Shown here in pieces: positions 1 through 64,000 of a stretch of 64,000 nucleotides of DNA. The number at the start of each line of letters is the position of its first letter. The stretch's first letter is position 1. The position numbers and the translations under genes were made by a program. Source of the stretch: Verrucomicrobiota bacterium. GTDB taxonomy: Bacteria > Verrucomicrobiota > Verrucomicrobiia > Chthoniobacterales > JAFAMB01. Below the pieces are notes generated by a model. That model had not been told where the DNA came from, made no database searches, and saw only the letters and a list, made by a program, of their open reading frames with translations. The stretch covers positions 1-64,000 of the forward strand of contig JAFAZK010000030.1 of NCBI GenBank assembly GCA_019239825.1. The letters run 5' to 3'.

Positions 1-801
1 CTCGACTCCAACCATGGCGACGTTTTCATCTTTCAGGAACGCGTAGAACAGACCGATCGCGTTGCTGCCCCCGCCCACGCAGGCGACAAGGAGGTCCGGC
101 AGCTTTTCTTCAACCGCAAGAATTTGCCGACGCGCTTCGTCTCCGATCATTCGGTGGAAATCTCGCACCATCATCGGATAGGGATGCGGTCCGTATACAG
201 TGCCTAACAAATAATGAGTCGTGCGCACATTTGTCACCCAATCGCGCATAGCTTCATTAATGGCTTCTTTCAATGTGGCCTGGCCGACGGTGACCGGGAC
301 AACCTTGGCTCCCAGAAACTCCATTCGCGCTACGTTCAATGCCTGTCGTTTCATGTCGGTCTCGCCCATATAAACGACGCATTCCAAGCCGAAGCGGGCG
401 GCAACCGTGGCGGTCGCTACACCGTGTTGGCCGGCTCCGGTTTCGGCGATAAGCCGTTTTTTGCCCATTCTCACCGCCAAGAGGGCTTGCCCAAGCGCGT
501 TATTGATCTTGTGCGCTCCGGTGTGGAGCAAATCTTCGCGCTTAAAATAGATGCGCGGCCCACCCAACTTCTGGGTTAATCGCTCGGCAAAATAAAGCGG
601 CGTCGGCCGGCCGCAAAACGTGCGTAGCAACTCCTCGAACTGCCACTGGAAATGCGGATCTGCTTTTGCCCGCGCGTATTCTTCGCGAAGTTGCTCAATT
701 GCGGGCATCAAGGTTTCTGGCACAAAAACCCCGCCGAAATTCCCGAAGCGGCCCTGTCCATCCGGCAGTTGGCTAGCATCAATCTGTACGTTGGATTGCA
801 T
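1..801 (-). CDS. trpB: Tryptophan synthase beta chain, 3' end truncated by window edge
   Basis: Reverse-strand reading from ATG at 801: [35 protein letters not shown]...[45 protein letters not shown]..., the TrpB PLP-lysine motif (HKINNA). Confidence 0.93.
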
Positions 802-854
802 GTGGCGTCACGCAGCGACGCATGCTTGGAGAAGGGAATCAAGTGCAATCGCGT

Positions 855-1179
855 GAGGGGGAAAGGGCGAATGGGGCGAATGGAGGGGAGCCGCTTTGGA
901 TCGTGCCTAAGGATCTCCTGCTATTCTTTCCAGGGCAGGAAGGCCGAATAGGGAGGTAAACAAGCGGCTCCCGGAAGCTACCGCACGCGATGTTTTGCCC
1001 ACCGTGTCGTTCAGAAATCTTCATCCGCTTAAGGCGCCGTTGACGTAACGCGCGTTGAGACATCCGCGGGAGCCGCTTGTTTAACAAAATTTGCGATCTT
1101 CCACCCGCCGAGACAAATACCACGGGGTTTTTAGGCACAAAAGCGGCTCCCCTCCATTCGCCCTTTCGCCCCATTCGCC
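855..1179. repeat. Palindromic interspersed element, family 1 copy 1 (long imperfect hairpin)
   Basis: Outer arms gggcgaatggaggggagccgcttt / aaagcggctcccctccattcgccc; inner arms gtaaacaagcggctcccg / cgggagccgcttgtttaac; core shared with 8128-8390. Confidence 0.9.
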
Positions 1180-1189
1180 GTCTCGCGCA

Positions 1190-2185
1190 TCACGCCGCAC
1201 CTAGCAACACATCCACACTCCGTCGATGCGGGGTCGGCATAGGGAGATCGGAAAGATCTTGGACTCGATGATAACGGTTATCGGGCGCTAACACTGCAGG
1301 CGCTTGCCCGGAGAAGACTTTCAAGTGGATGACAAACCGGGTCACCGAGTGGCGCATTTCAAACACCGGGACTTCGTCGTTATCGATCTCATCAGCTACC
1401 GGCAGAGTCCACATCCCTTTCCATCGTGGTCCGACGCATTTTCTGAGCAGGACCTGATCCCCACGGCGAATCCATCGATAATTCTCTTGCCGCCGCACAA
1501 CTTCGGCTCGGATGCTCTTAAGAGGAATATTCTGCGGATACGAAGCCCGGCAATAGGTCTTGACCGGGCAACGTTCACAGGCTGGCGCCCGCGGAGTACA
1601 AATCAAGGCGCCTAGTTCCATCAGCGCGGAGTTAAATGTCCCAGGTTCCGGACCGGCAACCAATCGCTCGGCCAGTTCCCAAAGCGCACTTTTCCCAGGT
1701 TCGCGATCGATCGGGGTCTCAAGGTTTATCAGGCGAGCCAAAACTCGGGTTACGTTCGCGTCCAGGATGGGAGCCGGCAGATTGAACGCGAAACTAGCGA
1801 CCGCGCCCGCCGTATACCGGCCGATACCGGGCAATTCCAGGAGAGACTTGACGTCACAAGGGAGTTTGCCGCCATAGTGTTCGACTACCCAACGCGCACA
1901 CTGATGCAGATTCCGAGCTCGGGAATAGTATCCCAGTCCTTGCCACGCATGCAGGGCATCGCTTTCATCCGCACGCGCTAAGGACTGGAGAGTGGGAAAC
2001 AATTCAAACCAGCGATCGTAATAGCGGAGGACGGTAACCACCTGGGTCTGCTGCAGCATCATTTCTGAGACCAGGATACGATAGGGATCCGTGGTTGTTC
2101 TCCAGGGGAGTATTCTGCCGTCGAGCCGGTACCACGCAATCAAGGCGGCGCGAAACCTCGTGCTTTGGAGCTCAACCTGATTCAT
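1190..2185 (-). CDS. mutY: A/G-specific adenine glycosylase
   Basis: PWRTTTDPYRILVSEMMLQQTQV, LPGIGRYTAGAVASFAF, C-terminal FeS cysteines CTPRAPACERCPVKTYC. Confidence 0.95.
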   Translation of the reverse strand: MNQVELQSTRFRAALIAWYRLDGRILPWRTTTDPYRILVSEMMLQQTQVVTVLRYYDRWFELFPTLQSLARADESDALHAWQGLGYYSRARNLHQCARWVVEHYGGKLPCDVKSLLELPGIGRYTAGAVASFAFNLPAPILDANVTRVLARLINLETPIDREPGKSALWELAERLVAGPEPGTFNSALMELGALICTPRAPACERCPVKTYCRASYPQNIPLKSIRAEVVRRQENYRWIRRGDQVLLRKCVGPRWKGMWTLPVADEIDNDEVPVFEMRHSVTRFVIHLKVFSGQAPAVLAPDNRYHRVQDLSDLPMPTPHRRSVDVLLGAA

Positions 2186-3103
2186 GCTCAGCAGGTGACT
2201 TCGTTTTCGTTGCCTCTAAGCGCCACCCAAGCAGGGAAACTCCGCGAGCTATTGGCAGAGCAAGACTTCGAATTCATCAGCCGGCCATACATGCTCTTTT
2301 TCGCCAGGAAAGGCAATCTCTCGATCGCTGCGTACGAAAAGGGCCCTAAAATAGTAATTCAGGGCAAAGGAACCGAGGATTTCGTTAAATTCGAGCTTGA
2401 GCCAAAGATCACCGGAGAGGCCCGGCTGGGGTACGAAGAAGTTTTACAACCGGCCATGTTCGAGCCTCACTTCGGGATTGATGAAAGCGGAAAAGGCGAC
2501 TTTTTCGGTCCGCTGGTAATAGCCGGAGTCTTTGTTGATAGATCAATTGCCCGGTTTTTGCTCGATGCCGGGGTTATGGACAGCAAACGAATCTCCTCGG
2601 ACCAACGAATCATGCAGCTGGCCGACTTGATCCGTGGCACTCCGGGGATTAGCACTAATGTCGTGCAGATCGGGCCTGAGAAATATAACGAATTGTATGA
2701 GCGTTTTAACAATTTGAACGATCTGCTCGGCTGGGGTCACGCCCGGGTGATAGAAAATCTCTTAGGGGAACGGCCGAATTGCCCTCGGGCGCTGTCCGAT
2801 AAGTTTGCCAACGAACGGGTGGTCCAGCGCGCGTTGTTGTCCGCCGGGCAGAAGATCAATGTGGAACAGCGCACCAAGGCGGAGGCGGACATTGCCGTCG
2901 CGGGCGCTTCCATTCTGGCTCGGGAAAAGTTTGTACGCTGGTTAGACCGCAAGGGCAAAGACCTCGGAATTGCTCTCCCCAAGGGAGTGTCTGTGGCGGT
3001 CAAAACTTCTGCCAGAGAAATCGTGGCCAAACACGGAGCGGAAGCGTTACGTAAAGTTGCTAAGATGCATTTCCGGACCGCGGCTGAAGTGATTAGTGGT
3101 TAG
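2165..3103 (+). CDS. rnhC: Ribonuclease HIII
   Basis: FGIDESGKGDFFGPLVIAGVFVD...MDSKRISSDQRI; TTG start at 2165 or GTG at 2195. Confidence 0.92.
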   Translation: MELNLIHAQQVTSFSLPLSATQAGKLRELLAEQDFEFISRPYMLFFARKGNLSIAAYEKGPKIVIQGKGTEDFVKFELEPKITGEARLGYEEVLQPAMFEPHFGIDESGKGDFFGPLVIAGVFVDRSIARFLLDAGVMDSKRISSDQRIMQLADLIRGTPGISTNVVQIGPEKYNELYERFNNLNDLLGWGHARVIENLLGERPNCPRALSDKFANERVVQRALLSAGQKINVEQRTKAEADIAVAGASILAREKFVRWLDRKGKDLGIALPKGVSVAVKTSAREIVAKHGAEALRKVAKMHFRTAAEVISG

Positions 3104-3568
3104 GAGCGCGATTCTCAAGTTCTGGAGAGCATTCACGAAACTGGTTACCTCGTTGGTAATTGCTCACGCAGTCGAATTTCGGTTCCAGGTGTGACCCCAA
3201 ACGTGGGCGACCTAGTCGAGCGTTTAGGTATTCTAAATAGTCAATAGCTCCGGTTAGCCCAAATCGGGACCGAGGACGACGACGAGTACGAGGACGATTA
3301 CGATGGCGGGCCGTATGGGCGGCAAAAGTTGTGCCAGATCGTCTCTGATATCACCTAAACCATCCCCTTCCCCTTAAATACAAGGGTTCCAGGGTTTTGA
3401 CTTCTCTCAAATCATTCAGATGAAATGCGATAATCCCTTGCCTACCCCCCGTTCTTGTAGATAGTTTCAAGGAATTCAGTCCGGGGATAATGGAGTTGAA
3501 CCTCAGGGACTGACGGTTGCTGGCCGACCGTTAATGCCAGGAAAGTCGAACGTTCGAAAGGAGTTCAA

Positions 3569-3904
3569 ATGCCAAACCTAACGAAGCGGGAGATCGTTGT
3601 AAGAATCTCTAACGATACGGGCTTAGTACAACATCAGGTCTTCGACGTAGTTCAACGTACGCTTGATCTAATTACAGACAGCCTGGCCCGAGGCGAGGAT
3701 GTAGAATTAAGAAACTTTGGGATATTCGAAGTACGACTGACAAAGGAGCGGGTTGGGAGAAACCCGAATCAGCCGGGAAGCAGCTTCAAGATACCCCCTC
3801 GTGCAACGGTGAAGTTCAAAGCTGGCAAAATTATGCGGCAGAAAGTCGCTAAATTGTCACCTGCTCTGCGGCAAGCCGAGGCACTGAAAGGTGCGCCGGT
3901 GTAG
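3569..3904 (+). CDS. HU/IHF-family DNA-binding protein
   Basis: MPNLTKREIVVRISNDTG...GEDVELRNFGIFEVRLTKERVGRNPNQPGSSFKIPPRATVKFKAGK; RBS aaaggag. Confidence 0.94.
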   Translation: MPNLTKREIVVRISNDTGLVQHQVFDVVQRTLDLITDSLARGEDVELRNFGIFEVRLTKERVGRNPNQPGSSFKIPPRATVKFKAGKIMRQKVAKLSPALRQAEALKGAPV

Positions 3905-3953
3905 GCGGTTCTAGTCCGGCCAAGTCCGGTCGATTACTCCTGAGCACACGTCG

Positions 3954-4382
3954 CTACGGCTCCCCCGCGCTACCATGCTCAGAGTCGTTGCTGGCATGCC
4001 ACCGTTTGAGCAGGGTGTCTATTGATGGGGGCACCGTCGGCTCCTTTTCCGGACGCAGATGGAACTGAGATAGACTCCGGTCGAGTCGGGGTTTCTTGTT
4101 TCTCCCCTTCTTTTCGCGAAGCTGCGCCGCTTTGACGTCATGGCGAGTCTTGTTTTGACCCTGGGCCTCTAACTCTTCCACCAAAAGGCGCCGGGCAAAA
4201 AATCGGTTCAACGCCTGGCTTCTCTCCCGGTTACAGCGCACTCTGATACCAGTCGGCCGATGCAGGATTGTGATAGATGCTCCTCGGAAACTCTCCTCGA
4301 GGTCCTTTTCGTGGCAGCCCAAGGCATCCATCTTGCTTTGTAGCGCCTTGGCTTTTCGTTCTGAGACAGGAAAAAGAATCAC
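3954..4382 (-). CDS. Class-I peptide-chain-release-factor-like protein lacking the GGQ segment
   Basis: N-term FPVSERKAKALQSKMDALGCHEKDLEESF and HRPTGIRVRCNRERSQALNRFFARRLL resemble the stand-alone RF-1-domain family; basic tail; GGQ loop absent. Confidence 0.7.
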   Translation of the reverse strand: MILFPVSERKAKALQSKMDALGCHEKDLEESFRGASITILHRPTGIRVRCNRERSQALNRFFARRLLVEELEAQGQNKTRHDVKAAQLREKKGRNKKPRLDRSLSQFHLRPEKEPTVPPSIDTLLKRWHASNDSEHGSAGEP

Positions 4383-4519
4383 CAGCTAATCCCCTACCCT
4401 TAGCGTGACTATACAAATAGCAAGTCAGATTCACGGTATATGGGCCGACTATTTCGTCTCAGTATCGTCAAAATCCTGTGATGGTGTTTGCGCCATTCTT
4501 GACTAAGATTAACGCCGCC

Positions 4520-6031
4520 ATGTCTTCTGAACTTCTCACGACAAATCGTAAGGCACTGACCATCAATCTTGATGAGCCTAAATATGGGACGTTCGCCGAA
4601 ATCGGGGCTGGACAGGAGGTCGCTCGCCATTTTTTCCAAGCGGGGGGCGCTGCCGGCACGGTTGCCAAGTCGATTTCCGCGTATGACATGAAATTCAGCG
4701 ACGCGATCTATGGCAAGTCCGCGCGCTACGTTTCCCGGGAACGCCTCGGCTTAATGCTCGATCACGAGTACGAGTTATTGCTGGAACGTCTGAAGGCCGT
4801 CCGCGGCGATAACTCGGAGTTTTTTGTTTTTGGCAATACGGTGGCGGCTAGAAATTTCAAAGGCACGAACGAATGCCATGGCTGGATGGGAATCCGGTTC
4901 CAGGGGGAGCCTAATTCGCAGCCGAGCGATATCGTGATGCACGTCCGGATGTGGGACAAAGAAAATGTTCTTCAACAGCAGGCCCTAGGCGTGTGCGGCG
5001 TCAATTTGATCTATGGCGCTTTTTATTACCTCACCGATCAGGGTAAATTTATCCAATCCTTAGCCGATAATCTTACTCTGGATCGCCTCGAGGTCGACAT
5101 GATCACATTCAGCGGACCGCTATTCGGTCATGTCGACAATCGATTAATGAGTCTGAAGCTGGTTGAGTACGGGCTTACCAACGCCGTGTTGTTCAATCCG
5201 GACGGAGCCGTGATGCAACCTTCGGAAGTGCTTCATAAAAAAGCCATCGTCGTCGAACGCGGCAGTTTCCGCCCGGTTACCTTGGTCAACGACGATATGC
5301 TCAGGTGCACGCTGGCTCAGTTTTTACAGGAGCCGTCTGTCGTGGGGAAAGACGTGGTGGTTCTGATGGAGTTGACCATGCATAATTTGCTGGCTTCCGG
5401 CAATCTCGACCATGAAGACTTCCTGGCGAGAGTAGATACTCTCTCCGCCATAGGATACAGTGTGCTTGTCTCAAATTATTTTGAGTTTTTCCGGCTTACT
5501 TCCTACCTGCGGCGTTTTACCAAGGAAATGGTCGGTGTGGTCATGGGTATAAACAACCTGCTGGAGATCTTCAACGAGAAGTACTACGACAGCCTGGAGG
5601 GCGGTATTCTCGAAGCCGTCGGCCGTCTCTTCAAAGCGTCTACTAAGCTCTATGTGTACCCCATGAGGAAGAGCGCTTACGACCGCTATTGTCTGAAGGC
5701 TGACTGTCCAAGGCCAGACCCCAACCTACCGTCACTACCTACAGATGTCTGGATCAATGCTACGAATCTGCAGGTCGCGCTTAATTTAAGAAATCTTTAC
5801 GCCCATCTGATGGAAAACCGTTATATCGCTCCAATCGTGGGCTTCGATCCTTCGATTATGGATATTTTCTCTCGCGATGTCCTGGCTAAGATTCAGCGTG
5901 GCGAGAGCGGTTGGGAGGGCGCTGTACCAGACAAAGTAGCGGCTCTGATCAAAGAGCGACATCTATTCGGCTACCAAAAACCGTCCGCCCATGAGCTACA
6001 TCCGGTTAACCCAGAGATGGCGCATCAGTAA
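4520..6031 (+). CDS. Large conserved hypothetical protein, function unknown
   Basis: Long ORF, start MSSELLTTNRKALTINLDEPKYGTFAEIGAGQEVARHFF; no motif I can assign. Confidence 0.75.
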   Translation: MSSELLTTNRKALTINLDEPKYGTFAEIGAGQEVARHFFQAGGAAGTVAKSISAYDMKFSDAIYGKSARYVSRERLGLMLDHEYELLLERLKAVRGDNSEFFVFGNTVAARNFKGTNECHGWMGIRFQGEPNSQPSDIVMHVRMWDKENVLQQQALGVCGVNLIYGAFYYLTDQGKFIQSLADNLTLDRLEVDMITFSGPLFGHVDNRLMSLKLVEYGLTNAVLFNPDGAVMQPSEVLHKKAIVVERGSFRPVTLVNDDMLRCTLAQFLQEPSVVGKDVVVLMELTMHNLLASGNLDHEDFLARVDTLSAIGYSVLVSNYFEFFRLTSYLRRFTKEMVGVVMGINNLLEIFNEKYYDSLEGGILEAVGRLFKASTKLYVYPMRKSAYDRYCLKADCPRPDPNLPSLPTDVWINATNLQVALNLRNLYAHLMENRYIAPIVGFDPSIMDIFSRDVLAKIQRGESGWEGAVPDKVAALIKERHLFGYQKPSAHELHPVNPEMAHQ

Positions 6032-6141
6032 CAAGAAGTGGATAATTCTTTAGGAAGTTGCAGGTTGAAATCAGTCTTGCTCCGATTGGTCAATCATCAT
6101 TTCCTAAGTCGTAGCCAGGTAGTCCGACTACGCTTTAGTTA

Positions 6142-6861
6142 ATGAACCCCCTAGAACAACGCATCGGATATAAGTTCCGAAACTCGCTGCTTTTGGCCGA
6201 AGCGCTGACTCATCCCAGCCTCGGCCACGAAACCCAGCGACATCATTTTGATAACCAGAGGCTAGAGTTTCTCGGTGATGCAGTGCTGCAACTGATCTTC
6301 ACCGAGCACCTCTTTCGCCTATTTCCGCATTTCAGCGAGGGGCAACTGACCAAGTTGCGGTCACGGCTCGTATCGCGCGAAGGCCTCAAGGTCCACGCGA
6401 CGAGTATCGGCTTAGGCACCTACCTGATGATGGGACGCGGAGAAGAAGCCAGCGGCGGCCGGGAACGCGCGTCGATTTTGGCAGACGCGTTCGAGGCGCT
6501 CGTGGGCGCAATGTATCTGGATAGCAATCTCGAGGTCGTGCGTCGCTTCATACTCGACGAAGCCCACGAAGACATTCAACACCTGGCTTTACAACCATTG
6601 GAAGTGAATCCCAAGGGCCAGTTGCAAGAGATTCTGCAAGCAATCTCCGCCAAAAGCCCGGTCTATGAGATTGTTTCCCAGACCGGACCCGAACATCAAA
6701 AGCTGTTTATCGCTAAAGTGATTTGGGACAACGCCGAGCTTGGTGCGGGCGAGGGTTCAAGTAAGAAGCAAGCTGAAACTGCTGCCGCTTTGGCCGCTCT
6801 TCGATCCCGGCTATGGGAAACAGACACTCCTACCCCAGAAACGGAATCGGCCGGTTCGTAG
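6142..6861 (+). CDS. rnc: Ribonuclease III
   Basis: NQRLEFLGDAVLQL motif, C-terminal dsRBD (GQLQEILQ...GEGSSKKQAETAAALAAL). Confidence 0.97.
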   Translation: MNPLEQRIGYKFRNSLLLAEALTHPSLGHETQRHHFDNQRLEFLGDAVLQLIFTEHLFRLFPHFSEGQLTKLRSRLVSREGLKVHATSIGLGTYLMMGRGEEASGGRERASILADAFEALVGAMYLDSNLEVVRRFILDEAHEDIQHLALQPLEVNPKGQLQEILQAISAKSPVYEIVSQTGPEHQKLFIAKVIWDNAELGAGEGSSKKQAETAAALAALRSRLWETDTPTPETESAGS

Positions 6862-7945
6862 AGCGGAGATAAACCAGCGCAACACCAAGCACGAAGAACA
6901 CCGCTGCCGGAGTCCATGCGGCCACGAGAGGCGAAACCCGTGAGCCCGCACCTAAAGCGGCAAAAATCTGCCCAGCCCCGAATAGTCCCAGAAAGAGAAA
7001 CAAGCCAGCCGCCACGCCTCCGAGCGAGCCGCGCCTAGAAAAAACCACACAAAGCGGACTGGCCATAAGCACAACCACTAACACATTGACCGGCACGGCA
7101 AAACGATCCCAAAGCTGAGTCCGGTATTCAGCCAGCGTGCTATTGGGGAAATCCGAATTAACCTTCAAGTAATGTTGAAGCTCGGGTACGGTCATCATTC
7201 GACCGTTGAGCGCTGAGCTGCCTAACTGCCAAATCGTTTCCGACCAATCGGTTTCTTCCTTTTTCTCGAAGAAGTCTTCATCCGTGACATTTCCATCGGC
7301 ATCTACGTATGACACCTTACCATCATACAAGATCCAGTTGCGCCCGCTGTGAACCGCCGATTTGGCGTACGCGATCCATTGAATCACCTCGTTCGCGTCC
7401 TGCTGGGTAATCTCCACGCCTTTAACCTCGCGCGTCTTGGTGTTCAGCAGTTGGACAAACCAGATGCGATGCTGTCTCCGATTAACGTAGACGTGTCCAT
7501 CCAAATACGTGACCTTGGAATGCCCCTTGGACACCTCATCCATCCGGTTGTTCATGACGTAATACCCTGTCGGCGCCAACTCGTAATTCAGATATCCACA
7601 GACACCAGTCAGGACCAAACCAAAGACGATCAAAGGTAGTAACACCCTAGGCACGCTTCTCCCGGCCCCCAACATCGCCACAATCTCGTTACGCCGTGAC
7701 ATCCTGGTCAGCACGTAGAGCAAACCGAGCAAAACGGCGAGCGGCATCCAGAGGACCAGCATGTAGGGAACTTGCGCGAGGTAATACAGCGTGATGACCC
7801 GCGCTGAGAGGTGCAATTCTAGAAACCGGGGACCCTCGACGCCGAGCTGGTAGACCAGCCAAATGCCAAGAATCCCGAAGATCGAGTAGAAAAAGAACAA
7901 TAAAAAGTTCTTGAGCAGATACCGATCTAAGATGCCGAAAAACAC
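6830..7945 (-). CDS. LptF/LptG-family (YjgP/YjgQ) LPS export permease
   Basis: MFFGILDRYLLKNFLLFFFYSIFG...PLAVLLGLLYVLTRMSRRNEIVAMLGAG; convergent overlap with rnc. Confidence 0.88.
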   Translation of the reverse strand: MFFGILDRYLLKNFLLFFFYSIFGILGIWLVYQLGVEGPRFLELHLSARVITLYYLAQVPYMLVLWMPLAVLLGLLYVLTRMSRRNEIVAMLGAGRSVPRVLLPLIVFGLVLTGVCGYLNYELAPTGYYVMNNRMDEVSKGHSKVTYLDGHVYVNRRQHRIWFVQLLNTKTREVKGVEITQQDANEVIQWIAYAKSAVHSGRNWILYDGKVSYVDADGNVTDEDFFEKKEETDWSETIWQLGSSALNGRMMTVPELQHYLKVNSDFPNSTLAEYRTQLWDRFAVPVNVLVVVLMASPLCVVFSRRGSLGGVAAGLFLFLGLFGAGQIFAALGAGSRVSPLVAAWTPAAVFFVLGVALVYLRSTNRPIPFLG

Positions 7946-8044
7946 TGGGGTAAAATAGGAAGGAGTTCAAGGAGTTCAAGGCTTGTCCGACGTAGCTTTG
8001 CATATGTCAGGTGAGAGTTCTGTCGGTAGCGAAGTCGGAAGTTC

Positions 8045-8473
8045 GAGGAGATCAAAAGGAAGGAGCGAGGAGCCAGAATCCAGGAGTCAGGAGGCGTTGG
8101 GGTAGTTTGAGGTTCGCCTGGAGGGCAGGCCGCTTTGGACCGTGCCTTGGGATCTCCCGCTATTCTTTCTGGGGCGAGGAAGGCCGAGCAAGGTGTTAAA
8201 CAGGCGGCTCCCGGAAACGACCGCACGCCATGTTTTTCCCAGCGTACCGTTCAGAAATCTTTATCCGCTTGAGACGTCGTTAACCTAGTACGCGTTGAAA
8301 CGTTCGCGGGAGCCCTTGTTTAAGGCAATTTCCGGTCTTCCACGCGCCGAGACAAATATCACGGATTTTTGGGCACGGTCCAAAGCGGCCTGCCCTCCAG
8401 GCGAACCTCAAACTACCCCAGCGCCTCCTGACTCCTCGATTCTGGCTCCTGGCCCCTTGCCCTTGATCTCCTC
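8045..8473. repeat. Palindromic interspersed element, family 1 copy 2, with about 100-bp outer arms
   Basis: Arms 8045-8146 and 8372-8473 are reverse complements with few mismatches (for example ggagtcaggaggcgytggggtagtttgaggttcgcctggagggcaggccgctttggaccgtgcc); core homologous to 893-1150. Confidence 0.93.
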
Positions 8474-8518
8474 CCCGCTCCACGCGATTATCTGCCTCTT
8501 AGACTAAATTCGCCGGTC

Positions 8519-10516
8519 GTGATCGCTTTACGGGAAGATTTTGACAATGAATTTGAGGGCTCGATCCGGGAAACGTTCGGCCGCACCGGCGTTTTGTCTC
8601 AGCAACCGAAGTTCGAATATCGGCCTGAGCAACAGCAGATGGCCGAGTCGATCGCTCGAGCGCTCCGAGAGAACCAGCATCTCGTGGTTGAAGCCGGCAC
8701 CGGAGTCGGCAAATCATTGGCTTACCTGGTGCCCTCGATAACTTTCGGCCTCGAGAATCGCCGCAAAGTGATCGTTTCTACGCATACGATCAACCTCCAA
8801 GAACAACTACTCCATAAAGATATCCCCGCGGTTCGTAAATTGATCGACCGGCCTTTCGAGGCGACCCTGATGAAAGGCCGGCAAAATTACCTTTGTCCCA
8901 ATCGTCTGCAGCGCGCCCTGCAAAATAGCGCGGACTTATTCACTTCCAGCCAGCAAGAAGAGCTATTGCGAATTAAAGATTGGGCGCGGACCACCAAGGA
9001 AGGCACCTTAAGCGAGCTGGATGCCGAACCGGACCCGGAACTATGGCTCCAAATCTGCAGTGAACCTCATTTATGCACGCCGAAAACCTGTAGCGGAGAT
9101 GGGAAATGTTTTTATCAGGAAGCTCGGAAGAAACTGCTCACAGCCGATATTATCGTCGTTAATCACACCTTATTCTTTCTTTACTTAGAGGCGGTAGGCG
9201 ACCCGGTGAACCGCGGAAATGGATATCTCTTTGCAAATGACTTCGCCATTTTCGACGAGGCCCATACGCTGGAAGCAGTCGCGGCCAAACAAGTCGGCCT
9301 GGGGGTATCACAGTACGGCCTCCGCCAGATTCTTTACCGGCTTTATAACCCGAAAACTCGTAAAGGATTGTTTACAGTTTTGCGAGATGGCGACGCGGTT
9401 CGCGAGACAACAGATACCGTCGAACAGGTAGATCGATTTTTTCAAGGAGTCGACGCCCGTTGTAATTTTGCTAAAGGGCGCGAATTCCGAGTACGTAATC
9501 CGGACATTGTCCCTGACACGATCGGGAATGCTTTAGCTCGAGTTCAGAACGCAGTCGTTTCTTCGGTTCGAGCGACGGAAGACGAGATCCTTAAGAGCGA
9601 GCTGCAAGATATTGGGCGAAAGCTCCGGGATATTCGATTTGCCGTCACCGATTTTCTCGAGCAAAAGCCGGAGGAGCATGTCTATTGGGTGGAACGCACC
9701 GGTAAGACCGGGCAGTTTCTGTCGCTTAACGCAGCGCCAGTCGATATCTCCGCAATCTTGAATCGGCTACTGTTCGCCGAAGATCGCCTTTGCGTGATGA
9801 CCAGCGCTACCTTGTCGGTCGGCCGGCCTGACCTGGCTTATTTTCGGAACCGGATCGGCGCGTTTGAGGTTCAGGCCGTGCAAATCGGGAGTCCCTTCGA
9901 TTACGAGCGGCAAATGCGAATCTACGCGGTCAAAAAGATGCCCGAGCCCGGCGACAAAGGTTACGAAGACGCGCTTGAACGTTGGATCCGGCATTTTTTG
10001 GAGCTGTCTCAAGGACGCGCCTTTGTGCTCTTCACCAGTTATCGAACCATGTCCTCGGTAGCCGAGCGCATGGAAAGTGAGTTGCAAAGACGTTACACTT
10101 TTTTTGTGCAAGGCCAGGGGCTTTCCCGATCACGCATGTTGGAGGAATTTAAGCAGTGCGGTAACGGGGTGCTCTTCGGGACCGATAGCTTTTGGACCGG
10201 TGTCGATGTCCCGGGTGAGGCATTGTCCAATGTTACTATTACCCGGCTCCCATTCGCAGTTCCTGATCATCCTTTGATCGAAGCGAAATTGGAACATATC
10301 CAGGCGAACGGCGGCGACCCGTTCTCCGAATATTCGTTACCTGAAGCGATCTTGAAGCTGCGACAAGGAGTTGGCCGCTTGATCCGAGCGAATTCCGACA
10401 AAGGGATCGTGGTGATTTTGGATAACCGGATTTTGACGAGAGCGTACGGTCGCTCTTTTCTGCAAGCGCTTCCGAAGTGCCCGTTAGAAGTTGTGCAAGA
10501 TGACGGATCCGGTTGA
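8519..10516 (+). CDS. dinG: DinG-like ATP-dependent DNA helicase (XPD/FeS type)
   Basis: EAGTGVGKSLAYLVP Walker A, DEAH box, cysteines CPNRL...CSEPHLCTPKTCSGDGKC, VGRLIR. Confidence 0.92.
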   Translation: MIALREDFDNEFEGSIRETFGRTGVLSQQPKFEYRPEQQQMAESIARALRENQHLVVEAGTGVGKSLAYLVPSITFGLENRRKVIVSTHTINLQEQLLHKDIPAVRKLIDRPFEATLMKGRQNYLCPNRLQRALQNSADLFTSSQQEELLRIKDWARTTKEGTLSELDAEPDPELWLQICSEPHLCTPKTCSGDGKCFYQEARKKLLTADIIVVNHTLFFLYLEAVGDPVNRGNGYLFANDFAIFDEAHTLEAVAAKQVGLGVSQYGLRQILYRLYNPKTRKGLFTVLRDGDAVRETTDTVEQVDRFFQGVDARCNFAKGREFRVRNPDIVPDTIGNALARVQNAVVSSVRATEDEILKSELQDIGRKLRDIRFAVTDFLEQKPEEHVYWVERTGKTGQFLSLNAAPVDISAILNRLLFAEDRLCVMTSATLSVGRPDLAYFRNRIGAFEVQAVQIGSPFDYERQMRIYAVKKMPEPGDKGYEDALERWIRHFLELSQGRAFVLFTSYRTMSSVAERMESELQRRYTFFVQGQGLSRSRMLEEFKQCGNGVLFGTDSFWTGVDVPGEALSNVTITRLPFAVPDHPLIEAKLEHIQANGGDPFSEYSLPEAILKLRQGVGRLIRANSDKGIVVILDNRILTRAYGRSFLQALPKCPLEVVQDDGSG

Positions 10517-11699
10517 ACAGTTTATCTCCGCGATTAGGGACTCGATCGACGATCAGACTTTCCAAAAGTTGACGCTGGGGAAATTCCAGAACGAGTTAGC
10601 CTCCGTTCAACATGTCTATGTTCGAATAGTCGACCTAAAAACGGGGCCACATTTATCATTCGTTTATCGGTACCCGAACCAAGACGTCACCAAGAACAGC
10701 CCGATCCCGGAAGGAATTAATATAATAACAGGTTGGCTGGGCTCAACCTGCCGGTCGGCGACGTTGCTAACCAGCAAAGGCAGACAACAATTGTTATTCG
10801 GTCGACGCGGCCAGCCGCGTTTATTTACACAAGATTCACCTTCAATACCGGGAACGAGCCGTGCCCATGATCGCGAAAAGACGCGCCTGCTGAGAGACGA
10901 GCGAGCATTGGAATTGCTCGGTGTCATTGATTCCGAAGGCCGTCCCCGGGCGCAGATGGGGGACAAATACCGTCAGGTACATCATTTCATTGAAGCATTG
11001 GCGCCGATCTTGAAAGGCGCCAGCCAAGGCGAAACTTTGCACATCGTCGATATGGGCTGCGGCAAAGGTTATCTCACCTTTGCGCTGCACCAATTTCTTC
11101 GTGAAAACGGCAAAAATCCGGTGACGACAGGTGTGGAGAAACGCGACTCCTTAGTAGAGTCGGCGAACGCCATCGCTGGCCAACTTGGAGACAACAACAT
11201 CCGGTTTATCCAAGGTGAAATTAACGATGTCGAGATAAAGCCGATCGATATTTTGATTGCGTTACATGCCTGCGATACTGCTACCGATGACGCCATCTAC
11301 CAAGGGATCCAAGAGGAATGCCGTTGGATCGTCGTTTCACCGTGTTGCCAACACGAGCTCCGGCCCCAGTTGACCGCGCCGGCCGGCTTTGAACCATTGT
11401 TCCGGCACGGTATTCAGGTCGATCGAATGACCGAGATCGTGACCGATGCGCTTCGCTGCCTTTATTTGGAAGCGTGGGGTTACCAGACCCGGATCCAAGA
11501 ATTTGTCGGCACAGAGCACACCGCGAAGAACTTGCTAGTTGTGGCATCCAGAACTCGCAAACCTGGTCCTAGTGAGGATCTCGTGGAACGGGCCCTCGAG
11601 TTTCAACACCGGTTCGGAATTCAGAATCAACGCTTGCAGACGCTTTTGACGGCTGAAATTTCACCACAGAGACACAGAGGACACGGAGAACGGATCTGA
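10500..11699 (+). CDS. SAM-dependent methyltransferase, METTL25/Methyltransf_32-like
   Basis: VDMGCGKGYLTFALHQFL...IALHACDTATDDAI...WIVVSPCCQHELR; ATG at 10500 overlaps the dinG 3' end. Confidence 0.8.
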   Translation: MTDPVEQFISAIRDSIDDQTFQKLTLGKFQNELASVQHVYVRIVDLKTGPHLSFVYRYPNQDVTKNSPIPEGINIITGWLGSTCRSATLLTSKGRQQLLFGRRGQPRLFTQDSPSIPGTSRAHDREKTRLLRDERALELLGVIDSEGRPRAQMGDKYRQVHHFIEALAPILKGASQGETLHIVDMGCGKGYLTFALHQFLRENGKNPVTTGVEKRDSLVESANAIAGQLGDNNIRFIQGEINDVEIKPIDILIALHACDTATDDAIYQGIQEECRWIVVSPCCQHELRPQLTAPAGFEPLFRHGIQVDRMTEIVTDALRCLYLEAWGYQTRIQEFVGTEHTAKNLLVVASRTRKPGPSEDLVERALEFQHRFGIQNQRLQTLLTAEISPQRHRGHGERI

Positions 11700-11744
11700 G
11701 AGAACTCTGTCAGTAACCTTTGTGGTCTCTGTGTCTCTGCGGTG
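11661..11744. repeat. Inverted repeat of the CACAGAGACACAGAGG type
   Basis: tcaccacagagacacagaggacacggag / ctttgtggtctctgtgtctctgcggtga. Confidence 0.9.
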
Positions 11745-11763
11745 ATTATCTTGTTTTTGTGTA

Positions 11764-12714
11764 ATGAAACTTTCCGGCCATCAATGGCAAAAGTTGCGAG
11801 AACTACGGCAGTTCTTCCTCAGCGCCCAACCCAATCACGCGAGTTATTGGGATTCAGAGCAAACCGTAGAGCTATACGATCAAACCCTGGCAGTACGGAT
11901 CGGTTGGCGCTGGGATGCGGTAATTTCTCAGTTGCGCTCTCTACATTGGCAACCACGAGAAAAGCTGTTTCTAGATTGGGGCTGCGGTTCGGGTGTGGCT
12001 TCGCGAAAAGTCCTCGAGGCTTTCCCAAACCTTAAGTGCGCCTACCTAGCTGATCTATCCCCGCACGCCGAACATTATGCCGCTAAGACTGTCCGCACCA
12101 AATTCCCATCTGTCTCGGTCCGGAGCGGCATACCCGAAGGCGAACCGTTTTGCCTGCTCCTTAGCCACGTTTTGGGTGAACTGGACGACAGATCGGAAGG
12201 ACTATTGGCCACGGTCATCGGTCGCGCATCGAGTGTGATCTGGGTGGAAGGCGGCAGCGCAACGCTTAGTAAGAAACTAGTACTCTGGAGGGAGCGATTA
12301 GATTGGCCGGTGATTGCGCCATGTACCCACCGGCAACATTGCGGCATGTTAACGCCGGAGAATCACCTCCACTGGTGCCATTTCTTCACTCGTCCACCCG
12401 GCGAAACGTTCATGAGCGCAGAGTGGGCCGAGTTCGCTAAACAACTTGAGATCGATCACCGCACAGTGGCGTTCTCCTATCTGGTCCTGGACCGCGCCGC
12501 TACCAATCAACCTGTCGGGCTCGCCCGCAGCATTGGTTCGACCCGCGTATACAAGGCGTCGGCCAAGCTCCAGCTCTGCGACGAACACGGTCTCCATGAT
12601 GTTGAACTAATGAAGCGTGATTTCCCTGAAGTCTGGCGCGCTCTCAAAAAGGGCTGGTCTCCGGATCTGCTTAATGTCGAGATGAATGGAAATCGCATTT
12701 CGAAGCTGGAATAG
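11764..12714 (+). CDS. Rsm22-like rRNA methyltransferase family protein
   Basis: LFLDWGCGSGVASRKVLEAF; LLLSHVLGEL; Cys-rich APCTHRQHCGMLTPENHLHWCHFFTRPP typical of the Rsm22 family. Confidence 0.8.
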   Translation: MKLSGHQWQKLRELRQFFLSAQPNHASYWDSEQTVELYDQTLAVRIGWRWDAVISQLRSLHWQPREKLFLDWGCGSGVASRKVLEAFPNLKCAYLADLSPHAEHYAAKTVRTKFPSVSVRSGIPEGEPFCLLLSHVLGELDDRSEGLLATVIGRASSVIWVEGGSATLSKKLVLWRERLDWPVIAPCTHRQHCGMLTPENHLHWCHFFTRPPGETFMSAEWAEFAKQLEIDHRTVAFSYLVLDRAATNQPVGLARSIGSTRVYKASAKLQLCDEHGLHDVELMKRDFPEVWRALKKGWSPDLLNVEMNGNRISKLE

Positions 12715-12843
12715 AAGACCGAGGCGGATTGGAGCGTCAGCTCTCGCATTCTGAACTCCATGCAACTCCTTGGACTCCTCGAACTCCTTTTCCTTGCAAG
12801 TTGACACCGAAGAATTAAAGGCGATGCTGGGAATTCTTTCTCC

Positions 12844-12915
12844 GGCGGGGTAGCCAAGTGGTAAGGCCGAGGTCTGCAAAACCTCTATTCGCGGGTTCGA
12901 TTCCCGCCCCCGCCT
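12844..12915 (+). tRNA. tRNA-Cys (anticodon GCA)
   Basis: Cloverleaf ggcggggtagccaagtggtaaggccgaggtctgcaaaacctctattcgcgggttcgattcccgcccccgcct; acceptor GGCGGGG/CCCCGCC, discriminator T. Confidence 0.96.
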
Positions 12916-13137
12916 TATGTGCTGATTACCAGCGATTTACATCCAATCAGGCCGATAAAAACAAGGTAGTCATAACACAAGTCATAATATGTCGCTGAAA
13001 ATTCGTCATGTCGTAGAAGGCTAAAAACGAGGCTGTGTCTGCCAATATGCCGTCAATGAGTCTAGGTCTCGCCCATAGGCCGCCTATAACTCGAGTCCAC
13101 CAGAAATTCTGGCTTTCAACTCTCCATGATTGAAACT

Positions 13138-13617
13138 CTACCGTCGCGACTCACATGTGCCACGAAAGGGGTTTGAACCCGTCGCGCACAAGCTCCTCAT
13201 CGTGGGCAGGGCCTTGACAAAAATCTGGCCAATTTCCGCGCCGCTCAAATCGCCTCGCGCAGTCAGCACAAAGGCGCGGACCTTTGCCGATATCAGTGCG
13301 TTCTTCTCCACCGCACGGTAGCGAAGATGCTTGTCTTTCGTCAGGACGACCCAGCCACGTGTGCCTGCTTCGGCCAACCACACTTGGTCTTGCGCGTCCT
13401 GCGAGAAATGGTCGTCATGAACTTCGACTCGCGCGCCGGCATCGCGTAAAGCATTGGGAATAATCCGGCGCCCGAGGGAACGGTCAACGAAAAAGACCAG
13501 CGGCTCAGGCAGCGAGGGCAAGTTCAACGCGGACTGCTTCTTCGACGTATCCGCGCTCGCAGTCATAGTCCTGGGCCAGCTCGTCAATCGATTCGCCCGC
13601 CTTGTAGCGCTCTGCAA
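13138..13617 (-). CDS. PIN-like toxin (VapC45/DUF5615-like); true start probably internal
   Basis: PLVFFVDRSLGRRIIPNALRDAGARVEVHDDHFSQDAQDQVWLAEAGTRGWVVLTKDKHLRY; overlaps the upstream DUF433 gene. Confidence 0.68.
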   Translation of the reverse strand: MQSATRRANRLTSWPRTMTASADTSKKQSALNLPSLPEPLVFFVDRSLGRRIIPNALRDAGARVEVHDDHFSQDAQDQVWLAEAGTRGWVVLTKDKHLRYRAVEKNALISAKVRAFVLTARGDLSGAEIGQIFVKALPTMRSLCATGSNPFRGTCESRR

Positions 13618-14194
13618 CGATGCTTGTTGCGATACCCCTCCGCGCTATCGCGGGACGACCGAAGGAAACATAGGGGTCAATGACTATGATCTTCGGCTCA
13701 TCAACATCACGCTTGCGGGTGAATGGATATAGACGGACAGCCACGCCACTTTCGTCGTGCTCCACTCGGCGCAAGTGCGCGGCGAGCATTTCCTTCATAG
13801 CCAATTGGCCTGCTTGCGAAACTGCGATAAGCTTCTCGAAGCGGGACAAGAACAAGTCCACACCATCAGTCTGAAACTTGTGGTTCGCCAAGGGATGCGG
13901 GACGCGGAAATGCTGGTTCACATAATCGAGTGCCGAGCGGACCTTGGGCAATGGAACATTGTGCTCGCGGCGAATGGCGTCCAGGACATGCGCTTCCACT
14001 AGGTTGACGAACGAAAGCGAAGCCAGGTCGGGGTCTGGAAGTTCAATCAACGGCTTAAAAAAACTCCGACCACGTTCGGTGGGGTAATAGCGGCCACGCA
14101 CCCACGAGCGCAACGTCGCTACCGGAATGCGCAGATAGTGCGCGGCCTCACCAATGCTGTAGGCAGCCATTTCACGCAGATTGTTGGACTTCAT
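13505..14194 (-). CDS. DUF433 / VapB45-like antitoxin with N-terminal MerR-type HTH
   Basis: YSIGEAAHYLRIPVATLRSWVRGR; C-term GRPAIARRGIATSIVAERYKAGESIDELAQDYDCERGYVEEAV. Confidence 0.78.
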   Translation of the reverse strand: MKSNNLREMAAYSIGEAAHYLRIPVATLRSWVRGRYYPTERGRSFFKPLIELPDPDLASLSFVNLVEAHVLDAIRREHNVPLPKVRSALDYVNQHFRVPHPLANHKFQTDGVDLFLSRFEKLIAVSQAGQLAMKEMLAAHLRRVEHDESGVAVRLYPFTRKRDVDEPKIIVIDPYVSFGRPAIARRGIATSIVAERYKAGESIDELAQDYDCERGYVEEAVRVELALAA

Positions 14195-14267
14195 CGGACT
14201 TTCGGGCGCTTTAAACGGTGATTCTGGTCTTTCGTGCTCGCCTGAACAATACGCATAGCACTGGATT

Positions 14268-14915
14268 GTGGGAAGGGTTTATTCCACGCCAGGCGCCTGG
14301 TTTTGCTCGCTTTCGCTAAAGCCGTTCTTGCCGACTGTGTTTTCACTAGAGCATGTCTCGTTCGGAGCCGCAATTGACGCTGCTTTTAGAATCTTGCAGG
14401 GTTCCCATAGGTTTAATAAAACATGGCCTGTGCAGACACTTTCACCCTCGAGCGAACCAGAAGCAGAGTCGCCTCTCATGTTCTGTGTCCGCCATATAAA
14501 AGCGTTCCAAGAAAAGGCTGATCACAACAAGAGTGAGTCACTGAGGTGTTTCATAGCTATCATCCTGTCCACACTTGGCGCACCTATGTTCGTCATGCTT
14601 GGACAAGACTGGTTTTGGGGAAAGTTACTTCCGTCGTCTCTGTCATTGGCAGCGGCTGCAGGAAGTGCTTGGCTCCAACTTCGAAAACCACAGCAGCTCT
14701 GGGCAATGTACCGCGACGCCCAACGGAAGCTCGAGGATCAGAAGACCCGATTTGCATACAATCTGCCACCCTATTCAGATGAGCAAGATCCAGCGAAATT
14801 GCTGGTCGTGAGAGTGGCTGATGTCGCGCTCGGAGTTCACTACCAATGGATGCCATTGGTACCAAGGCCCGGTTCGACTCGGTGTTCCGGCAAAATGTGC
14901 AGCTCCTGCAATTGA
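14268..14915 (+). CDS. DUF4231/SLATT-like membrane protein; true start probably internal
   Basis: Two predicted TM segments (FIAIILSTLGAPMFVML, SLSLAAAAGSAWLQL) then RKPQQLWAMYRDAQRKLEDQKTRFAYNLPPY, as in DUF4231. Confidence 0.5.
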   Translation: MGRVYSTPGAWFCSLSLKPFLPTVFSLEHVSFGAAIDAAFRILQGSHRFNKTWPVQTLSPSSEPEAESPLMFCVRHIKAFQEKADHNKSESLRCFIAIILSTLGAPMFVMLGQDWFWGKLLPSSLSLAAAAGSAWLQLRKPQQLWAMYRDAQRKLEDQKTRFAYNLPPYSDEQDPAKLLVVRVADVALGVHYQWMPLVPRPGSTRCSGKMCSSCN

Positions 14916-14981
14916 TTCAGGCGCTCGCGCACTGCGTCGCGGTAAAGCCCAACCCGTTTGCCGCGCTGCTTCTTAAGGAAT

Positions 14982-15278
14982 TCAAGTCTTCCCGTTCCAC
15001 GCCGCAAGCGCCTCTTCGCTGCTCTCTCGCCGCGGCCCGGTCGCCCTGCAGCTTGGGCAAACGCCTTGATACATCGGCCTCGCCTTACTGATCTTGCCCT
15101 TCGCCTGCTCACAGAACGGACAACGCCGCGGCTTCGGAATGCCGCGCCAGTTCCTGTATTTCCCAATCGGACACAGCGCTACCGAGACATCAGGCGCAGG
15201 TTCTGGTAACGATTCTTCTCTGGCTAGCCGTATATTTTTCGCCCCAGCCTCGATAGATTTCATCAAGATCTGATACAC
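14982..15278 (-). CDS. Lar-like zinc-ribbon protein (restriction-alleviation family)
   Basis: RCPFCEQAKGKI...GVCPSCRATGPRRESSEEALAAWN, the Lar-type CxxC...CxxC + AxxAWN signature. Confidence 0.5.
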   Translation of the reverse strand: MYQILMKSIEAGAKNIRLAREESLPEPAPDVSVALCPIGKYRNWRGIPKPRRCPFCEQAKGKISKARPMYQGVCPSCRATGPRRESSEEALAAWNGKT

Positions 15279-15320
15279 CTCCCGGTTGTAAGTTTGCTTC
15301 CTTTAAGATCTTATCGAGTC

Positions 15321-15572
15321 ATGAGAACTGATCTCTATACGAAACTCGTCCTAACGGTAATTGCCGTGTGCCTCATCGGGCAGCTTTTTCGCAATGTCCC
15401 GGTCGTCACAACTGCTCGCGCCGAGAGCGGCAAGCAACTAATTCAGTCGGTATCCGTTGTAGGTTGGTCTGCGGGGACATTGTCAGTCTCAGGTAATGTC
15501 GGTGTCTACAATCCCCAGGATACCCACGGAGTGACGGTTCCGCTTGCAGTCAAGCAAACCCAGGCAAAATAG
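15321..15572 (+). CDS. Small single-pass membrane/secreted hypothetical protein
   Basis: MRTDLYTKLVLTVIAVCLIGQLFRNVPVVTTARAE signal/TM-like N-terminus. Confidence 0.5.
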   Translation: MRTDLYTKLVLTVIAVCLIGQLFRNVPVVTTARAESGKQLIQSVSVVGWSAGTLSVSGNVGVYNPQDTHGVTVPLAVKQTQAK

Positions 15573-15662
15573 TCTCTTTGACCGGTGATGACCTTGATGC
15601 CTCCGAGGACCTAATTGGATAGCCGACCATAGTGGAGCGGGGAATTTTGTGAGCGATTAAAA

Positions 15663-15968
15663 ATGAGTTTTACTCGCACAACAAACGCCGTTGTTGTGTC
15701 TTGTTCTCTCGCTGCCTCTGAACAGGTAACGGTGGACCTCACCGTGACGCTTTATCAGGTCCAAGCGCGCGTGAGGGAATCGCAGTACGCAGACGATGTT
15801 TACATGGTGAGGGTCGTTAAACCCGAAGGCATCGGAGACTTGATTGACGAAGAGGGAGCTCTTATGGAGCGCGGAAAGTTCTCTTTCGATTTAACGGAAG
15901 AAATCGCGATAGAGACCGAACTCGAAGTCGAGATGACAGGAGTCGGCCCGTCAACCGACATTTTTTGA
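15663..15968 (+). CDS. Hypothetical protein
   Basis: 101-aa ORF, no recognised domain. Confidence 0.25.
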   Translation: MSFTRTTNAVVVSCSLAASEQVTVDLTVTLYQVQARVRESQYADDVYMVRVVKPEGIGDLIDEEGALMERGKFSFDLTEEIAIETELEVEMTGVGPSTDIF

Positions 15969-16253
15969 GGGAACAAGAGCCTACCCAAAGGCGAGGTGCG
16001 AACACCTCATGAGTCAGGGGACAAACCCGGCTTGGGGCGTCTAGGGGTGCGTCACCACGCATCCCGGCGCTGACCGGCGCAAACGGCCATGCGTCAATCA
16101 ACGTCGAGACACCTTCTGTACCTCTTGATTGGAATTTTGGCCGTAGCATTCTGCGTTCTGGTTTTTCTTCACCAGTGCGTCTCTCTACCGCAGACGACGC
16201 CGAGACCATCTCCAACTGCGCATTCTGCGGGTTAGGCCGATTTACCGGGGGAG

Positions 16254-16448
16254 TTAATCTTCCTGAATTAGTCCGTACTCTTCAAACAGAATCAGGAATT
16301 CTCTCGTAAAGCAGGCATGGGCCTCCAGTAATTCCTTCTTCTTCGCCTGCCGTGAGCTGGCCTTGGCGTTCAGCACGTCAAATAGGTTTTTAAGGGTGAG
16401 TTTGAGATATTCTGCTCGATGTTGGTTTAGCGACTTTTTCCGCGGCAT
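16254..16448 (-). CDS. Small basic hypothetical protein
   Basis: 64-aa ORF MPRKKSLNQHRAEYLKLTLKNLFDVLNAK... Confidence 0.25.
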   Translation of the reverse strand: MPRKKSLNQHRAEYLKLTLKNLFDVLNAKASSRQAKKKELLEAHACFTREFLILFEEYGLIQED

Positions 16449-16739
16449 AAATAGCGCTCCTCAACGGTATCCTAAACTGGTAGCTCATTTTTGGGGCGGG
16501 AGATTTTCGACGGCGAACAGGCCCGTGCGCTTGGTGTGGCGGGACTCATATACACGGTGAAAAACTGGATCAATTGATCGACGGGAGTGATGAGCGGCAA
16601 CATTTCCTCAGGTTGTGGAACGACAGCAACAACTGGGAACGCCTTAAGGCTTAGCCCCAAGATGTCGTTTCTTGGCCGTCTGAGTTTAGGCCAAGCTGGA
16701 CGCGGTTTTCCGGCAAAATGTGCAGCTCTTGCAATTGAT

Positions 16740-17210
16740 TCAGGCGCTCCCGTAATGGCGGCTCGCTAAGGCCTGGTTTCGCATGCTGACCACCAAGACC
16801 ACAATCGTGGCGATACCTAGCAAGACCTCGGCACATGCGCAAAGACCCCAGGTTAGATCTCCGCGAAGGCTACATATCCAAGCCGAGAAGATTGGCGCCA
16901 GAATCCCAAATCCTGCGAACGCGCAGGTCATCACGAAGTTCTTCTGCCGCAGAAGCAGAACGCTTGTTACCAAAGAAAAGTAAAAGAAGAACAAAAAGAA
17001 AACGATAACCAAAGCGATTGCGAAGGGCCTTAAGGGCCCGTCTAGTGCCAACGCTATTCCCGAGCCGAAAGAGTCATCATAGGGATCATTGGGATCGACG
17101 GTGGCCGAGAAGGGCATCAAGAACCAGATGACGGCAAAATAGCACGTCAAGCAAATGACGATGGTCTGTAACAGATAGAATGCTGCAAGAACAAAACGCA
17201 TCGTCTTCAT
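16740..17210 (-). CDS. Multi-pass membrane hypothetical protein
   Basis: 156-aa ORF with about 4 hydrophobic segments. Confidence 0.5.
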   Translation of the reverse strand: MKTMRFVLAAFYLLQTIVICLTCYFAVIWFLMPFSATVDPNDPYDDSFGSGIALALDGPLRPFAIALVIVFFLFFFYFSLVTSVLLLRQKNFVMTCAFAGFGILAPIFSAWICSLRGDLTWGLCACAEVLLGIATIVVLVVSMRNQALASRHYGSA

Positions 17211-17711
17211 CGTATTAGTTCATTTCCCTTCTAGACGCTGAAGCGCCTGCGGGTTGCGTCATTTCAGCATTCAGCCACTTCAATCCGCTGCGCGAAATCG
17301 CTCTTATCACCTTTGCCCATTGCGGACGCCGCAGCCAAGCACCGGTACTGCGAGCCCAGCGATCGCTAATCGGATTTGCAGATGACGGAAGTCATTTAGA
17401 ATCGCTCCGCACTCTGCCGCGCGTCCTCAATGGCCTTCCGCGCTCGAAGTGACTCCGCCGAGTACCCACAGCGGCGGCGCCTAGCTTCTAGCACTATTGT
17501 TGCTTCTTGATCCTCGTCCTCACCAAAGCCACGAAAGAGCTGTCCAAGACATCAAAGGACCACCCCATCTCAGAGGCAATATCCGAACGGTTGTGAGATC
17601 GAGAGCGCATCACCGAGGGTGGCAGGCCCCAAATATCACACTGGTTGTGATATATTGTTACACATTGTCAGCGTGTTATTTAACCCTTGATGTCGCGAGC
17701 TGTTTAAGGAA

Positions 17712-17918
17712 TTGGAAAACTGGCTCGATGAATATGCCAGGCGCACCCCCGAAGGGCGAAAGGCACTTGAGGAGAGCTGCCCCGAACTGCAGTGGTTCTT
17801 TAAGGGGCTAAATGAAAAAACGATTCCACAAATGCTAATCAGATTGGGTCAATCTGATGAATTGTTTGAGGCTATGATCACCTCCGAGAAAAAGAGAAAG
17901 CGACAGAAACGAAAATGA
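17712..17918 (+). CDS. Small hypothetical protein, charged C-terminus
   Basis: 68-aa ORF MENWLDEYARRTPEGRKALEESCPELQWFFKGL..., TTG start. Confidence 0.3.
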   Translation: MENWLDEYARRTPEGRKALEESCPELQWFFKGLNEKTIPQMLIRLGQSDELFEAMITSEKKRKRQKRK

Positions 17919-18240
17919 GCATCGGCAAACGGCTGTCCACGCTGCGGACTCGAAATCGGAATACGGTCTTCATCCAATGCCAAGCGCTCTAAGGTGGCGG
18001 ATCCGACGCCACGAGGATTTCACAACCAGTTTGAAAATTAGGGAGTTGGATCATTCCGCGGCAGTTGTCTGGTAAGATCTTCGATTACTTCCCTCAAGCC
18101 GACGCCTCTGCGTTTGGCCTCGGCTTTGAGTTTGTTCAACGTTTCGGCCGGCACGCGGACGGAAAGCAGCACTAGCTTTCCTTCTGGAGGAGCCTTGCGT
18201 CCGGCCCCTACCCTGCCGTTGAAGCTGCCAACCTATAAGA

Positions 18241-18405
18241 CCGGCGAGCCTACAGAGGCCCGCCGGCTGATGCCCGATTGAATGGGCAGGTATAACCGCT
18301 CTGATACGGCTCCTTCTTTTTGGTGGTTAAATGATGCCAGCAAGCCCTGAGATTGAGCCTCGCGCTCAATAAGGGAACGGCTCTTTGGTTCCGACCGCGT
18401 GGTCG
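18241..18405. other. Cluster of four short hairpins in a non-coding gap
   Basis: CCGGCG/CGCCGG (18241-18266), TGCCC/GGGCA (18271-18288), ATTGAGC/GCTCAAT (18352-18370), CGACC/GGTCG (18392-18405). Confidence 0.3.
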
Positions 18406-18460
18406 AAACAAATCCCTACCTCAACGCAAACACGAACCAACTTGAAAGGACACAGGAGCC

Positions 18461-18655
18461 ATGAACGGATATCCACATTTTCGCCTATACACCTGGATCG
18501 AAGAGACCCAGACCTGGACGACAGAAGAAGGACGATGGCGCCAGCTTCGCCGGATCCCCAAAAGCGTAAAACTAGATCTGAAACGTGGCAGATGCAGGGT
18601 ATTCTCGGACCTGAATGGGAAAGATTGCTACGCGAAGATCGACGCGCCTCGCTAA
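18461..18655 (+). CDS. Small hypothetical protein
   Basis: 64-aa ORF with good RBS (acaggagccATG). Confidence 0.35.
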   Translation: MNGYPHFRLYTWIEETQTWTTEEGRWRQLRRIPKSVKLDLKRGRCRVFSDLNGKDCYAKIDAPR

Positions 18656-18727
18656 ACGATGTGATCTCCGTTTCGTCAAAACATTTTTACGGCGCGCTAA
18701 CCTAGAGCCCGCGGTGGCGCGATAGCA

Positions 18728-19066
18728 TCAAACAGCAGCCTCGCCGCGTTCTCCAGTCCTTATGCGAATGGCTTGTTGAACCGGTACAACGAACACCTTG
18801 CCGTCGTTGATTCGCCCCGTGCGGGCTTTCCCAACAATTGCGCGGATCGTACGGTTGACACGGTTGTCGGCAACCACGACTTCAAATTTAAGCTTCGGCA
18901 AAAATTCGCTGATGTATTCGCCGCTGCGGGACATGCCCTTATGATCGGCATGCCGACCTAACATCTTTACTTCGCTGACGGTAACCCCTTCGACGCCTAT
19001 TTCGATCAAGGCTTCCCTAACATCCCCTAACTTGAAGGGTTTTATAATCGCTTCGATCTTTTTCAT
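18728..19066 (-). CDS. P-II family nitrogen regulatory protein
   Basis: MKKIEAIIKPFKLGDVREALIEIGVEGVTVSEVKMLGRHADHKGMSRSGEYISEFLPKLKFEVVV...ARTGRINDGKVFVVPVQQAIRIRTGE. Confidence 0.95.
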   Translation of the reverse strand: MKKIEAIIKPFKLGDVREALIEIGVEGVTVSEVKMLGRHADHKGMSRSGEYISEFLPKLKFEVVVADNRVNRTIRAIVGKARTGRINDGKVFVVPVQQAIRIRTGERGEAAV

Positions 19067-19215
19067 AGCTCGTAAGAGATCGACGATGCCAAAACATTTT
19101 GACTGAGCCCGTGCGCTCGTCAACAGATTACCGTCGGGATGTAAAACAGCCCGTTGCGGTAACGGTCCAAAATTGGGCGGTCAGACTTAGCCGAAACCGG
19201 GGCGCCGGCCACCGA

Positions 19216-19707
19216 TTAAGCCGAAGGTTTCCTGGGCCTTTGTGTGTCCGGCAGGTTCTCCCTGGGTCGTTCATCGGGCCGTGAAGGAATCTGTTCTAAA
19301 ACGTTATCCGGGTCGCCGGCAATGAGGACATCACCCGAAGTGGCTGATGCCGCCGGCTCGACTGCTGCCGGTTCCACTACTTCCGTTCCAGGATCTGCAC
19401 TGCATGGTTCCCGCTCAAGCGGCACAATTCGAACAGAGCCGGGTGCTGCTGAGCTCACTTCCGCCACTTTTTTCGCCTCGAAATATCCCAACGCATCTCT
19501 GACACTATCCGCGTCAGGAAAATCCATATCGATTTCCAGATCTGGAGTAACAACCTGAATGGTGAAACGGTGCTCGTCTGGTAAAACCTGCACCTTAGTC
19601 ACGTCGTCGTAAAAGATGAGTCCTTCATCGTCTGCATCGGTAGTGGCGTTTCTTCCGCGTACCGAAAATTCTTGTTCCGGAGCTTCGGCGATCGTTAGTC
19701 GGGTCAT
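19216..19707 (-). CDS. Hypothetical protein
   Basis: 163-aa ORF, structured N-terminus, Ala/Pro/Ser-rich tail. Confidence 0.55.
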   Translation of the reverse strand: MTRLTIAEAPEQEFSVRGRNATTDADDEGLIFYDDVTKVQVLPDEHRFTIQVVTPDLEIDMDFPDADSVRDALGYFEAKKVAEVSSAAPGSVRIVPLEREPCSADPGTEVVEPAAVEPAASATSGDVLIAGDPDNVLEQIPSRPDERPRENLPDTQRPRKPSA

Positions 19708-19851
19708 GTCCTGGGATTTACTCGATATTCGCTGCGCGAGCGTCCACCGGTTGTGCGGGGTGCAGAACGGCTCAAAGCCGGCGCGATTTTAATTCCGGGG
19801 GAAAGGGCACCATCGGCGCGCCGAGTTTTTCGCCCTGGCGGTCGCGAAACG

Positions 19852-20493
19852 TCACTGAGCGTCTTCGCGAACTGTACCCATATCCAGCTGGGTGCCTGCC
19901 TTCCGCTGTTGATTCAAAGTCATAGCCAGCCGGGCTCGCTGCACACCACGCGTTTCGATCTCGGGAAGGAGACTTTGTATCTTTGCCGGTATTTCGTCTT
20001 TAGATACCACCGCCAGAACGTTGTCTTCCCGGATTGGTTGCAATTCGTTGGCAACGAGCAACGTATAAATCTGTTGCCGAGTTAGGCCTACGGTTTCTAA
20101 GGCGTTGAATAAGGCGGGCGTATCCAATAGCAAAAATTCCATGGCGTATAGCGGCGACTTGGTTTTAGCGCCGGTCACCGGAACCAGTTTTACCCCAATG
20201 ACCAGCGACGCGCTGCCCGGACCATTTAGCACCGTCACATCTTTCGACTTGGCCAAGGCAGTTCGAAGCGAGTTTTCCATCAAGGTTCGGATAGCAGCTT
20301 CATCGCTGCGAACCACAATTCTGACCCTTACAACAGGCGACGCCGCCGGCGATGGAATGCCTGTAGCCTCCGGTTTCGGAGTCGCTGCAACAACCGGCTT
20401 AGCGCTGATTGAAGGTGATGCACTCTGCCCGAGTGCGCCGGACACGAACCACATCAACAGGAGAAAGCTGAGTCCAAATTTTTTCTTATTCAT
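19852..20493 (-). CDS. Secreted hypothetical protein
   Basis: Signal peptide MNKKKFGLSFLLLMWFVSGALGQ. Confidence 0.6.
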   Translation of the reverse strand: MNKKKFGLSFLLLMWFVSGALGQSASPSISAKPVVAATPKPEATGIPSPAASPVVRVRIVVRSDEAAIRTLMENSLRTALAKSKDVTVLNGPGSASLVIGVKLVPVTGAKTKSPLYAMEFLLLDTPALFNALETVGLTRQQIYTLLVANELQPIREDNVLAVVSKDEIPAKIQSLLPEIETRGVQRARLAMTLNQQRKAGTQLDMGTVREDAQ

Positions 20494-20835
20494 CTGAGCA
20501 AGGGCGGAAAGGTGATGGCTTAGCCGGATCTGTCTGCATAACCCGCATCGCTCAAAAATGCATGCCCATTTGTGAGTCGTAGCCGGCCGTAAGGCGTTTT
20601 CATCTCGATGGTCGAAATTAGATGCAAACCGCGGGCAAGCACGCAAAAAGCGCCCCAAATTCTGGGACGACGCGAGGTTATTTATCTAAGTCTTGTTAGC
20701 CCCAATTCACCGAGTGAATACAAACGGACACTCCATCGTCCAAATACTCAGTTAACCAAATAGGTATCTTATGCTCTTGGACTCCCGATCCAATGAGCGA
20801 ACCGAACCATTTAGCACAAATTCCGAAAGGTCCTT

Positions 20836-21954
20836 ATGAAAACGTTATCGCCTACAGAGCGCATCCGCTCTGCCGGCAATGTTCGACGGTGGACCGTCCT
20901 CATGGCAGTTGCGAGCATCGGTTGCTTACCTCTGTTCTCGGCATTGGCCGAACAGCCTGATCATAACGGTAAAGGTAAAGGCGGCGGCAACAAAGCTCCT
21001 AGTTCGCACCAAGGCGGTTCACATGGAGGCGCTGTTAGCAAAGCCCAGACTGTGCATCAAGGCGGGAACCACGTTGCCAGCGCACCCAAGAACATTAGCT
21101 CCCATCAAGCCGGAGAGAGCTCTCACCAAAACGCGTACCACGTGAACAAAACCGCGGTTTCTCACGAGAACGCTGTTTCGCATCATGACGTGGTTTCGCA
21201 TCAAACCAGCAAGTCGCACAACACTTCCACCAAGACTGCGACTTCACACCGGGCGGAGTCCCGAGCTAGTGTAGCCGCCAAGACAGAGCATACGCGCGTA
21301 GGGAGCGCCGAAGAGCGAAACGGCTCTTCTGAGCTAAGGAAAGGCGTGTCCCCTAACTCACGGGCTAGCCTCTATGAACGGAACAACACTTCCCGGGAGG
21401 CGCGCAATCATGAAACGGCCAAGACTCAAGAGCGAAATAACACTCGGGAGCCGGGCAAGCGGAACCTGCAGACTAGAATAAACAGTGCAGCGAGAGCCAC
21501 CGCATTCAATCATTCTCTGACTAGAACGGCTGCGCAGGGATTGATGAGTCACAGACTTACCGAGATTACTAACCGCCAGTGGTCGACACACGGAGCAGTA
21601 TTTTCAGCCCAGTCTGACCCGCATCGAGGATACTGGTTTTCACATGGTGGTTATTACTGGCGTGGCAACTTCTGGGGCGCCCACGCGTATTGTGATCGCC
21701 TCATCGTTCAAGGCTGGCCAGCCGGCCTTTGCTGGGCGTGGTACGACAACATTTGCTGGGGCAACGTCGTGGTGGGGATGCCGCTGGACCTAGTCGCCTA
21801 CTACTATCCGACACCAGCATCTACGGAAGATACGGATTATGATGGTGAGCCGGCCACGATATACTACTACGCAACCGACGACGGCCAGTACAGACAGGTC
21901 ACGGTTGTCGATGGTGACGTTGTGGACGTCGAGATCGTCGATCATATTTCTTAG
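20836..21954 (+). CDS. Secreted His/Ser/Asn-rich protein with conserved W/Y/C-rich C-terminal domain, paralog 1
   Basis: Signal peptide; low-complexity middle; YWFSHGGYYWRGNFWGAHAYCDRLIVQGWPAGLCWAWYDNICWGNVVVGMPLDLVAYYYP. Confidence 0.85.
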   Translation: MKTLSPTERIRSAGNVRRWTVLMAVASIGCLPLFSALAEQPDHNGKGKGGGNKAPSSHQGGSHGGAVSKAQTVHQGGNHVASAPKNISSHQAGESSHQNAYHVNKTAVSHENAVSHHDVVSHQTSKSHNTSTKTATSHRAESRASVAAKTEHTRVGSAEERNGSSELRKGVSPNSRASLYERNNTSREARNHETAKTQERNNTREPGKRNLQTRINSAARATAFNHSLTRTAAQGLMSHRLTEITNRQWSTHGAVFSAQSDPHRGYWFSHGGYYWRGNFWGAHAYCDRLIVQGWPAGLCWAWYDNICWGNVVVGMPLDLVAYYYPTPASTEDTDYDGEPATIYYYATDDGQYRQVTVVDGDVVDVEIVDHIS

Positions 21955-21985
21955 TCAGCAAATCCGAAAACGTTAGGTATGGCTG

Positions 21986-22031
21986 AACGCCGGAACCGTC
22001 CGATTGGCACTGTTCCGGCGTTCTCCTTTTT
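21986..22031 (+). terminator. Rho-independent terminator
   Basis: cgccggaac / gttccggcg followed by ttctccttttt. Confidence 0.8.
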
Positions 22032-22247
22032 GTGCTAGGACTAAACTCGGGCTTAATCAGCAACTTACGATGCTGACGCGTAGATTACAGATTGTTAATT
22101 AAAGAACTGTAATTACAGAATTGTAATCGACCAATTGCAAACCTCCGCTACACCGATGCGTCTCTAGTGCTATGGGTATCTGTGAATTGGGCTCGTAGAG
22201 CCGATACTAGGACTACCCTAATTTAAGTTACGTCGAGAGGTTACTTT

Positions 22248-23255
22248 ATGAAAAAGTTGTTGCCTTTAGAGCGAATCAGTTCTGTGGGCAAAGTACATAG
22301 ACTGGCTGCCATTATCGTAGCCGCGAGTTTCAGTTGTTTACCGCTTGCTGCGCTCGCTGAACACACAAGCGGTGGTGGCGGTGGACACGGAGGCGGCGGA
22401 GGTCATCCTGGCGGTGGCGGACATCCGGCTGGCGGAGGGAACCATGGTGGCTCTTTTCACGCTGCGCCTTCCTATCACGCAAATGCAAACAGCTTTCACG
22501 CTAGCGCGCCTAACTATCACGCCAGCGCCAGAACCGCCTATTCCGCTCTTGGAAGGAGCGCCACGCACACCTATCACGAAAATCTGTACGCGCGGAGCAA
22601 CAGTGCGTCTCATGTCTCCAATCATAATGAGACAGCGACGATCCGTCGTGACGCTGCGACGACCCAACATCGTGACGCTACCGGAAATCGAGCGGCCGAC
22701 ACAAATCACAACCCAGGCCAGCCGAATAGAGCCGACGCCGCTAGAGATACGTCGCGTCTACACGACCCGGCACGTACGCCAAAGGCTGAGGCCCTTCGGG
22801 CGAGAACTTCGTTTGACCATTCGATGACCTCTGCTTCGGCTCATGGCCTGATGAATCAACGGCTCAACCAAATCTCTAACCGTCAGTGGTCAGGCCACGG
22901 CGCCTTCTTCGCGGATAGTCGAGGTCGTGGCTGCTGGTTCAACCATGGCGGATACTGGTGGCGGTGTAACTACTGGGGTGCAAACTGGTATTGCAATAAT
23001 TTGATTGCGCTAGGTTTTGCCCCAGGACTTTGCTGGGCATGGTATGACGATATTTGCTGGGGTAACATCGTTGTGGGAATGCCGCTGGATCTAGTCGACT
23101 ACTATTACCCAGACCCGGACTATTCGAACTATTCGAGCTATGACGGAGACGATGCGACCGTGTATTACTACGCAATGGACAATGGCCAATACAGGCAGGT
23201 TACCGTGGTGGATGGCAACGTCGTTGATGTCGAAATAGTCGATCAAATTTCCTAG
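22248..23255 (+). CDS. Secreted Gly/His-rich protein with conserved W/Y/C-rich C-terminal domain, paralog 2
   Basis: CWFNHGGYWWRCNYWGANWYCNNLIALGFAPGLCWAWYDDICWGNIVVGMPLDLVDYYYP..., co-linear with 20836-21954. Confidence 0.85.
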   Translation: MKKLLPLERISSVGKVHRLAAIIVAASFSCLPLAALAEHTSGGGGGHGGGGGHPGGGGHPAGGGNHGGSFHAAPSYHANANSFHASAPNYHASARTAYSALGRSATHTYHENLYARSNSASHVSNHNETATIRRDAATTQHRDATGNRAADTNHNPGQPNRADAARDTSRLHDPARTPKAEALRARTSFDHSMTSASAHGLMNQRLNQISNRQWSGHGAFFADSRGRGCWFNHGGYWWRCNYWGANWYCNNLIALGFAPGLCWAWYDDICWGNIVVGMPLDLVDYYYPDPDYSNYSSYDGDDATVYYYAMDNGQYRQVTVVDGNVVDVEIVDQIS

Positions 23256-23296
23256 TTAGTATGAAGCATTAGTTAGTAGTATCTGAGCTCAATGAA

Positions 23297-23332
23297 AAGC
23301 CCGGACGTGTTAGCGTCCGGGCTTCTTTTTTT
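23297..23332 (+). terminator. Rho-independent terminator
   Basis: gcccggacg tgttag cgtccgggc ttcttttttt. Confidence 0.85.
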
Positions 23333-23624
23333 AGGCTAGCGTTCTAGCCATAAGAAACGCGGACGAACAGGAGCTCGTCCCTACCGCTGACGATCTCGAC
23401 AGCTTCTGCTCGTGGCGCTTGTGACAGTCAGTGTGATTGAGCCTGCCACGGATAGGACTTATGGGACCTATAGACCTAACGTGAAATGTGGCCCTATTCG
23501 GCGAGGCGCCGATACGTCCATTCGCTAAATTCTCGCTACTAGCTCGTTGTTTGATTTGCAACCGACGCTGATGCTAGGCATAGATCGTCGCATTCTTAAG
23601 AAACGCTTCGCTCCAGACCAAACG

Positions 23625-24791
23625 ATGCCCTCTAATCGTCTCTCGGAAATCGATATTACTAGAGGTTTCGTGATGGTTCTCATGGCTCTGGACCACACGC
23701 GTGATTTCCTCGGCGACCATTCCATCGATGCACTCGATGTCGTTCATACCAGCGTCCCGCTCTTTTTCGCGCGTTGGTTAACCCACTTATGTGCGCCGAC
23801 CTTCGTGTTCTTAGCTGGAACCAGCGTTGCGTTGGCCGGATCTAAGCAACCCGGGCTTCGGCTTTCTCAACTGGCCCTGCGTGGTCTTTGGTTAGTGGTC
23901 TTAGAGCAGACCTTTCTCCGCTGCTTTGGTTGGTACTTTAATTTTGACTACCGCTTTATGAACGCCGGTATCCTTTGGGGAACCGGCTGGGCGATGGTTC
24001 TGTTAGCGGGCGTTTTGGCTTTGCGATTTCCTGCGTACCTGATCGGGATCCTAGGTCTGGCGTTGATGGCAACTCATTCTTTCCTGGCGGTCGCAGTAGA
24101 CTCAACCTGGTGGGGGACTCTCTTACTCCGGTCAGACGAACTTTTTCCTGCTCCCGGTTGGCATTTCTACGTTTCGTATCCAGTTCTGCCCTGGTTTGGT
24201 GTAATGGCATTCGGCTACGGTGCAGGCGGTTTTATTCAAAAAGCCGGGTTTAATCCGCCGACGCGCCGAGCTCTTCTCTGGAGCGGAATTGGAATGACTC
24301 TGCTTTTTATCCTGCTCAGGATTCCGAACCTTCTCGATCCAGACCCCTGGTCGATACAGCCTCGTACCGGTTTTACGATTCTGTCCTTTATCAACACCGA
24401 GAAATATCCGCCTTCGTTTCTCTATCTGTTGATGACCTTAGGACCGATGGTCTGTTTCATGGTGCTGGCCAGCAATCTTCCGAAACTTATTCAGCAGCTT
24501 TTGATCGTGCTGGGACGAGTACCGCTGTTCTTTTACCTGGCTCACATTGTCCTGATTCATCTGTTAGCGGTACTTCTCGCCGTCCTGCGATTTGGACATT
24601 CCGAGTGGCTATATCAGGGGCCCGGGATTTTCTGGTCGGAAACCTTGCCGGGCCACCCACCAGGGTATGGCCTGGGGCTTGGCTGGGTTGTGGCAATTTG
24701 GTTGCTGGTGGTCGCGCTCTTGTGGCCCGTCTGCCGATGGTACGGCCAGTATAAGCAGAGTCACTCAGCGTGGTGGCTGCGGTACTTGTGA
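23625..24791 (+). CDS. DUF1624/HGSNAT-catalytic-domain-like membrane protein
   Basis: RLSEIDITRGFVMVLMALDHTRDFLGD...THLCAPTFVFLAGTSVAL, multi-TM. Confidence 0.85.
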   Translation: MPSNRLSEIDITRGFVMVLMALDHTRDFLGDHSIDALDVVHTSVPLFFARWLTHLCAPTFVFLAGTSVALAGSKQPGLRLSQLALRGLWLVVLEQTFLRCFGWYFNFDYRFMNAGILWGTGWAMVLLAGVLALRFPAYLIGILGLALMATHSFLAVAVDSTWWGTLLLRSDELFPAPGWHFYVSYPVLPWFGVMAFGYGAGGFIQKAGFNPPTRRALLWSGIGMTLLFILLRIPNLLDPDPWSIQPRTGFTILSFINTEKYPPSFLYLLMTLGPMVCFMVLASNLPKLIQQLLIVLGRVPLFFYLAHIVLIHLLAVLLAVLRFGHSEWLYQGPGIFWSETLPGHPPGYGLGLGWVVAIWLLVVALLWPVCRWYGQYKQSHSAWWLRYL

Positions 24792-24964
24792 GTGATGCTC
24801 ACTCGTCCTGGTACTCGTCGTCGAGACACGAACCAATGTCATATAGGTCCTATGAGTCCTATAGGTCCCATCCATGGCTACGCCCCGGTGCGGCTCGCGT
24901 CTGGTGACCGCCGCCACACCTGAACGCCTTCTTCGAGGACGAGGACGACGACGATTACGGCTAC

Positions 24965-26122
24965 TCACCCGTAAACCTTACCGTAGAGATCAGCGATCTC
25001 TGGCCCGGTAGGGACGCGGGGATTATTTGCCGGAGAACCGGAAGCGATGGCTTGCTCGACCATCGTTGGGACCGCGTCAAACCATTGCTTTCTATCGATC
25101 CCAAGTTTTTGCGGGGTCGGAACCTCAAGTTGCAAGTTCAACTGGCTTAGCGCCTCCACCAGCGCTGCTGCTGCAGCCTCGTCGGTGGCATCGCTTTTGA
25201 CGATACCCATGATTCGCGCGCAGTCGGCATAACGCCGCTCGTTTCCAGGCACCGAGAAAGTCGTTATTGCCGGCAGCAACATCGCGTTCGACATCCCATG
25301 GGGTATATGGAAATGCGCGCCGATAGGCCGGCTCATACCGTGCACCAAAGCCACGCTGGAATTTGAGAAAGCAATTCCGGCCTGCGTTGCCGCTAACATC
25401 ATGCGCTCGCGCGCCGCCCGATTACTGGGCTCAACATAGGCCACCGGTAGAGATTTCCAGATGGCTTCCATTGCAGTCAGCGCGAAACCATCCGCAAATG
25501 GATTAGCCCGGCGACTAACGTATGCCTCAATCGCGTGAGTCAACGAATCAACGCCGGTATCGCCAGTAAGCCGTTTCGGTTTTTCCAGGGTCAACTCGTA
25601 GTCCACAATTGCCGCCGTTGGCACGTAGCCGACCCCAGTGCAGAGCATTTTTTCGCCCGAAGGATCATCGGTAACCACAGTGAAACGGGTCGTCTCTGAA
25701 CCGGTCCCGGCCGTGGTCGGAATCGCAATGATGGGCAATCCGGGCGCATTTTGCAGGAATGGTGTCTTATACTTTCGCATCGGGCCGCCATGCACCGCCA
25801 ATACGGCGATCGCTTTTGCCGTGTCGATCGAACTACCACCGCCCAATCCAATAACACAATCGTGATCGTGCTCTTTGATATAGGCCAGGCCGGCGTCGAT
25901 TGAACCGCTGGTCGGATCAGGAACCGCACCTGAAAAAATCCGGACCGCATCCCCAAGTTTTAGAAGATCAACCAAGCGATCGGCCAAGCCTTGCTTGGAT
26001 AAAAATGAGTCGGTGATGATAAGAGGACGTTTCAGTCCGAGATCGGACAGTACCGTTGAGGTCTCGGCAAAGGCTCCACCTCCGATTCGCAAAAGACGCG
26101 GGAGAGCAATTTGAGCGGGCAT
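24965..26122 (-). CDS. Iron-containing alcohol dehydrogenase
   Basis: VIGLGGGSSIDTAKAIAV, PTTAGTGSETTRFTVVTD, HGMSRPIGAHFHIPHGMSNAMLLP. Confidence 0.95.
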   Translation of the reverse strand: MPAQIALPRLLRIGGGAFAETSTVLSDLGLKRPLIITDSFLSKQGLADRLVDLLKLGDAVRIFSGAVPDPTSGSIDAGLAYIKEHDHDCVIGLGGGSSIDTAKAIAVLAVHGGPMRKYKTPFLQNAPGLPIIAIPTTAGTGSETTRFTVVTDDPSGEKMLCTGVGYVPTAAIVDYELTLEKPKRLTGDTGVDSLTHAIEAYVSRRANPFADGFALTAMEAIWKSLPVAYVEPSNRAARERMMLAATQAGIAFSNSSVALVHGMSRPIGAHFHIPHGMSNAMLLPAITTFSVPGNERRYADCARIMGIVKSDATDEAAAAALVEALSQLNLQLEVPTPQKLGIDRKQWFDAVPTMVEQAIASGSPANNPRVPTGPEIADLYGKVYG

Positions 26123-26178
26123 ATGCTACCTGACGACTCTGCGGCGACACCGGGCCGTACGCAAGCGCGGCAAAGCCG

Positions 26179-26263
26179 TAGGTGGACGGAAGTGGACGGA
26201 GTGGAGACTTGGTAGGCGGAGTAGAGGGTGTGGACCCCCAGGCGTCTCCACTTCCGTCCGCCG
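26179..26263. repeat. Inverted repeat of GTGGACGGAAGTGGACGGAGTGGAG type
   Basis: taggtggacggaagtggacggagtggagacttgg / ccaggcgtctccacttccgtccgcc. Confidence 0.7.
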
Positions 26264-26360
26264 GGCCCACTAAGTCCACTCTCGCCCACTGAGCCTCACC
26301 GCTTGGCCTTGACAGTCCCCACGCTTCGGCTCATGAAAAAGAGGCGCAAGACGAAATCCC

Positions 26361-26939
26361 ATGTACAAGTTCTTCAGCTCACCGCTCCCCCCTTCCCAAC
26401 TAATTTCCAAACTGCCGGAATTCACCGACGCAAAGAAAATAGACCCCAGTAAGAGCTCTCTTTACGAAGGCGAAAAAGAGATCATCGCTCAGGTTAAAGG
26501 GACCCGTTTTACGGCAGAAAAACGGCAGAGAATCGGATGGGGATTAGCCTGGTTTTCGCCTGGGTTTTGGTTCAAACCGGTTCTCACCGGATCAGTCACT
26601 CCGCTGAAAGAAGGCAGCGCCGTTATCTTTGAGGGCGGCACTCCGGTTATAATGAAAGTCCTATGGGCCGTTGTCTTTGTTATTATCGTGCAAGCGGGCG
26701 CTATCTTCTTGATCTTAAACTATCCGGTAAACATCAGTTTCGACGGACTCCACGCCAATTCGATCATGTTGGCCACCATCACGGCGATTAACCTCGCCGT
26801 TGTGATCCTCTTATTGCTCCCCTTTATCGGCTGGTGGTTAACCCGAAACGATTTGGCGTTTGTCGCAGCCGCCGTCGAACGTCATCTGCAGCTTCAACCC
26901 GCGCAAAAATCGAGCGTCGACTGGTTGGTAGGCGTGTAA
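26361..26939 (+). CDS. Hypothetical membrane protein
   Basis: 192 aa with two TM segments near the C-terminus. Confidence 0.65.
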   Translation: MYKFFSSPLPPSQLISKLPEFTDAKKIDPSKSSLYEGEKEIIAQVKGTRFTAEKRQRIGWGLAWFSPGFWFKPVLTGSVTPLKEGSAVIFEGGTPVIMKVLWAVVFVIIVQAGAIFLILNYPVNISFDGLHANSIMLATITAINLAVVILLLLPFIGWWLTRNDLAFVAAAVERHLQLQPAQKSSVDWLVGV

Positions 26940-27058
26940 CGCCAAGCGGACGTTGTACTCGTCTTCGTCTTCGTCCTCGAATCTGGCAGAGCGGCGTGAT
27001 GGAATGAGCTCTGCCTTCTGTTAAAAAGGCGGTGCGGAGCTTGCTGGTCGAACCTTAG

Positions 27059-27955
27059 CTAACCGTGCCGCCGCTTTCCGGTTGGCTCGGAGGCGGCAGC
27101 AACGAAGGCGCGCACAGAGTCGGTCGCGGCGTCCTTGCGCCAGAGGGCGACGAAAGTCCACGGCGGCAAAATGGGACGCAGCTTCAGAAACTTTAAACGC
27201 GCTCCGGCTACGCGGTGCACGCTGCGTGGCAAGAGCGCAAACTCCTGTCCAGCCGCAAGGGCGGCGATCAGACTGGAGCCGCTGTCGTGCTCGCTGCCGA
27301 TATGCGGCTGGCGACCAACGGCGGCAAACATCTTTTCGAGGTGTTGGTTGTAGCCTGGGAAATCCTTGCTGGCAAAGGTCGCCACGGGCTCGGCCGCCAC
27401 CTCCGCAAGGCTGACGAATTTTGCTTTGGCTAGCGGATGCGATGCTCCGACCACGACGCACGTCTCGGAGCGCGCCAATTCTTGCATCTCTAGAATGGGC
27501 GATAGCTTCTCCCGCAACACCGTCAGAGCCACATCCAACTTGCCCTGAATCAGGAGCGGCTGCATGTCTTCGGCGGACAGGTCGTGCAGGGTGACGCGCA
27601 CCTCGGCAAATCGTGCTTTGAAAATGCGCAGGGCGCGAGATAGCATTCCCGCAGTGCCGGAGGGAAGGTAGCCGACGTTGATCTCCGTCGGCAACGCGAG
27701 GCTGCGACGGACCTTCGCGACCGAGGCGGCAACATGCGCGAGAACGTCGCGGGCTTCGCCGAAGAAAATCTTGCCCGCCGCCGTCAGGCGCACGGACTTG
27801 CCGGTGCGTGCGAGCAGGAGCAGGCCAAGTTCCTCCTCCAGGTCGTGGACCTGACGACCGACGGCTGGTTGGGAGACCCGCAGCTTGGCCGCTGCGCGCG
27901 AGACGTTTTCCTCCTCCGCCACGGCGACAAAGTAACGCAGGTGGCGCAGTTCCAT
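27059..27955 (-). CDS. LysR-family transcriptional regulator
   Basis: MELRHLRYFVAVAEEENVSRAAAKLRVSQPAVGRQVHDLEEELGLLLLARTGKSVRLTAAGKIFF. Confidence 0.96.
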   Translation of the reverse strand: MELRHLRYFVAVAEEENVSRAAAKLRVSQPAVGRQVHDLEEELGLLLLARTGKSVRLTAAGKIFFGEARDVLAHVAASVAKVRRSLALPTEINVGYLPSGTAGMLSRALRIFKARFAEVRVTLHDLSAEDMQPLLIQGKLDVALTVLREKLSPILEMQELARSETCVVVGASHPLAKAKFVSLAEVAAEPVATFASKDFPGYNQHLEKMFAAVGRQPHIGSEHDSGSSLIAALAAGQEFALLPRSVHRVAGARLKFLKLRPILPPWTFVALWRKDAATDSVRAFVAAASEPTGKRRHG

Positions 27956-28108
27956 GATCCTGCGAGTCTAAAAAAAAAGCATAACGGGTCAAGGAACATA
28001 GCATTTCACGAAGATCGTCGAGACGCGGACGTTGCGATCAGCAGCCGCCCGCTTAACCGAGTGGCAAACCAACGACTCGGACCTGAAAGAACCTGTAAAG
28101 ACAAGGCC

Positions 28109-28882
28109 ATGAACAATGCTTCGAATCAATACAAAGCCGAACGATCACCCACCCACGACCTCATCGGACAGCGGGTCGTGGTGGTCGGCGGTAAAACCGG
28201 GATAGGCCTCGGTGTCGCCCGAGCGGCTCAAGCGGCTGGCGCGACCGTCGCGGTCGCCAGTCGGCGCAACCTTTCCGCCAAGGAACGTCCGGACTTGGCT
28301 TCCTTCGAGCAGGTCAGCCTCGATCTGTCCGACGAAGCGTCCGTGCGCGTGGCTTTTGACGCCATCGGCTCCTTTGACCACCTCCACGTCACCGCCGGCG
28401 GCGAGGCTGGCTCATGGGGCACTTTTATGGATGAAGACATGCGCGGGGTCCGCAATTATATGGAGAGCAAGTTCCTGGGTTCCTGGGCCTGTGCGCGCCA
28501 CGCCGCCCCGCATCTTGCGAAGGATGGAACAATCACCTTTGTCACGGGGGGCACCGCGGCGCGCGCGAAGCTCGGTTTAGCCGCTGTCACGTCCGTCTTC
28601 TCCGCCGTCGAGGCCCTGTCTCGCTCCCTGGCACTGGAGCTGGCACCGGTGCGGGTCAACACGATCCGGCCCGGATTCGTGGAAACCGAGTGGTGGAACT
28701 TTCTCTCCGAGGCGCAACGCGACGAATTACGGGCGAAAGTGCGGGCCAAATTCCCTGCTCGGCATCTCGGCACGCCGGCGGACGTTGGGCATGCCGCCCT
28801 CTTTCTTATGACCAACCCCTACATTACGGGCACCGTGTTGGAGGTTTCCGGCGGTGAGCTGCTCGTGGACTGGCTCTTCTAA
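28109..28882 (+). CDS. SDR-family oxidoreductase
   Basis: RVVVVGGKTGIGLGVARAAQAAGATVAVASRR...VRVNTIRPGFVETEWW; start MNNASNQYKAERSPTHDL. Confidence 0.92.
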   Translation: MNNASNQYKAERSPTHDLIGQRVVVVGGKTGIGLGVARAAQAAGATVAVASRRNLSAKERPDLASFEQVSLDLSDEASVRVAFDAIGSFDHLHVTAGGEAGSWGTFMDEDMRGVRNYMESKFLGSWACARHAAPHLAKDGTITFVTGGTAARAKLGLAAVTSVFSAVEALSRSLALELAPVRVNTIRPGFVETEWWNFLSEAQRDELRAKVRAKFPARHLGTPADVGHAALFLMTNPYITGTVLEVSGGELLVDWLF

Positions 28883-28910
28883 GGGTTTTTCCCCTTCATC
28901 CTCGAAAAAA

Positions 28911-29213
28911 ATGAACATCGGCATAATCGGTGCAGGCTTCATCGGCGGGGCTCTCGCCCGGCCTCTCGCACTGCTTGGACATCGCATTACCATCGCCAAC
29001 TCACGCGGGCCGCACACCCTGGGTGCGGTCGCGGCTCAGACCGGGGCAAGGCCTGCCACCATCGAACAAGCGGTGCATGGACAGGAGCTGGTCATCGTTT
29101 CGATCCCGCAAAAAGCGGTCCCTGGTTTACCGAAGGCGTTGTTCGGAGGCCTGCCCGTCGAGCTGCCGGTGATCGACACTGGCAACTATCCACTCAAAGC
29201 AAATAAACCATGA
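28911..29213 (+). pseudogene. 5' fragment of NADPH-dependent F420-reductase/NADP-oxidoreductase-like gene
   Basis: MNIGIIGAGFIGGALARPLALLGHRITIANSRGPHTLG...VIDTGNYPLKANKP* ends after the Rossmann half. Confidence 0.65.
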
Positions 29214-30211
29214 ACCGTCGCTCTTTTCTTGCCGCCAGCGTGACCGCCGCCGCCACCACGCTGACCTCGGAGTTGGTGAGGGCCGAATCACCTTCATCTT
29301 CCGCCTCGCCCGCACCATCAAACTCATGGTCCTTCTGGCCCAACGGAGCGCGCATGGCGGTGAGCCTGTCGCTGATGTTCGAGGCTGGCGGCCAGCCAAT
29401 TTCGGGCGCAGGCGGTTTCCTGGCCGAGCCGATCCAGGCCGGCCTGCCCGACCTGCCCACCAATGCGCTTTTTGCCTATGGCTACACCGAGGGTATCCCG
29501 CGCGTGCTCGACCTGATGGACAAGCACGGCATCAAGCTGTCGTCTTTTATGATCGGGCGCGCCGTCGAGACCAACCCGGAGATCGCCCGAGAGATCGTTC
29601 GCCGCGGCCACGAGGCGGCAGCGCACGGCCGCACCTGGGAAAACAGCTATCACTTGCCGCCCGAACAGGAGCGGCAGTTCATCAAGGATTGCGCCGACAC
29701 CATCGAACGCGTGACCGGGCAGCGCCCGGTCGGCTGGAACGCCTTCTACCTGCGCAACTCCGTCCACACGCTGGAGATCCTCCAGGACCTGGGCTTCCTC
29801 TACCACATCGACGACCCGAGCCGCGACGAGCCGTTCATCACGCCTATCCGTGGCAAGGACTTCGTCACGGTGCCGTACACCTTCCACTTGAACGATCTGG
29901 TCCTGCCACCATTCCAAGGGTACGATCCGGCGGCCTACGTGCAGACTTTGACCGACGAGTTCGACCAGCTCTACGCCGAGGCGGCGACCCAGCGGCGGAT
30001 GATGGTCATCGCCATGCACGATCGGGTTTCCGGCCACGCCGCGCGGGTGCGCCCGCTTGACCGCTTTCTCACCTACGCACGGGGGTACAAAGACGTGTGG
30101 TTCGCCCGCAAGGATGAAATCGCACGGTGGGCACTGCAAACCCGCACCCAGACACCGGTGGTCGAGCGCGGCCCCGCCGGCTTAACGGGGCTGCCGGGCC
30201 CGAGCAGGTAA
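29210..30211 (+). CDS. Polysaccharide deacetylase family protein, secreted
   Basis: FGIDL-less NodB-type: YTEGIPRVLDLMDKHGIKLSSFMIGRAVETNPEIAREIVRRGHEAAAHGRTWENSY; signal peptide. Confidence 0.85.
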   Translation: MNRRSFLAASVTAAATTLTSELVRAESPSSSASPAPSNSWSFWPNGARMAVSLSLMFEAGGQPISGAGGFLAEPIQAGLPDLPTNALFAYGYTEGIPRVLDLMDKHGIKLSSFMIGRAVETNPEIAREIVRRGHEAAAHGRTWENSYHLPPEQERQFIKDCADTIERVTGQRPVGWNAFYLRNSVHTLEILQDLGFLYHIDDPSRDEPFITPIRGKDFVTVPYTFHLNDLVLPPFQGYDPAAYVQTLTDEFDQLYAEAATQRRMMVIAMHDRVSGHAARVRPLDRFLTYARGYKDVWFARKDEIARWALQTRTQTPVVERGPAGLTGLPGPSR

Positions 30212-30321
30212 AGAAGATCAGCGGCCGCCGAACGACTTGGAATTCATTGGCGGTCACATGGTGACGGCTTTGTAATCTGCGTTTGCAGTAGTACGAATCG
30301 ACAGTCAATCGAGAGGAACTT

Positions 30322-31338
30322 ATGAAGGTAATCGAACTGACAGCAGCAAGCATGGATGCCTTCCGGCACGCTTCACGTCCAGACATCGAGCCCGGACCTG
30401 GAGAAGCGCTCATCGCGCTGAAGGCTGCGTCCCTGAACTTCCTCGATATCGCGGTGGCGACAGGAAAGTATCCGCTCTCGTCGTTTCCTATCGTGCCTGT
30501 GACGGATGGAGCGGGTGAAATCGTGGCGCTGGGACACGCCGTCGCTGGGCAAGAGGAATGGAAGGTGGGTGACCGCGTTGTTCCACACTTCCTGCCGTAC
30601 TGGCAGGATGGCCGATTGCCCGTCGCCGGAGGTGGGCCGCGCCGCGGGATTGACCTTCAGGGCAGCCTTGCTGAGTACGTCGTTGTTCCACAAGCCGGAC
30701 TTGTGCGGACGCCGGCTCATCTCACCGACGTTCAAGCAGCGACGCTGCCGATTGCAGCCACCACTGCCTGGAATACGCTGCGGGTTGCGCAGCTGGGCCC
30801 ACAGAAGACAGCGCTGCTACTGGGAACGGGCGGCGTTTCCATCTTCGCGCAGCAACTTGCAAAGGCGCACGGGGCACGCTTGATCATTACCACGTCTTCT
30901 GAGGAGAAGGCGGAACGCTGCCGGGCGCTTGGGGCAGACAAGGTCATTAACTACAAACAACATCCGAATTGGGCAGACGAGGTTCTTCGCCTCACGGACG
31001 GAAACGGAGCTGACTTCGTCCTGGAGACCGGAGGGAAGCAGACGTTGCCACAGTCGATTCGCGCAGCAGCTCTTGACAGCTCGATCCTCGTGATCGGCTT
31101 CCTCTCTGGCACTGAGGCACCAGTCGATGTGCTGCAGATCATGGAGAAGCGCATTCGGCTGCAAGGCAACACTACAGGGCCTGTCTCCGCCCTGCGCGAT
31201 GTCGCCGCTGCAATCGCGAACCACAACATCGTTCCGGTTGTGGATCAGGTCTTTGAATGGGGCAGTGCTTCCGATGCCTTTCGGCATGTCGCGGCGGGTG
31301 GCCACTTTGGCAAAGTCGCCATCACGATTTCGAAGTGA
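30322..31338 (+). CDS. MDR-family zinc-type alcohol dehydrogenase / quinone oxidoreductase
   Basis: LLLGTGGVSIFAQQLAKAHGARLIITTSSEEKAERCRALGADKVINYK. Confidence 0.92.
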   Translation: MKVIELTAASMDAFRHASRPDIEPGPGEALIALKAASLNFLDIAVATGKYPLSSFPIVPVTDGAGEIVALGHAVAGQEEWKVGDRVVPHFLPYWQDGRLPVAGGGPRRGIDLQGSLAEYVVVPQAGLVRTPAHLTDVQAATLPIAATTAWNTLRVAQLGPQKTALLLGTGGVSIFAQQLAKAHGARLIITTSSEEKAERCRALGADKVINYKQHPNWADEVLRLTDGNGADFVLETGGKQTLPQSIRAAALDSSILVIGFLSGTEAPVDVLQIMEKRIRLQGNTTGPVSALRDVAAAIANHNIVPVVDQVFEWGSASDAFRHVAAGGHFGKVAITISK

Positions 31339-31342
31339 CCGG

Positions 31343-31459
31343 GAGAACAGTCACCTCGAGGTCATCATCGACAGGCAGTTCGCTTTGTCCGATGCCGCCG
31401 AAGCCCATGCATATATCGAGCAGAACAGCATTCTGGGACGCGTCGTCCTGCGCCCCTAA
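31343..31459 (+). pseudogene. C-terminal fragment of a second MDR-family oxidoreductase
   Basis: ENSHLEVIIDRQFALSDAAEAHAYIEQNSILGRVVLRP*, typical MDR C-terminus, in a different frame from the upstream intact gene. Confidence 0.7.
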
Positions 31460-31594
31460 ATGAAACGGATCGCCTGCACTTAGTGTCGTCCGCTGCACCT
31501 GTGTAGGCGATGTTGTGGAGGCCCTTGCCTGAGCCCAGCTCGCCACCAACCACCAGCACCGCACTGATCGAGAACGAGGACGGGTACAAACAAT

Positions 31595-32347
31595 TTACCT
31601 CTCATCAATCCTCCCCCGGCTCCCATCCCAAAGCGATCCGACGCAGATGGCGAGATAACCGCAGGCGATGCCTAATCCCAATTCGCCAGTCAGCCAGGGC
31701 CGATGCGATTGGCTAAGTGCCACAGGATTAAACACCAAAAAATTGTGCACGGCGTGGAACAGCACCGGTGGCCACAAACTGCCGGCTCTCATCCGCAACC
31801 ACACTAGCAACACGTTGAGGCCGAAGAGCAGAGTACCGATAGTCAGCACCTGGAGCCCGAGGACCGGTTTGGAATACGATCCAGCCAAGAAAAATAACCA
31901 GAGATAGAAAAGGAACCACGGTAACCAGCTACACCACACCAGACCGGTAAAGCCCAGGCGGCCCGCGAGCAGAGGAGCTAAAAAGCCGCGCCAGCCTATT
32001 TCCTCTCCCAAGGCGCCAAAGACAGAAAAGAGAAATCCAAGTACGAACAACGCGATTGAGCCGACCCCGATTTCTACAAGGTCGATCTGCAGGGTCTCTA
32101 ATCCCGATAGCCAAAGCGCGCCCAGGATAATCCCACACACACCGACCGGGGTGATCACCGCCAAAACCAGGAACCTAATCTTCGGCCGCTTCGCGCCTCG
32201 AAGCCTGACCTTAGAGTATCGGGCTGCAAGTATTCCAGCGATTCCCGGGATCCACATCGCTACAAACACTGCGACCGCCGGATACACCCTAAAAAAGCCG
32301 GTGAAGAAGTTCAGCCCTGTGAGGGCAGCCATCGACAAAAGAAGCAC
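31595..32347 (-). CDS. CPBP (Abi) family intramembrane metalloprotease
   Basis: GALGEEIGWRGFLAPLL ... PPVLFHAVHNFL; GTG start. Confidence 0.85.
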   Translation of the reverse strand: MLLLSMAALTGLNFFTGFFRVYPAVAVFVAMWIPGIAGILAARYSKVRLRGAKRPKIRFLVLAVITPVGVCGIILGALWLSGLETLQIDLVEIGVGSIALFVLGFLFSVFGALGEEIGWRGFLAPLLAGRLGFTGLVWCSWLPWFLFYLWLFFLAGSYSKPVLGLQVLTIGTLLFGLNVLLVWLRMRAGSLWPPVLFHAVHNFLVFNPVALSQSHRPWLTGELGLGIACGYLAICVGSLWDGSRGRIDER

Positions 32348-32511
32348 TGCAAAGAAAATCAGTGCCGGCCAGGGGGCCGTTGGGCCTTTTCTATTTAAAT
32401 TAGATTCGGGGGCAGAGGTTAAGATCCGCAGATTGCTCAGATTACACAGATTGGAAGCCGGCGAAAGGCGTGAAACAAGAGCTCATCCCTATCGACCTGG
32501 ATCATTCCGCC

Positions 32512-33216
32512 TTACACCGTTAGATGCTGCTTAACGACTTGGTCGGTCAGATCTGCAACGGGTCCTTGGGCCACGACACTACCCCGGTCCAGGATTGCGA
32601 AGTTATCCGCCAACTCTTTACAGAATTCCAGGTATTGCTCCACCAACAGGATGGTAATGGACTCTTTTCTGAGGAGCTTAATTGCCTCGCCGATCTGGTC
32701 GATGATGTTGGGCTGGATTCCCTCAGTCGGTTCGTCAAGGATCAGAAGCTTCGGCTCTGTCAAAAGCGCACGCCCAATCGCAAGCTGTTGTTGCTGGCCG
32801 CCGGAAAGCATCCCGCCTTTGCGCGCCAAAAAATCCTTGATGATGGGAAACAACGAATAAACGCGTTCCAACGCCTCTTTCGATTTTTTCCGTTTGGCCA
32901 CGGCGCCAATAGAAAGGTTTTCCTCAACCGTGAGATGCGGGAAAATCCCTCGACCCTGAGGAACGTATCCTATGCCGGCTCGAGCTCGCCCTTCGGGAGG
33001 CATCCGGGAAATATCGTGCCCGTCAAAAACCACGCGGCCACTATTCGGTTTGTAAAGGCCAACGACACTCTTCAAAGTGGTGGTTTTCCCCACCCCGTTG
33101 CGCCCCATTAAGCAAAACACATGATTGGCGCCGACCTCGAGACTCACGTCGCGCAGAATCCGGGAGCCGCCCAACGAGATGCTGACTTTGTCAACGCTCA
33201 GCATGGATGACGTCAT
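32512..33216 (-). CDS. urtE: Urea ABC transporter ATP-binding protein
   Basis: GRNGVGKTTTLKSVVGL, LSGGQQQQLAIGRALL, cluster context; start MTSSMLSVDKV. Confidence 0.92.
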   Translation of the reverse strand: MTSSMLSVDKVSISLGGSRILRDVSLEVGANHVFCLMGRNGVGKTTTLKSVVGLYKPNSGRVVFDGHDISRMPPEGRARAGIGYVPQGRGIFPHLTVEENLSIGAVAKRKKSKEALERVYSLFPIIKDFLARKGGMLSGGQQQQLAIGRALLTEPKLLILDEPTEGIQPNIIDQIGEAIKLLRKESITILLVEQYLEFCKELADNFAILDRGSVVAQGPVADLTDQVVKQHLTV

Positions 33217-33964
33217 GTTTTTTCTTTCTTCCCAGATAAACCTCGATGACCCGTTCATCGTTTTGGATTTCGTCCAGGGATCCCTCGCAAAGAACGCTCC
33301 CCTGGTGAAGCACAGTCACCTTACTGGCGAGCTGCCGTACAAAGACCATGTCATGTTCGATAACGATGATCGTGTGCTTGCCGGCTAAGCTTAAGAGCAG
33401 CTCACCGGTCCGTGCCGTCTCTTCATCCGTCATGCCGGCCGCGGGTTCATCCACCAGCATCAATTCCGGATCTTGAGCGATCAGCATCCCGATTTCGAGC
33501 CATTGCTTTTGGCCATGCGCCAAAGCGCCCGCCCTAACCTGAGCCTTGTCCTTTAGATTGATGATCTCGAGCACCTCAAAGATCCGCTCATTCTGGGCCG
33601 GAGTGACCTTGCCAAAAATCGCGCTCCACACTCCCCGGCTGCCCCTGAGGCCTAGCAGGATGTTCTCGTAAACGGTGTGATCGGAGTAGACGCTGGGAGT
33701 CTGAAATTTGCGCCCAATTCCCATCCGATAAATTTGGTATTCGCTCCTCTTGGTAACCGGCGTGTCCTTGAATTCAATCTGTCCTTGGTCGGGCCGGGTC
33801 CTGCCGGTAATCAAGTCGAGAAAGGTGCTTTTGCCGGCTCCATTCGGTCCGATGATGGTGCGAAGCTCGCCTTCATCCAGATAAAAATTCAAATCGTTGA
33901 TCGCCTTGAAACCGTCGAAACTTTTCGTCACGCCCTCCGCGGTGAGGATGAATTTCTTGTTCAT
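33191..33964 (-). CDS. urtD: Urea ABC transporter ATP-binding protein
   Basis: GPNGAGKSTFLDLITGRTRPDQG...LAHGQKQWLEIGMLI, cluster context. Confidence 0.93.
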   Translation of the reverse strand: MNKKFILTAEGVTKSFDGFKAINDLNFYLDEGELRTIIGPNGAGKSTFLDLITGRTRPDQGQIEFKDTPVTKRSEYQIYRMGIGRKFQTPSVYSDHTVYENILLGLRGSRGVWSAIFGKVTPAQNERIFEVLEIINLKDKAQVRAGALAHGQKQWLEIGMLIAQDPELMLVDEPAAGMTDEETARTGELLLSLAGKHTIIVIEHDMVFVRQLASKVTVLHQGSVLCEGSLDEIQNDERVIEVYLGRKKKHDVIHAER

Positions 33965-34158
33965 CGTGCTTCCGTCTTCGCCAAAGTCTTTGTATGTGAC
34001 GCGCCTCGCTTGCGAGGGCGACCTTCAGTGGAAATCGCCCTCCAGAGTGGGTTACGGCGGGCAGCCTGTGCTCGAAATCGAAGCGTTGAAGTCTCGGAGC
34101 GATGGAGTGTTGGAGTATGGGATTGTTGCCCTAGTTGCTGAGTATTCATACGGCTCAC

Positions 34159-35352
34159 TCAGTCTGCGCGCCCGGTGCGAATCACGTCGCCTGGCGAATT
34201 TGATGTTTCCTTGGCCTGCAATGGCGCCTGATTGCCGCGCTGCGCCGAGATCCCTTTCAAAAATGTGGCGCTACGCTGGAACAGCGAGTAAAGCTGCTTC
34301 GGCAAACCAACCAGCCCCTTTGGCATAAAGAGCACAACGATCGCGAACATGGCTCCCAGAATAATGAGCCAGAGATCCGGAAAGGCGCGCGTGGCCCAGC
34401 TCTTCAAGGCGTTTACTACAATCGCGCCAACGATAGGCCCGATCAACGTGCCCCGTCCGCCGACCGCGACCCAGACCACCGCTTCTAGAGATTTGTCAGG
34501 CGCCATCTCGCTAGGATTGATGATCCCAACCTGAGGGACATAAAGCGCACCCGCCAAGCTGGCGATGATGGCGCTCACCACGAACACAAACAATTTGAAA
34601 TTGGCTGCCGCATAGCCAGAAAACAAAACCCGATTCTCACTGTCCCGGACCGCTCTCTGGATTTTGCCGAACTTCGTCATCGTTAGCCACCGGCAAAAGA
34701 CGTAGGTCAAAATGACAAGAATACCGGTAGCGATGAACAAGCTGCGTTGCGTGGCGGCGCTCCGGATATCCTGACCCAGAATGAACTTAAAGTCGGTCAG
34801 GCCGTTATTGCCGCCGAAGGTGAAATCATTCCGGAAAAACATGAGGCAAGCGCCATAGGTGAGCGCCTGGGTCAGAATGGAAAAGTAAACGCCGCGGATC
34901 CTGGAACGAAAGGCCAGAAATCCGAAAACCAAGGCTAACAGTCCGGGCACTAGAACCACAGCAGCCACAGAGAACCAGAAACTCCGGAAGGGGATCCAAT
35001 GGAGCGGCAGCGCGGGGTAACCGAGGAAGACCATGAAGTCAGGAAGATCGCTATGGTATTGGCCGAGCTTTCCAATCAACAACATCAGATGCATGCCGAA
35101 AGCGTAGCCGCCCAGAGCGAAAAACAGACATTGACCCAGACTTAGCAGCCCGGTGTAACCCCAGAGCAAATCGACGCTCATAGCCAGCACGGCATAACAG
35201 AGGTATTTGCCGTACAGATTAATGGTGAAATCGCTGAGATGGAAAACGCTGGTCTCGGGAACCAAAGCGTTGAACGCCGGCAGAACGCCCAGGATAATAA
35301 TTGCCCCTATTCCGACGCCCCACAATTCGGCTTTACGGAACTTATTCTGCAT
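34159..35352 (-). CDS. urtC: Urea ABC transporter permease
   Basis: [22 protein letters not shown]..., cluster context. Confidence 0.94.
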
Positions 35353-35477
35353 ACGTTAGCGAGGGAATGATGTCCGAGTCTGAATGACAGATGACAAATG
35401 ACAGGTTTGGCAACTGCCTCGATCGGGATGTGAAATGAAGCGGCTATTGGTCATCTGTCATTTGGGATTTGTCATTT

Positions 35478-37193
35478 TCAGCTGTCCAAGGTGCGGCTTC
35501 GAGTTGGGAAAAACCCTCCTGGTTTCCATTGCAAAAAGAGGATGATCGCAGTCAGGACCATAATCTTGCCAAGCACCGGTGATCCCAGGACCTGTTGAAG
35601 AACCTGATCTGAACAGCCGATGCCGAGGGCTGAAACCACGGTGCCGGCGATGCTCCCCACTCCGCCGACCACGACTGTCATAAAGCTGTCGATGATATAG
35701 CTCTGCCCTAAGCTGGGACCGACGTTCCCGATCTGGGAGAGAAACGCTCCCGCTAACCCGGCGAGACCGGATCCGAAAGCGAAGGTGAGCATGTTGACCC
35801 GCTGGGTAGGCACCCCCATACAAGCGGCCATGTCTCGATCCTGAATCACGGCTCGAATAAAGAGACCGAGCGGCGTCTTGGTTAAAAGCAACCAGGTCCC
35901 AACCACAATCAGGACCGCGAACACAATGACGAAGATCCGGTTGTAGCCCAGAACCACGTCGCTAATCGTGAAATTGCCGAGCAGCCACGAAGGAGAGTTT
36001 ACTTGCACGTTGTTCGCCCCGAACACCAGACGAAATAGCTGCTGCATGATGAGCGAGATACCCCAGGTCGCCAGCAACGACTCCAGCACCCGACGGTAAA
36101 GAAACCGGATCACCAATCGTTCGAGGGCGAGTCCCGCGAGCGCGGCCACCAGAAATGACAAAGGGATAGCGAAAAGGAAGTAGGTCTGAAAAGACCAGCC
36201 GGTAAGATGCATGCCCGGAAGGAAAATCCGGATACCGAGAGGTGAGAGCGGCAGACCATCACGGAACACATTTTCCACGACGTAAGTCGTGTAGGCGCCC
36301 ACGGCAATCATCTCACCATGAGCCATGTTGATCACACCCATCAGCCCGAAGGTGATGGCCAACCCCAGCGCGGAAACCAATAGAATCGATCCCAGACTGA
36401 CGCCGTGAAAAATCGTGCCAAAGAAATTCACAACGGCGAGGTAACTCTGGATGGCTTGACTAGCCTTGGCGGCTGCCAGCTTGGTCTCGGCAGATGCACT
36501 CTTGCTTTCGCTTAGGCCCCGAAGGTCATCCAGCGCACCGATACAGTTCAATTTGGCTAGCGAGTCAGCCGCCGCCACTTGTCGTTCCGGGTGCGCGGCA
36601 TCCGCGAGCTGTATAAGAGCCTCAGCTTCGTACAGCGTCTTTCTTACCCCTGGATCTGTTTCTAATTTCAGTCGCGTCTCCAAAAGCGGTAGATTCTCCG
36701 CCTTCTGCGAAAACCCGAGTTTGAACACCATCGCGCGCCGGGCTTCCGGATTCGGATCGGACAGGCTTAAAAGGTCCAACGTCCGCTGTATTTTTTTACG
36801 CAGGCTGGCGTTTACGTCTGATGAAGTCGCTTCAGTCGGATCGATCATGATCTCCGTACCGTTCGAATCCTTCAGCAATTCGCCGGTATCCACCCGAAAC
36901 GCCCGTGTCTTATCGGTGCTATCGGATTGCTCAAGAATGATGGGAACAACCTGGCCGCCAGCGTCGGTGTAGAGGTAGATTTCACCATTGCTCCAAGACG
37001 CCAGCAGATCGTGCCCAGTCTTGGAGACTCCGCTCGAGGCGGCGATCTGATCGAGGAACGAATCTTGATCGGCCGCCGAGCTGGTAACGGCCCGCGCGAT
37101 GGACTGCCGGATCGACGAATCCGGGCTGGTCTGGGCCTGGAGGAGGAGCGGCGCTAGCATGACCGCAAGGCAAAAAAACTTCAGTCGGGGCAT
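35478..37193 (-). CDS. urtB: Urea ABC transporter permease with N-terminal extension
   Basis: GLMGVINMAHGEMIAVGAYTTYVVENV... C-terminal permease, N-terminal signal and HEAT-like region. Confidence 0.94.
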   Translation of the reverse strand: MPRLKFFCLAVMLAPLLLQAQTSPDSSIRQSIARAVTSSAADQDSFLDQIAASSGVSKTGHDLLASWSNGEIYLYTDAGGQVVPIILEQSDSTDKTRAFRVDTGELLKDSNGTEIMIDPTEATSSDVNASLRKKIQRTLDLLSLSDPNPEARRAMVFKLGFSQKAENLPLLETRLKLETDPGVRKTLYEAEALIQLADAAHPERQVAAADSLAKLNCIGALDDLRGLSESKSASAETKLAAAKASQAIQSYLAVVNFFGTIFHGVSLGSILLVSALGLAITFGLMGVINMAHGEMIAVGAYTTYVVENVFRDGLPLSPLGIRIFLPGMHLTGWSFQTYFLFAIPLSFLVAALAGLALERLVIRFLYRRVLESLLATWGISLIMQQLFRLVFGANNVQVNSPSWLLGNFTISDVVLGYNRIFVIVFAVLIVVGTWLLLTKTPLGLFIRAVIQDRDMAACMGVPTQRVNMLTFAFGSGLAGLAGAFLSQIGNVGPSLGQSYIIDSFMTVVVGGVGSIAGTVVSALGIGCSDQVLQQVLGSPVLGKIMVLTAIILFLQWKPGGFFPTRSRTLDS

Positions 37194-37584
37194 TGCAAGT
37201 GTCTATAAGCAGCATCCTTGCCAAAAATAAGACAGCTCGGTTCGTGCGCGGCCTCATCGTACTCGTCCTCCTCGTCGAAAATCGCGTTTGGATCCGAAGC
37301 CCGTCGCGGCTAATCCATAGAGGCTCCGATTCTGGCCGCGCCGATAAAATGACACGCGAAAAACGCAAAAGAAGCGCCTCGCCCCATTTTCAGGGCGGAT
37401 TTCGCGTGTCTCGAAATCAGAGGTAAAGCCCTGGGCTCTAATGTGTAACCGCTTCGCGGCAAGGCACAGCTCCTGCTTGCACGGCCAACGGTCTCGAACA
37501 CAACGCTGTCCGGTTTCCAGGCTCGTCTCGAACCACCCCAAACGGCGCGAAGATCAAGACGCAAATAACAAGAGCACTAAAAGA

Positions 37585-38898
37585 ATGAAATTCCCTCGTA
37601 ACACCAGAGCTGCTCTGGCGGGCGCGTTTACCCTATCCCTAGCCTGCGCAGCACCCCTAAAAGCCAACGAAGTCGATGTCACCAGCGGCAAGGTTAAAGT
37701 GGGCGTCTTACATTCGCTGTCGGGCACGATGGCGATCAGCGAAACCTCCTTGCGCGATACGTTGTTGTTCGCCTTCGATGAAATCAACAAAAACGGCGGG
37801 GTTCTCGGAAAACAGATTGAACCCGTCGTGGTAGATGGCGCTTCCAACTGGCCATTGTTCGCGGAAAAAGCCAAACAGCTGCTGCAGCAGGATAAGGTCG
37901 CCGTAGTTTTCGGCTGTTGGACCTCCGTTAGCCGTAAGTCGGTACTTCCTGTCTTCGAACAAGATGACGGTATGTTGTTTTATCCGGTCCAGTACGAAGG
38001 CGAAGAACTGTCGAAAAACATCTTCTACACTGCGGAAGCCGTGAACCAGCAAGCGACGCCCGCCGTCGACTATCTACTGGCTCAGGGTAAGAAGAAGTTT
38101 TACCTCGTCGGCAGCGATTACGTTTATCCGCAAACCACCAATCTCATCCTCTTCAAATATCTCCAGACCAAAGGCGTTCCGGTCGAGAATATCGGAGGCG
38201 GCCTGCGCAAAGATAGCTCAGGAAAGGTTATTTCGGCTGGCAAATACGTCCCGTTCGGCCATACGGATTTTCAGCAGATCGTATCGGAAATCAAACAGTT
38301 CGCGGCAGGTGGCGATGCCTGCGTGATCAACACAATCAACGGTGACTCTAACGTGCCGTTCTTCAAAGAAATCGCGTCCGCCGGGCTGAGTCCGGCCGAT
38401 TGTCCTATCGTCTCCTTCAGTTTAGCCGAAGACGAGCTGCGCAGTTTGCCGACCAAGGACCTGGTGGGTGAGCTAGGATGCTGGACTTATTTCATGTCGC
38501 TGAAAACGCCGGAAAACAAAGATTTCCTGGCGCGCTGGAACGCCTGGTTAAAGGGCGAGAGCTATGCAGGTGTAGTGAAAGAAAAACGCGCGGTGGACAG
38601 CCCGATGGTGCTTTCCTACGACGGCGTTTATCTATGGAAAAAGGCGGTGGAAAAAGCCGGTTCCTTCGATGTGGATAAGGTACGCGGGGTATTGGAAAGC
38701 GATGCCATCAGTTTTGATGGTCCCGGCGGCAAGATCACGATGCAGAGCAACCACCACGCAACGAAAAACGTTTACATGGGGGAAACCACTGCAAACGGGC
38801 AATTCAAGATTTTGAGTACCTTTCCACAGGTTAAGGCCGAACCTTTCCTGTTAAAGGGTCTTGACGAAGAGCTCGAGAAAAAGACTGCACAAAAATAG
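37585..38898 (+). CDS. urtA: Urea ABC transporter substrate-binding protein
   Basis: [64 protein letters not shown]. Confidence 0.96.
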
Positions 38899-39003
38899 CG
38901 GCGAAGCCCCGTAATCTATCCCGCGCCAATCCGGTCGATTCTGGATTGGCGCGGACCCTGTGACCTTGAACTGATCGCTGCGTGAACCAATAAAGAAGAA
39001 AAA

Positions 39004-39225
39004 TCTCACGCAAAGACGCAAAGGCGCAAAGGTTAAAACCATTCAGGTAAGAGCGTTCCAAAAATTTTCGAAGCGGTAGTTCGGAGGTCGGTGATTGCAG
39101 GATTGCAGATAAAACGAACCCCCAATAAAGGCACTCGTTAAGAATGGTTACCTCCCTGATGTCCTCGTGCTTTGCGCGACATTTGCATGCGTCTTAACCT
39201 TTGCGCCTTTGCGTCTTTGCGTGAG
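39004..39225. repeat. Inverted repeat of ACGCAAAGACGCAAAGGCGCAAAG type
   Basis: ctcacgcaaagacgcaaaggcgcaaaggttaaaac (39004) / gtcttaacctttgcgcctttgcgtctttgcgtgag (39191). Confidence 0.95.
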
Positions 39226-39233
39226 ATTTTGGT

Positions 39234-40079
39234 TTGACCTTGCAACACCCCCTTCAGAATTGGACCGCAGATTTGCAGTTACGATTTCAGTATGAAGAGG
39301 ATCGTACGGTCATGACGGAACGGCGCCACACTGGTCCGTTACAGGTACAAAAGCCGCTTTATCCAGAAGGTCGTTCAGTTTGTCACACGGTCATTCTTCA
39401 CCCTCCTGGCGGCATGGCAGAAGGGGATACTGTCAAGATTGATGTCACCCAAGGGCCTGACTCGAAGACGGTTCTAACCGCTCCGGCAGCAACGAAATGG
39501 TATAAATCGAGAGACAAGTTTTCGTCTCAGGAAGTACGGATTCGACTCGGCGAACGTGCACAGCTTGATTGGTTGCCGCCGGAAAATATTCTCTTCGAGC
39601 ACGCTCGCGCCAATTTTCGTTTTCAACTCGAACTAGGGCAAGACGCCAGCGCCATCGGTTGGGAAACCTTTGTTTTCGGCAGACGGGCGATGGGCGAAAC
39701 TTGGGCTGCTGGCGCTCTCCGGTTCAATTCCCAGTTCACCGATACTAATGGCCTGCTGTGGAGTGAGAGAGCCAACTTGAACGCGGCATCAGGGATACGG
39801 AATGCTGCTCAAGGATTAGGGGCGTTTCCTATCGCCGGGATGGTATGGGCGGTTGGTCCAAACTGTGATCAATTACTCGCCGAATGCCTGTCACCCTCTC
39901 TTCCCTTTGGCGACGCTTTACGCGCAGGCGTAACCTGCCTGAACCACCGGCTACTAATCGTACGAGGCGTAGCGCAGAAGATAGAACCATTGCGCGAGCT
40001 CATGGTCCGTTGCTGGAGCTTTCTGCGGCCGGCTATCCACGGAAGAGATCCTAATCCTTTGCGGCTATGGACCGTGTGA
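39234..40079 (+). CDS. ureD: Urease accessory protein UreD
   Basis: GPLQVQKPLYPEGRSVCHTVILHPPGGMAEGDTVKIDV; TTG start directly after the repeat arm. Confidence 0.92.
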   Translation: MTLQHPLQNWTADLQLRFQYEEDRTVMTERRHTGPLQVQKPLYPEGRSVCHTVILHPPGGMAEGDTVKIDVTQGPDSKTVLTAPAATKWYKSRDKFSSQEVRIRLGERAQLDWLPPENILFEHARANFRFQLELGQDASAIGWETFVFGRRAMGETWAAGALRFNSQFTDTNGLLWSERANLNAASGIRNAAQGLGAFPIAGMVWAVGPNCDQLLAECLSPSLPFGDALRAGVTCLNHRLLIVRGVAQKIEPLRELMVRCWSFLRPAIHGRDPNPLRLWTV

Positions 40080-40084
40080 GTAAC

Positions 40085-40375
40085 TTGGTGGGGCGAGGCT
40101 CCCGAACAACCCAAAGTGTTAGCGAAGCGCTTGGCGTCGAACTAAGGACGCGTCATGCTAGGCCGCAAGACTCGCCGAGCCGCGACCCGGCGCACCATCA
40201 GAGGACACAATGCGTGAAGTCCCAGTAGCCGCCATCCGTTCCAAGTCCTACGATTACCAAGGCACATCCCCATCCCCCGGCTCGGCGATCTTTCGGCCCA
40301 ACAAAATCAAGCGACGGACACCGCGAATTGACTCCGGTAGAGGTTTCCGGCCTTATGGGAGCCTCGCCCCACCAA
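40085..40375. repeat. MITE-like TIR element, family 2 copy A
   Basis: ttggtggggcgaggctcccga ... tgggagcctcgccccaccaa; inner cgccgagccg ... cggctcggcg. Confidence 0.92.
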
Positions 40376-40381
40376 TAATCC

Positions 40382-40684
40382 ATGAACCTAACCCCCCGCG
40401 AAAAAGACAAACTTCTTATCTTTACCGCCGCTCTACTAGCTGAACGCCGGCTACAACGCGGACTAAAATTAAATCATCCGGAGGCGACCGCATTAATCAC
40501 TGCAGCCCTGCTTGAAGCAGCTCGTGATGGCAAGACGGTTGCCGAGCTGATGCAGTTTGGCACCACGGTGCTCAAACGAAATCAAGTTCTGGAAGGTGTG
40601 CCTGAAATGATTCCAGAGATTCAGGTCGAAGCCACTTTTCCCGATGGCACGAAATTAGTTACTGTTCACAATCCCATCCCTTGA
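40382..40684 (+). CDS. ureA: Urease subunit gamma
   Basis: [57 protein letters not shown]. Confidence 0.97.
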
Positions 40685-40891
40685 AAACCAAAACGAAACC
40701 GCGAATGGACGCGAAGGAAGGCGGAGAGGACTTGATCTAACCACAGATTGACACCGATGTGCGTAGATAGTTTTTTTAGGACCGCTGTAGGCGATCTTGT
40801 CCCACACTCTGCGCGCATTAGCGTCTATCTGTTATTCTCGTTTTTCTTCGCGTCCGTTCACGTTCATTCGCGTTCATTCGCGGTTGGTTTT
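40683..40891. repeat. Imperfect inverted repeat of ACCGCGAATGGACGCGAA type
   Basis: accgcgaatggacgcgaag / cttcgcgtccgttcacgttcattcgcgttcattcgcggt. Confidence 0.8.
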
Positions 40892-40905
40892 AAGTCACAG
40901 CACCT

Positions 40906-41211
40906 ATGATACCCGGAGAGACTTTTGTAGAACCTGGCGACATTGAGCTGAATGCCGGTCGCGCCGTCACAAAGATCGACGTAGCAAACACGGGCGATCG
41001 ACCGATTCAGGTCGGTTCCCATTTTCACTTTTTTGAAGTAAACGAAGCACTCAAATTCGATCGTGAACAGACTCGCGGTTATCGCTTGAATATCGCCGCC
41101 GGTACCGCCGTTCGGTTCGAGCCCGGCCAGGAAAGATCCGTAGAACTGGTCGAGATGAGCGGCGATCGGGTGATCTACGGTTTCAACGCTAAGATCATGG
41201 GACCGTTATGA
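40906..41211 (+). CDS. ureB: Urease subunit beta
   Basis: [49 protein letters not shown]. Confidence 0.97.
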
Positions 41212-41213
41212 GA

Positions 41214-41446
41214 AGGAGTTCAGGTTTGTCCGACGTAGCTTTGCATAGGTCAGGTGAGAGTTCTGTGGGTAGCGAAGTCGGGAATTCAAGGAGTCTTGGA
41301 GAAGCAATATGAATCGATCCCCCCTTATTGAAGTCCCACACTCCGCCGGTGCGGATTTATCTTGGTAATCAAATGAACGTGCCCCGAACCGCAGTTGGCG
41401 CTGTCGCACTCCTGAACTGCTGCAACTCCTTGAACCCCTGAACTCC
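41214..41446. repeat. Composite repeat: 58-bp dispersed repeat plus GAACTCC/GGAGTTC inverted ends
   Basis: 41226-41283 matches 7983-8040 at 55/58; aaggagttcagg near the start, ccctgaactcct at the end. Confidence 0.85.
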
Positions 41447-41447
41447 T

Positions 41448-43148
41448 ATGAAGATTCCCCGCCAAGCATATGCAGAAATGTTCGGCCCAACCGTTGGAGA
41501 CCGGATCAGGTTAGCCGATACGGACCTCGTGATTGAGATCGAGAAGGACTTCACCATTTATGGGGAAGAGGTCAAGTTCGGTGGCGGCAAGGTAATCCGG
41601 GATGGGATGGGTCAATCGCAGCGCTCGGCAAAAGATGCGGCTGACACCGTTATTACCAATGCCGTTATCGTAGATCACACCGGGATCGTTAAAGCAGATA
41701 TCGGAATAAAAGATGGTCGGATCGCTGGAATCGGGAAGGCCGGTAACCCGGATATTCAGCCCGGCGTAACGATTATGATCGGGCCTGGCACTGAAATCGT
41801 TGCCGGCGAACACATGATTGTGACTGCCGGCGGGATTGATACCCATATTCATTTCATTTGTCCTCAACAGATTGATGAAGCGATTACTGCCGGGTTAACC
41901 ACCATGATCGGCGGCGGAACGGGACCGGCAACCGGCACCTACGCCACGACTTGTACGCCGGGCCCATGGCATATCGAACGGATGTTACAGGCCGCCGAAG
42001 GTTACCCCATCAATCTCGGTTTCCTGGGCAAAGGAAACGCCAGCCAACCGGAGCCTTTGCGCGAGCAGATCGCGGCTGGAGCAGTTGGTCTAAAATTGCA
42101 CGAAGACTGGGGAACCACACCCGCTGCCATCGATACTTGCCTATCAGTAGCAGACGAGACTGACACTCAGGTAGCTATTCACACCGACACCTTAAATGAG
42201 TCCGGCTTTGTCGAGGCGACTATTGCTGCGTTTAAAGGCAGGACCATCCATTCATTTCACACCGAAGGTGCCGGCGGCGGGCATGCTCCCGACATTATCA
42301 AAGTCTGCGGCGAAGCGAACGTGCTGCCTTCGTCAACGAATCCGACCCGGCCGTTTACGGTCAACACATTGGATGAACACCTGGATATGTTGATGGTCTG
42401 CCATCATCTGGATCCGGCCATCGCAGAAGATCTGGCGTTCGCCGAGTCGCGCATCCGTCGCGAAACCATCGCCGCAGAAGATATCCTGCATGACTTGGGT
42501 GCGATCTCGATGATGTCCAGCGACTCACAAGCCATGGGGCGAATCGGAGAAGTCATTATCCGCACCTGGCAAACCGCTCATAAAATGAAGGTCCAGCGCG
42601 GCGCTTTGCCCGGCGATACAGCGCGTCACGACAATTTTCGGGTAAAACGTTATGTGGCTAAGTACACGATCAATCCCGCTATTACTCACGGGATCGCTCA
42701 TGAGGTTGGCTCTGTGGAAGTAGGAAAATGGGCAGACCTGGTTCTGTGGTCACCCGCCTTTTTTGGAGTCAAACCCGCTCTAATCTTAAAAGGAGGGATG
42801 ATCGCGGTGGCGCAGATGGGCGATCCAAACGCGTCGATCCCAACTCCACAACCCGTCCATTATCGGGAAATGTTCGCGACTCGAGGGATGGCTCTGGCGA
42901 AGACCTGTCTCACGTTTGTATCTGGCAAAGCACATGAATCCGGAATCGGCGAACGTTACGAACTCAGGCGCCAATTAGTCCCGGTTCACAGTATACGGAA
43001 TCTCAAGAAGCAAGATCTCATACATAACTCGTGGCAACCCAAGATCACGGTGGACCCTGAAACTTACGAAGTAACGGCGGATGGCGAACTGCTTACTTGC
43101 GAGCCAGCTAAGGTATTGCCGATGGCTCAACGCTATTTCCTTTTCTGA
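41448..43148 (+). CDS. ureC: Urease subunit alpha
   Basis: [34 protein letters not shown] ... GIDTHIHFI ... GLKLHEDWG ... MVCHHL. Confidence 0.98.
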
Positions 43149-43666
43149 TGCGCAGGTTCACTAAGCTTTCTAAGTCATCGGCAGAAAAGGTCCCGCCTCT
43201 GGTCCTTGCTTTTGATGCGCGCAAGAAGAGCCGGCAATTGGTGAGATTAGATAGCGGCGAAGAAATCGGCATATTGCTGCCACCGGGCACGATCTTACGC
43301 GATGGAGATGTCATCGAAAGCGAGGATGGTTCTCTTTTTAAAATCCAAGCTGCCAAAGAAGAACTCATGTCGGTAACGGCAACGGATGCTTTCCAGCTGT
43401 TGCGCGCCGCTTACCATCTCGGTAACCGGCATGTCGCCATCCAGCTTCAGCCGGATCGGATCCTTTTGCAGTTCGACTCCGTGTTGAAAGAGATGCTGCT
43501 TGGCCTTGGCCTGACCGTCACCATCGTTTCTGAGCAATTTACACCAGAAACAGGCGCTTACGGAGGCGGCCACAAGCACGGGCATGATGAGACGTTCGCC
43601 GAAGACTATGCCGCAGCGCAACGCGTTTTTCGTGAACACCACGGGGAGAGTCACGGTAAGAAGTAA
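43148..43666 (+). CDS. ureE: Urease accessory protein UreE
   Basis: VSVTATDAFQLLRAAYHLGNRHVAIQL, C-terminal GGGHKHGHDETF; ATGA overlap with ureC. Confidence 0.95.
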   Translation: MRRFTKLSKSSAEKVPPLVLAFDARKKSRQLVRLDSGEEIGILLPPGTILRDGDVIESEDGSLFKIQAAKEELMSVTATDAFQLLRAAYHLGNRHVAIQLQPDRILLQFDSVLKEMLLGLGLTVTIVSEQFTPETGAYGGGHKHGHDETFAEDYAAAQRVFREHHGESHGKK

Positions 43667-43770
43667 GCAGTAAGTCAGTGAATCAGTGCTGACATAGATT
43701 GATCGTGAACTGAATACTGACACACACCGATCACTTCACCGCTTCGAGGACGAGGACGACTTTGCAACCC

Positions 43771-44457
43771 ATGAATCCTGACGAACTCTGTCGAGCTATG
43801 CAGCTCGCCTCACCGGCGCTGCCCATCGGTTCGTTCAGTTACTCACAGGGACTGGAAACGGCGATCGATCTCGGCCTGATTCGGGATGAAGAGGACGCCT
43901 TTAGCTGGATCGTGGACGGCCTCACCGAGATCGTCAGCCGCTGTGATGCGCCGATAGTCGCCTTTATCCATCGAGCCTGTCGCTCGCAGCCGTCCGCCGA
44001 TTCGCTGTCGGAGATTACTCATTGGAACTCCTGGTTTCTTGCGAGCCGCGAATCCATGGAATTGCGACGGGAGACCGAGCAAATGGGTTGGTCGTTGTTA
44101 CAGCTCGCGCACGCTTTGAACTGGATTACGCCTGCGGCTGGAACGAGCGACCTCGAGCCGGTCGCGTTTCCCACTGCATTCGGACTGTCGGCAAGCGGTC
44201 TTGCTCTTTCGGAGACGACAACCTTAACGGCATTTTGTTTTAGTTGGCTGGAAGCCCAGGTCGCCGCCGCTATGAAGCTGGTTCCGCTCGGTCAAACGGC
44301 AGGTCATCGAATATTAAATCGGTGCCGGACAAATGTTCCCATGATCGTTCGCGCGGCTGCTAACACAACGCCAGAAGAGATCTCTTCTTGGGCACCTCTG
44401 CTCGGTATTTTTTCCGCCCGGCATGAAAGCCAATACTCCCGTCTGTTTCGTTCGTAA
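43771..44457 (+). CDS. ureF: Urease accessory protein UreF
   Basis: MQLASPALPIGSFSYSQGLETAIDLGLI. Confidence 0.95.
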   Translation: MNPDELCRAMQLASPALPIGSFSYSQGLETAIDLGLIRDEEDAFSWIVDGLTEIVSRCDAPIVAFIHRACRSQPSADSLSEITHWNSWFLASRESMELRRETEQMGWSLLQLAHALNWITPAAGTSDLEPVAFPTAFGLSASGLALSETTTLTAFCFSWLEAQVAAAMKLVPLGQTAGHRILNRCRTNVPMIVRAAANTTPEEISSWAPLLGIFSARHESQYSRLFRS

Positions 44458-44460
44458 CCT

Positions 44461-45081
44461 ATGGCCCGTACCAAAAGCATTCCTCCATTGAGAGTCGGTG
44501 TGGGTGGTCCGGTTGGGACCGGCAAAACCACTCTGGTCGAGATGTTGTGCAAGCGGATGCGTGACCGGTACGATCTCGTGGTTATTACGAATGATATCTA
44601 CACAAAGGAGGATCAGCGTCTCTTGACGGTCGCCGGTGCTTTACCGGCAGAAAGGATCATGGGGGTTGAAACCGGTGGTTGCCCGCACACTGCGATCCGC
44701 GAAGATGCATCGATCAATCTGGAAGCGATCGATCAGATGCTGAAACGGTTCCCCGACGCCGATATCGTCTTTATCGAGTCCGGGGGCGACAATCTGGCGG
44801 CAACCTTTAGCCCTGAATTATCCGATCTGACTCTCTACGTGATCGATGTGGCCGGCGGCGAAAAGATTCCCCGAAAAGGTGGGCCGGGGATCACGCGTTC
44901 GGACCTACTCGTGATCAATAAAACCGATCTAGCTCCGCATGTGGGAGCATCATTGGAACTCATGGCCGCCGATACTCGGAAGATGCGAGGCGATCGGCCT
45001 TTCGTGATGACAGACCTCAAGACCGAGACCGGGCTGGGCGAGGTGGTGCGGTTTATTGAGGAACGAGGGCTGCTGGGGTAA
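44461..45081 (+). CDS. ureG: Urease accessory GTPase UreG
   Basis: [45 protein letters not shown]...[20 protein letters not shown]. Confidence 0.98.
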
Positions 45082-45096
45082 TCGGCGTTTGCGAAT

Positions 45097-45339
45097 GCCA
45101 CGAAGTGGCGAAACAGAACAGCCCAGGGCTTCAGCCCTGGGTTTGGTGATGGTGTGGGTGCGCCCTGAAAGGGCGTCCGAGCGAGAATCGCCTTTGCCAA
45201 TTGGTTCTGGCAATCCAGAATTTAAAGGTCGACCTAGCGCGTCCGGCCCGAATCACTCGGTCGCCCTTTCAGGGCGATCTTTTTTGGGGAGCTAACCCAG
45301 GGCTGAAGCCATGGGCCGTTCTGTGTAGCCACTTCGCGT
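45097..45339. repeat. Nested inverted-repeat element (CCCAGGGCTGAAGCCCTGGG type)
   Basis: Outer arms 45097-45144 / 45293-45339; inner cgccctgaaagggcgtccgag / ctcggtcgccctttcagggcg. Confidence 0.93.
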
Positions 45340-45414
45340 CATTCGCCCATTCGCCGTGTCGCGCCCCCTCGTTGCTTGCGCCAACCGCAGTTTGCTTGTT
45401 TGGTGGTGGTTCTT

Positions 45415-46797
45415 ATGCCCGGGTCACGGAAGCTCTTCCAAACAGAATTGGGAGCTACACTCTCGTTGGCGATCCCAATGATGGTCGGGCAACTCGGCCA
45501 GATGTTGATGGGTATCACAGACACTCTGGTCCTCGGACGGGTGGGTGTGGTCCCGCTGGCCGCTATTGGTTTTTCTAATACGCTGCTGGGAACGTTATAC
45601 GTAGGCGGTATCGGTATTTTGGCAGCGGTCGGAATCTTCGCGGCTCAAGCACATGGAGCAAAGCTGGAAAGTGCTAAAATCGAAGTGTTTCGATCGGCTT
45701 TCTGGCTGTCACTCTTCGTTGGAACCGCGACGGCCACCATCGTGATGGCTCTCATACCCGTGCTGAGCATTTTCGATGAACCGATTCCAGTCGAAATCGC
45801 CGCGCGACCCTATCTGGCGATTGTCGGTCTATCGTTGATTCCCGCACTTGGATCAATGAGCGTTAAGACCTACTGCGAGGCACTGGGAAAACCGGTGATC
45901 CCAACAGTGATCCTCTACGCGGGAGTGATCTTAAATGTCGCCTTGAATTTGCCATTGGTATTCGGCTGGTTTGGACTGCCGGCGCTCGGACTGGTTGGAT
46001 CGGCAATCGCCACGCTCTGCGCCCGCATTTTCGTGCTGATCGGTATTACCGCATATGCGCTGTCGTTGACTCGACTACCGTGGCAGGCGTTAACGATTTC
46101 AGGTGTGAGCTGGGAGAAGATGGGCAGCTTATTGAAAGTTGGCGTACCCATCTGTTGCCAATACGTCGCGGAAGCCGGCGCTTTCAATTTCAGTGCCATC
46201 ATGATGGGATGGATGGGGACCATTCCCTTGGCCGCGCATCAGATCGTGGTGACCTGCGCCGCGACGACATTCATGTTTCCCCTAGGTATCTCTATTGCCG
46301 CCGGCGTCCGTCTTGGTCATGCAGTCGGCTCACAAGCGTATTCGGCCTTACGCAGGATTTCTCTCGGGGCGATCATGGTTTCGGTACTGATCCAACTGGG
46401 GTTTGCCGCGATTTATTTAACACTCGGCCACCAGGTTGCTCTCTTGTTCACGAGTCAGACAGAGGTAGTGGAACTCGCCGGCCGTTTGATGATCATCACC
46501 GGCATCTTCCAAATCGCCGATGGTATACAAGTGACGTCAGCCGGCTGCTTAAGAGGTTTGGCTGATATCCGGCTCCCGATGCTCATCGGCATCTTCTGTT
46601 ATTGGGCGGCAGCGATTCCCACAGGATTTATTTTCGCATTCAAATTGCACACTGGACCAACCGGGATCTGGGTCGGGCTTGCTCTTGGCTTGTTCGTAGC
46701 GGCGCTCCTACTAACCTGGCGTCTCCAAGCGATGACCAGTCCCGGCCGGCAAGGTACGTTTGTGTTTGGGAAAACGGAGAACCTCAAGGCGTCGTAG
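45415..46797 (+). CDS. MATE family efflux transporter
   Basis: ELGATLSLAIPMMVGQLGQMLMGITDTLVLGRVGVVPLAAIGFSNTLLGT. Confidence 0.95.
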   Translation: MPGSRKLFQTELGATLSLAIPMMVGQLGQMLMGITDTLVLGRVGVVPLAAIGFSNTLLGTLYVGGIGILAAVGIFAAQAHGAKLESAKIEVFRSAFWLSLFVGTATATIVMALIPVLSIFDEPIPVEIAARPYLAIVGLSLIPALGSMSVKTYCEALGKPVIPTVILYAGVILNVALNLPLVFGWFGLPALGLVGSAIATLCARIFVLIGITAYALSLTRLPWQALTISGVSWEKMGSLLKVGVPICCQYVAEAGAFNFSAIMMGWMGTIPLAAHQIVVTCAATTFMFPLGISIAAGVRLGHAVGSQAYSALRRISLGAIMVSVLIQLGFAAIYLTLGHQVALLFTSQTEVVELAGRLMIITGIFQIADGIQVTSAGCLRGLADIRLPMLIGIFCYWAAAIPTGFIFAFKLHTGPTGIWVGLALGLFVAALLLTWRLQAMTSPGRQGTFVFGKTENLKAS

Positions 46798-46820
46798 GCG
46801 AAACGACGAACGGGTGTGTC

Positions 46821-46884
46821 GGTAGGGCGAAAAACTCGGTGATCCGACAAGCCGCATCACACGCGCCGAGTTTTTCGCCCTTCC
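46821..46884. repeat. Short inverted repeat ggtagggcgaaaaactcggt / gccgagtttttcgcccttcc
   Basis: Direct inspection; 19-bp gcgccgagtttttcgccct also at 19817-19835. Confidence 0.8.
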
Positions 46885-46931
46885 ACCGCGCCGTCTCGCC
46901 CATTCGCCGTTTGCTGCTAAGGTTGGTCAGC

Positions 46932-47450
46932 ATGCGAAAGCTTTCCGCTCTCATCTTGGGTGCTGTTTTGGCCTTACTCTCGGCTGCGGCGCTCAAAGCC
47001 CAGACGTTGAAATTCGGTGAGGAGAGCTTCTCTCTTTCCTCTAAAGATGCCGACGCTCAAAAAATAGAAAACGATTTCGTCCTGCCCGGGCAAACGGAAA
47101 CGAACTGGACGCAAAAAGTGGTCATAAGTCGGTTTCCGAGCGCGAATGACGTTAACGTTTTCGCGAATAATCTTTGTCTTACGATCAATAATCAGAGACC
47201 CGGAACCGGCGCCTCGGTAACGAAAGTTGGAGCAGACTGTTATGTCGCTTACTCGACTGCGTCGGCACTGGGAGGACAGCTCAATATGGTCCACCGTATT
47301 CTAGTTGATCCGCAAGGCGGGGTCAGGATGTACGTATTTGTGCAACGCCCTTCAGCCTCGAAATCGGCCAGCGATCAAGCAACGATTAGCCGCGATGATA
47401 GTATCCATGCGCTAGCCAGGCTCTCACCTTTGATTCGTCTTGCCCAATAA
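46932..47450 (+). CDS. Secreted hypothetical protein
   Basis: Signal peptide MRKLSALILGAVLALLSAAALKAQ. Confidence 0.65.
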   Translation: MRKLSALILGAVLALLSAAALKAQTLKFGEESFSLSSKDADAQKIENDFVLPGQTETNWTQKVVISRFPSANDVNVFANNLCLTINNQRPGTGASVTKVGADCYVAYSTASALGGQLNMVHRILVDPQGGVRMYVFVQRPSASKSASDQATISRDDSIHALARLSPLIRLAQ

Positions 47451-47462
47451 TTGATCTATCCT

Positions 47463-48740
47463 ATGACTCAAGAGACTAGCGAATCTTTGTTCTCGGAAGC
47501 GCGCCGGTATATCCCGGGCGGCGTTAATTCTCCGGTCCGAGCATTTCGGAACGTTGGCGGTGAACCGTTCTTTGTCACCAAGGCCAAAGGTTCACACCTG
47601 TGGGATGTGGATGGTCGCGAATACATTGACTTTGTTGGGACCTGGGGACCCGCGATTCTCGGGCACGCGCCGGAGATTGTGGTGGAAGCGGTCCAGAAGG
47701 CTGCAGCTAACGGGCTCAGTTTTGGCATTCCGAATCCATTCGAAGTCGAGATGGCCAAGCTCATCTGTAGCTGGGTGCCATCGGTTGAGAAAGTGCGCTT
47801 GGTTAATAGTGGCACCGAAGCAACCATGTCGTGTATCCGCCTGGCTCGTGGACACACCAGCCGAGATTTGATCGTAAAATTTGAGGGATGCTATCACGGC
47901 CATGTCGATTCGCTTTTGGTAAAAGCCGGCAGCGGAGCTTTGACGCACGGCTCACCGGACAGCGCCGGCGTCCCTGCGGAATTAGCGGCGCTGACTATCA
48001 CGCTGCCATTCAATGACCCGGAAAAACTCGCTGCCGTCTTTGCGGCCCAAGGCGATAGAATTGCTGCAGTCATCGTCGAACCAATACCTGCTAACGCTGG
48101 CATTTATTTACCGCTTCCCGGTTTTCTGGAACAGCTACGCCAACTCTGTTGCTCCCACGGTACGCTCTTGATCTTTGACGAAGTCATGACGGGGTTTCGG
48201 TTGGCAAAAGGCGGTTACCAGGAACTGGCTGGAATTCGCCCCGACTTGACTGCACTCGGCAAGGTAATCGGAGGTGGACTTCCGGTCGGTGCCTTTGGCG
48301 GGCGCGCCGAGATCATGGACAAGTTGTCCCCGGATGGACCCGTATATCAGGCCGGCACATTGTCGGGTAACCCGTTGGCCATGGCCGCGGGTCTAGCCCA
48401 ACTTCGGGAGCTCGAACGCACCAACGGTTTCGACCAGCTAGAGAAATTGGGGAGTGAAATGGAAGCTGCCGTCAAACAAACCTTAACTGAGACTGGAAGA
48501 AATTACGCATTTCATCGCATTGGTTCCATGTTCTGTCTCTACTTCTGCGAGCCCCCGATTCACAATCTGGCCGATGCGCGGCGTTCCGACCTGGCGGCGT
48601 TTAGGTCCTTCTTTCATCACTGTCTAAGTTCCGGCGTCTATTTTGCCCCGTCTCAGTTCGAGGCCGGATTCCTTTGTCTGGCTCACACCAGTTCAGATCT
48701 GGAGAGGACGGTCGAGGTGGTACGAGCTGGGCTCAAGTGA
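47463..48740 (+). CDS. hemL: Glutamate-1-semialdehyde 2,1-aminomutase
   Basis: SEARRYIPGGVNSPVRAFRNVGGEPFFV ... IFDEVMTGFRLAKGG ... LTALGKVIGGGLPVGAFGG. Confidence 0.97.
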   Translation: MTQETSESLFSEARRYIPGGVNSPVRAFRNVGGEPFFVTKAKGSHLWDVDGREYIDFVGTWGPAILGHAPEIVVEAVQKAAANGLSFGIPNPFEVEMAKLICSWVPSVEKVRLVNSGTEATMSCIRLARGHTSRDLIVKFEGCYHGHVDSLLVKAGSGALTHGSPDSAGVPAELAALTITLPFNDPEKLAAVFAAQGDRIAAVIVEPIPANAGIYLPLPGFLEQLRQLCCSHGTLLIFDEVMTGFRLAKGGYQELAGIRPDLTALGKVIGGGLPVGAFGGRAEIMDKLSPDGPVYQAGTLSGNPLAMAAGLAQLRELERTNGFDQLEKLGSEMEAAVKQTLTETGRNYAFHRIGSMFCLYFCEPPIHNLADARRSDLAAFRSFFHHCLSSGVYFAPSQFEAGFLCLAHTSSDLERTVEVVRAGLK

Positions 48741-48767
48741 GGAGCTAGGAGCTAGAATCTAAGAGAC

Positions 48768-49055
48768 TTTGGTAGGGCGAGGCTCCCGAATGGCCCAAGG
48801 CTTTTAGCGAAGCTGCTGGCGTTGATGAATCCGAAATCGCGCTAGGCCAAAAAGGCGTGCCGAGCCGCGGGTCTGCCGTGTCGCAATGATCTTGGTTTCT
48901 TAAAAGTGATGCTGCATTGCCAATCACCGCGCCTCACCATGTACACGATATGCCGCGGCTCGGCGAGCGCATTGGCGTAGCAAAATTCCGGGTTTTAAGC
49001 TTGCCGGCGGCTTCGTCAAAATTAAAGCGCCATTCGGGAGCCTCGCCCTACCAAG
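48768..49055. repeat. MITE-like TIR element, family 2 copy B
   Basis: tttggtagggcgaggctcccgaatgg / ccattcgggagcctcgccctaccaag (25/26); inner gccgagccgcgg / ccgcggctcggc. Confidence 0.95.
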
Positions 49056-49056
49056 G

Positions 49057-50724
49057 TTGACGGCATCACGCCCCTCTCCATGTTGCCGCATTACCAGTCC
49101 ACGCCCTTCTTTTCATAAGCTCGACTTTGCCGCCCTGCTTCTGGTGCTAGCAGCGGTCCTCTGGGGGATCAAACAACGCGGCGGTTTGCCGGCTGTCCCG
49201 CTCCTCACACCGGATTCTTGGGGTTACCTGCATCCGGCGCTCTCTTGGCTAGGCGGCGCTGGGTTTCAGCAAACCGACGGACGGGCTTGGTTTTATCCGG
49301 CTATTGTCGCCCTAATATTGAAGGGCGGCGGCGATTTCTCGTGGATTGTTCGGGTCCAACAAATCCTGGGTTTGGCCAGCGCGCCGCTTCTCTGGTTCGG
49401 TCTACGGATCTGGTTATCGCTCTTCCCAAAGAGAACGCCGCTATGCCACGGCGTCGCTGTTTTCCTGGGAGCACTAACCGCCGCGATTTATTTATTGAAC
49501 ACCACACAGGTCCGCTTCGAAATGACTATCCAACCGGAAGGTGCGTTGGCGTTCTTCGTTCTGACCTATCTCTTTCTTGCGCTTGCTTACATCAGGATGC
49601 GTTGGGTTTCCCACAAGGACTGGCCCGCGATCGTTTTCGGCGCCGCCACCGTGCTCAGTTCCTATTGCGTTCTGCTTTTGAAACCAAGTTGGGGATTCGC
49701 GCTGGTCCCTAGTTTCCTTTTGCTTGTCGCGGGGATTTTTGGCGCTGGCTCGCGGTTGTTGCGCTGGATACCCGCCTTCGCCGCGGTCGTGATGACGGGT
49801 GCTCTCTTCACTTGTCCACATCTGCTCGGCTTTCGGCCGGACGCGGGTTCACGGACCTTCCTGCCTTTCACCCTGGTCTCGATACACGCCGCCCAGATTC
49901 TCCAAAACGCTGAAAAGCAACATTTGATCACTGAGGCCGATACGCCTTCGCCTGACCAGGAAGACCGGTTCTATCAAGAATTGAAGCAAGCCTGGATCGA
50001 GGCTCGGAAAGTCCCGCTTGGCTGTCCGACGCTCGGTTTTGCTCCTGACTACATCATGTATACGAAGGATTTTTTCAGAGGATTCGCCGCCGAGCAAAAG
50101 CTGACCGACTCCGAGTTGATCAGCCTTTGTTACACAACCTATTTCAAGACTTGGCTGGGTTCACCTGGAGCGATGCTGGCCAAGCTCGGCAAAGAAATGG
50201 GCGTCTTTCTATCTGCACCGAGCCGCGACTTCGCGGCGCATTCCGTGAGCAGAAAGCGAGCGTTGGATATTTCCGCCCGCTTCAGTCCTGCGCCCCAGGA
50301 GTTGCTGACGGCGGCTGAAGCAAAAGACTATCTACGCAATCAACCCATCTATCTGGCCTACCTCGCCAACCTGGCGAAAGTGTATCAAGAAGGTTGGAAG
50401 ATCGATTGTGTTAATTGGTTGCGTTACGTCGCGATTGTCCTGGCCAAACTCGCCTCGATCATCCAGGTCGCATTTTTTGTCTCTCTCATTCCGATTTTCT
50501 TCACCGGAAGGCTCTCTGATCTCCGTTTGCCGGCACTAGCGGCAATCATGGTCAGCACGGCAGTCTATGGAAACATGTTGACCGTTGGGGTTGTCCACAC
50601 CCTCGACCTGGACCGATATCGCACCGGCTATATGCCGGCGCTCCTCCTCACTCTGGTGATGATGACGACGGTTCTCTTCGCAGCCGCGGAGCGATGGAGG
50701 CGCATCTCGCGAGACCTAACATAG
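49057..50724 (+). CDS. Multi-pass membrane protein, glycosyltransferase-like hypothetical
   Basis: 555-aa ORF, many TM segments, extracytoplasmic TPDSWGYLHPAL motif region; TTG start abuts the repeat. Confidence 0.65.
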   Translation: MTASRPSPCCRITSPRPSFHKLDFAALLLVLAAVLWGIKQRGGLPAVPLLTPDSWGYLHPALSWLGGAGFQQTDGRAWFYPAIVALILKGGGDFSWIVRVQQILGLASAPLLWFGLRIWLSLFPKRTPLCHGVAVFLGALTAAIYLLNTTQVRFEMTIQPEGALAFFVLTYLFLALAYIRMRWVSHKDWPAIVFGAATVLSSYCVLLLKPSWGFALVPSFLLLVAGIFGAGSRLLRWIPAFAAVVMTGALFTCPHLLGFRPDAGSRTFLPFTLVSIHAAQILQNAEKQHLITEADTPSPDQEDRFYQELKQAWIEARKVPLGCPTLGFAPDYIMYTKDFFRGFAAEQKLTDSELISLCYTTYFKTWLGSPGAMLAKLGKEMGVFLSAPSRDFAAHSVSRKRALDISARFSPAPQELLTAAEAKDYLRNQPIYLAYLANLAKVYQEGWKIDCVNWLRYVAIVLAKLASIIQVAFFVSLIPIFFTGRLSDLRLPALAAIMVSTAVYGNMLTVGVVHTLDLDRYRTGYMPALLLTLVMMTTVLFAAAERWRRISRDLT

Positions 50725-50775
50725 CGAAGCTCAAAGGAGTGATGGGGGAAACAATGGAGTATTGGGATGATGTCG

Positions 50776-52116
50776 CTATTCGACATTGGCGGCGGTTTCG
50801 AGAGCGATCGCTGCGCACGTGAGTGTAGGATTGACCGCGATCGGAAAAGGAATCAAAGAGGCTCCGGCGAGAAAGAGATTGTGAAAGCCGTGCACCCTGC
50901 CTTTGGTATCGGCTACCGACGATGAAGGATCCTCTCCCATACGACATGTGCCCATCGGGTGTGACATGCCCGGCGGTACGAAGAAGGGAGCACATTGGTC
51001 GCGGAAGTGACCGAGTAGTTTTACCAGTTCATGCTGGTCCTCAACCATTCTTCTCAGCAGATCCTCATCGTTCTTCGTCAGCGTTACCTCGAATCGTGGT
51101 TCTGATGAATCGAGGATCATGCGGTTTTCTCGCCGCACTTCGACCGGCGCAAAGAACTGAAGCTCGATCATTCGGTTTTCATGGACCCCTTCCGGAGACC
51201 GGATCGGAAAGAAATCGCGTAAAATCATTGCATGCCAAGGATGTGAGGCGGATGGGGGCAAATAGAGTCTAGGAGGTGGATCGGCAATCTGCTCTGGGGC
51301 GCTAAGCTCTTGGTCGAGCACAATCTGCGACATCGAAAGCGGGTGGAAATGGAGGTACTGCCCGAGTGCGGGAGGTCGAATACCTGAGTTGTAGAGCAAC
51401 TTAGGTGTAGCAAATACCCCTCCAGCGATCACATAGTTGTTAGCGTGATACTTCCGCTGAGTGCCATTGGCGTCTTCCGCAACCAGCCCCTGAATGCGGG
51501 ACCCTGAATGTTCGAACCGGACAACCCTGGTCCTCTCTTGTACCGTCACTTTCGATGCGCACGCTTTCGAATCGAGGATGTCTCTGGTCGCAGTAAAACT
51601 CAGGGTGCCATCCTGAAGGCGCTCTGCCGCCAGCGGTAGCTTTGTCACCTGGCGCTGAGGTATGTGCTTCTTGAGCCAGGACTCAACGCGCGCCTGTCTG
51701 ATTGAATGATCGAATAGGCTGGAATGAACGCGCAGAAGCTTCTCCGCTTCAAGCAGGCGCAGCTCCCAGTCCCGCTGGTCGAGGAAATCGAGTTGCTCCA
51801 GATAAGCTGTTGGCCGGGGACAATTATTCGTCCAAATCAGACTCTGACCGCCTACTGCTTCGCTCTGGTTGGCGCCGGGTAATCCAGAGGGAGGTACCTT
51901 GTCATTGAAAAACTGACACCAGCGCCCGATTTCTTCAAAGAATCGGTCCGGATGTTGTTGATACAAGAGCTGGTTCCGCAGATGCGTCCCCGGGGGCGCC
52001 GATATAGCGCCGCCACTCTCCAAGATCAGGACACTTTTTTGGCGCGTCGCCAGTGCTCGCGCAAGAACCGCCCCTATGGGCCCGCTCCCAACTATAATGG
52101 CATCCGTTTCAGACAT
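50776..52116 (-). CDS. GMC-type oxidoreductase
   Basis: DAIIVGSGPIGAVLARALATRQKSVLILESGG ... GMSHPMGTCRMGEDPSSSVADTKGRVHGFHNLFLAGASLIPFPIAVNPTLT. Confidence 0.92.
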   Translation of the reverse strand: MSETDAIIVGSGPIGAVLARALATRQKSVLILESGGAISAPPGTHLRNQLLYQQHPDRFFEEIGRWCQFFNDKVPPSGLPGANQSEAVGGQSLIWTNNCPRPTAYLEQLDFLDQRDWELRLLEAEKLLRVHSSLFDHSIRQARVESWLKKHIPQRQVTKLPLAAERLQDGTLSFTATRDILDSKACASKVTVQERTRVVRFEHSGSRIQGLVAEDANGTQRKYHANNYVIAGGVFATPKLLYNSGIRPPALGQYLHFHPLSMSQIVLDQELSAPEQIADPPPRLYLPPSASHPWHAMILRDFFPIRSPEGVHENRMIELQFFAPVEVRRENRMILDSSEPRFEVTLTKNDEDLLRRMVEDQHELVKLLGHFRDQCAPFFVPPGMSHPMGTCRMGEDPSSSVADTKGRVHGFHNLFLAGASLIPFPIAVNPTLTCAAIALETAANVE

Positions 52117-52289
52117 ACGATCAGGCAGGTCCTAGCATCCGCCAGCCGTATTCAGCTCGTCGGTTCTTGTCTGAACTGCCGCAAGAGCTATCCGAGCAGT
52201 GGCCCGGATCTGAGCCCGGAATTAGACCAAACAGAAACCTTGGCGAAGGCGGATTCCATTCGAACTACTTCGGAACACGCATCCCGTCC

Positions 52290-52658
52290 CTAAAATCTCT
52301 CCACGACGACTTCCCGGTCCCCGCGATGACTGTGGACTATCGCGTTAATCGAAGTCGTCCGGTAACGGGCCGGTATATCGTTCCGCAGGAACGTAAACTC
52401 GAGACGGCCGCCGCAGAAAAGTCTCCCAGGCTTAAAGGTTGTGGAAAAGGCGAAACCACACCCTGAGATCCGGACCCGCCCAGTGGGACGATCCGGACGA
52501 GAGCATCGGAGTTGGGCCTCTGCTCCCTCCACAATCTCGAACACATAATCGGTATGGTCGGTCACCACCCGGAGTGTATCCCCGGGCCGAACCAAACCGA
52601 GGTCAAACTCGGCTCGTCCGCTGTGCCGCGCTACGAACGTTTCCCAATCTGCAATCAT
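52290..52658 (-). CDS. Hypothetical protein
   Basis: 122-aa ORF upstream of the GMC gene, same strand. Confidence 0.5.
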   Translation of the reverse strand: MIADWETFVARHSGRAEFDLGLVRPGDTLRVVTDHTDYVFEIVEGAEAQLRCSRPDRPTGRVRISGCGFAFSTTFKPGRLFCGGRLEFTFLRNDIPARYRTTSINAIVHSHRGDREVVVERF

Positions 52659-52813
52659 GCTTCGGAGGCCCGATTATATATTCCACCAACGAATTGCAAC
52701 AAGGAGGAAGCCGTAAACCTTCACCGTCACTTCACACTTTTATGGTTCTTTGGTGAATCTATAAACTACTAAATCCCACATTTTAGATAGGGATACAGGC
52801 CGACACCAGGATT

Positions 52814-54142
52814 TTATTCGAAACGAAGCGCCTTGACCGGATCGAGCCGGGCTGCAAAAAACGCCGGGATCAGAGCAGCCACCGTACAAATGACGAAGCC
52901 GCTAATGCAGATGACGGCGACATCATGAGGAACAATCTCTGCCGGGATTTCCGAGAATTGGTAGACGGAAGCGGGGAACAGCTGGATGTGGAAAGCGGAC
53001 GCCAGAAAATCGCGCACCTGGTTGCGGTATTGCACCAGAAATATTCCGGTGCCGAGCCCAATTAAGGTGCCAAAGAATCCGACTAGGGTGCCTTGGGCGA
53101 GGAACGCCCATAGCATTTGACCCATGGTGGCTCCGAGCGCTTTCATCACACCGATCTCCCGGGTCTTTTGAACCGTGGTCGTGATGAGCGTACTCATGAT
53201 GCCGAACGCGGCGACGATGACGACAAACGTGAGAATGAAGAACATCGTGGTCCGTTCGACGCGCAGGGCATCCAGATATTCGCGGTTTTGTTCTATCCAG
53301 GAAACCGCATGCAACGGTGGATTAAGCGGTTCGAGCTCGCGATTTAATTGAGCGGTGATTCCGTCGACGTTGTAAGGGTCAGAGGTCTTTACCAGGACAT
53401 TATGAACGGCGTCTTCCAGACCATATAACTCCTGACCAACATTAAGCGGGGCGATGACGTAGCTCGAGTCATACACGTAACGTCCGGTGCTATAGATCCC
53501 GGTTACCTCTAATTCGGTCGGCACGATCAGATCGATCGCTTTTTGAATTGATTCCTTGTTGTCCGGATGATCTTGGGCCTGCTTGAGGAGGTCGATGATG
53601 TGGTTCGGGTTACCGCCCGAGTAGAGCGTTAGCTTGTCTCCGACTTCAAGCCCGAGACTGCCGGCCAACTCAGATCCGAGTACACACTTGTCGCCGTTTA
53701 AATCGAACTTCCCTGCAATAATGGCAGATTTCAGGCCGATCACTTGATCGCTGCCCAGTGACGGATCAAGCCCGCGGACGACCACGGTCATACGGGTGGC
53801 AGGTGCTCCGGGTGGTTTGAACTCAACGATTACCGGTTCCTGAGTGGTCGGGGTTACGCCGATAACCCCCGGCACTTTCTCGGCCACTTTCATGGCATCT
53901 CGCCAATTAATAAGAAACGAATTCGGCCCGGGACTGATGGTGATATGGGCTTCAAAGCCGATCACCTTGCGTTCCAGCTCGCGCTCAAACCCGGTCATGA
54001 CGGAAATCACGATGATCAGAACGCTGATGCCAAGCACAACGCCGATGATCGATATCAGAGTGATGACCGAAAGAAAGGTCCGCTTCGGTCTAAGATATCG
54101 CAGCGCGATAAAATAACTGAATGGAAGGAGCGGCTTTTTCAC
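52814..54142 (-). CDS. LolC/LolE-type lipoprotein-releasing ABC permease
   Basis: FIALRYLRPKRTFLSVITLISIIGVVLGISVLIIVISVMTGFERELERKVIGFEAHI ... FxARLDPVKALRFE. Confidence 0.93.
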   Translation of the reverse strand: MKKPLLPFSYFIALRYLRPKRTFLSVITLISIIGVVLGISVLIIVISVMTGFERELERKVIGFEAHITISPGPNSFLINWRDAMKVAEKVPGVIGVTPTTQEPVIVEFKPPGAPATRMTVVVRGLDPSLGSDQVIGLKSAIIAGKFDLNGDKCVLGSELAGSLGLEVGDKLTLYSGGNPNHIIDLLKQAQDHPDNKESIQKAIDLIVPTELEVTGIYSTGRYVYDSSYVIAPLNVGQELYGLEDAVHNVLVKTSDPYNVDGITAQLNRELEPLNPPLHAVSWIEQNREYLDALRVERTTMFFILTFVVIVAAFGIMSTLITTTVQKTREIGVMKALGATMGQMLWAFLAQGTLVGFFGTLIGLGTGIFLVQYRNQVRDFLASAFHIQLFPASVYQFSEIPAEIVPHDVAVICISGFVICTVAALIPAFFAARLDPVKALRFE

Positions 54143-54248
54143 AATAGTTGGAACAACGTGGAGCGGCCTCGCTTACAAAGCGCGCTCCAAAGATCGGCGA
54201 GCGAAGTCGGGAGAACGAAGCACCTCGTGAGAGCAAGAGATCCAGCCA

Positions 54249-55601
54249 TCATCGGTTCAGCAACCTGGCAAATAAACGGAGCCGAGCGTAGATAACGGCA
54301 TCGCGCACGGCGAGAGACAACGGTTCGCCCTTCTTTTCTACGAGCGGATTGGCCAGAACAAAAGTTACCGCAACCAGCACGGTCAACATCAAAAAGTAAA
54401 GACTGTACCGGTTCACATGAAATGGCCCCAACTGAAACTGGGCGTGCCCGACGGAATCCAGAAAAATCCCCCAGCAAATCGGCGCTAACCCTAAGCTCAC
54501 AGAGGTAAACACGGTAAATAGAGCAAAGAAATGGTTTCTACCCATCAGAGGCATCGTGTCCATGGCAATCCGCGTGTTAGCAATCCCAAACAAGCCACCA
54601 GCGACGCCTAGGATCAGGTAAATGAGCACTACCATCACCGCCGTCGTGTTTAACAGGCCGCTCGAGATCAGGAGCCAACAGATCACGGTCCAAAAATAAC
54701 AAACCAAGGCTATCCGCAGCATCGGCTTCGTCCCGGTCCGGTCCATGAGACCAGCCACCAACGGCACGGTAATCGCCGCTCCGACGAAAGCGAACATATT
54801 GCAGCCCAGAATCATACCGTCGCTGAACCCGCCGGCGTTTTGCAAAAAGCCGACGATGAACGCCCCTAAGCCGCCGATCACCCAGTTGTAGACGACCGTA
54901 AAAATCAGCAGTTTCGTGAAAGGAGGATATTTCAGCATCGCGCCCCAGGGTACTGGTTGGCTCGAGGTCCTGACCTGATCACCAACTTCGACGTCGGGAA
55001 CCAAGCGAATAAAAAACAAGCTCAACGTCGCCGCGCAGGCGCTAAGAAAAAACAGAAAGGAGAAATGCCCCGGTTTCCCACTGCTCCATAACACGACAGA
55101 CGAAAGCGCCAGCGCCAACAGTCCACCTATTTGGACATAAGTTTGATCTTTTCGAAGGAAATGCCCTCTTCGTTCCTCCGGAATTAAGGAGGTGAGCCAG
55201 GGCAACCACGCCCCAGTCGATATTCCGCGTAAGACATTGAAGATGAACAGGCCCATTAACATCAGGCTAATTTTCGTAGAGTTGTCGAACGCGGTTACCA
55301 ATGGCAACAGGGCAAAACTAAAGACGGTCAGTGTTCGCGAAAACCAGCCCAGCAGAACGAACTGCTTATAACCGATCTTCGGGATGAAGTAAGCCGTAGG
55401 TAATTGTAGGACGGTCAACAAAGGCGCCAAGGCGGCCACTATGCCGATCGTCGTCGAACTCGCCCCGAGCGACTTGGCGTACAAGACCATCGGGGTGCCT
55501 AACGTGATCTGAAAATTCAGCTGGTTATACAGGCTGAATTGATGCGCGTAGGCAGAGTCCCTTTTGACCTCTGAGGAAACCGTTAGTGCACCTTCTCGCA
55601 T
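54249..55601 (-). CDS. MFS transporter
   Basis: 12-TM-like ORF FQITLGTPMVLYAKSLGASSTTIGIVAALAPLLTVLQ. Confidence 0.88.
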   Translation of the reverse strand: MREGALTVSSEVKRDSAYAHQFSLYNQLNFQITLGTPMVLYAKSLGASSTTIGIVAALAPLLTVLQLPTAYFIPKIGYKQFVLLGWFSRTLTVFSFALLPLVTAFDNSTKISLMLMGLFIFNVLRGISTGAWLPWLTSLIPEERRGHFLRKDQTYVQIGGLLALALSSVVLWSSGKPGHFSFLFFLSACAATLSLFFIRLVPDVEVGDQVRTSSQPVPWGAMLKYPPFTKLLIFTVVYNWVIGGLGAFIVGFLQNAGGFSDGMILGCNMFAFVGAAITVPLVAGLMDRTGTKPMLRIALVCYFWTVICWLLISSGLLNTTAVMVVLIYLILGVAGGLFGIANTRIAMDTMPLMGRNHFFALFTVFTSVSLGLAPICWGIFLDSVGHAQFQLGPFHVNRYSLYFLMLTVLVAVTFVLANPLVEKKGEPLSLAVRDAVIYARLRLFARLLNR

Positions 55602-55860
55602 ATAATGATGACATCGCCGCGAGTCAGTTGGCTGTTTTTCAAGGCGCGAGCGACGAGCATATCTAAATCCGATACGTAAGGAGCGAGCGACGCCGAAAAA
55701 CAGCCAACTGGCCGCGGCCCGGAGGGTTGCGATGAAAATGGGCCGGCGGCCGCGTTGCTCGTCGGTTGCGTATCGATCCAGATATGCGCCCTCCTCGCGC
55801 CTTGCCGGCGGCCCATTTTGATCGCAACGATGTCACCACTATATGCGAGACGGTGCACTA
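55584..55860. repeat. Cruciform-like nested inverted repeat: outer stem closing two hairpins
   Basis: Outer 55584-55616 / 55828-55860 (30/33); hairpin 1 55625-55640 / 55695-55710 (16/16); hairpin 2 55726-55750 / 55804-55828 (about 23/25). Confidence 0.95.
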
Positions 55861-55863
55861 CAC

Positions 55864-57315
55864 TCATTCTCGAGTTTTCGGTTTCAAATGCGGAAAAAGA
55901 ATGACATCCCGAATCGACTCAGCGCCCGCCAAGAGCATTATAAGACGGTCGATCCCCAAGCCAAACCCGCCAGCCGGCGGCATCCCGTGCTCCAGCGCCA
56001 GCAAAAAGTCCTCGTCAATCTTTTGAGTCTCTTCGCCGGCCTGTTCAACCAATCTCTGTCGTTGTGTGATCGGATCATTCAATTCGGAATAGCCAGGTGA
56101 GAATTCTACCCCGTTGATGATCAGCTCATAGACGTCCACCAGACTGGGATCTGCGGGGTTTTGTTTCGCCAACGGTACCAATTCGGCCGGCAGATGGGTA
56201 ACGAACAACGGATCAATCGTCTTTTCTTCGACCAATTTCTCGAAGACCTGCTGAGTGATTTCGAATTCAACCATCGCGGGCGAGATTTCAACGCCTAGCT
56301 CCTGACAACGGCTTCGTTTTTGGTCAACGGTTAGTTCGAACCACTGCGGTTCAATTTCTCGGATCAAATCATGGTAACGCGCCCGACGCCAAGGACGTTG
56401 CAGCCGGATAGTTCGCCGAATATTTCCTTCCGAATCCGTGTGATCGATGGTCAACCCGCCGGTTGTCACCTCGGCCAGACGACAGATCAGATCTTCTACA
56501 AGCTCCGCTATCAGCTCGAAGTCCGCATACGCCCAGTAAGCTTCCAGCATGGTGAACTCCGGGTTGTGCCGGCGCGAGATCCCCTCATTCCGGAAGTTTC
56601 GGTTCAACTCAAATACCTTGGGAAATCCGCCGACCAAAAGTCGTTTCAGATAGAGCTCCGGCGCGATCCGCAAGAAGAGATCAACTCCCAGCGCTTTATG
56701 ATGAGTCTGAAACGGCTGAGCCGCGGCGCCGCCGGCTACCGTCTGCATCATCGGCGTTTCCACCTCGATAAAGCCACGGTCATAAAAGAATTGCCGGATC
56801 TCACGAAGCACCCGGCTCCGGATCAAGAATGTCCGCCGCGATTCCGGATTTGCGATCAGGTCGAGATAACGTTGGCGATACCGGATCTCGACATCGGTAA
56901 CTCCATGCCATTTGTCGGGCAACGGCCGGAGCGTCTTAGATAAGAGTCGAAACGACTCGGCGCGAACAGTCGGTTCACCGGTTTTCGTCACAAATGTTTC
57001 TCCGGTAACACCTAAAAAATCCCCGATATCCACCAGCCCGAACAGCTCGGCCTGTTCAGGGGGTAGCTCTTTGAGGTTCAAATACACCTGCATGCGGCCG
57101 GTCAGATCGCTCAGGTCTACGAACTGGCTCTTACCCATGTTCCGATGAGCCGTGATCCGGCCGGCCAGTGCCACTTTTCTCCCCTCGACGAATCCTTGCC
57201 GGATCTCTTCGACGGTTCCGGAGACATCAAACCGTCCCCCAAACGGTGACCAATTCTTTTCGATCAACTGTTGCAGTTTTTGGCGACGTACCGCCAAAAG
57301 CTCGTTCTCTTCCAT
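55864..57315 (-). CDS. lysS: Lysyl-tRNA synthetase, class II
   Basis: MEENELLAVRRQKLQQL ... FIEVETPMMQTVAGGAAAQPFQTHHKALGVDLFLRIAPELYLKRLLVGGFPKVFELNRNFRNEGISRRHNPEFTMLEAYWAY. Confidence 0.97.
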   Translation of the reverse strand: MEENELLAVRRQKLQQLIEKNWSPFGGRFDVSGTVEEIRQGFVEGRKVALAGRITAHRNMGKSQFVDLSDLTGRMQVYLNLKELPPEQAELFGLVDIGDFLGVTGETFVTKTGEPTVRAESFRLLSKTLRPLPDKWHGVTDVEIRYRQRYLDLIANPESRRTFLIRSRVLREIRQFFYDRGFIEVETPMMQTVAGGAAAQPFQTHHKALGVDLFLRIAPELYLKRLLVGGFPKVFELNRNFRNEGISRRHNPEFTMLEAYWAYADFELIAELVEDLICRLAEVTTGGLTIDHTDSEGNIRRTIRLQRPWRRARYHDLIREIEPQWFELTVDQKRSRCQELGVEISPAMVEFEITQQVFEKLVEEKTIDPLFVTHLPAELVPLAKQNPADPSLVDVYELIINGVEFSPGYSELNDPITQRQRLVEQAGEETQKIDEDFLLALEHGMPPAGGFGLGIDRLIMLLAGAESIRDVILFPHLKPKTRE

Positions 57316-57359
57316 CGCGCTTGACTTAAACCGCAATTGCGAACCGGACAACTCGGATT

Positions 57360-57464
57360 GGTGATTGGTGGACGGTGCCCTAGGCGCCTGGGGTCATTGT
57401 CCCGAAGGGACAAAGCCTGACAGCACCATGCGGGACGTCCTACCGCCCAACCCCACCAATCACC
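57360..57464. repeat. Nested inverted repeat between lysS and ilvB
   Basis: ggtgattggtgg / ccaccaatcacc outer; ttgtcccgaagggacaa inner hairpin. Confidence 0.8.
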
Positions 57465-57479
57465 TCGGAAATTCGAAGG

Positions 57480-59282
57480 CTATCCTTCGAATTTCCCGTG
57501 GCGCTCGTCGATGATGATGTCGCGATAGGTCTTACCGGCGGGAATCATTGGGAGCACGTGCTCAGTGTAAGGCACCATGATATCGAGTACGTAACACTCC
57601 TTCGAATCCAGCATCCGTTGCAACGCCGCCCCCAGGTCTTTCTTATGTAGAACACGCTCGCAGGTCACTCCGAAGCCAGTGCATAGCTGGACATAATCCG
57701 GATAAATCCGGTCCCGATCACGAGGGTCACCCAAGAAAGTATGTCCACGGTTACTATTGTAGAACCGGTCCTCCCATTGCACCACCATCCCTAGGTGCTG
57801 GTTATTTAGAATGATGACTTTCGCAGCGATCCCTTCGATGTGAGCGCACGCTAACTCCTGCACATTCATCAGGAACGAGCCGTCACCATCGATATCGATC
57901 ACTTGCCGGTCCGGATGGGCCACCTTGGCACCTAACGCGGCCGGGAACCCGAAACCCATCGCTCCCAACCCTGCCGAAGTCAGAAACTGTCGCGCCTCTT
58001 TGAAGTCATAGTATTGACCGGCCCACATCTGATGCTGGCCCACGCCAGTGGTAATGATGGCATCACCCTTGGTCATGTCATTCAGCAGTCGCACCACGTA
58101 CTGAGGCTGGATCAGGTCTTCTGTGTCCTGGAAATCGAGCGGGTAACGTTCTTTCCACTGTTGGACTTGGTTATACCATTTCTCATGCAACGTGAACTTG
58201 CTCGAGTGCCGCTCATAACCGCCATCGGCCAACAACCGGTTGAGCTCGGTTAATGCATATTTGATATCGCTGTGGATCGGCAACCGAACGACTTTGTTTT
58301 TGTTGAGCTCCGAAAAGTCGATATCGATATGCACGATCGTTCCGTGCTCAGCGAATTTCTCGACCTTCCCGGTGACGCGGTCATCGAACCGCACTCCCAA
58401 AGCCAACAAGAGATCCGATTCGTTGACGGCGCAGTTGGCATACACAGTCCCGTGCATCCCCAACCATTTCAGCGATAACGGATGATCCTCAGGAAACCCA
58501 CCAATCCCCATTAACGTGGTCGCCACCGGAATCTGTGTACGTTCGGAGAATTCCAGGAGCTCGGCAGCGGCGTTCGAAGAGATAATGCCGCCCCCGGCAT
58601 AAATCATGGGGCGATGCGCCGACTTAATCAGGCCAATCACTTCATTTAAAGCCACCGGATCCGCGTGCGGAGGCAGGTCATACCCGCGTAGCGTCAAATC
58701 AGCCGGAAAAATGGGTTGGGCAGTCTGGTTCTGAATATTCTTCGGAATATCGATCACCACCGGCCCAGGGCGGCCGGTTTGCGCGATGTAGAAAGCTTCT
58801 TTTACCACTCTGGGGATCTCATGGATATCCATCACCAGGTAGCTGTGTTTCACCACCGGCAACGTCATTCCGAAAAAGTCCGTCTCCTGAAAGGCACCGC
58901 GGCCGATCATTTCCTGGGGAACTTGCCCGGTGATCGCGACCAACGGGATCGAATCCATATAGGCATCCGCGATACCGGTCACGAGATTGGTCGCTCCCGG
59001 ACCAGATGTTGCCATGCAGACTCCGGGTTTTCCGGTTGCCCTGCCATAACCGCCGGCAGCAAAAACCCCGCCTTGTTCATGCCGGGGAAGAATCGTGCGA
59101 ATGCTTTTCGACCGGGTCAATGCCTGATGAATCGGCATACTGGCTCCGCCCGGATAAGCGAAAATTACATCTACACCCTCACGCTCCAGGCTGGCGACGA
59201 GGATCTCGGCGCCGTTCATCGTTTCGCCCCGCTCGGGGCCAGGATGCAATTTGGCCGTCTTGGATGTAGCAGTGGTTTTCAT
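57480..59282 (-). CDS. ilvB: Acetolactate synthase large subunit
   Basis: [34 protein letters not shown] ... ThDP motif [33 protein letters not shown]. Confidence 0.96.
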
Positions 59283-59348
59283 AAAAAAATAGCCCGAGAC
59301 TATAGGGGCGACGCGGGGCCGTGACAAGCACGTATCGGCGCACAGGCT

Positions 59349-59564
59349 TTTGGTGGGGCGAGGCTCCCAAACGACCTTGAGGTAAGGCCGGAGCACCCGA
59401 TGCCATCTTGCCCAGTGACGTCCATAGGCCTAAACACGCGCCGAGCCGCGGCAGAGCGCTAAGTCACGGCTCGGCGCGTTTTCAAGCGTAGCAGTGTCTT
59501 ATCAACAGGATCATCGGTCACTCCGGTTCAATCATAGGGCCGTTCGGGAGCTCGCCCCACCAAA
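59349..59564. repeat. MITE-like TIR element, family 2 copy C
   Basis: tttggtggggcgaggctcccaaacg / cgttcgggagctcgccccaccaaa; inner aaacacgcgccgagccgcgg / cacggctcggcgcgttt. Confidence 0.92.
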
Positions 59565-59629
59565 GACCACTCGCCTCCTCTCCCCTTCCCCCTTTCGCCT
59601 CATTCGCCCCTTAGCTATGCTACTACCAT

Positions 59630-60346
59630 ATGATGACCCGTCGCGATGCAATTAAGACTGTCGCCCTCACTGCGGGCGCACTCACGCTGGCTCCCTCGTT
59701 ACTCCGAGGAGAAAATGAGGAGAAACTGACCTACCCTTATAAACTTCCGGACCTCGGGTATTCGTACGACGCCCTCGAACCGCACATCGATACGCTCACG
59801 ATGCAGATTCACCACGACAAACACCACAACGCGTATGTCGAAAACCTCAACAAAGCCTTGGTGGAAGCCGATCCTAAATTCCAAAAAATGACTCTGGAAG
59901 AGTTACTTACCGAACTGGATCAACTTCCGGAGAAAATTCGCACCCCAGTTCGGAACAATGCCGGCGGTCATTACAACCATTCGCTCTTTTGGTTGATGTT
60001 GAAAAAGAACGAAGGAGGCAAGCCCAACGGCGAGTTAGCGACTGCCATCGATAAGAAGTTCACCAGCTACGACGAATTCCAAAAGAAGCTCTCGGAAGCA
60101 GCTACCAAGGTTTTCGGCAGCGGTTGGGGTTGGCTGGTCTTGAACGGAAAAGAGCTAGAGATCACTTCTACCCCAAACCAGGACAGCCCGATATCAAAGC
60201 ATCAGGTACCGTTACTCGGGATCGACGTTTGGGAGCATTCCTACTACCTGAAACATCAAAACCGGCGTCCTCAATACATCGAAGCATTCTGGAGCGTGGT
60301 GAATTGGGATTACGTCGGCGAACGCTACAAGAAAGCGATGGCCTAA
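59630..60346 (+). CDS. Fe/Mn superoxide dismutase with Tat-like signal peptide
   Basis: [27 protein letters not shown] then [40 protein letters not shown] ... [25 protein letters not shown]. Confidence 0.96.
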
Positions 60347-60521
60347 GGCAGGAGCCAGGAGTCGGAATCCAGGAGCCAGGAGGCGCCACGCTATTCGCGT
60401 GGTGCTGCCGGACGTCCGCAGGCACAACACCGCGAGTGATACAACCTATACGTTAACGGCAGGCAAACGTCTGTCGATTTACATCGTGCCTTCGACCAGG
60501 GGCTCGCGAGACGATTCATTA

Positions 60522-62519
60522 TCACCCTAACAGTTCGCGCATCTTGGCGAAATGCGTCCGCGCGGTACCTTCGCTGGCCGGCTGGTTCGCAATGACGTGA
60601 TAACTCACAACGTCCACGCACTCCGGATCCAGATCTTTTAGAAAAATGCTTGGATGACAAGGACTTGCGCTTCCGTATTTCATTCGGCTGGCGCAATGAG
60701 TAATGGTCAGGGATTCCATCGCTCGAGTAATGCCGACGTAGAATAGACGCCGTTCTTCATCGAGTTGCCCATCTAGCTTCGATCGATCATGCGGTAGGAT
60801 TCCTTCTTCGATTCCGACCAGAAACACATGCGGGAACTCCAAACCTTTGGCGGCATGGAAGGTGATTAAGGTTACCCCATCCGAATCGTTCTCAGATTTT
60901 TCTTCGCGATCTTGGTCTAAGGTTACTTCGGCTAAGAAACCAGTTAAGCCTTCGGTGGATCGGAGTTGGAAATCGCCGAGGGTCCGAACTAACTCGCGGA
61001 CGTTTTCTTCCCGGTTGAGGGCTTCTTCCTGCGTTTTGCAGCTCCGTCGCAGTTCGCCAGTGTAGTCGATTTCGACTAATAGTTTTTCTACGATACCGCT
61101 GAGGTTAGCCAATGGCTGTAGTAGCTCGGTTTCATAGCGGTCCAATAGTTCGCTGAATTTTTCTACTGCTGCTCGGGTCCGGGAGCTAAGCAGTTCTCGA
61201 AAAGCCGGTGATCGCAAGGTCTCGAAAACGCTGGTTTTATGCTGATTACTCTCGGCCACAGCTAGCTCGATCGTCGAGCTACCGATTCCGCGAGCCGGCG
61301 TATTTATGATACGTAACAGGTTGAGATCGTCGCTGGGGTTAGTTAGACAAGCAAGATAAGCCAGGATATCTTTTATCTCGCGCCGCTCGAAAAAACTGCG
61401 TCCGCCGATGATCCGATAAGGGATGCGTAACCGGCGCAGGCTTTCTTCGAGTAAACGAGACTGAGAATTCATCCGGAAGATGATGGCAAACCGGCTCCAG
61501 TTGAGGCCGCTGATCAGTTGCCGTTTCTGAATCTCCGAGACGACGTAACCGGTTTCTTCATGATCGTCAGGAACTTGCATCACGGTTACTTTTTCACCGC
61601 CTCCGTTCTGGCTCCACAGCGACTTGGGACGGCGCCGCGGGTTGTGCCGGATAACGCTATTGGCTGCGCCTAGAATAGAAGCCGTACTCCGATAGTTCTG
61701 CTCTAGCTTAACGATCTCCGGGTTGGGGAAATGATGTTCAAACTCGAGAATGTTGGCTACCTCGGCGCCACGCCAACCATAGATACTTTGGTCATCATCG
61801 CCGACCACACAGACGTTGTGATGGTTGCCACCTAGGTAACGAACCAGTTCCAGTTGTAGCCCGTTCGTGTCCTGGAATTCATCCACCATGATGTAACGGA
61901 AACGGGTTTGCCATTTTTCGGCGACATCCGGATGATTTTCAAACAGGTTGACGGTTAAGATTAAGAGATCATCGAAATCAACGGCATTGGCCGTTTTTAA
62001 TTCTTCCTGATAGCGATGGAACACCGCTGCCGGCAAACTGGATTCACCCTCCGGTTCCTTGATCTTCCACTGTGCGTTCTTAGCCCGGCTGATTAGATTC
62101 TTGGCCTGATTCGGATCTAACTTCTCGTTCTTAGCCGAAATCCGGGCGATGATCTTTCTGATCAACCCGAGTTGGTCGCCTTCATCGTAGATCGCGAAAT
62201 TAGATTTGTAGCCGAGGCGGTCGATATCTTGGCGGAGGATCCGGACGCACAACGAATGGAACGTACAAATAGTTATTTTCTTCGCCTCGGCCTTTTCTAC
62301 TAACTGAGCGACTCGAGCTCGCATCTCATTAGCAGCTTTGTTAGTGAAGGTAACGGCTAAGATATTCTCCGGCTTAGCTCCATTGTGGAGTAAGTAGGCG
62401 ATCCGCATGGTGATCACCCGAGTCTTCCCGGTACCGGCGCCAGCCAATACCAGCAACGGTCCTTCCGTGCATTTCACGGCAGCTTGTTGCTCGGGATTAA
62501 GATCGAAAAAGCGGGCCAT
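60522..62519 (-). CDS. UvrD/PcrA/Rep-type DNA helicase
   Basis: LNPEQQAAVKCTEGPLLVLAGAGTGKTRVITMRIAYLL ... VVGDDDQSIYGWRGAEVANIL ... LITFHAAKGLEFPHVFLVG. Confidence 0.97.
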   Translation of the reverse strand: MARFFDLNPEQQAAVKCTEGPLLVLAGAGTGKTRVITMRIAYLLHNGAKPENILAVTFTNKAANEMRARVAQLVEKAEAKKITICTFHSLCVRILRQDIDRLGYKSNFAIYDEGDQLGLIRKIIARISAKNEKLDPNQAKNLISRAKNAQWKIKEPEGESSLPAAVFHRYQEELKTANAVDFDDLLILTVNLFENHPDVAEKWQTRFRYIMVDEFQDTNGLQLELVRYLGGNHHNVCVVGDDDQSIYGWRGAEVANILEFEHHFPNPEIVKLEQNYRSTASILGAANSVIRHNPRRRPKSLWSQNGGGEKVTVMQVPDDHEETGYVVSEIQKRQLISGLNWSRFAIIFRMNSQSRLLEESLRRLRIPYRIIGGRSFFERREIKDILAYLACLTNPSDDLNLLRIINTPARGIGSSTIELAVAESNQHKTSVFETLRSPAFRELLSSRTRAAVEKFSELLDRYETELLQPLANLSGIVEKLLVEIDYTGELRRSCKTQEEALNREENVRELVRTLGDFQLRSTEGLTGFLAEVTLDQDREEKSENDSDGVTLITFHAAKGLEFPHVFLVGIEEGILPHDRSKLDGQLDEERRLFYVGITRAMESLTITHCASRMKYGSASPCHPSIFLKDLDPECVDVVSYHVIANQPASEGTARTHFAKMRELLG

Positions 62520-62536
62520 GCGTCACCCAAAAGAGG

Positions 62537-62664
62537 AACCGCGAATAAACGCGATGAGGGACGCAACGCAACGGTTGGTAACATCGAAATTTTCAATCCG
62601 GACCGCGAATGGACACGAAGAAAGGAACCTCAACCGCGAATGGACGCGAATGAACGCGAATAGA
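62537..62664. repeat. Tandem cluster of ACCGCGAATGGACGCGAATGAACGCGAATAG-type units
   Basis: aaccgcgaataaacgcga, gaccgcgaatggacacgaag, caaccgcgaatggacgcgaatgaacgcgaatag; same family as 40683-40891. Confidence 0.85.
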
Positions 62665-62831
62665 TCGGAGGGGCGTCGCGTCTCTCCACGCGCCATACCT
62701 GGAACCGGTTTATAGCGTCGACACCAGCTTTCGGCTGCGAACACGGAATGCGACCCCCCCCGAACTGGGCTACGCCACACGATCACCAGAAATCTGTGTA
62801 ATCTGCGGATCTTTTACTTCTGTAATCCGTG

Positions 62832-64000
62832 TCAATCCGCGCTCGTCTGCGGTTGTGGCTTGAGCAGGGCTTCGTTGAACACTTCGTCGATGGTGCTGAC
62901 GGGACGGAATTGAAGACGCTGTTTCGCTTCCGGGGTCACTTCTTCGAGGTCTTTTTCGTTGGCTTTGGGGAAGAGCACGAGGTCGACACCGGCCCGTAAG
63001 GCAGCGAGACTTTTTTCTTTTAGTCCGCCGATGGGTAACACGGCGCCGCGCAGCGTGATTTCGCCGGTCATAGCGACATCGCTCCGGACGGGGAACCCGC
63101 TGAAAAGGCTGGCAATGGCCGTACTGATAGCGACTCCGGCGCTAGGACCGTCTTTAGGTACTGCGCCGCTGGGGACATGAATGTGGACGTCGCTCTCAGC
63201 AAAGGCTTTAGGATCGATATCGAGTTGTTTGGCACGGCTCCGGACCAGGCTGTAGGCAGCTTGCATCGATTCACGCATGACGTCGCCAACTTGCCCCGTA
63301 AGCATCAGACCACCTTTGCCCGGGTAACGAGTTGCTTCGATAAACAGAATGTCGCCACCGGTGGGCGTGTAAGCCAGACCAGTCACGACGCCGACCAAGT
63401 TATCAGTTAACCTTTGTTCGCGAACACTGCGAGCCGCATTCCCAAGAATTCCGCGCACGTATGAAGCTGACGCCTCCAGACCGTCGGCATGGACTCCTTT
63501 GGCAATCTCTGCGGCTACACTGCGACAGACCGCCGCAATTCTCCGTTCCAGGTCTCGAACGCCCGCTTCGTAAGTGTATTCCTGAATAATGGCTAGGATG
63601 GCTTCATCCGAGAACCGGAACTGGTCGGGTTTTAAGCCATTCTCCTGGAGTTGACGCGGCACCAAATATTGCTGAGCGATCCGCAGTTTTTCGGTCTCGG
63701 TATACCCGGGAATCGCGATCATTTCCATTCGGTCGCGCAGCGGAGCCGGGATCCCTTCGATATAATTCGCGGTCCCGATGAAGATCACCTGGCTGAGATC
63801 GAATGGAACATCCAGGTAGCGATCGACAAAGGCGTTGTTTTGCCTCGGATCGAGCACTTCCAAAAGAGCGCTGGCGGGATCGCCGCGCATATCGGCCCCG
63901 ACCTTGTCCAGCTCATCCAGCACCAAGACCGGATTCCTGGTACCCAAACGGCGTAGCTCTTGAATGATGCGTCCCGGCATAGCCCCGATGTAAGTACGGC
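62832..64000 (-). CDS. lon: ATP-dependent protease Lon, 5' end truncated by window edge
   Basis: VLDELDKVGADMRGDPASALLEVLDPRQNNAFVDRYLDVPFDLSQVIFIGTAN ... catalytic PSGAVPKDGPSAGVAISTAI, TGEITLRGAVLPIGGLKEKSLAA. Confidence 0.98.
   Translation of the reverse strand, partial: RTYIGAMPGRIIQELRRLGTRNPVLVLDELDKVGADMRGDPASALLEVLDPRQNNAFVDRYLDVPFDLSQVIFIGTANYIEGIPAPLRDRMEMIAIPGYTETEKLRIAQQYLVPRQLQENGLKPDQFRFSDEAILAIIQEYTYEAGVRDLERRIAAVCRSVAAEIAKGVHADGLEASASYVRGILGNAARSVREQRLTDNLVGVVTGLAYTPTGGDILFIEATRYPGKGGLMLTGQVGDVMRESMQAAYSLVRSRAKQLDIDPKAFAESDVHIHVPSGAVPKDGPSAGVAISTAIASLFSGFPVRSDVAMTGEITLRGAVLPIGGLKEKSLAALRAGVDLVLFPKANEKDLEEVTPEAKQRLQFRPVSTIDEVFNEALLKPQPQTSAD

Follow-up and report, generated by a model that had tools for sequence, protein, structure and literature searches.

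Nested palindromic repeats with apparent exchange of their cores in a genus of Verrucomicrobiota

Inserts lodged within palindromes have been described before: REPs serve as targets of IS elements (PMC1525189), IS1111 inserts in the QMITE2 palindrome (PMC10969869) and, in the human genome, different inserts occupy one centre of the Xq27.1 palindrome (PMC11947168). Bacterial MITEs (PMC10969869) are short elements with terminal inverted repeats (TIRs) and hundreds of intergenic copies that are gained and lost between species, the REP/REPIN–RAYT systems (PMC3116915, PMC3733652) comprise paired palindromic repeats in intergenic DNA, and template switching at quasipalindromes predicts both arm homogenization and spacer inversion (PMC8604942, PMC8794818). 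Here, we describe family A, a high-copy, hairpin-forming palindromic repeat of about 285 bp with the TIR CTGGAGGGGAGCCGCTTTGGATCGTGCC from a soil genus of Verrucomicrobiota, two copies of which (copies 1 and 2) lie in the 64 000-nucleotide stretch of contig JAFAZK010000030.1 that was analysed (the window).

Family A resembles MITEs in its short length, its TIRs, its hundreds of intergenic copies and, apparently, its gain and loss between species, and like them has no conserved gene that we could find, but it differs in that neither a cognate transposase nor a target duplication was found and in that its arms beyond the TIR consist of other repeats. As with the IS elements in REPs and IS1111 in QMITE2, a mobile element would sit within a pre-existing repeated palindrome; here, however, the insert is itself a long palindrome without an IS gene, and one outer palindrome can be occupied by several families in turn. 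The Xq27.1 locus likewise combines one palindrome centre with many unrelated inserts, but these are kilobase-sized disease alleles and the analogy is one of mechanism only. The precedents show that parts of the family A pattern were already known, and the statement in an earlier note on this DNA that no described family behaves in this way was too strong. Compared with REP/REPIN–RAYT, the arms of family A are much longer and no RAYT gene is close; compared with quasipalindrome template switching, family A does show inversions, but its stem changes are almost all one-sided. Cyanobacterial small dispersed repeats, the subject of work by Elhai in 2008, are said to occur inside one another and inside tandem repeats of heptamers. 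They reportedly share with family A the nesting of structured repeats within short-period repeats, but are said to measure 21–27 nt, compared with about 285 nt for family A, in which the short-period repeats form inverted arms.

The 28-nt TIR is conserved at both ends across copies. An 18-nt TIR pattern gave 388 matches at ≤2 mismatches in this genome (200 forward and 188 reverse) and none for the reversed control, and when the core was used as a query against the entire assembly, as the earlier note had proposed, dozens of places were located; the copy numbers given here derive from the pattern matches and from about 129 copies in the loci examined. Among the 57 genomes searched (56 relatives and the window's own), family A is confined to its own genus, where it is clear in the sister species G002 and G003 (about 20 places in each, from a limited scoring of candidates) and weak in G001; the 53 genomes from other genera yielded none. 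When GTDB genomes were scanned for exact TIR matches, these occurred in three Verrucomicrobiota MAG series, JAFAHI01 (G002) and JAFAIO01 (G003), both identified by 100% identical loci, and JAFAVN01, the copies of which retain the TIR and the inner stem (CAGGCGGCTCCCGGGAAT) and little else. Three further isolated exact matches were not accompanied by a visible element. Rfam gave no match above the gathering score at copy 1 or copy 2. At one locus (L194; G000:C86:400–1400), the right half of family A is tandemly repeated with a unit of about 190 bp and reverse TIRs at 500, 688 and 878.

A mobilizing enzyme was sought in two ways. The loci of the three Y1_Tnp (RAYT) genes contain no TIR within four mismatches. 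Two long TIR pairs, inspected for an autonomous partner in this incomplete MAG, both bracket ordinary genes (alcohol dehydrogenase-like and BlaI/BlaR1-like, named by eye), and no autonomous element was found between them.

Table 1. Features of the two family A copies and of the genes next to copy 2 (window coordinates).
Feature	Position	Strand	Remarks
Copy 1, whole palindrome	850–1187	.	
Copy 1, left outer layer	850–879	+	GGGCGAATGG type
Copy 1, left TIR	880–907	+	
Copy 1, right TIR	1130–1157	-	
Copy 1, right outer layer	1158–1187	-	TTCGCCCTTTCGCCCCATTCGCC
LptF/LptG-type permease gene	6830–7945	-	Pfam; named by domain
Copy 2, whole nested palindrome	8045–8473	.	102-nt arms, 225-nt interior
Copy 2, outermost left flank	8045–8068	+	Weakly symmetric
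Copy 2, left outer layer	8069–8093	+	GGAGCCAGAATCCAGGAGTCAGGAG; short-period repeat type, also at the same site in G003
Copy 2, left private arm zone	8094–8117	+	22-mer confined to both arms of copy 2
Copy 2, left family A TIR	8118–8146	+	CTGGAGGGCAGGCCGCTTTGGACCGTGCC
Copy 2, conserved inner stem, left half	8196–8213	+	TTAAACAGGCGGCTCCCG
Copy 2, conserved inner stem, right half	8307–8323	-	CGGGAGCCCTTGTTTAA
Copy 2, right family A TIR	8372–8400	-	
Copy 2, right private arm zone	8401–8424	-	
Copy 2, right outer layer	8425–8449	-	CTCCTGACTCCTCGATTCTGGCTCC
DinG-like helicase gene	8519–10516	+	Pfam; named by domain

Both copies are strongly symmetric and layered (Table 1). Copy 2, which is bracketed by the divergent permease and helicase genes, has arms (8045–8146 and 8372–8473) that are 93% complementary; six of their seven mismatches fall within 8056–8081 and only one lies in the inner 64 nt, in agreement with the internal symmetry originally claimed. 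Its predicted single-strand folding energy is −167.6 kcal/mol (z = −17.4). Copy 1 adjoins a MutY-like gene and has 48-nt arms with nine mismatches and a folding z of −8.1. The earlier note had drawn a common core between 855–1179 and 8045–8473 with unlike arms. The core (about 80–83% identity) and the unlikeness of the arms both stand, but the boundary has to be moved outwards: GGAGGG(G/C)AG at 882–890 and 8120–8128 is a shared terminal repeat, and the differing arms start just outside it.

The arms were compared within and between copies by scoring the left flank against the right beyond the TIR (symmetric at a score of ≥30), the null being left arms paired with the right arms of other copies. 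In the window's own genome 12 of 38 copies have symmetric outer arms, compared with 2% of mixed pairs, and for the 115 copies with usable flanks in all genomes the proportions are 39% and 4%, respectively. The within-copy excess is thus real and general, as the earlier note had expected, yet about half of the copies have no symmetry beyond the TIR. Where present, the symmetry is arranged in blocks: the TIR, then a subfamily extension, then layers of short-period repeats (GGAGCCAGAATCC, GGCGAATGG, ACGCAAAGACGCAAAGG and others), with unmatched spacers in between (for example, bins of 1.00/0.55/0.80/0.95 at L123). Repeat types such as GGAGCCAGAATCC, GGCGAATGGG, CAAGGAGTT and GAGGACGACGAGG recur on both sides in inverted order. 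The extension AGGCGCTGGGCGATCGCACATCACATGAACG is common to many G002 copies, so that the outer arm is partly a subfamily end. An age order of the layers, read from an inside-out gradient of arm identity, was rejected, the pattern being a mosaic with no clean trend.

Positional orthologs in the sister species were located by flank queries. Some sites carry family A in both species (for example L008, L009, L014, L017, L024 and L026), and others have a different palindromic repeat in its place. Family A is absent in 34 orthologous comparisons, where it is mostly replaced by other sequence. In a strict comparison, which called for flanks that align across species and are inverted repeats in both around differing interiors, seven of the 34, at six sites (L123, L079, L044, L006 with two orthologs, L003 and L061), showed this arrangement, compared with 0.6% of shuffled site pairings; the aligned flanks of the remaining orthologs without family A are not palindromic. 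Assembly from modules, one of the possibilities raised earlier, is supported by these sites, at which sister species have unrelated cores inside one and the same outer palindrome, and by symmetry blocks that correspond to repeat families. The clearest swapped core in the window is the mutY site of copy 1, where G002 and G003 retain GGCGAATGG-type outer arms around a CCGGTAGGGCGAAAAACTCGG palindrome, a family also present at window 46797–46908. At this site in G003 (L139), a GGCGATACG outer layer has expanded, on one of its two sides, as a tandem array of period 9.

A check for empty sites and target duplications was also run: L010 and L027 are empty, but neither is a clean family A empty site, none of which was found, and no target duplication was recognizable there or at other sites. 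Hairpins occur at 20 of 28 ortholog sites without family A, compared with seven of 34 intergenic regions of the window. This excess, which would at first sight favour targeted replacement strongly, was set aside as evidence, as most orthologs of hairpin-free control sites also have hairpins, in a similar share to 20/28. Turnover is therefore high everywhere, and the site-level replacement frequencies do not prove targeting.

The best explanation, to which we assign a probability of about 0.66, is that of nested palindromic repeats with rapid insertion, exchange and inversion of their cores. Family A would be a non-autonomous, MITE-like long palindromic repeat nested mid-way in other palindromic repeats. 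Each copy is built concentrically: the TIR encloses a core with the conserved inner stem, some copies add an extension particular to their subfamily, and outermost lie inverted layers of short-period repeats, one or several, which also surround unrelated cores; the outer arms would represent older layers or subfamily ends. Owing to this layering, the outer arms vary between copies while each copy is symmetric. Symmetry would be inherited at the birth of a layer or element and is then lost one side at a time. A core may enter, or be exchanged at, the centre of an older hairpin; this could be the work of a trans-acting transposase that recognizes a structured target, or of break repair at the hairpin tip. 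Several points count against this explanation: no more than six sites show the strict arrangement, no clean family A empty site, target duplication or autonomous partner was found, replacement at a site need not imply targeting, and the private arm zone of copy 2 was not found at its site (dinG) in G002 or G003.

A different account, which we consider unlikely, holds that the arms are actively homogenized by template switching or arm-to-arm conversion, so that the two arms of one copy change in step while different copies diverge. Stem changes between positional orthologs comprise 83 one-sided, 11 other double and one concerted change (counts into which some trios entered more than once), and old one-sided mismatches persist in both species; the 83:1 ratio led us to reject ongoing arm conversion as a general rule. 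A process that keeps arms matched, suggested in the earlier note beside module-wise assembly in the form of palindrome extension, hairpin-templated repair or gene conversion, is thus not supported as an explanation for the family at large. The blockwise rather than continuous symmetry also speaks against it. Homogenization draws its support from copy 2, the private arms of which are near-perfect and contain a 22-mer (GGGTAGTTTGAGGTTCGCCTGG) with no other occurrence at ≤3 mismatches in the three genomes searched. Copy 2 is, moreover, inverted relative to its orthologs, and published work describes homogenized arms together with an inverted spacer as the trace that template switching leaves (PMC8604942, PMC8794818). 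Against this, the core of copy 2 belongs to another subfamily than its positional counterparts, so that flipping an orthologous spacer would not by itself account for the inversion: identity is 67–69% to the own-site elements in G002 and G003, in opposite orientation, compared with 86% to L002 and 81% to L003, its nearest relatives. These identities favour a different copy over a flipped ortholog as the reading of the core and, in line with the best explanation, copy 2 may have arrived recently and be related to L002, the copy at G000:C180:66049. A whole element has been inverted between species in the case of L021 and its ortholog in L048 (G002), which are 95% identical with the outer arm included, and this too speaks for the best explanation. 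Homogenization would also suit L012 (G000:C8, 1–370), in which a 48-bp segment within the right TIR has an inverted copy at the left (41/41 match); this arm match lies outside a decayed TIR and is absent from the G002 ortholog L102, and its left part is at a contig end. Of everything described here, the 24-bp private arm zone of copy 2 is explained least well. Either the assemblies, which are incomplete, lack its parent copy, or a single round of fold-back copying made the arms match. A single template switch is conceivable for copy 2, given that its private arms are near-perfect and occur nowhere else; such an event would be an exception.

It is likewise improbable that the outer arms are simply the long TIRs of diverging subfamilies, with fast-evolving ends kept matched within each copy because a transposase needs matching ends. 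Such TIRs would account for the extension AGGCGCTGGGCGATCGCACATCACATGAACGCGCCA, which is common to many G002 copies and occurs in some elsewhere, and they have a parallel in a second palindromic family, family B (window 55584–55860, 277 bp, TAGTGCACC...GGTGCACTA). The cores of family B are up to 91–95% identical between copies, whereas its terminal 25–30 bp are of several types that are matched at both ends of a copy. It has a clean empty site in G002 with an apparent TA target duplication, by which it may be IS630/mariner-like. However, in other species the layers that enclose family A are present at the same sites with unrelated cores inside, and those layers are therefore not family A ends; the copy 2 arm, in addition, has no sibling copy. 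Chance or an assembly artefact is hardly credible and is refuted as a general explanation: all of the genomes are MAGs and some palindromes, such as L012, lie at contig ends, but the folding z-scores of −17 and −8, the 388 TIR matches compared with none in the control and the recovery of the same sites in independent MAGs all argue against it.

The window contains further hairpins. A large nested hairpin at 45091–45346 contains a match to Acido-Lenti-1 RNA, and the corresponding site in G002 is occupied by another palindrome, one of GGCGAAAAACTCGGCGCGC type. Other long inverted repeats, from at least three other families, lie at 48766–49057, 59349–59564, 46797–46908 and 39000–39230, and the sites 59396–59629, 46797–46973 and 38898–39233 have different or altered hairpins in the sister species. 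A strong Rfam match to 5_ureB_sRNA on the minus strand at 41595–41876 falls inside a 566-amino-acid ORF on the opposite strand, and is probably due to resemblance to the coding sequence of a urease gene, not to an sRNA.

Returning to nested repeats with exchanged cores, we infer that palindrome centres are recurrent places at which hairpin cores arrive, leave and are exchanged. It is conceivable, although doubtful, that the palindrome centre is an exchange site proper, at which unrelated palindromic cassettes are swapped in and out while the outer palindrome stays stable, through breakage and repair of the hairpin tip or through a transposase that targets the structure, and at which fold-back copying can match the arms of new copies, a process suggested by the private arms of L012 and of copy 2. 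The sister species, in which the same intergenic palindrome holds different hairpin cores, form a natural series in which the sequences reveal what becomes of palindrome centres, be it insertion, exchange, inversion or arm repair. Nesting would explain symmetry within copies and difference between them without continuous gene conversion, and it cautions against treating the intergenic hairpins of such genomes, which are mosaics, as single elements.

Follow-up and report, generated by a model that had tools for sequence, protein, structure and literature searches.

A palindrome of almost 280 bp lies between lysS and an MFS transporter gene in a Verrucomicrobiota bacterium which, judging by isolate names, probably lives in soil. 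What kind of sequence is it, and how did it come to separate these two genes? We addressed this question in a stretch of 64,000 nucleotides of the genome (the window) and in the genomes of related bacteria.

A nested palindrome at the lysS-MFS junction

Both genes lie on the minus strand, the MFS transporter gene (PF07690) at 54249-55601 and lysS, encoding lysyl-tRNA synthetase (PF00152, PF01336), at 55864-57351, with some uncertainty on the lysS start codon. The palindrome occupies 55584-55860. Its outer arms (55584-55616 and 55828-55860) match at 30 of 33 positions and, when taken as 39-nt arms, are 87% complementary. They enclose two hairpins, both described here on the plus strand. Hairpin 1 (55617-55717) has a perfect 16-bp stem (55625-55640/55695-55710) that is extended at its base, and hairpin 2 (55726-55828) has a 25-bp stem (55726-55750/55804-55828) that is 92% complementary. 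The linker between them, CCCGGAGGG (55718-55726, plus strand), forms a mini-hairpin of the type CCCnnnGGG that is kept in our alignment of copies and in distant members. The loops of hairpin 1 (55641-55694) and hairpin 2 (55751-55803) carry a single motif of about 53 nt in opposite orientation, with 43 of 56 aligned positions identical and an inverted alignment score of 25, against -5.6 ± 3.9 for shuffled loops. The sequence is therefore built from two similar units placed face to face.

This geometry had been recognized in a preliminary description made from the sequence alone, and it was borne out. The predicted RNA fold of the palindrome reaches -166 kcal/mol, compared to -98 ± 5 kcal/mol in shuffled sequences (z = -13.3, 0/200 shuffles), and an inverted repeat of 30/33 within 300 bp never occurred in simulated 64-kb sequences, where the best case was 23/33 (n = 3, first-order Markov). 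A scan for promoters and terminators returned no promoter-like site and a single, weak terminator-like site.

Copies and empty sites identify a mobile element

The preliminary description had reported no second copy of the palindrome. This is true inside the window, while the 6.67 Mb draft genome of the host holds 11 substantial copies and many fragments. Among 97 related genomes, 20 have BLAST matches to the element; the genus and family relatives that carry it have 7-19 matches, and most of them hold roughly 5-20 copies. All full copies share one design of about 272 bp, in which an outer stem surrounds a hairpin, the CCCnnnGGG linker and a second hairpin. The outer arms constitute terminal inverted repeats, which measure roughly 25-35 bp in those full copies that were examined, and the length between the terminal GTG and CAC is 271-274 bp in 34 of 58 copies, most being close to 272 bp. 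In the window, the element proper (GTG...CAC) covers 273 bp (55586-55858). Its left terminal inverted repeat, GTGCACCTTCTCGCATATAATGATGACATCG (55586-55616, plus strand), is of the same type as those of copies L004, L078 and L079, and the right one (55828-55858) lies on the minus strand. A TA dinucleotide is found immediately outside each end (55584-55585 and 55859-55860).

The same locus in a sister species (genome G002, contig L059) lacks the element, as the preliminary description had proposed to check. There, lysS and the MFS gene are directly joined (...GAGAATGAGCATAGCGG...) with a single TA, whereas the window reads ...GAGAATGAGTG-TA-element-TA-ACGG... on the minus strand. We searched the genus for empty sites using the joined flanks of 18 other copies. 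Clean empty sites, with one TA in place of two, were obtained for four of these, L011, L031, L077 and L086, making five with the copy in the window (L001); those of L005 and L009 are consistent with the same pattern, and L002/L035, L076, L004/L078 and L006/L079 are ambiguous. The palindrome in the window is one copy of a small mobile element that inserted into a TA between two genes. A unique and non-mobile palindrome, produced by chance or peculiar to this locus, would agree with the lack of a second copy in the window, but it can be dismissed given the many copies in the same genome and in relatives and the empty sites. The preliminary description had reasoned that a palindrome with neither copies nor covariation would be a unique, non-conserved one; both copies and covariation (see below) were found.

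Across the copies, TA adjoins 73 of 96 ends and CTA 55 of 96, with TA intact on both sides in only 26 of 48 copies. Insertion points fall within open reading frames in 5 of 45 cases, compared to an ORF coverage of 60% in the surroundings. The element has no coding capacity, since about 272 bp could not accommodate a transposase gene and the 94-aa reading frame that crosses the copy in the window begins outside of it. Internally deleted derivatives also occur, the shortest being a 44-bp palindrome made of the terminal repeats only (L176, G001 contig 453, 200-243), evidently either the remnant of an internal deletion or a minimal element. Searches of plasmid, phage and viral-contig collections gave no match to the element. 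With terminal inverted repeats, a TA duplication supported by empty sites, multiple copies and no coding capacity, the element has the anatomy of a MITE. We consider it highly likely that it is a non-autonomous, MITE-like element of about 272 bp which targets TA/CTAG and whose conserved double-hairpin core is bounded by terminal inverted repeats that can be exchanged.

The insertion reshaped the start of the MFS gene. In the sister species the MFS start codon overlaps the lysS stop codon (ATGA), an arrangement that is intact and in frame in L059 and whose counterpart in the window is at 55864-55867 (minus strand). The insertion of 273 bp plus TA split this overlap and moved the original MFS start into the 94-aa frame, so that the MFS frame in the ORF list now begins at an ATG within the left arm of the element (55599-55601, minus strand), and translational coupling between lysS and the MFS gene was presumably lost. 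This accounts for an earlier remark that the MFS protein begins with MREGAL while the other arm encodes MRDGAL on the opposite strand. The remark is correct and trivial, as both arms of the palindrome contain an ATG and the right terminal repeat mirrors the one that holds the present start codon.

The palindrome is a property of the DNA

The preliminary description had also likened this geometry to a structured RNA or the end of a hairpin transposon more than to a simple MITE, and had suggested an analysis of covariation. When 38 copies are aligned, both partners vary in 61 of 78 pairs. This exceeds 500 of 500 shuffles, a control that ignores relatedness, and all slid controls, which retain it. 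This strong two-sided covariation, the very stable fold and the frequent intergenic position of the copies are what would be expected of a structured non-coding or cis-regulatory RNA with a selected fold, for instance a riboregulator inside an operon. Other observations do not fit. An RNA read from one strand would retain G·U pairs and avoid A·C, but the non-Watson-Crick transition mismatches in the alignment are about equally divided between G·T (85 cells) and A·C (74 cells). In three pairs of orthologous insertions, changed positions left the pair intact 16 times and broke it 15 times, and not a single compensatory double change was seen. The only hits of an Rfam search were two weak ones that fell short of the gathering score, and neither overlaps the element, which is also missing at this locus in the sister species. 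Taken together, the even split of mismatches and the lack of compensation between orthologues argue that palindromy is a DNA-level property and make a conserved RNA very improbable. The balance of kept and broken pairs with no double change further indicates that palindromy is present when the element is copied and decays afterwards. This argument is compatible with folding of individual transcripts, which may occur. Of the earlier contrast with a simple MITE, most therefore falls, the RNA part in particular; what stands is that the element, although a MITE in its anatomy, is more elaborate than a simple one. More generally, strong covariation is no proof of an RNA when the sequence is a dispersed repeat, and comparing G·T with A·C mismatches separates the two cases.

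Terminal repeats are exchanged around a conserved core

In 39 pairs of copies within the family, the cores are at least 88% identical while the ends are less than 60% identical. The copy in the window has ends of the type GTGCACCGTCTCGCATAT..., and L050, L033, L072 and L083, among others, have other types around nearly the same core. In a single-contig genome (G171), the 223-bp core of L261 is 99% identical to that of L269/L272, with both ends replaced. The terminal repeats thus behave as replaceable modules, whereas core identity remains at 88-99%. Two elements, L032 and L070, have mixed arms, one from each of two types, which is the intermediate expected if one arm is captured first.

We propose a model in which arm identity is restored by foldback (hairpin) templating. 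A copy that captured one new arm could then convert the other and hence change helper, with elements bearing two different arms as the intermediates of arm conversion. In its fullest form, the double-hairpin core would be a selfish module as old as the phylum that persists by changing its terminal repeats, through arm capture, foldback copying and switching between unrelated transposases, its architecture being kept because the core takes part in copying. We put this fullest form forward tentatively, as a scenario that we find possible while leaning against it.

Candidate helper transposases

An element of this kind would be moved by a transposase acting in trans and cutting at the terminal repeats, most likely a DDE enzyme of the IS5 family (NCBIfam IS5_3, PF13340). 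We propose such a helper on the basis of the TA/CTAG targets and of one similar insertion sequence end. In G408, the ends of an IS5_3 element are flanked by CTAG and read CTAGGATCTGTTCACGAATT (from an alignment of three copies). They have the 11 nt CTGTTCACGAA in common with the end of element L003, CTAGTGTCCTGTTCACGAAATAA; the likeness to IS5, which consists of this one 11-nt match and the target, suggests an IS5-type helper. In G408 (L290 and six other places), the 868-bp IS5_3-type insertion sequence is present in seven copies, with two reading frames and, where checked, in CTAG sites.

No gene flanked by the terminal repeats of the element was recovered through PF13358, PF01609, PF01797 or PF13340 in the genomes searched, most of which are drafts. 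Since repeats often remain unassembled, the helper may be missing from these assemblies. By family, PF13340 (IS5 DUF4096) is absent from the host genome (G000) and from most element-bearing genomes tested, and gave no matching ends; PF01609 (DDE_Tnp_1) hits have no matching ends; PF13358 (IS630) is absent from the genus; and the PF01797 (Y1/RAYT) genes examined are bordered by other repeats. Autonomous copies sought behind single terminal repeats turned out to be internally deleted derivatives or stretches with no partner repeat, in which no transposase was recognized.

Two other types of enzyme deserve consideration. Duplication of TA is a signature of the IS630/Tc1-mariner family, and a transposase of that family could mobilize the same element. 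The four genomes of the genus have no PF13358 hit, however, the three hits in the sister genus have no matching ends, and the preference for CTA/TAG around the TA does not fit either, so that we regard this origin as quite unlikely. Alternatively, a single-stranded DNA element could be moved by a hairpin-recognizing HUH transposase (Y1, RAYT/TIRYT), the doubled TA then consisting of an invariant target and an element end that matches it, and not being a true duplication. The palindrome is rich in hairpins, Y1 transposases occur in most element-bearing genomes tested, and some end types contain GGGGACAG, which fits the GGGGWSAS motif reported for the terminal inverted repeats of tyrosine transposases (PMC3733652). 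Yet none of the 27 HUH-gene loci examined is flanked by ends of the element, other repeats being found there, and G171 and G042 hold several copies with no Y1 hit. The symmetry of the two ends and the TA at either side also suit a DDE transposon better, which leaves an HUH enzyme unlikely and the IS5-type helper as our preferred proposal.

Distribution and comparison with known systems

To look beyond the family, we built a covariance model (R1) from hairpin 2 and the linker, which has matches in 29 of 388 sampled Verrucomicrobiota genomes. Many of the matched loci display the full architecture with a different sequence, and others have no clear outer arms; the weakest matches (e.g. L215, L218, L219, L226) belong to the latter and were excluded as evidence. 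Several lineages of the phylum share this architecture, their arms covarying in the manner of DNA palindromes. One genome (G309) carries dozens of copies, many of them 93-98% identical to the query, indicating recent activity.

We found no description of this element in the literature searched, the coverage of which is incomplete. ERIC elements also target TA and, to our knowledge, have no autonomous partner. ERIC and other enterobacterial RU elements (127-168 bp) are non-coding imperfect palindromes, mostly intergenic, and spread over a large clade (PMC10969869, PMC2759123). Compared by description, our element resembles them in all of these respects, but it is about twice as long, has two nested hairpins with loops that are inverted versions of one another, exchanges its ends between subfamilies and belongs to another phylum. 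With IS5-family insertion sequences (IS5_3/IS427-like) and their MITEs it shares CTAG-flanked ends and the 11 nt mentioned above; we found no insertion sequence whose full terminal repeat coincides with that of an element, and the element holds no transposase remnant. REPINs and other palindromes associated with RAYTs or TIRYTs are likewise dispersed and common in the same genomes, but the RAYT genes here are bordered by other repeat families, and REPs differ from the element by its doubled TA and long outer arms. AAV-type terminal hairpins are T-shaped palindromes with two inner palindromes. The analogy is one of shape only, an outer stem around two smaller palindromes, as our element is not a replication end and lies TA-flanked inside a bacterial chromosome.

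The usual view of bacterial MITEs is that each derives from one insertion sequence and does not last long. In the present case, a nested-palindrome design of near-fixed length is found repeatedly across a phylum with changing ends, even between 99% identical cores in one genome. Two questions thereby become testable: what allows a non-autonomous element to survive its helper, and by what means a long palindrome maintains the match between its arms.

Other repeats in the window and in related genomes

The window contains several other repeats. A palindromic repeat at 45091-45346 contains GCCCAGGGCTTTAGCCCTGGG units. Y1 (RAYT-type) transposase genes in G000 contig 207 (L244) and in G002 (L245) are bordered by the same units, and the repeat therefore looks like a REPIN with a resident helper. 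Related palindromic repeats at 850-1187 and 8045-8473 are 83% identical over 260 bp and carry GGCTCCC/GGGAGCC motifs. In G002, comparable motifs are present around a RAYT-type gene (L259), for which BLAST comparison was not significant. In G003 (contig 517, L257), inverted repeats of 23 nt, GGGTCACGTCTTAATAAGCAACA, flank a 280-aa ORF for an HUH transposase; together they may constitute a TIR-associated tyrosine transposase element. Finally, inverted repeats at 48766-49057 and 59349-59564 in the window have a common TTTGGTAGGGCGAGGCTCCC-like end, with partial copies near 40085-40375, and another at 39000-39230 has 40-nt arms that are 98% complementary (CTCACGCAAAGACGCAAAGGCGCAAAGG).
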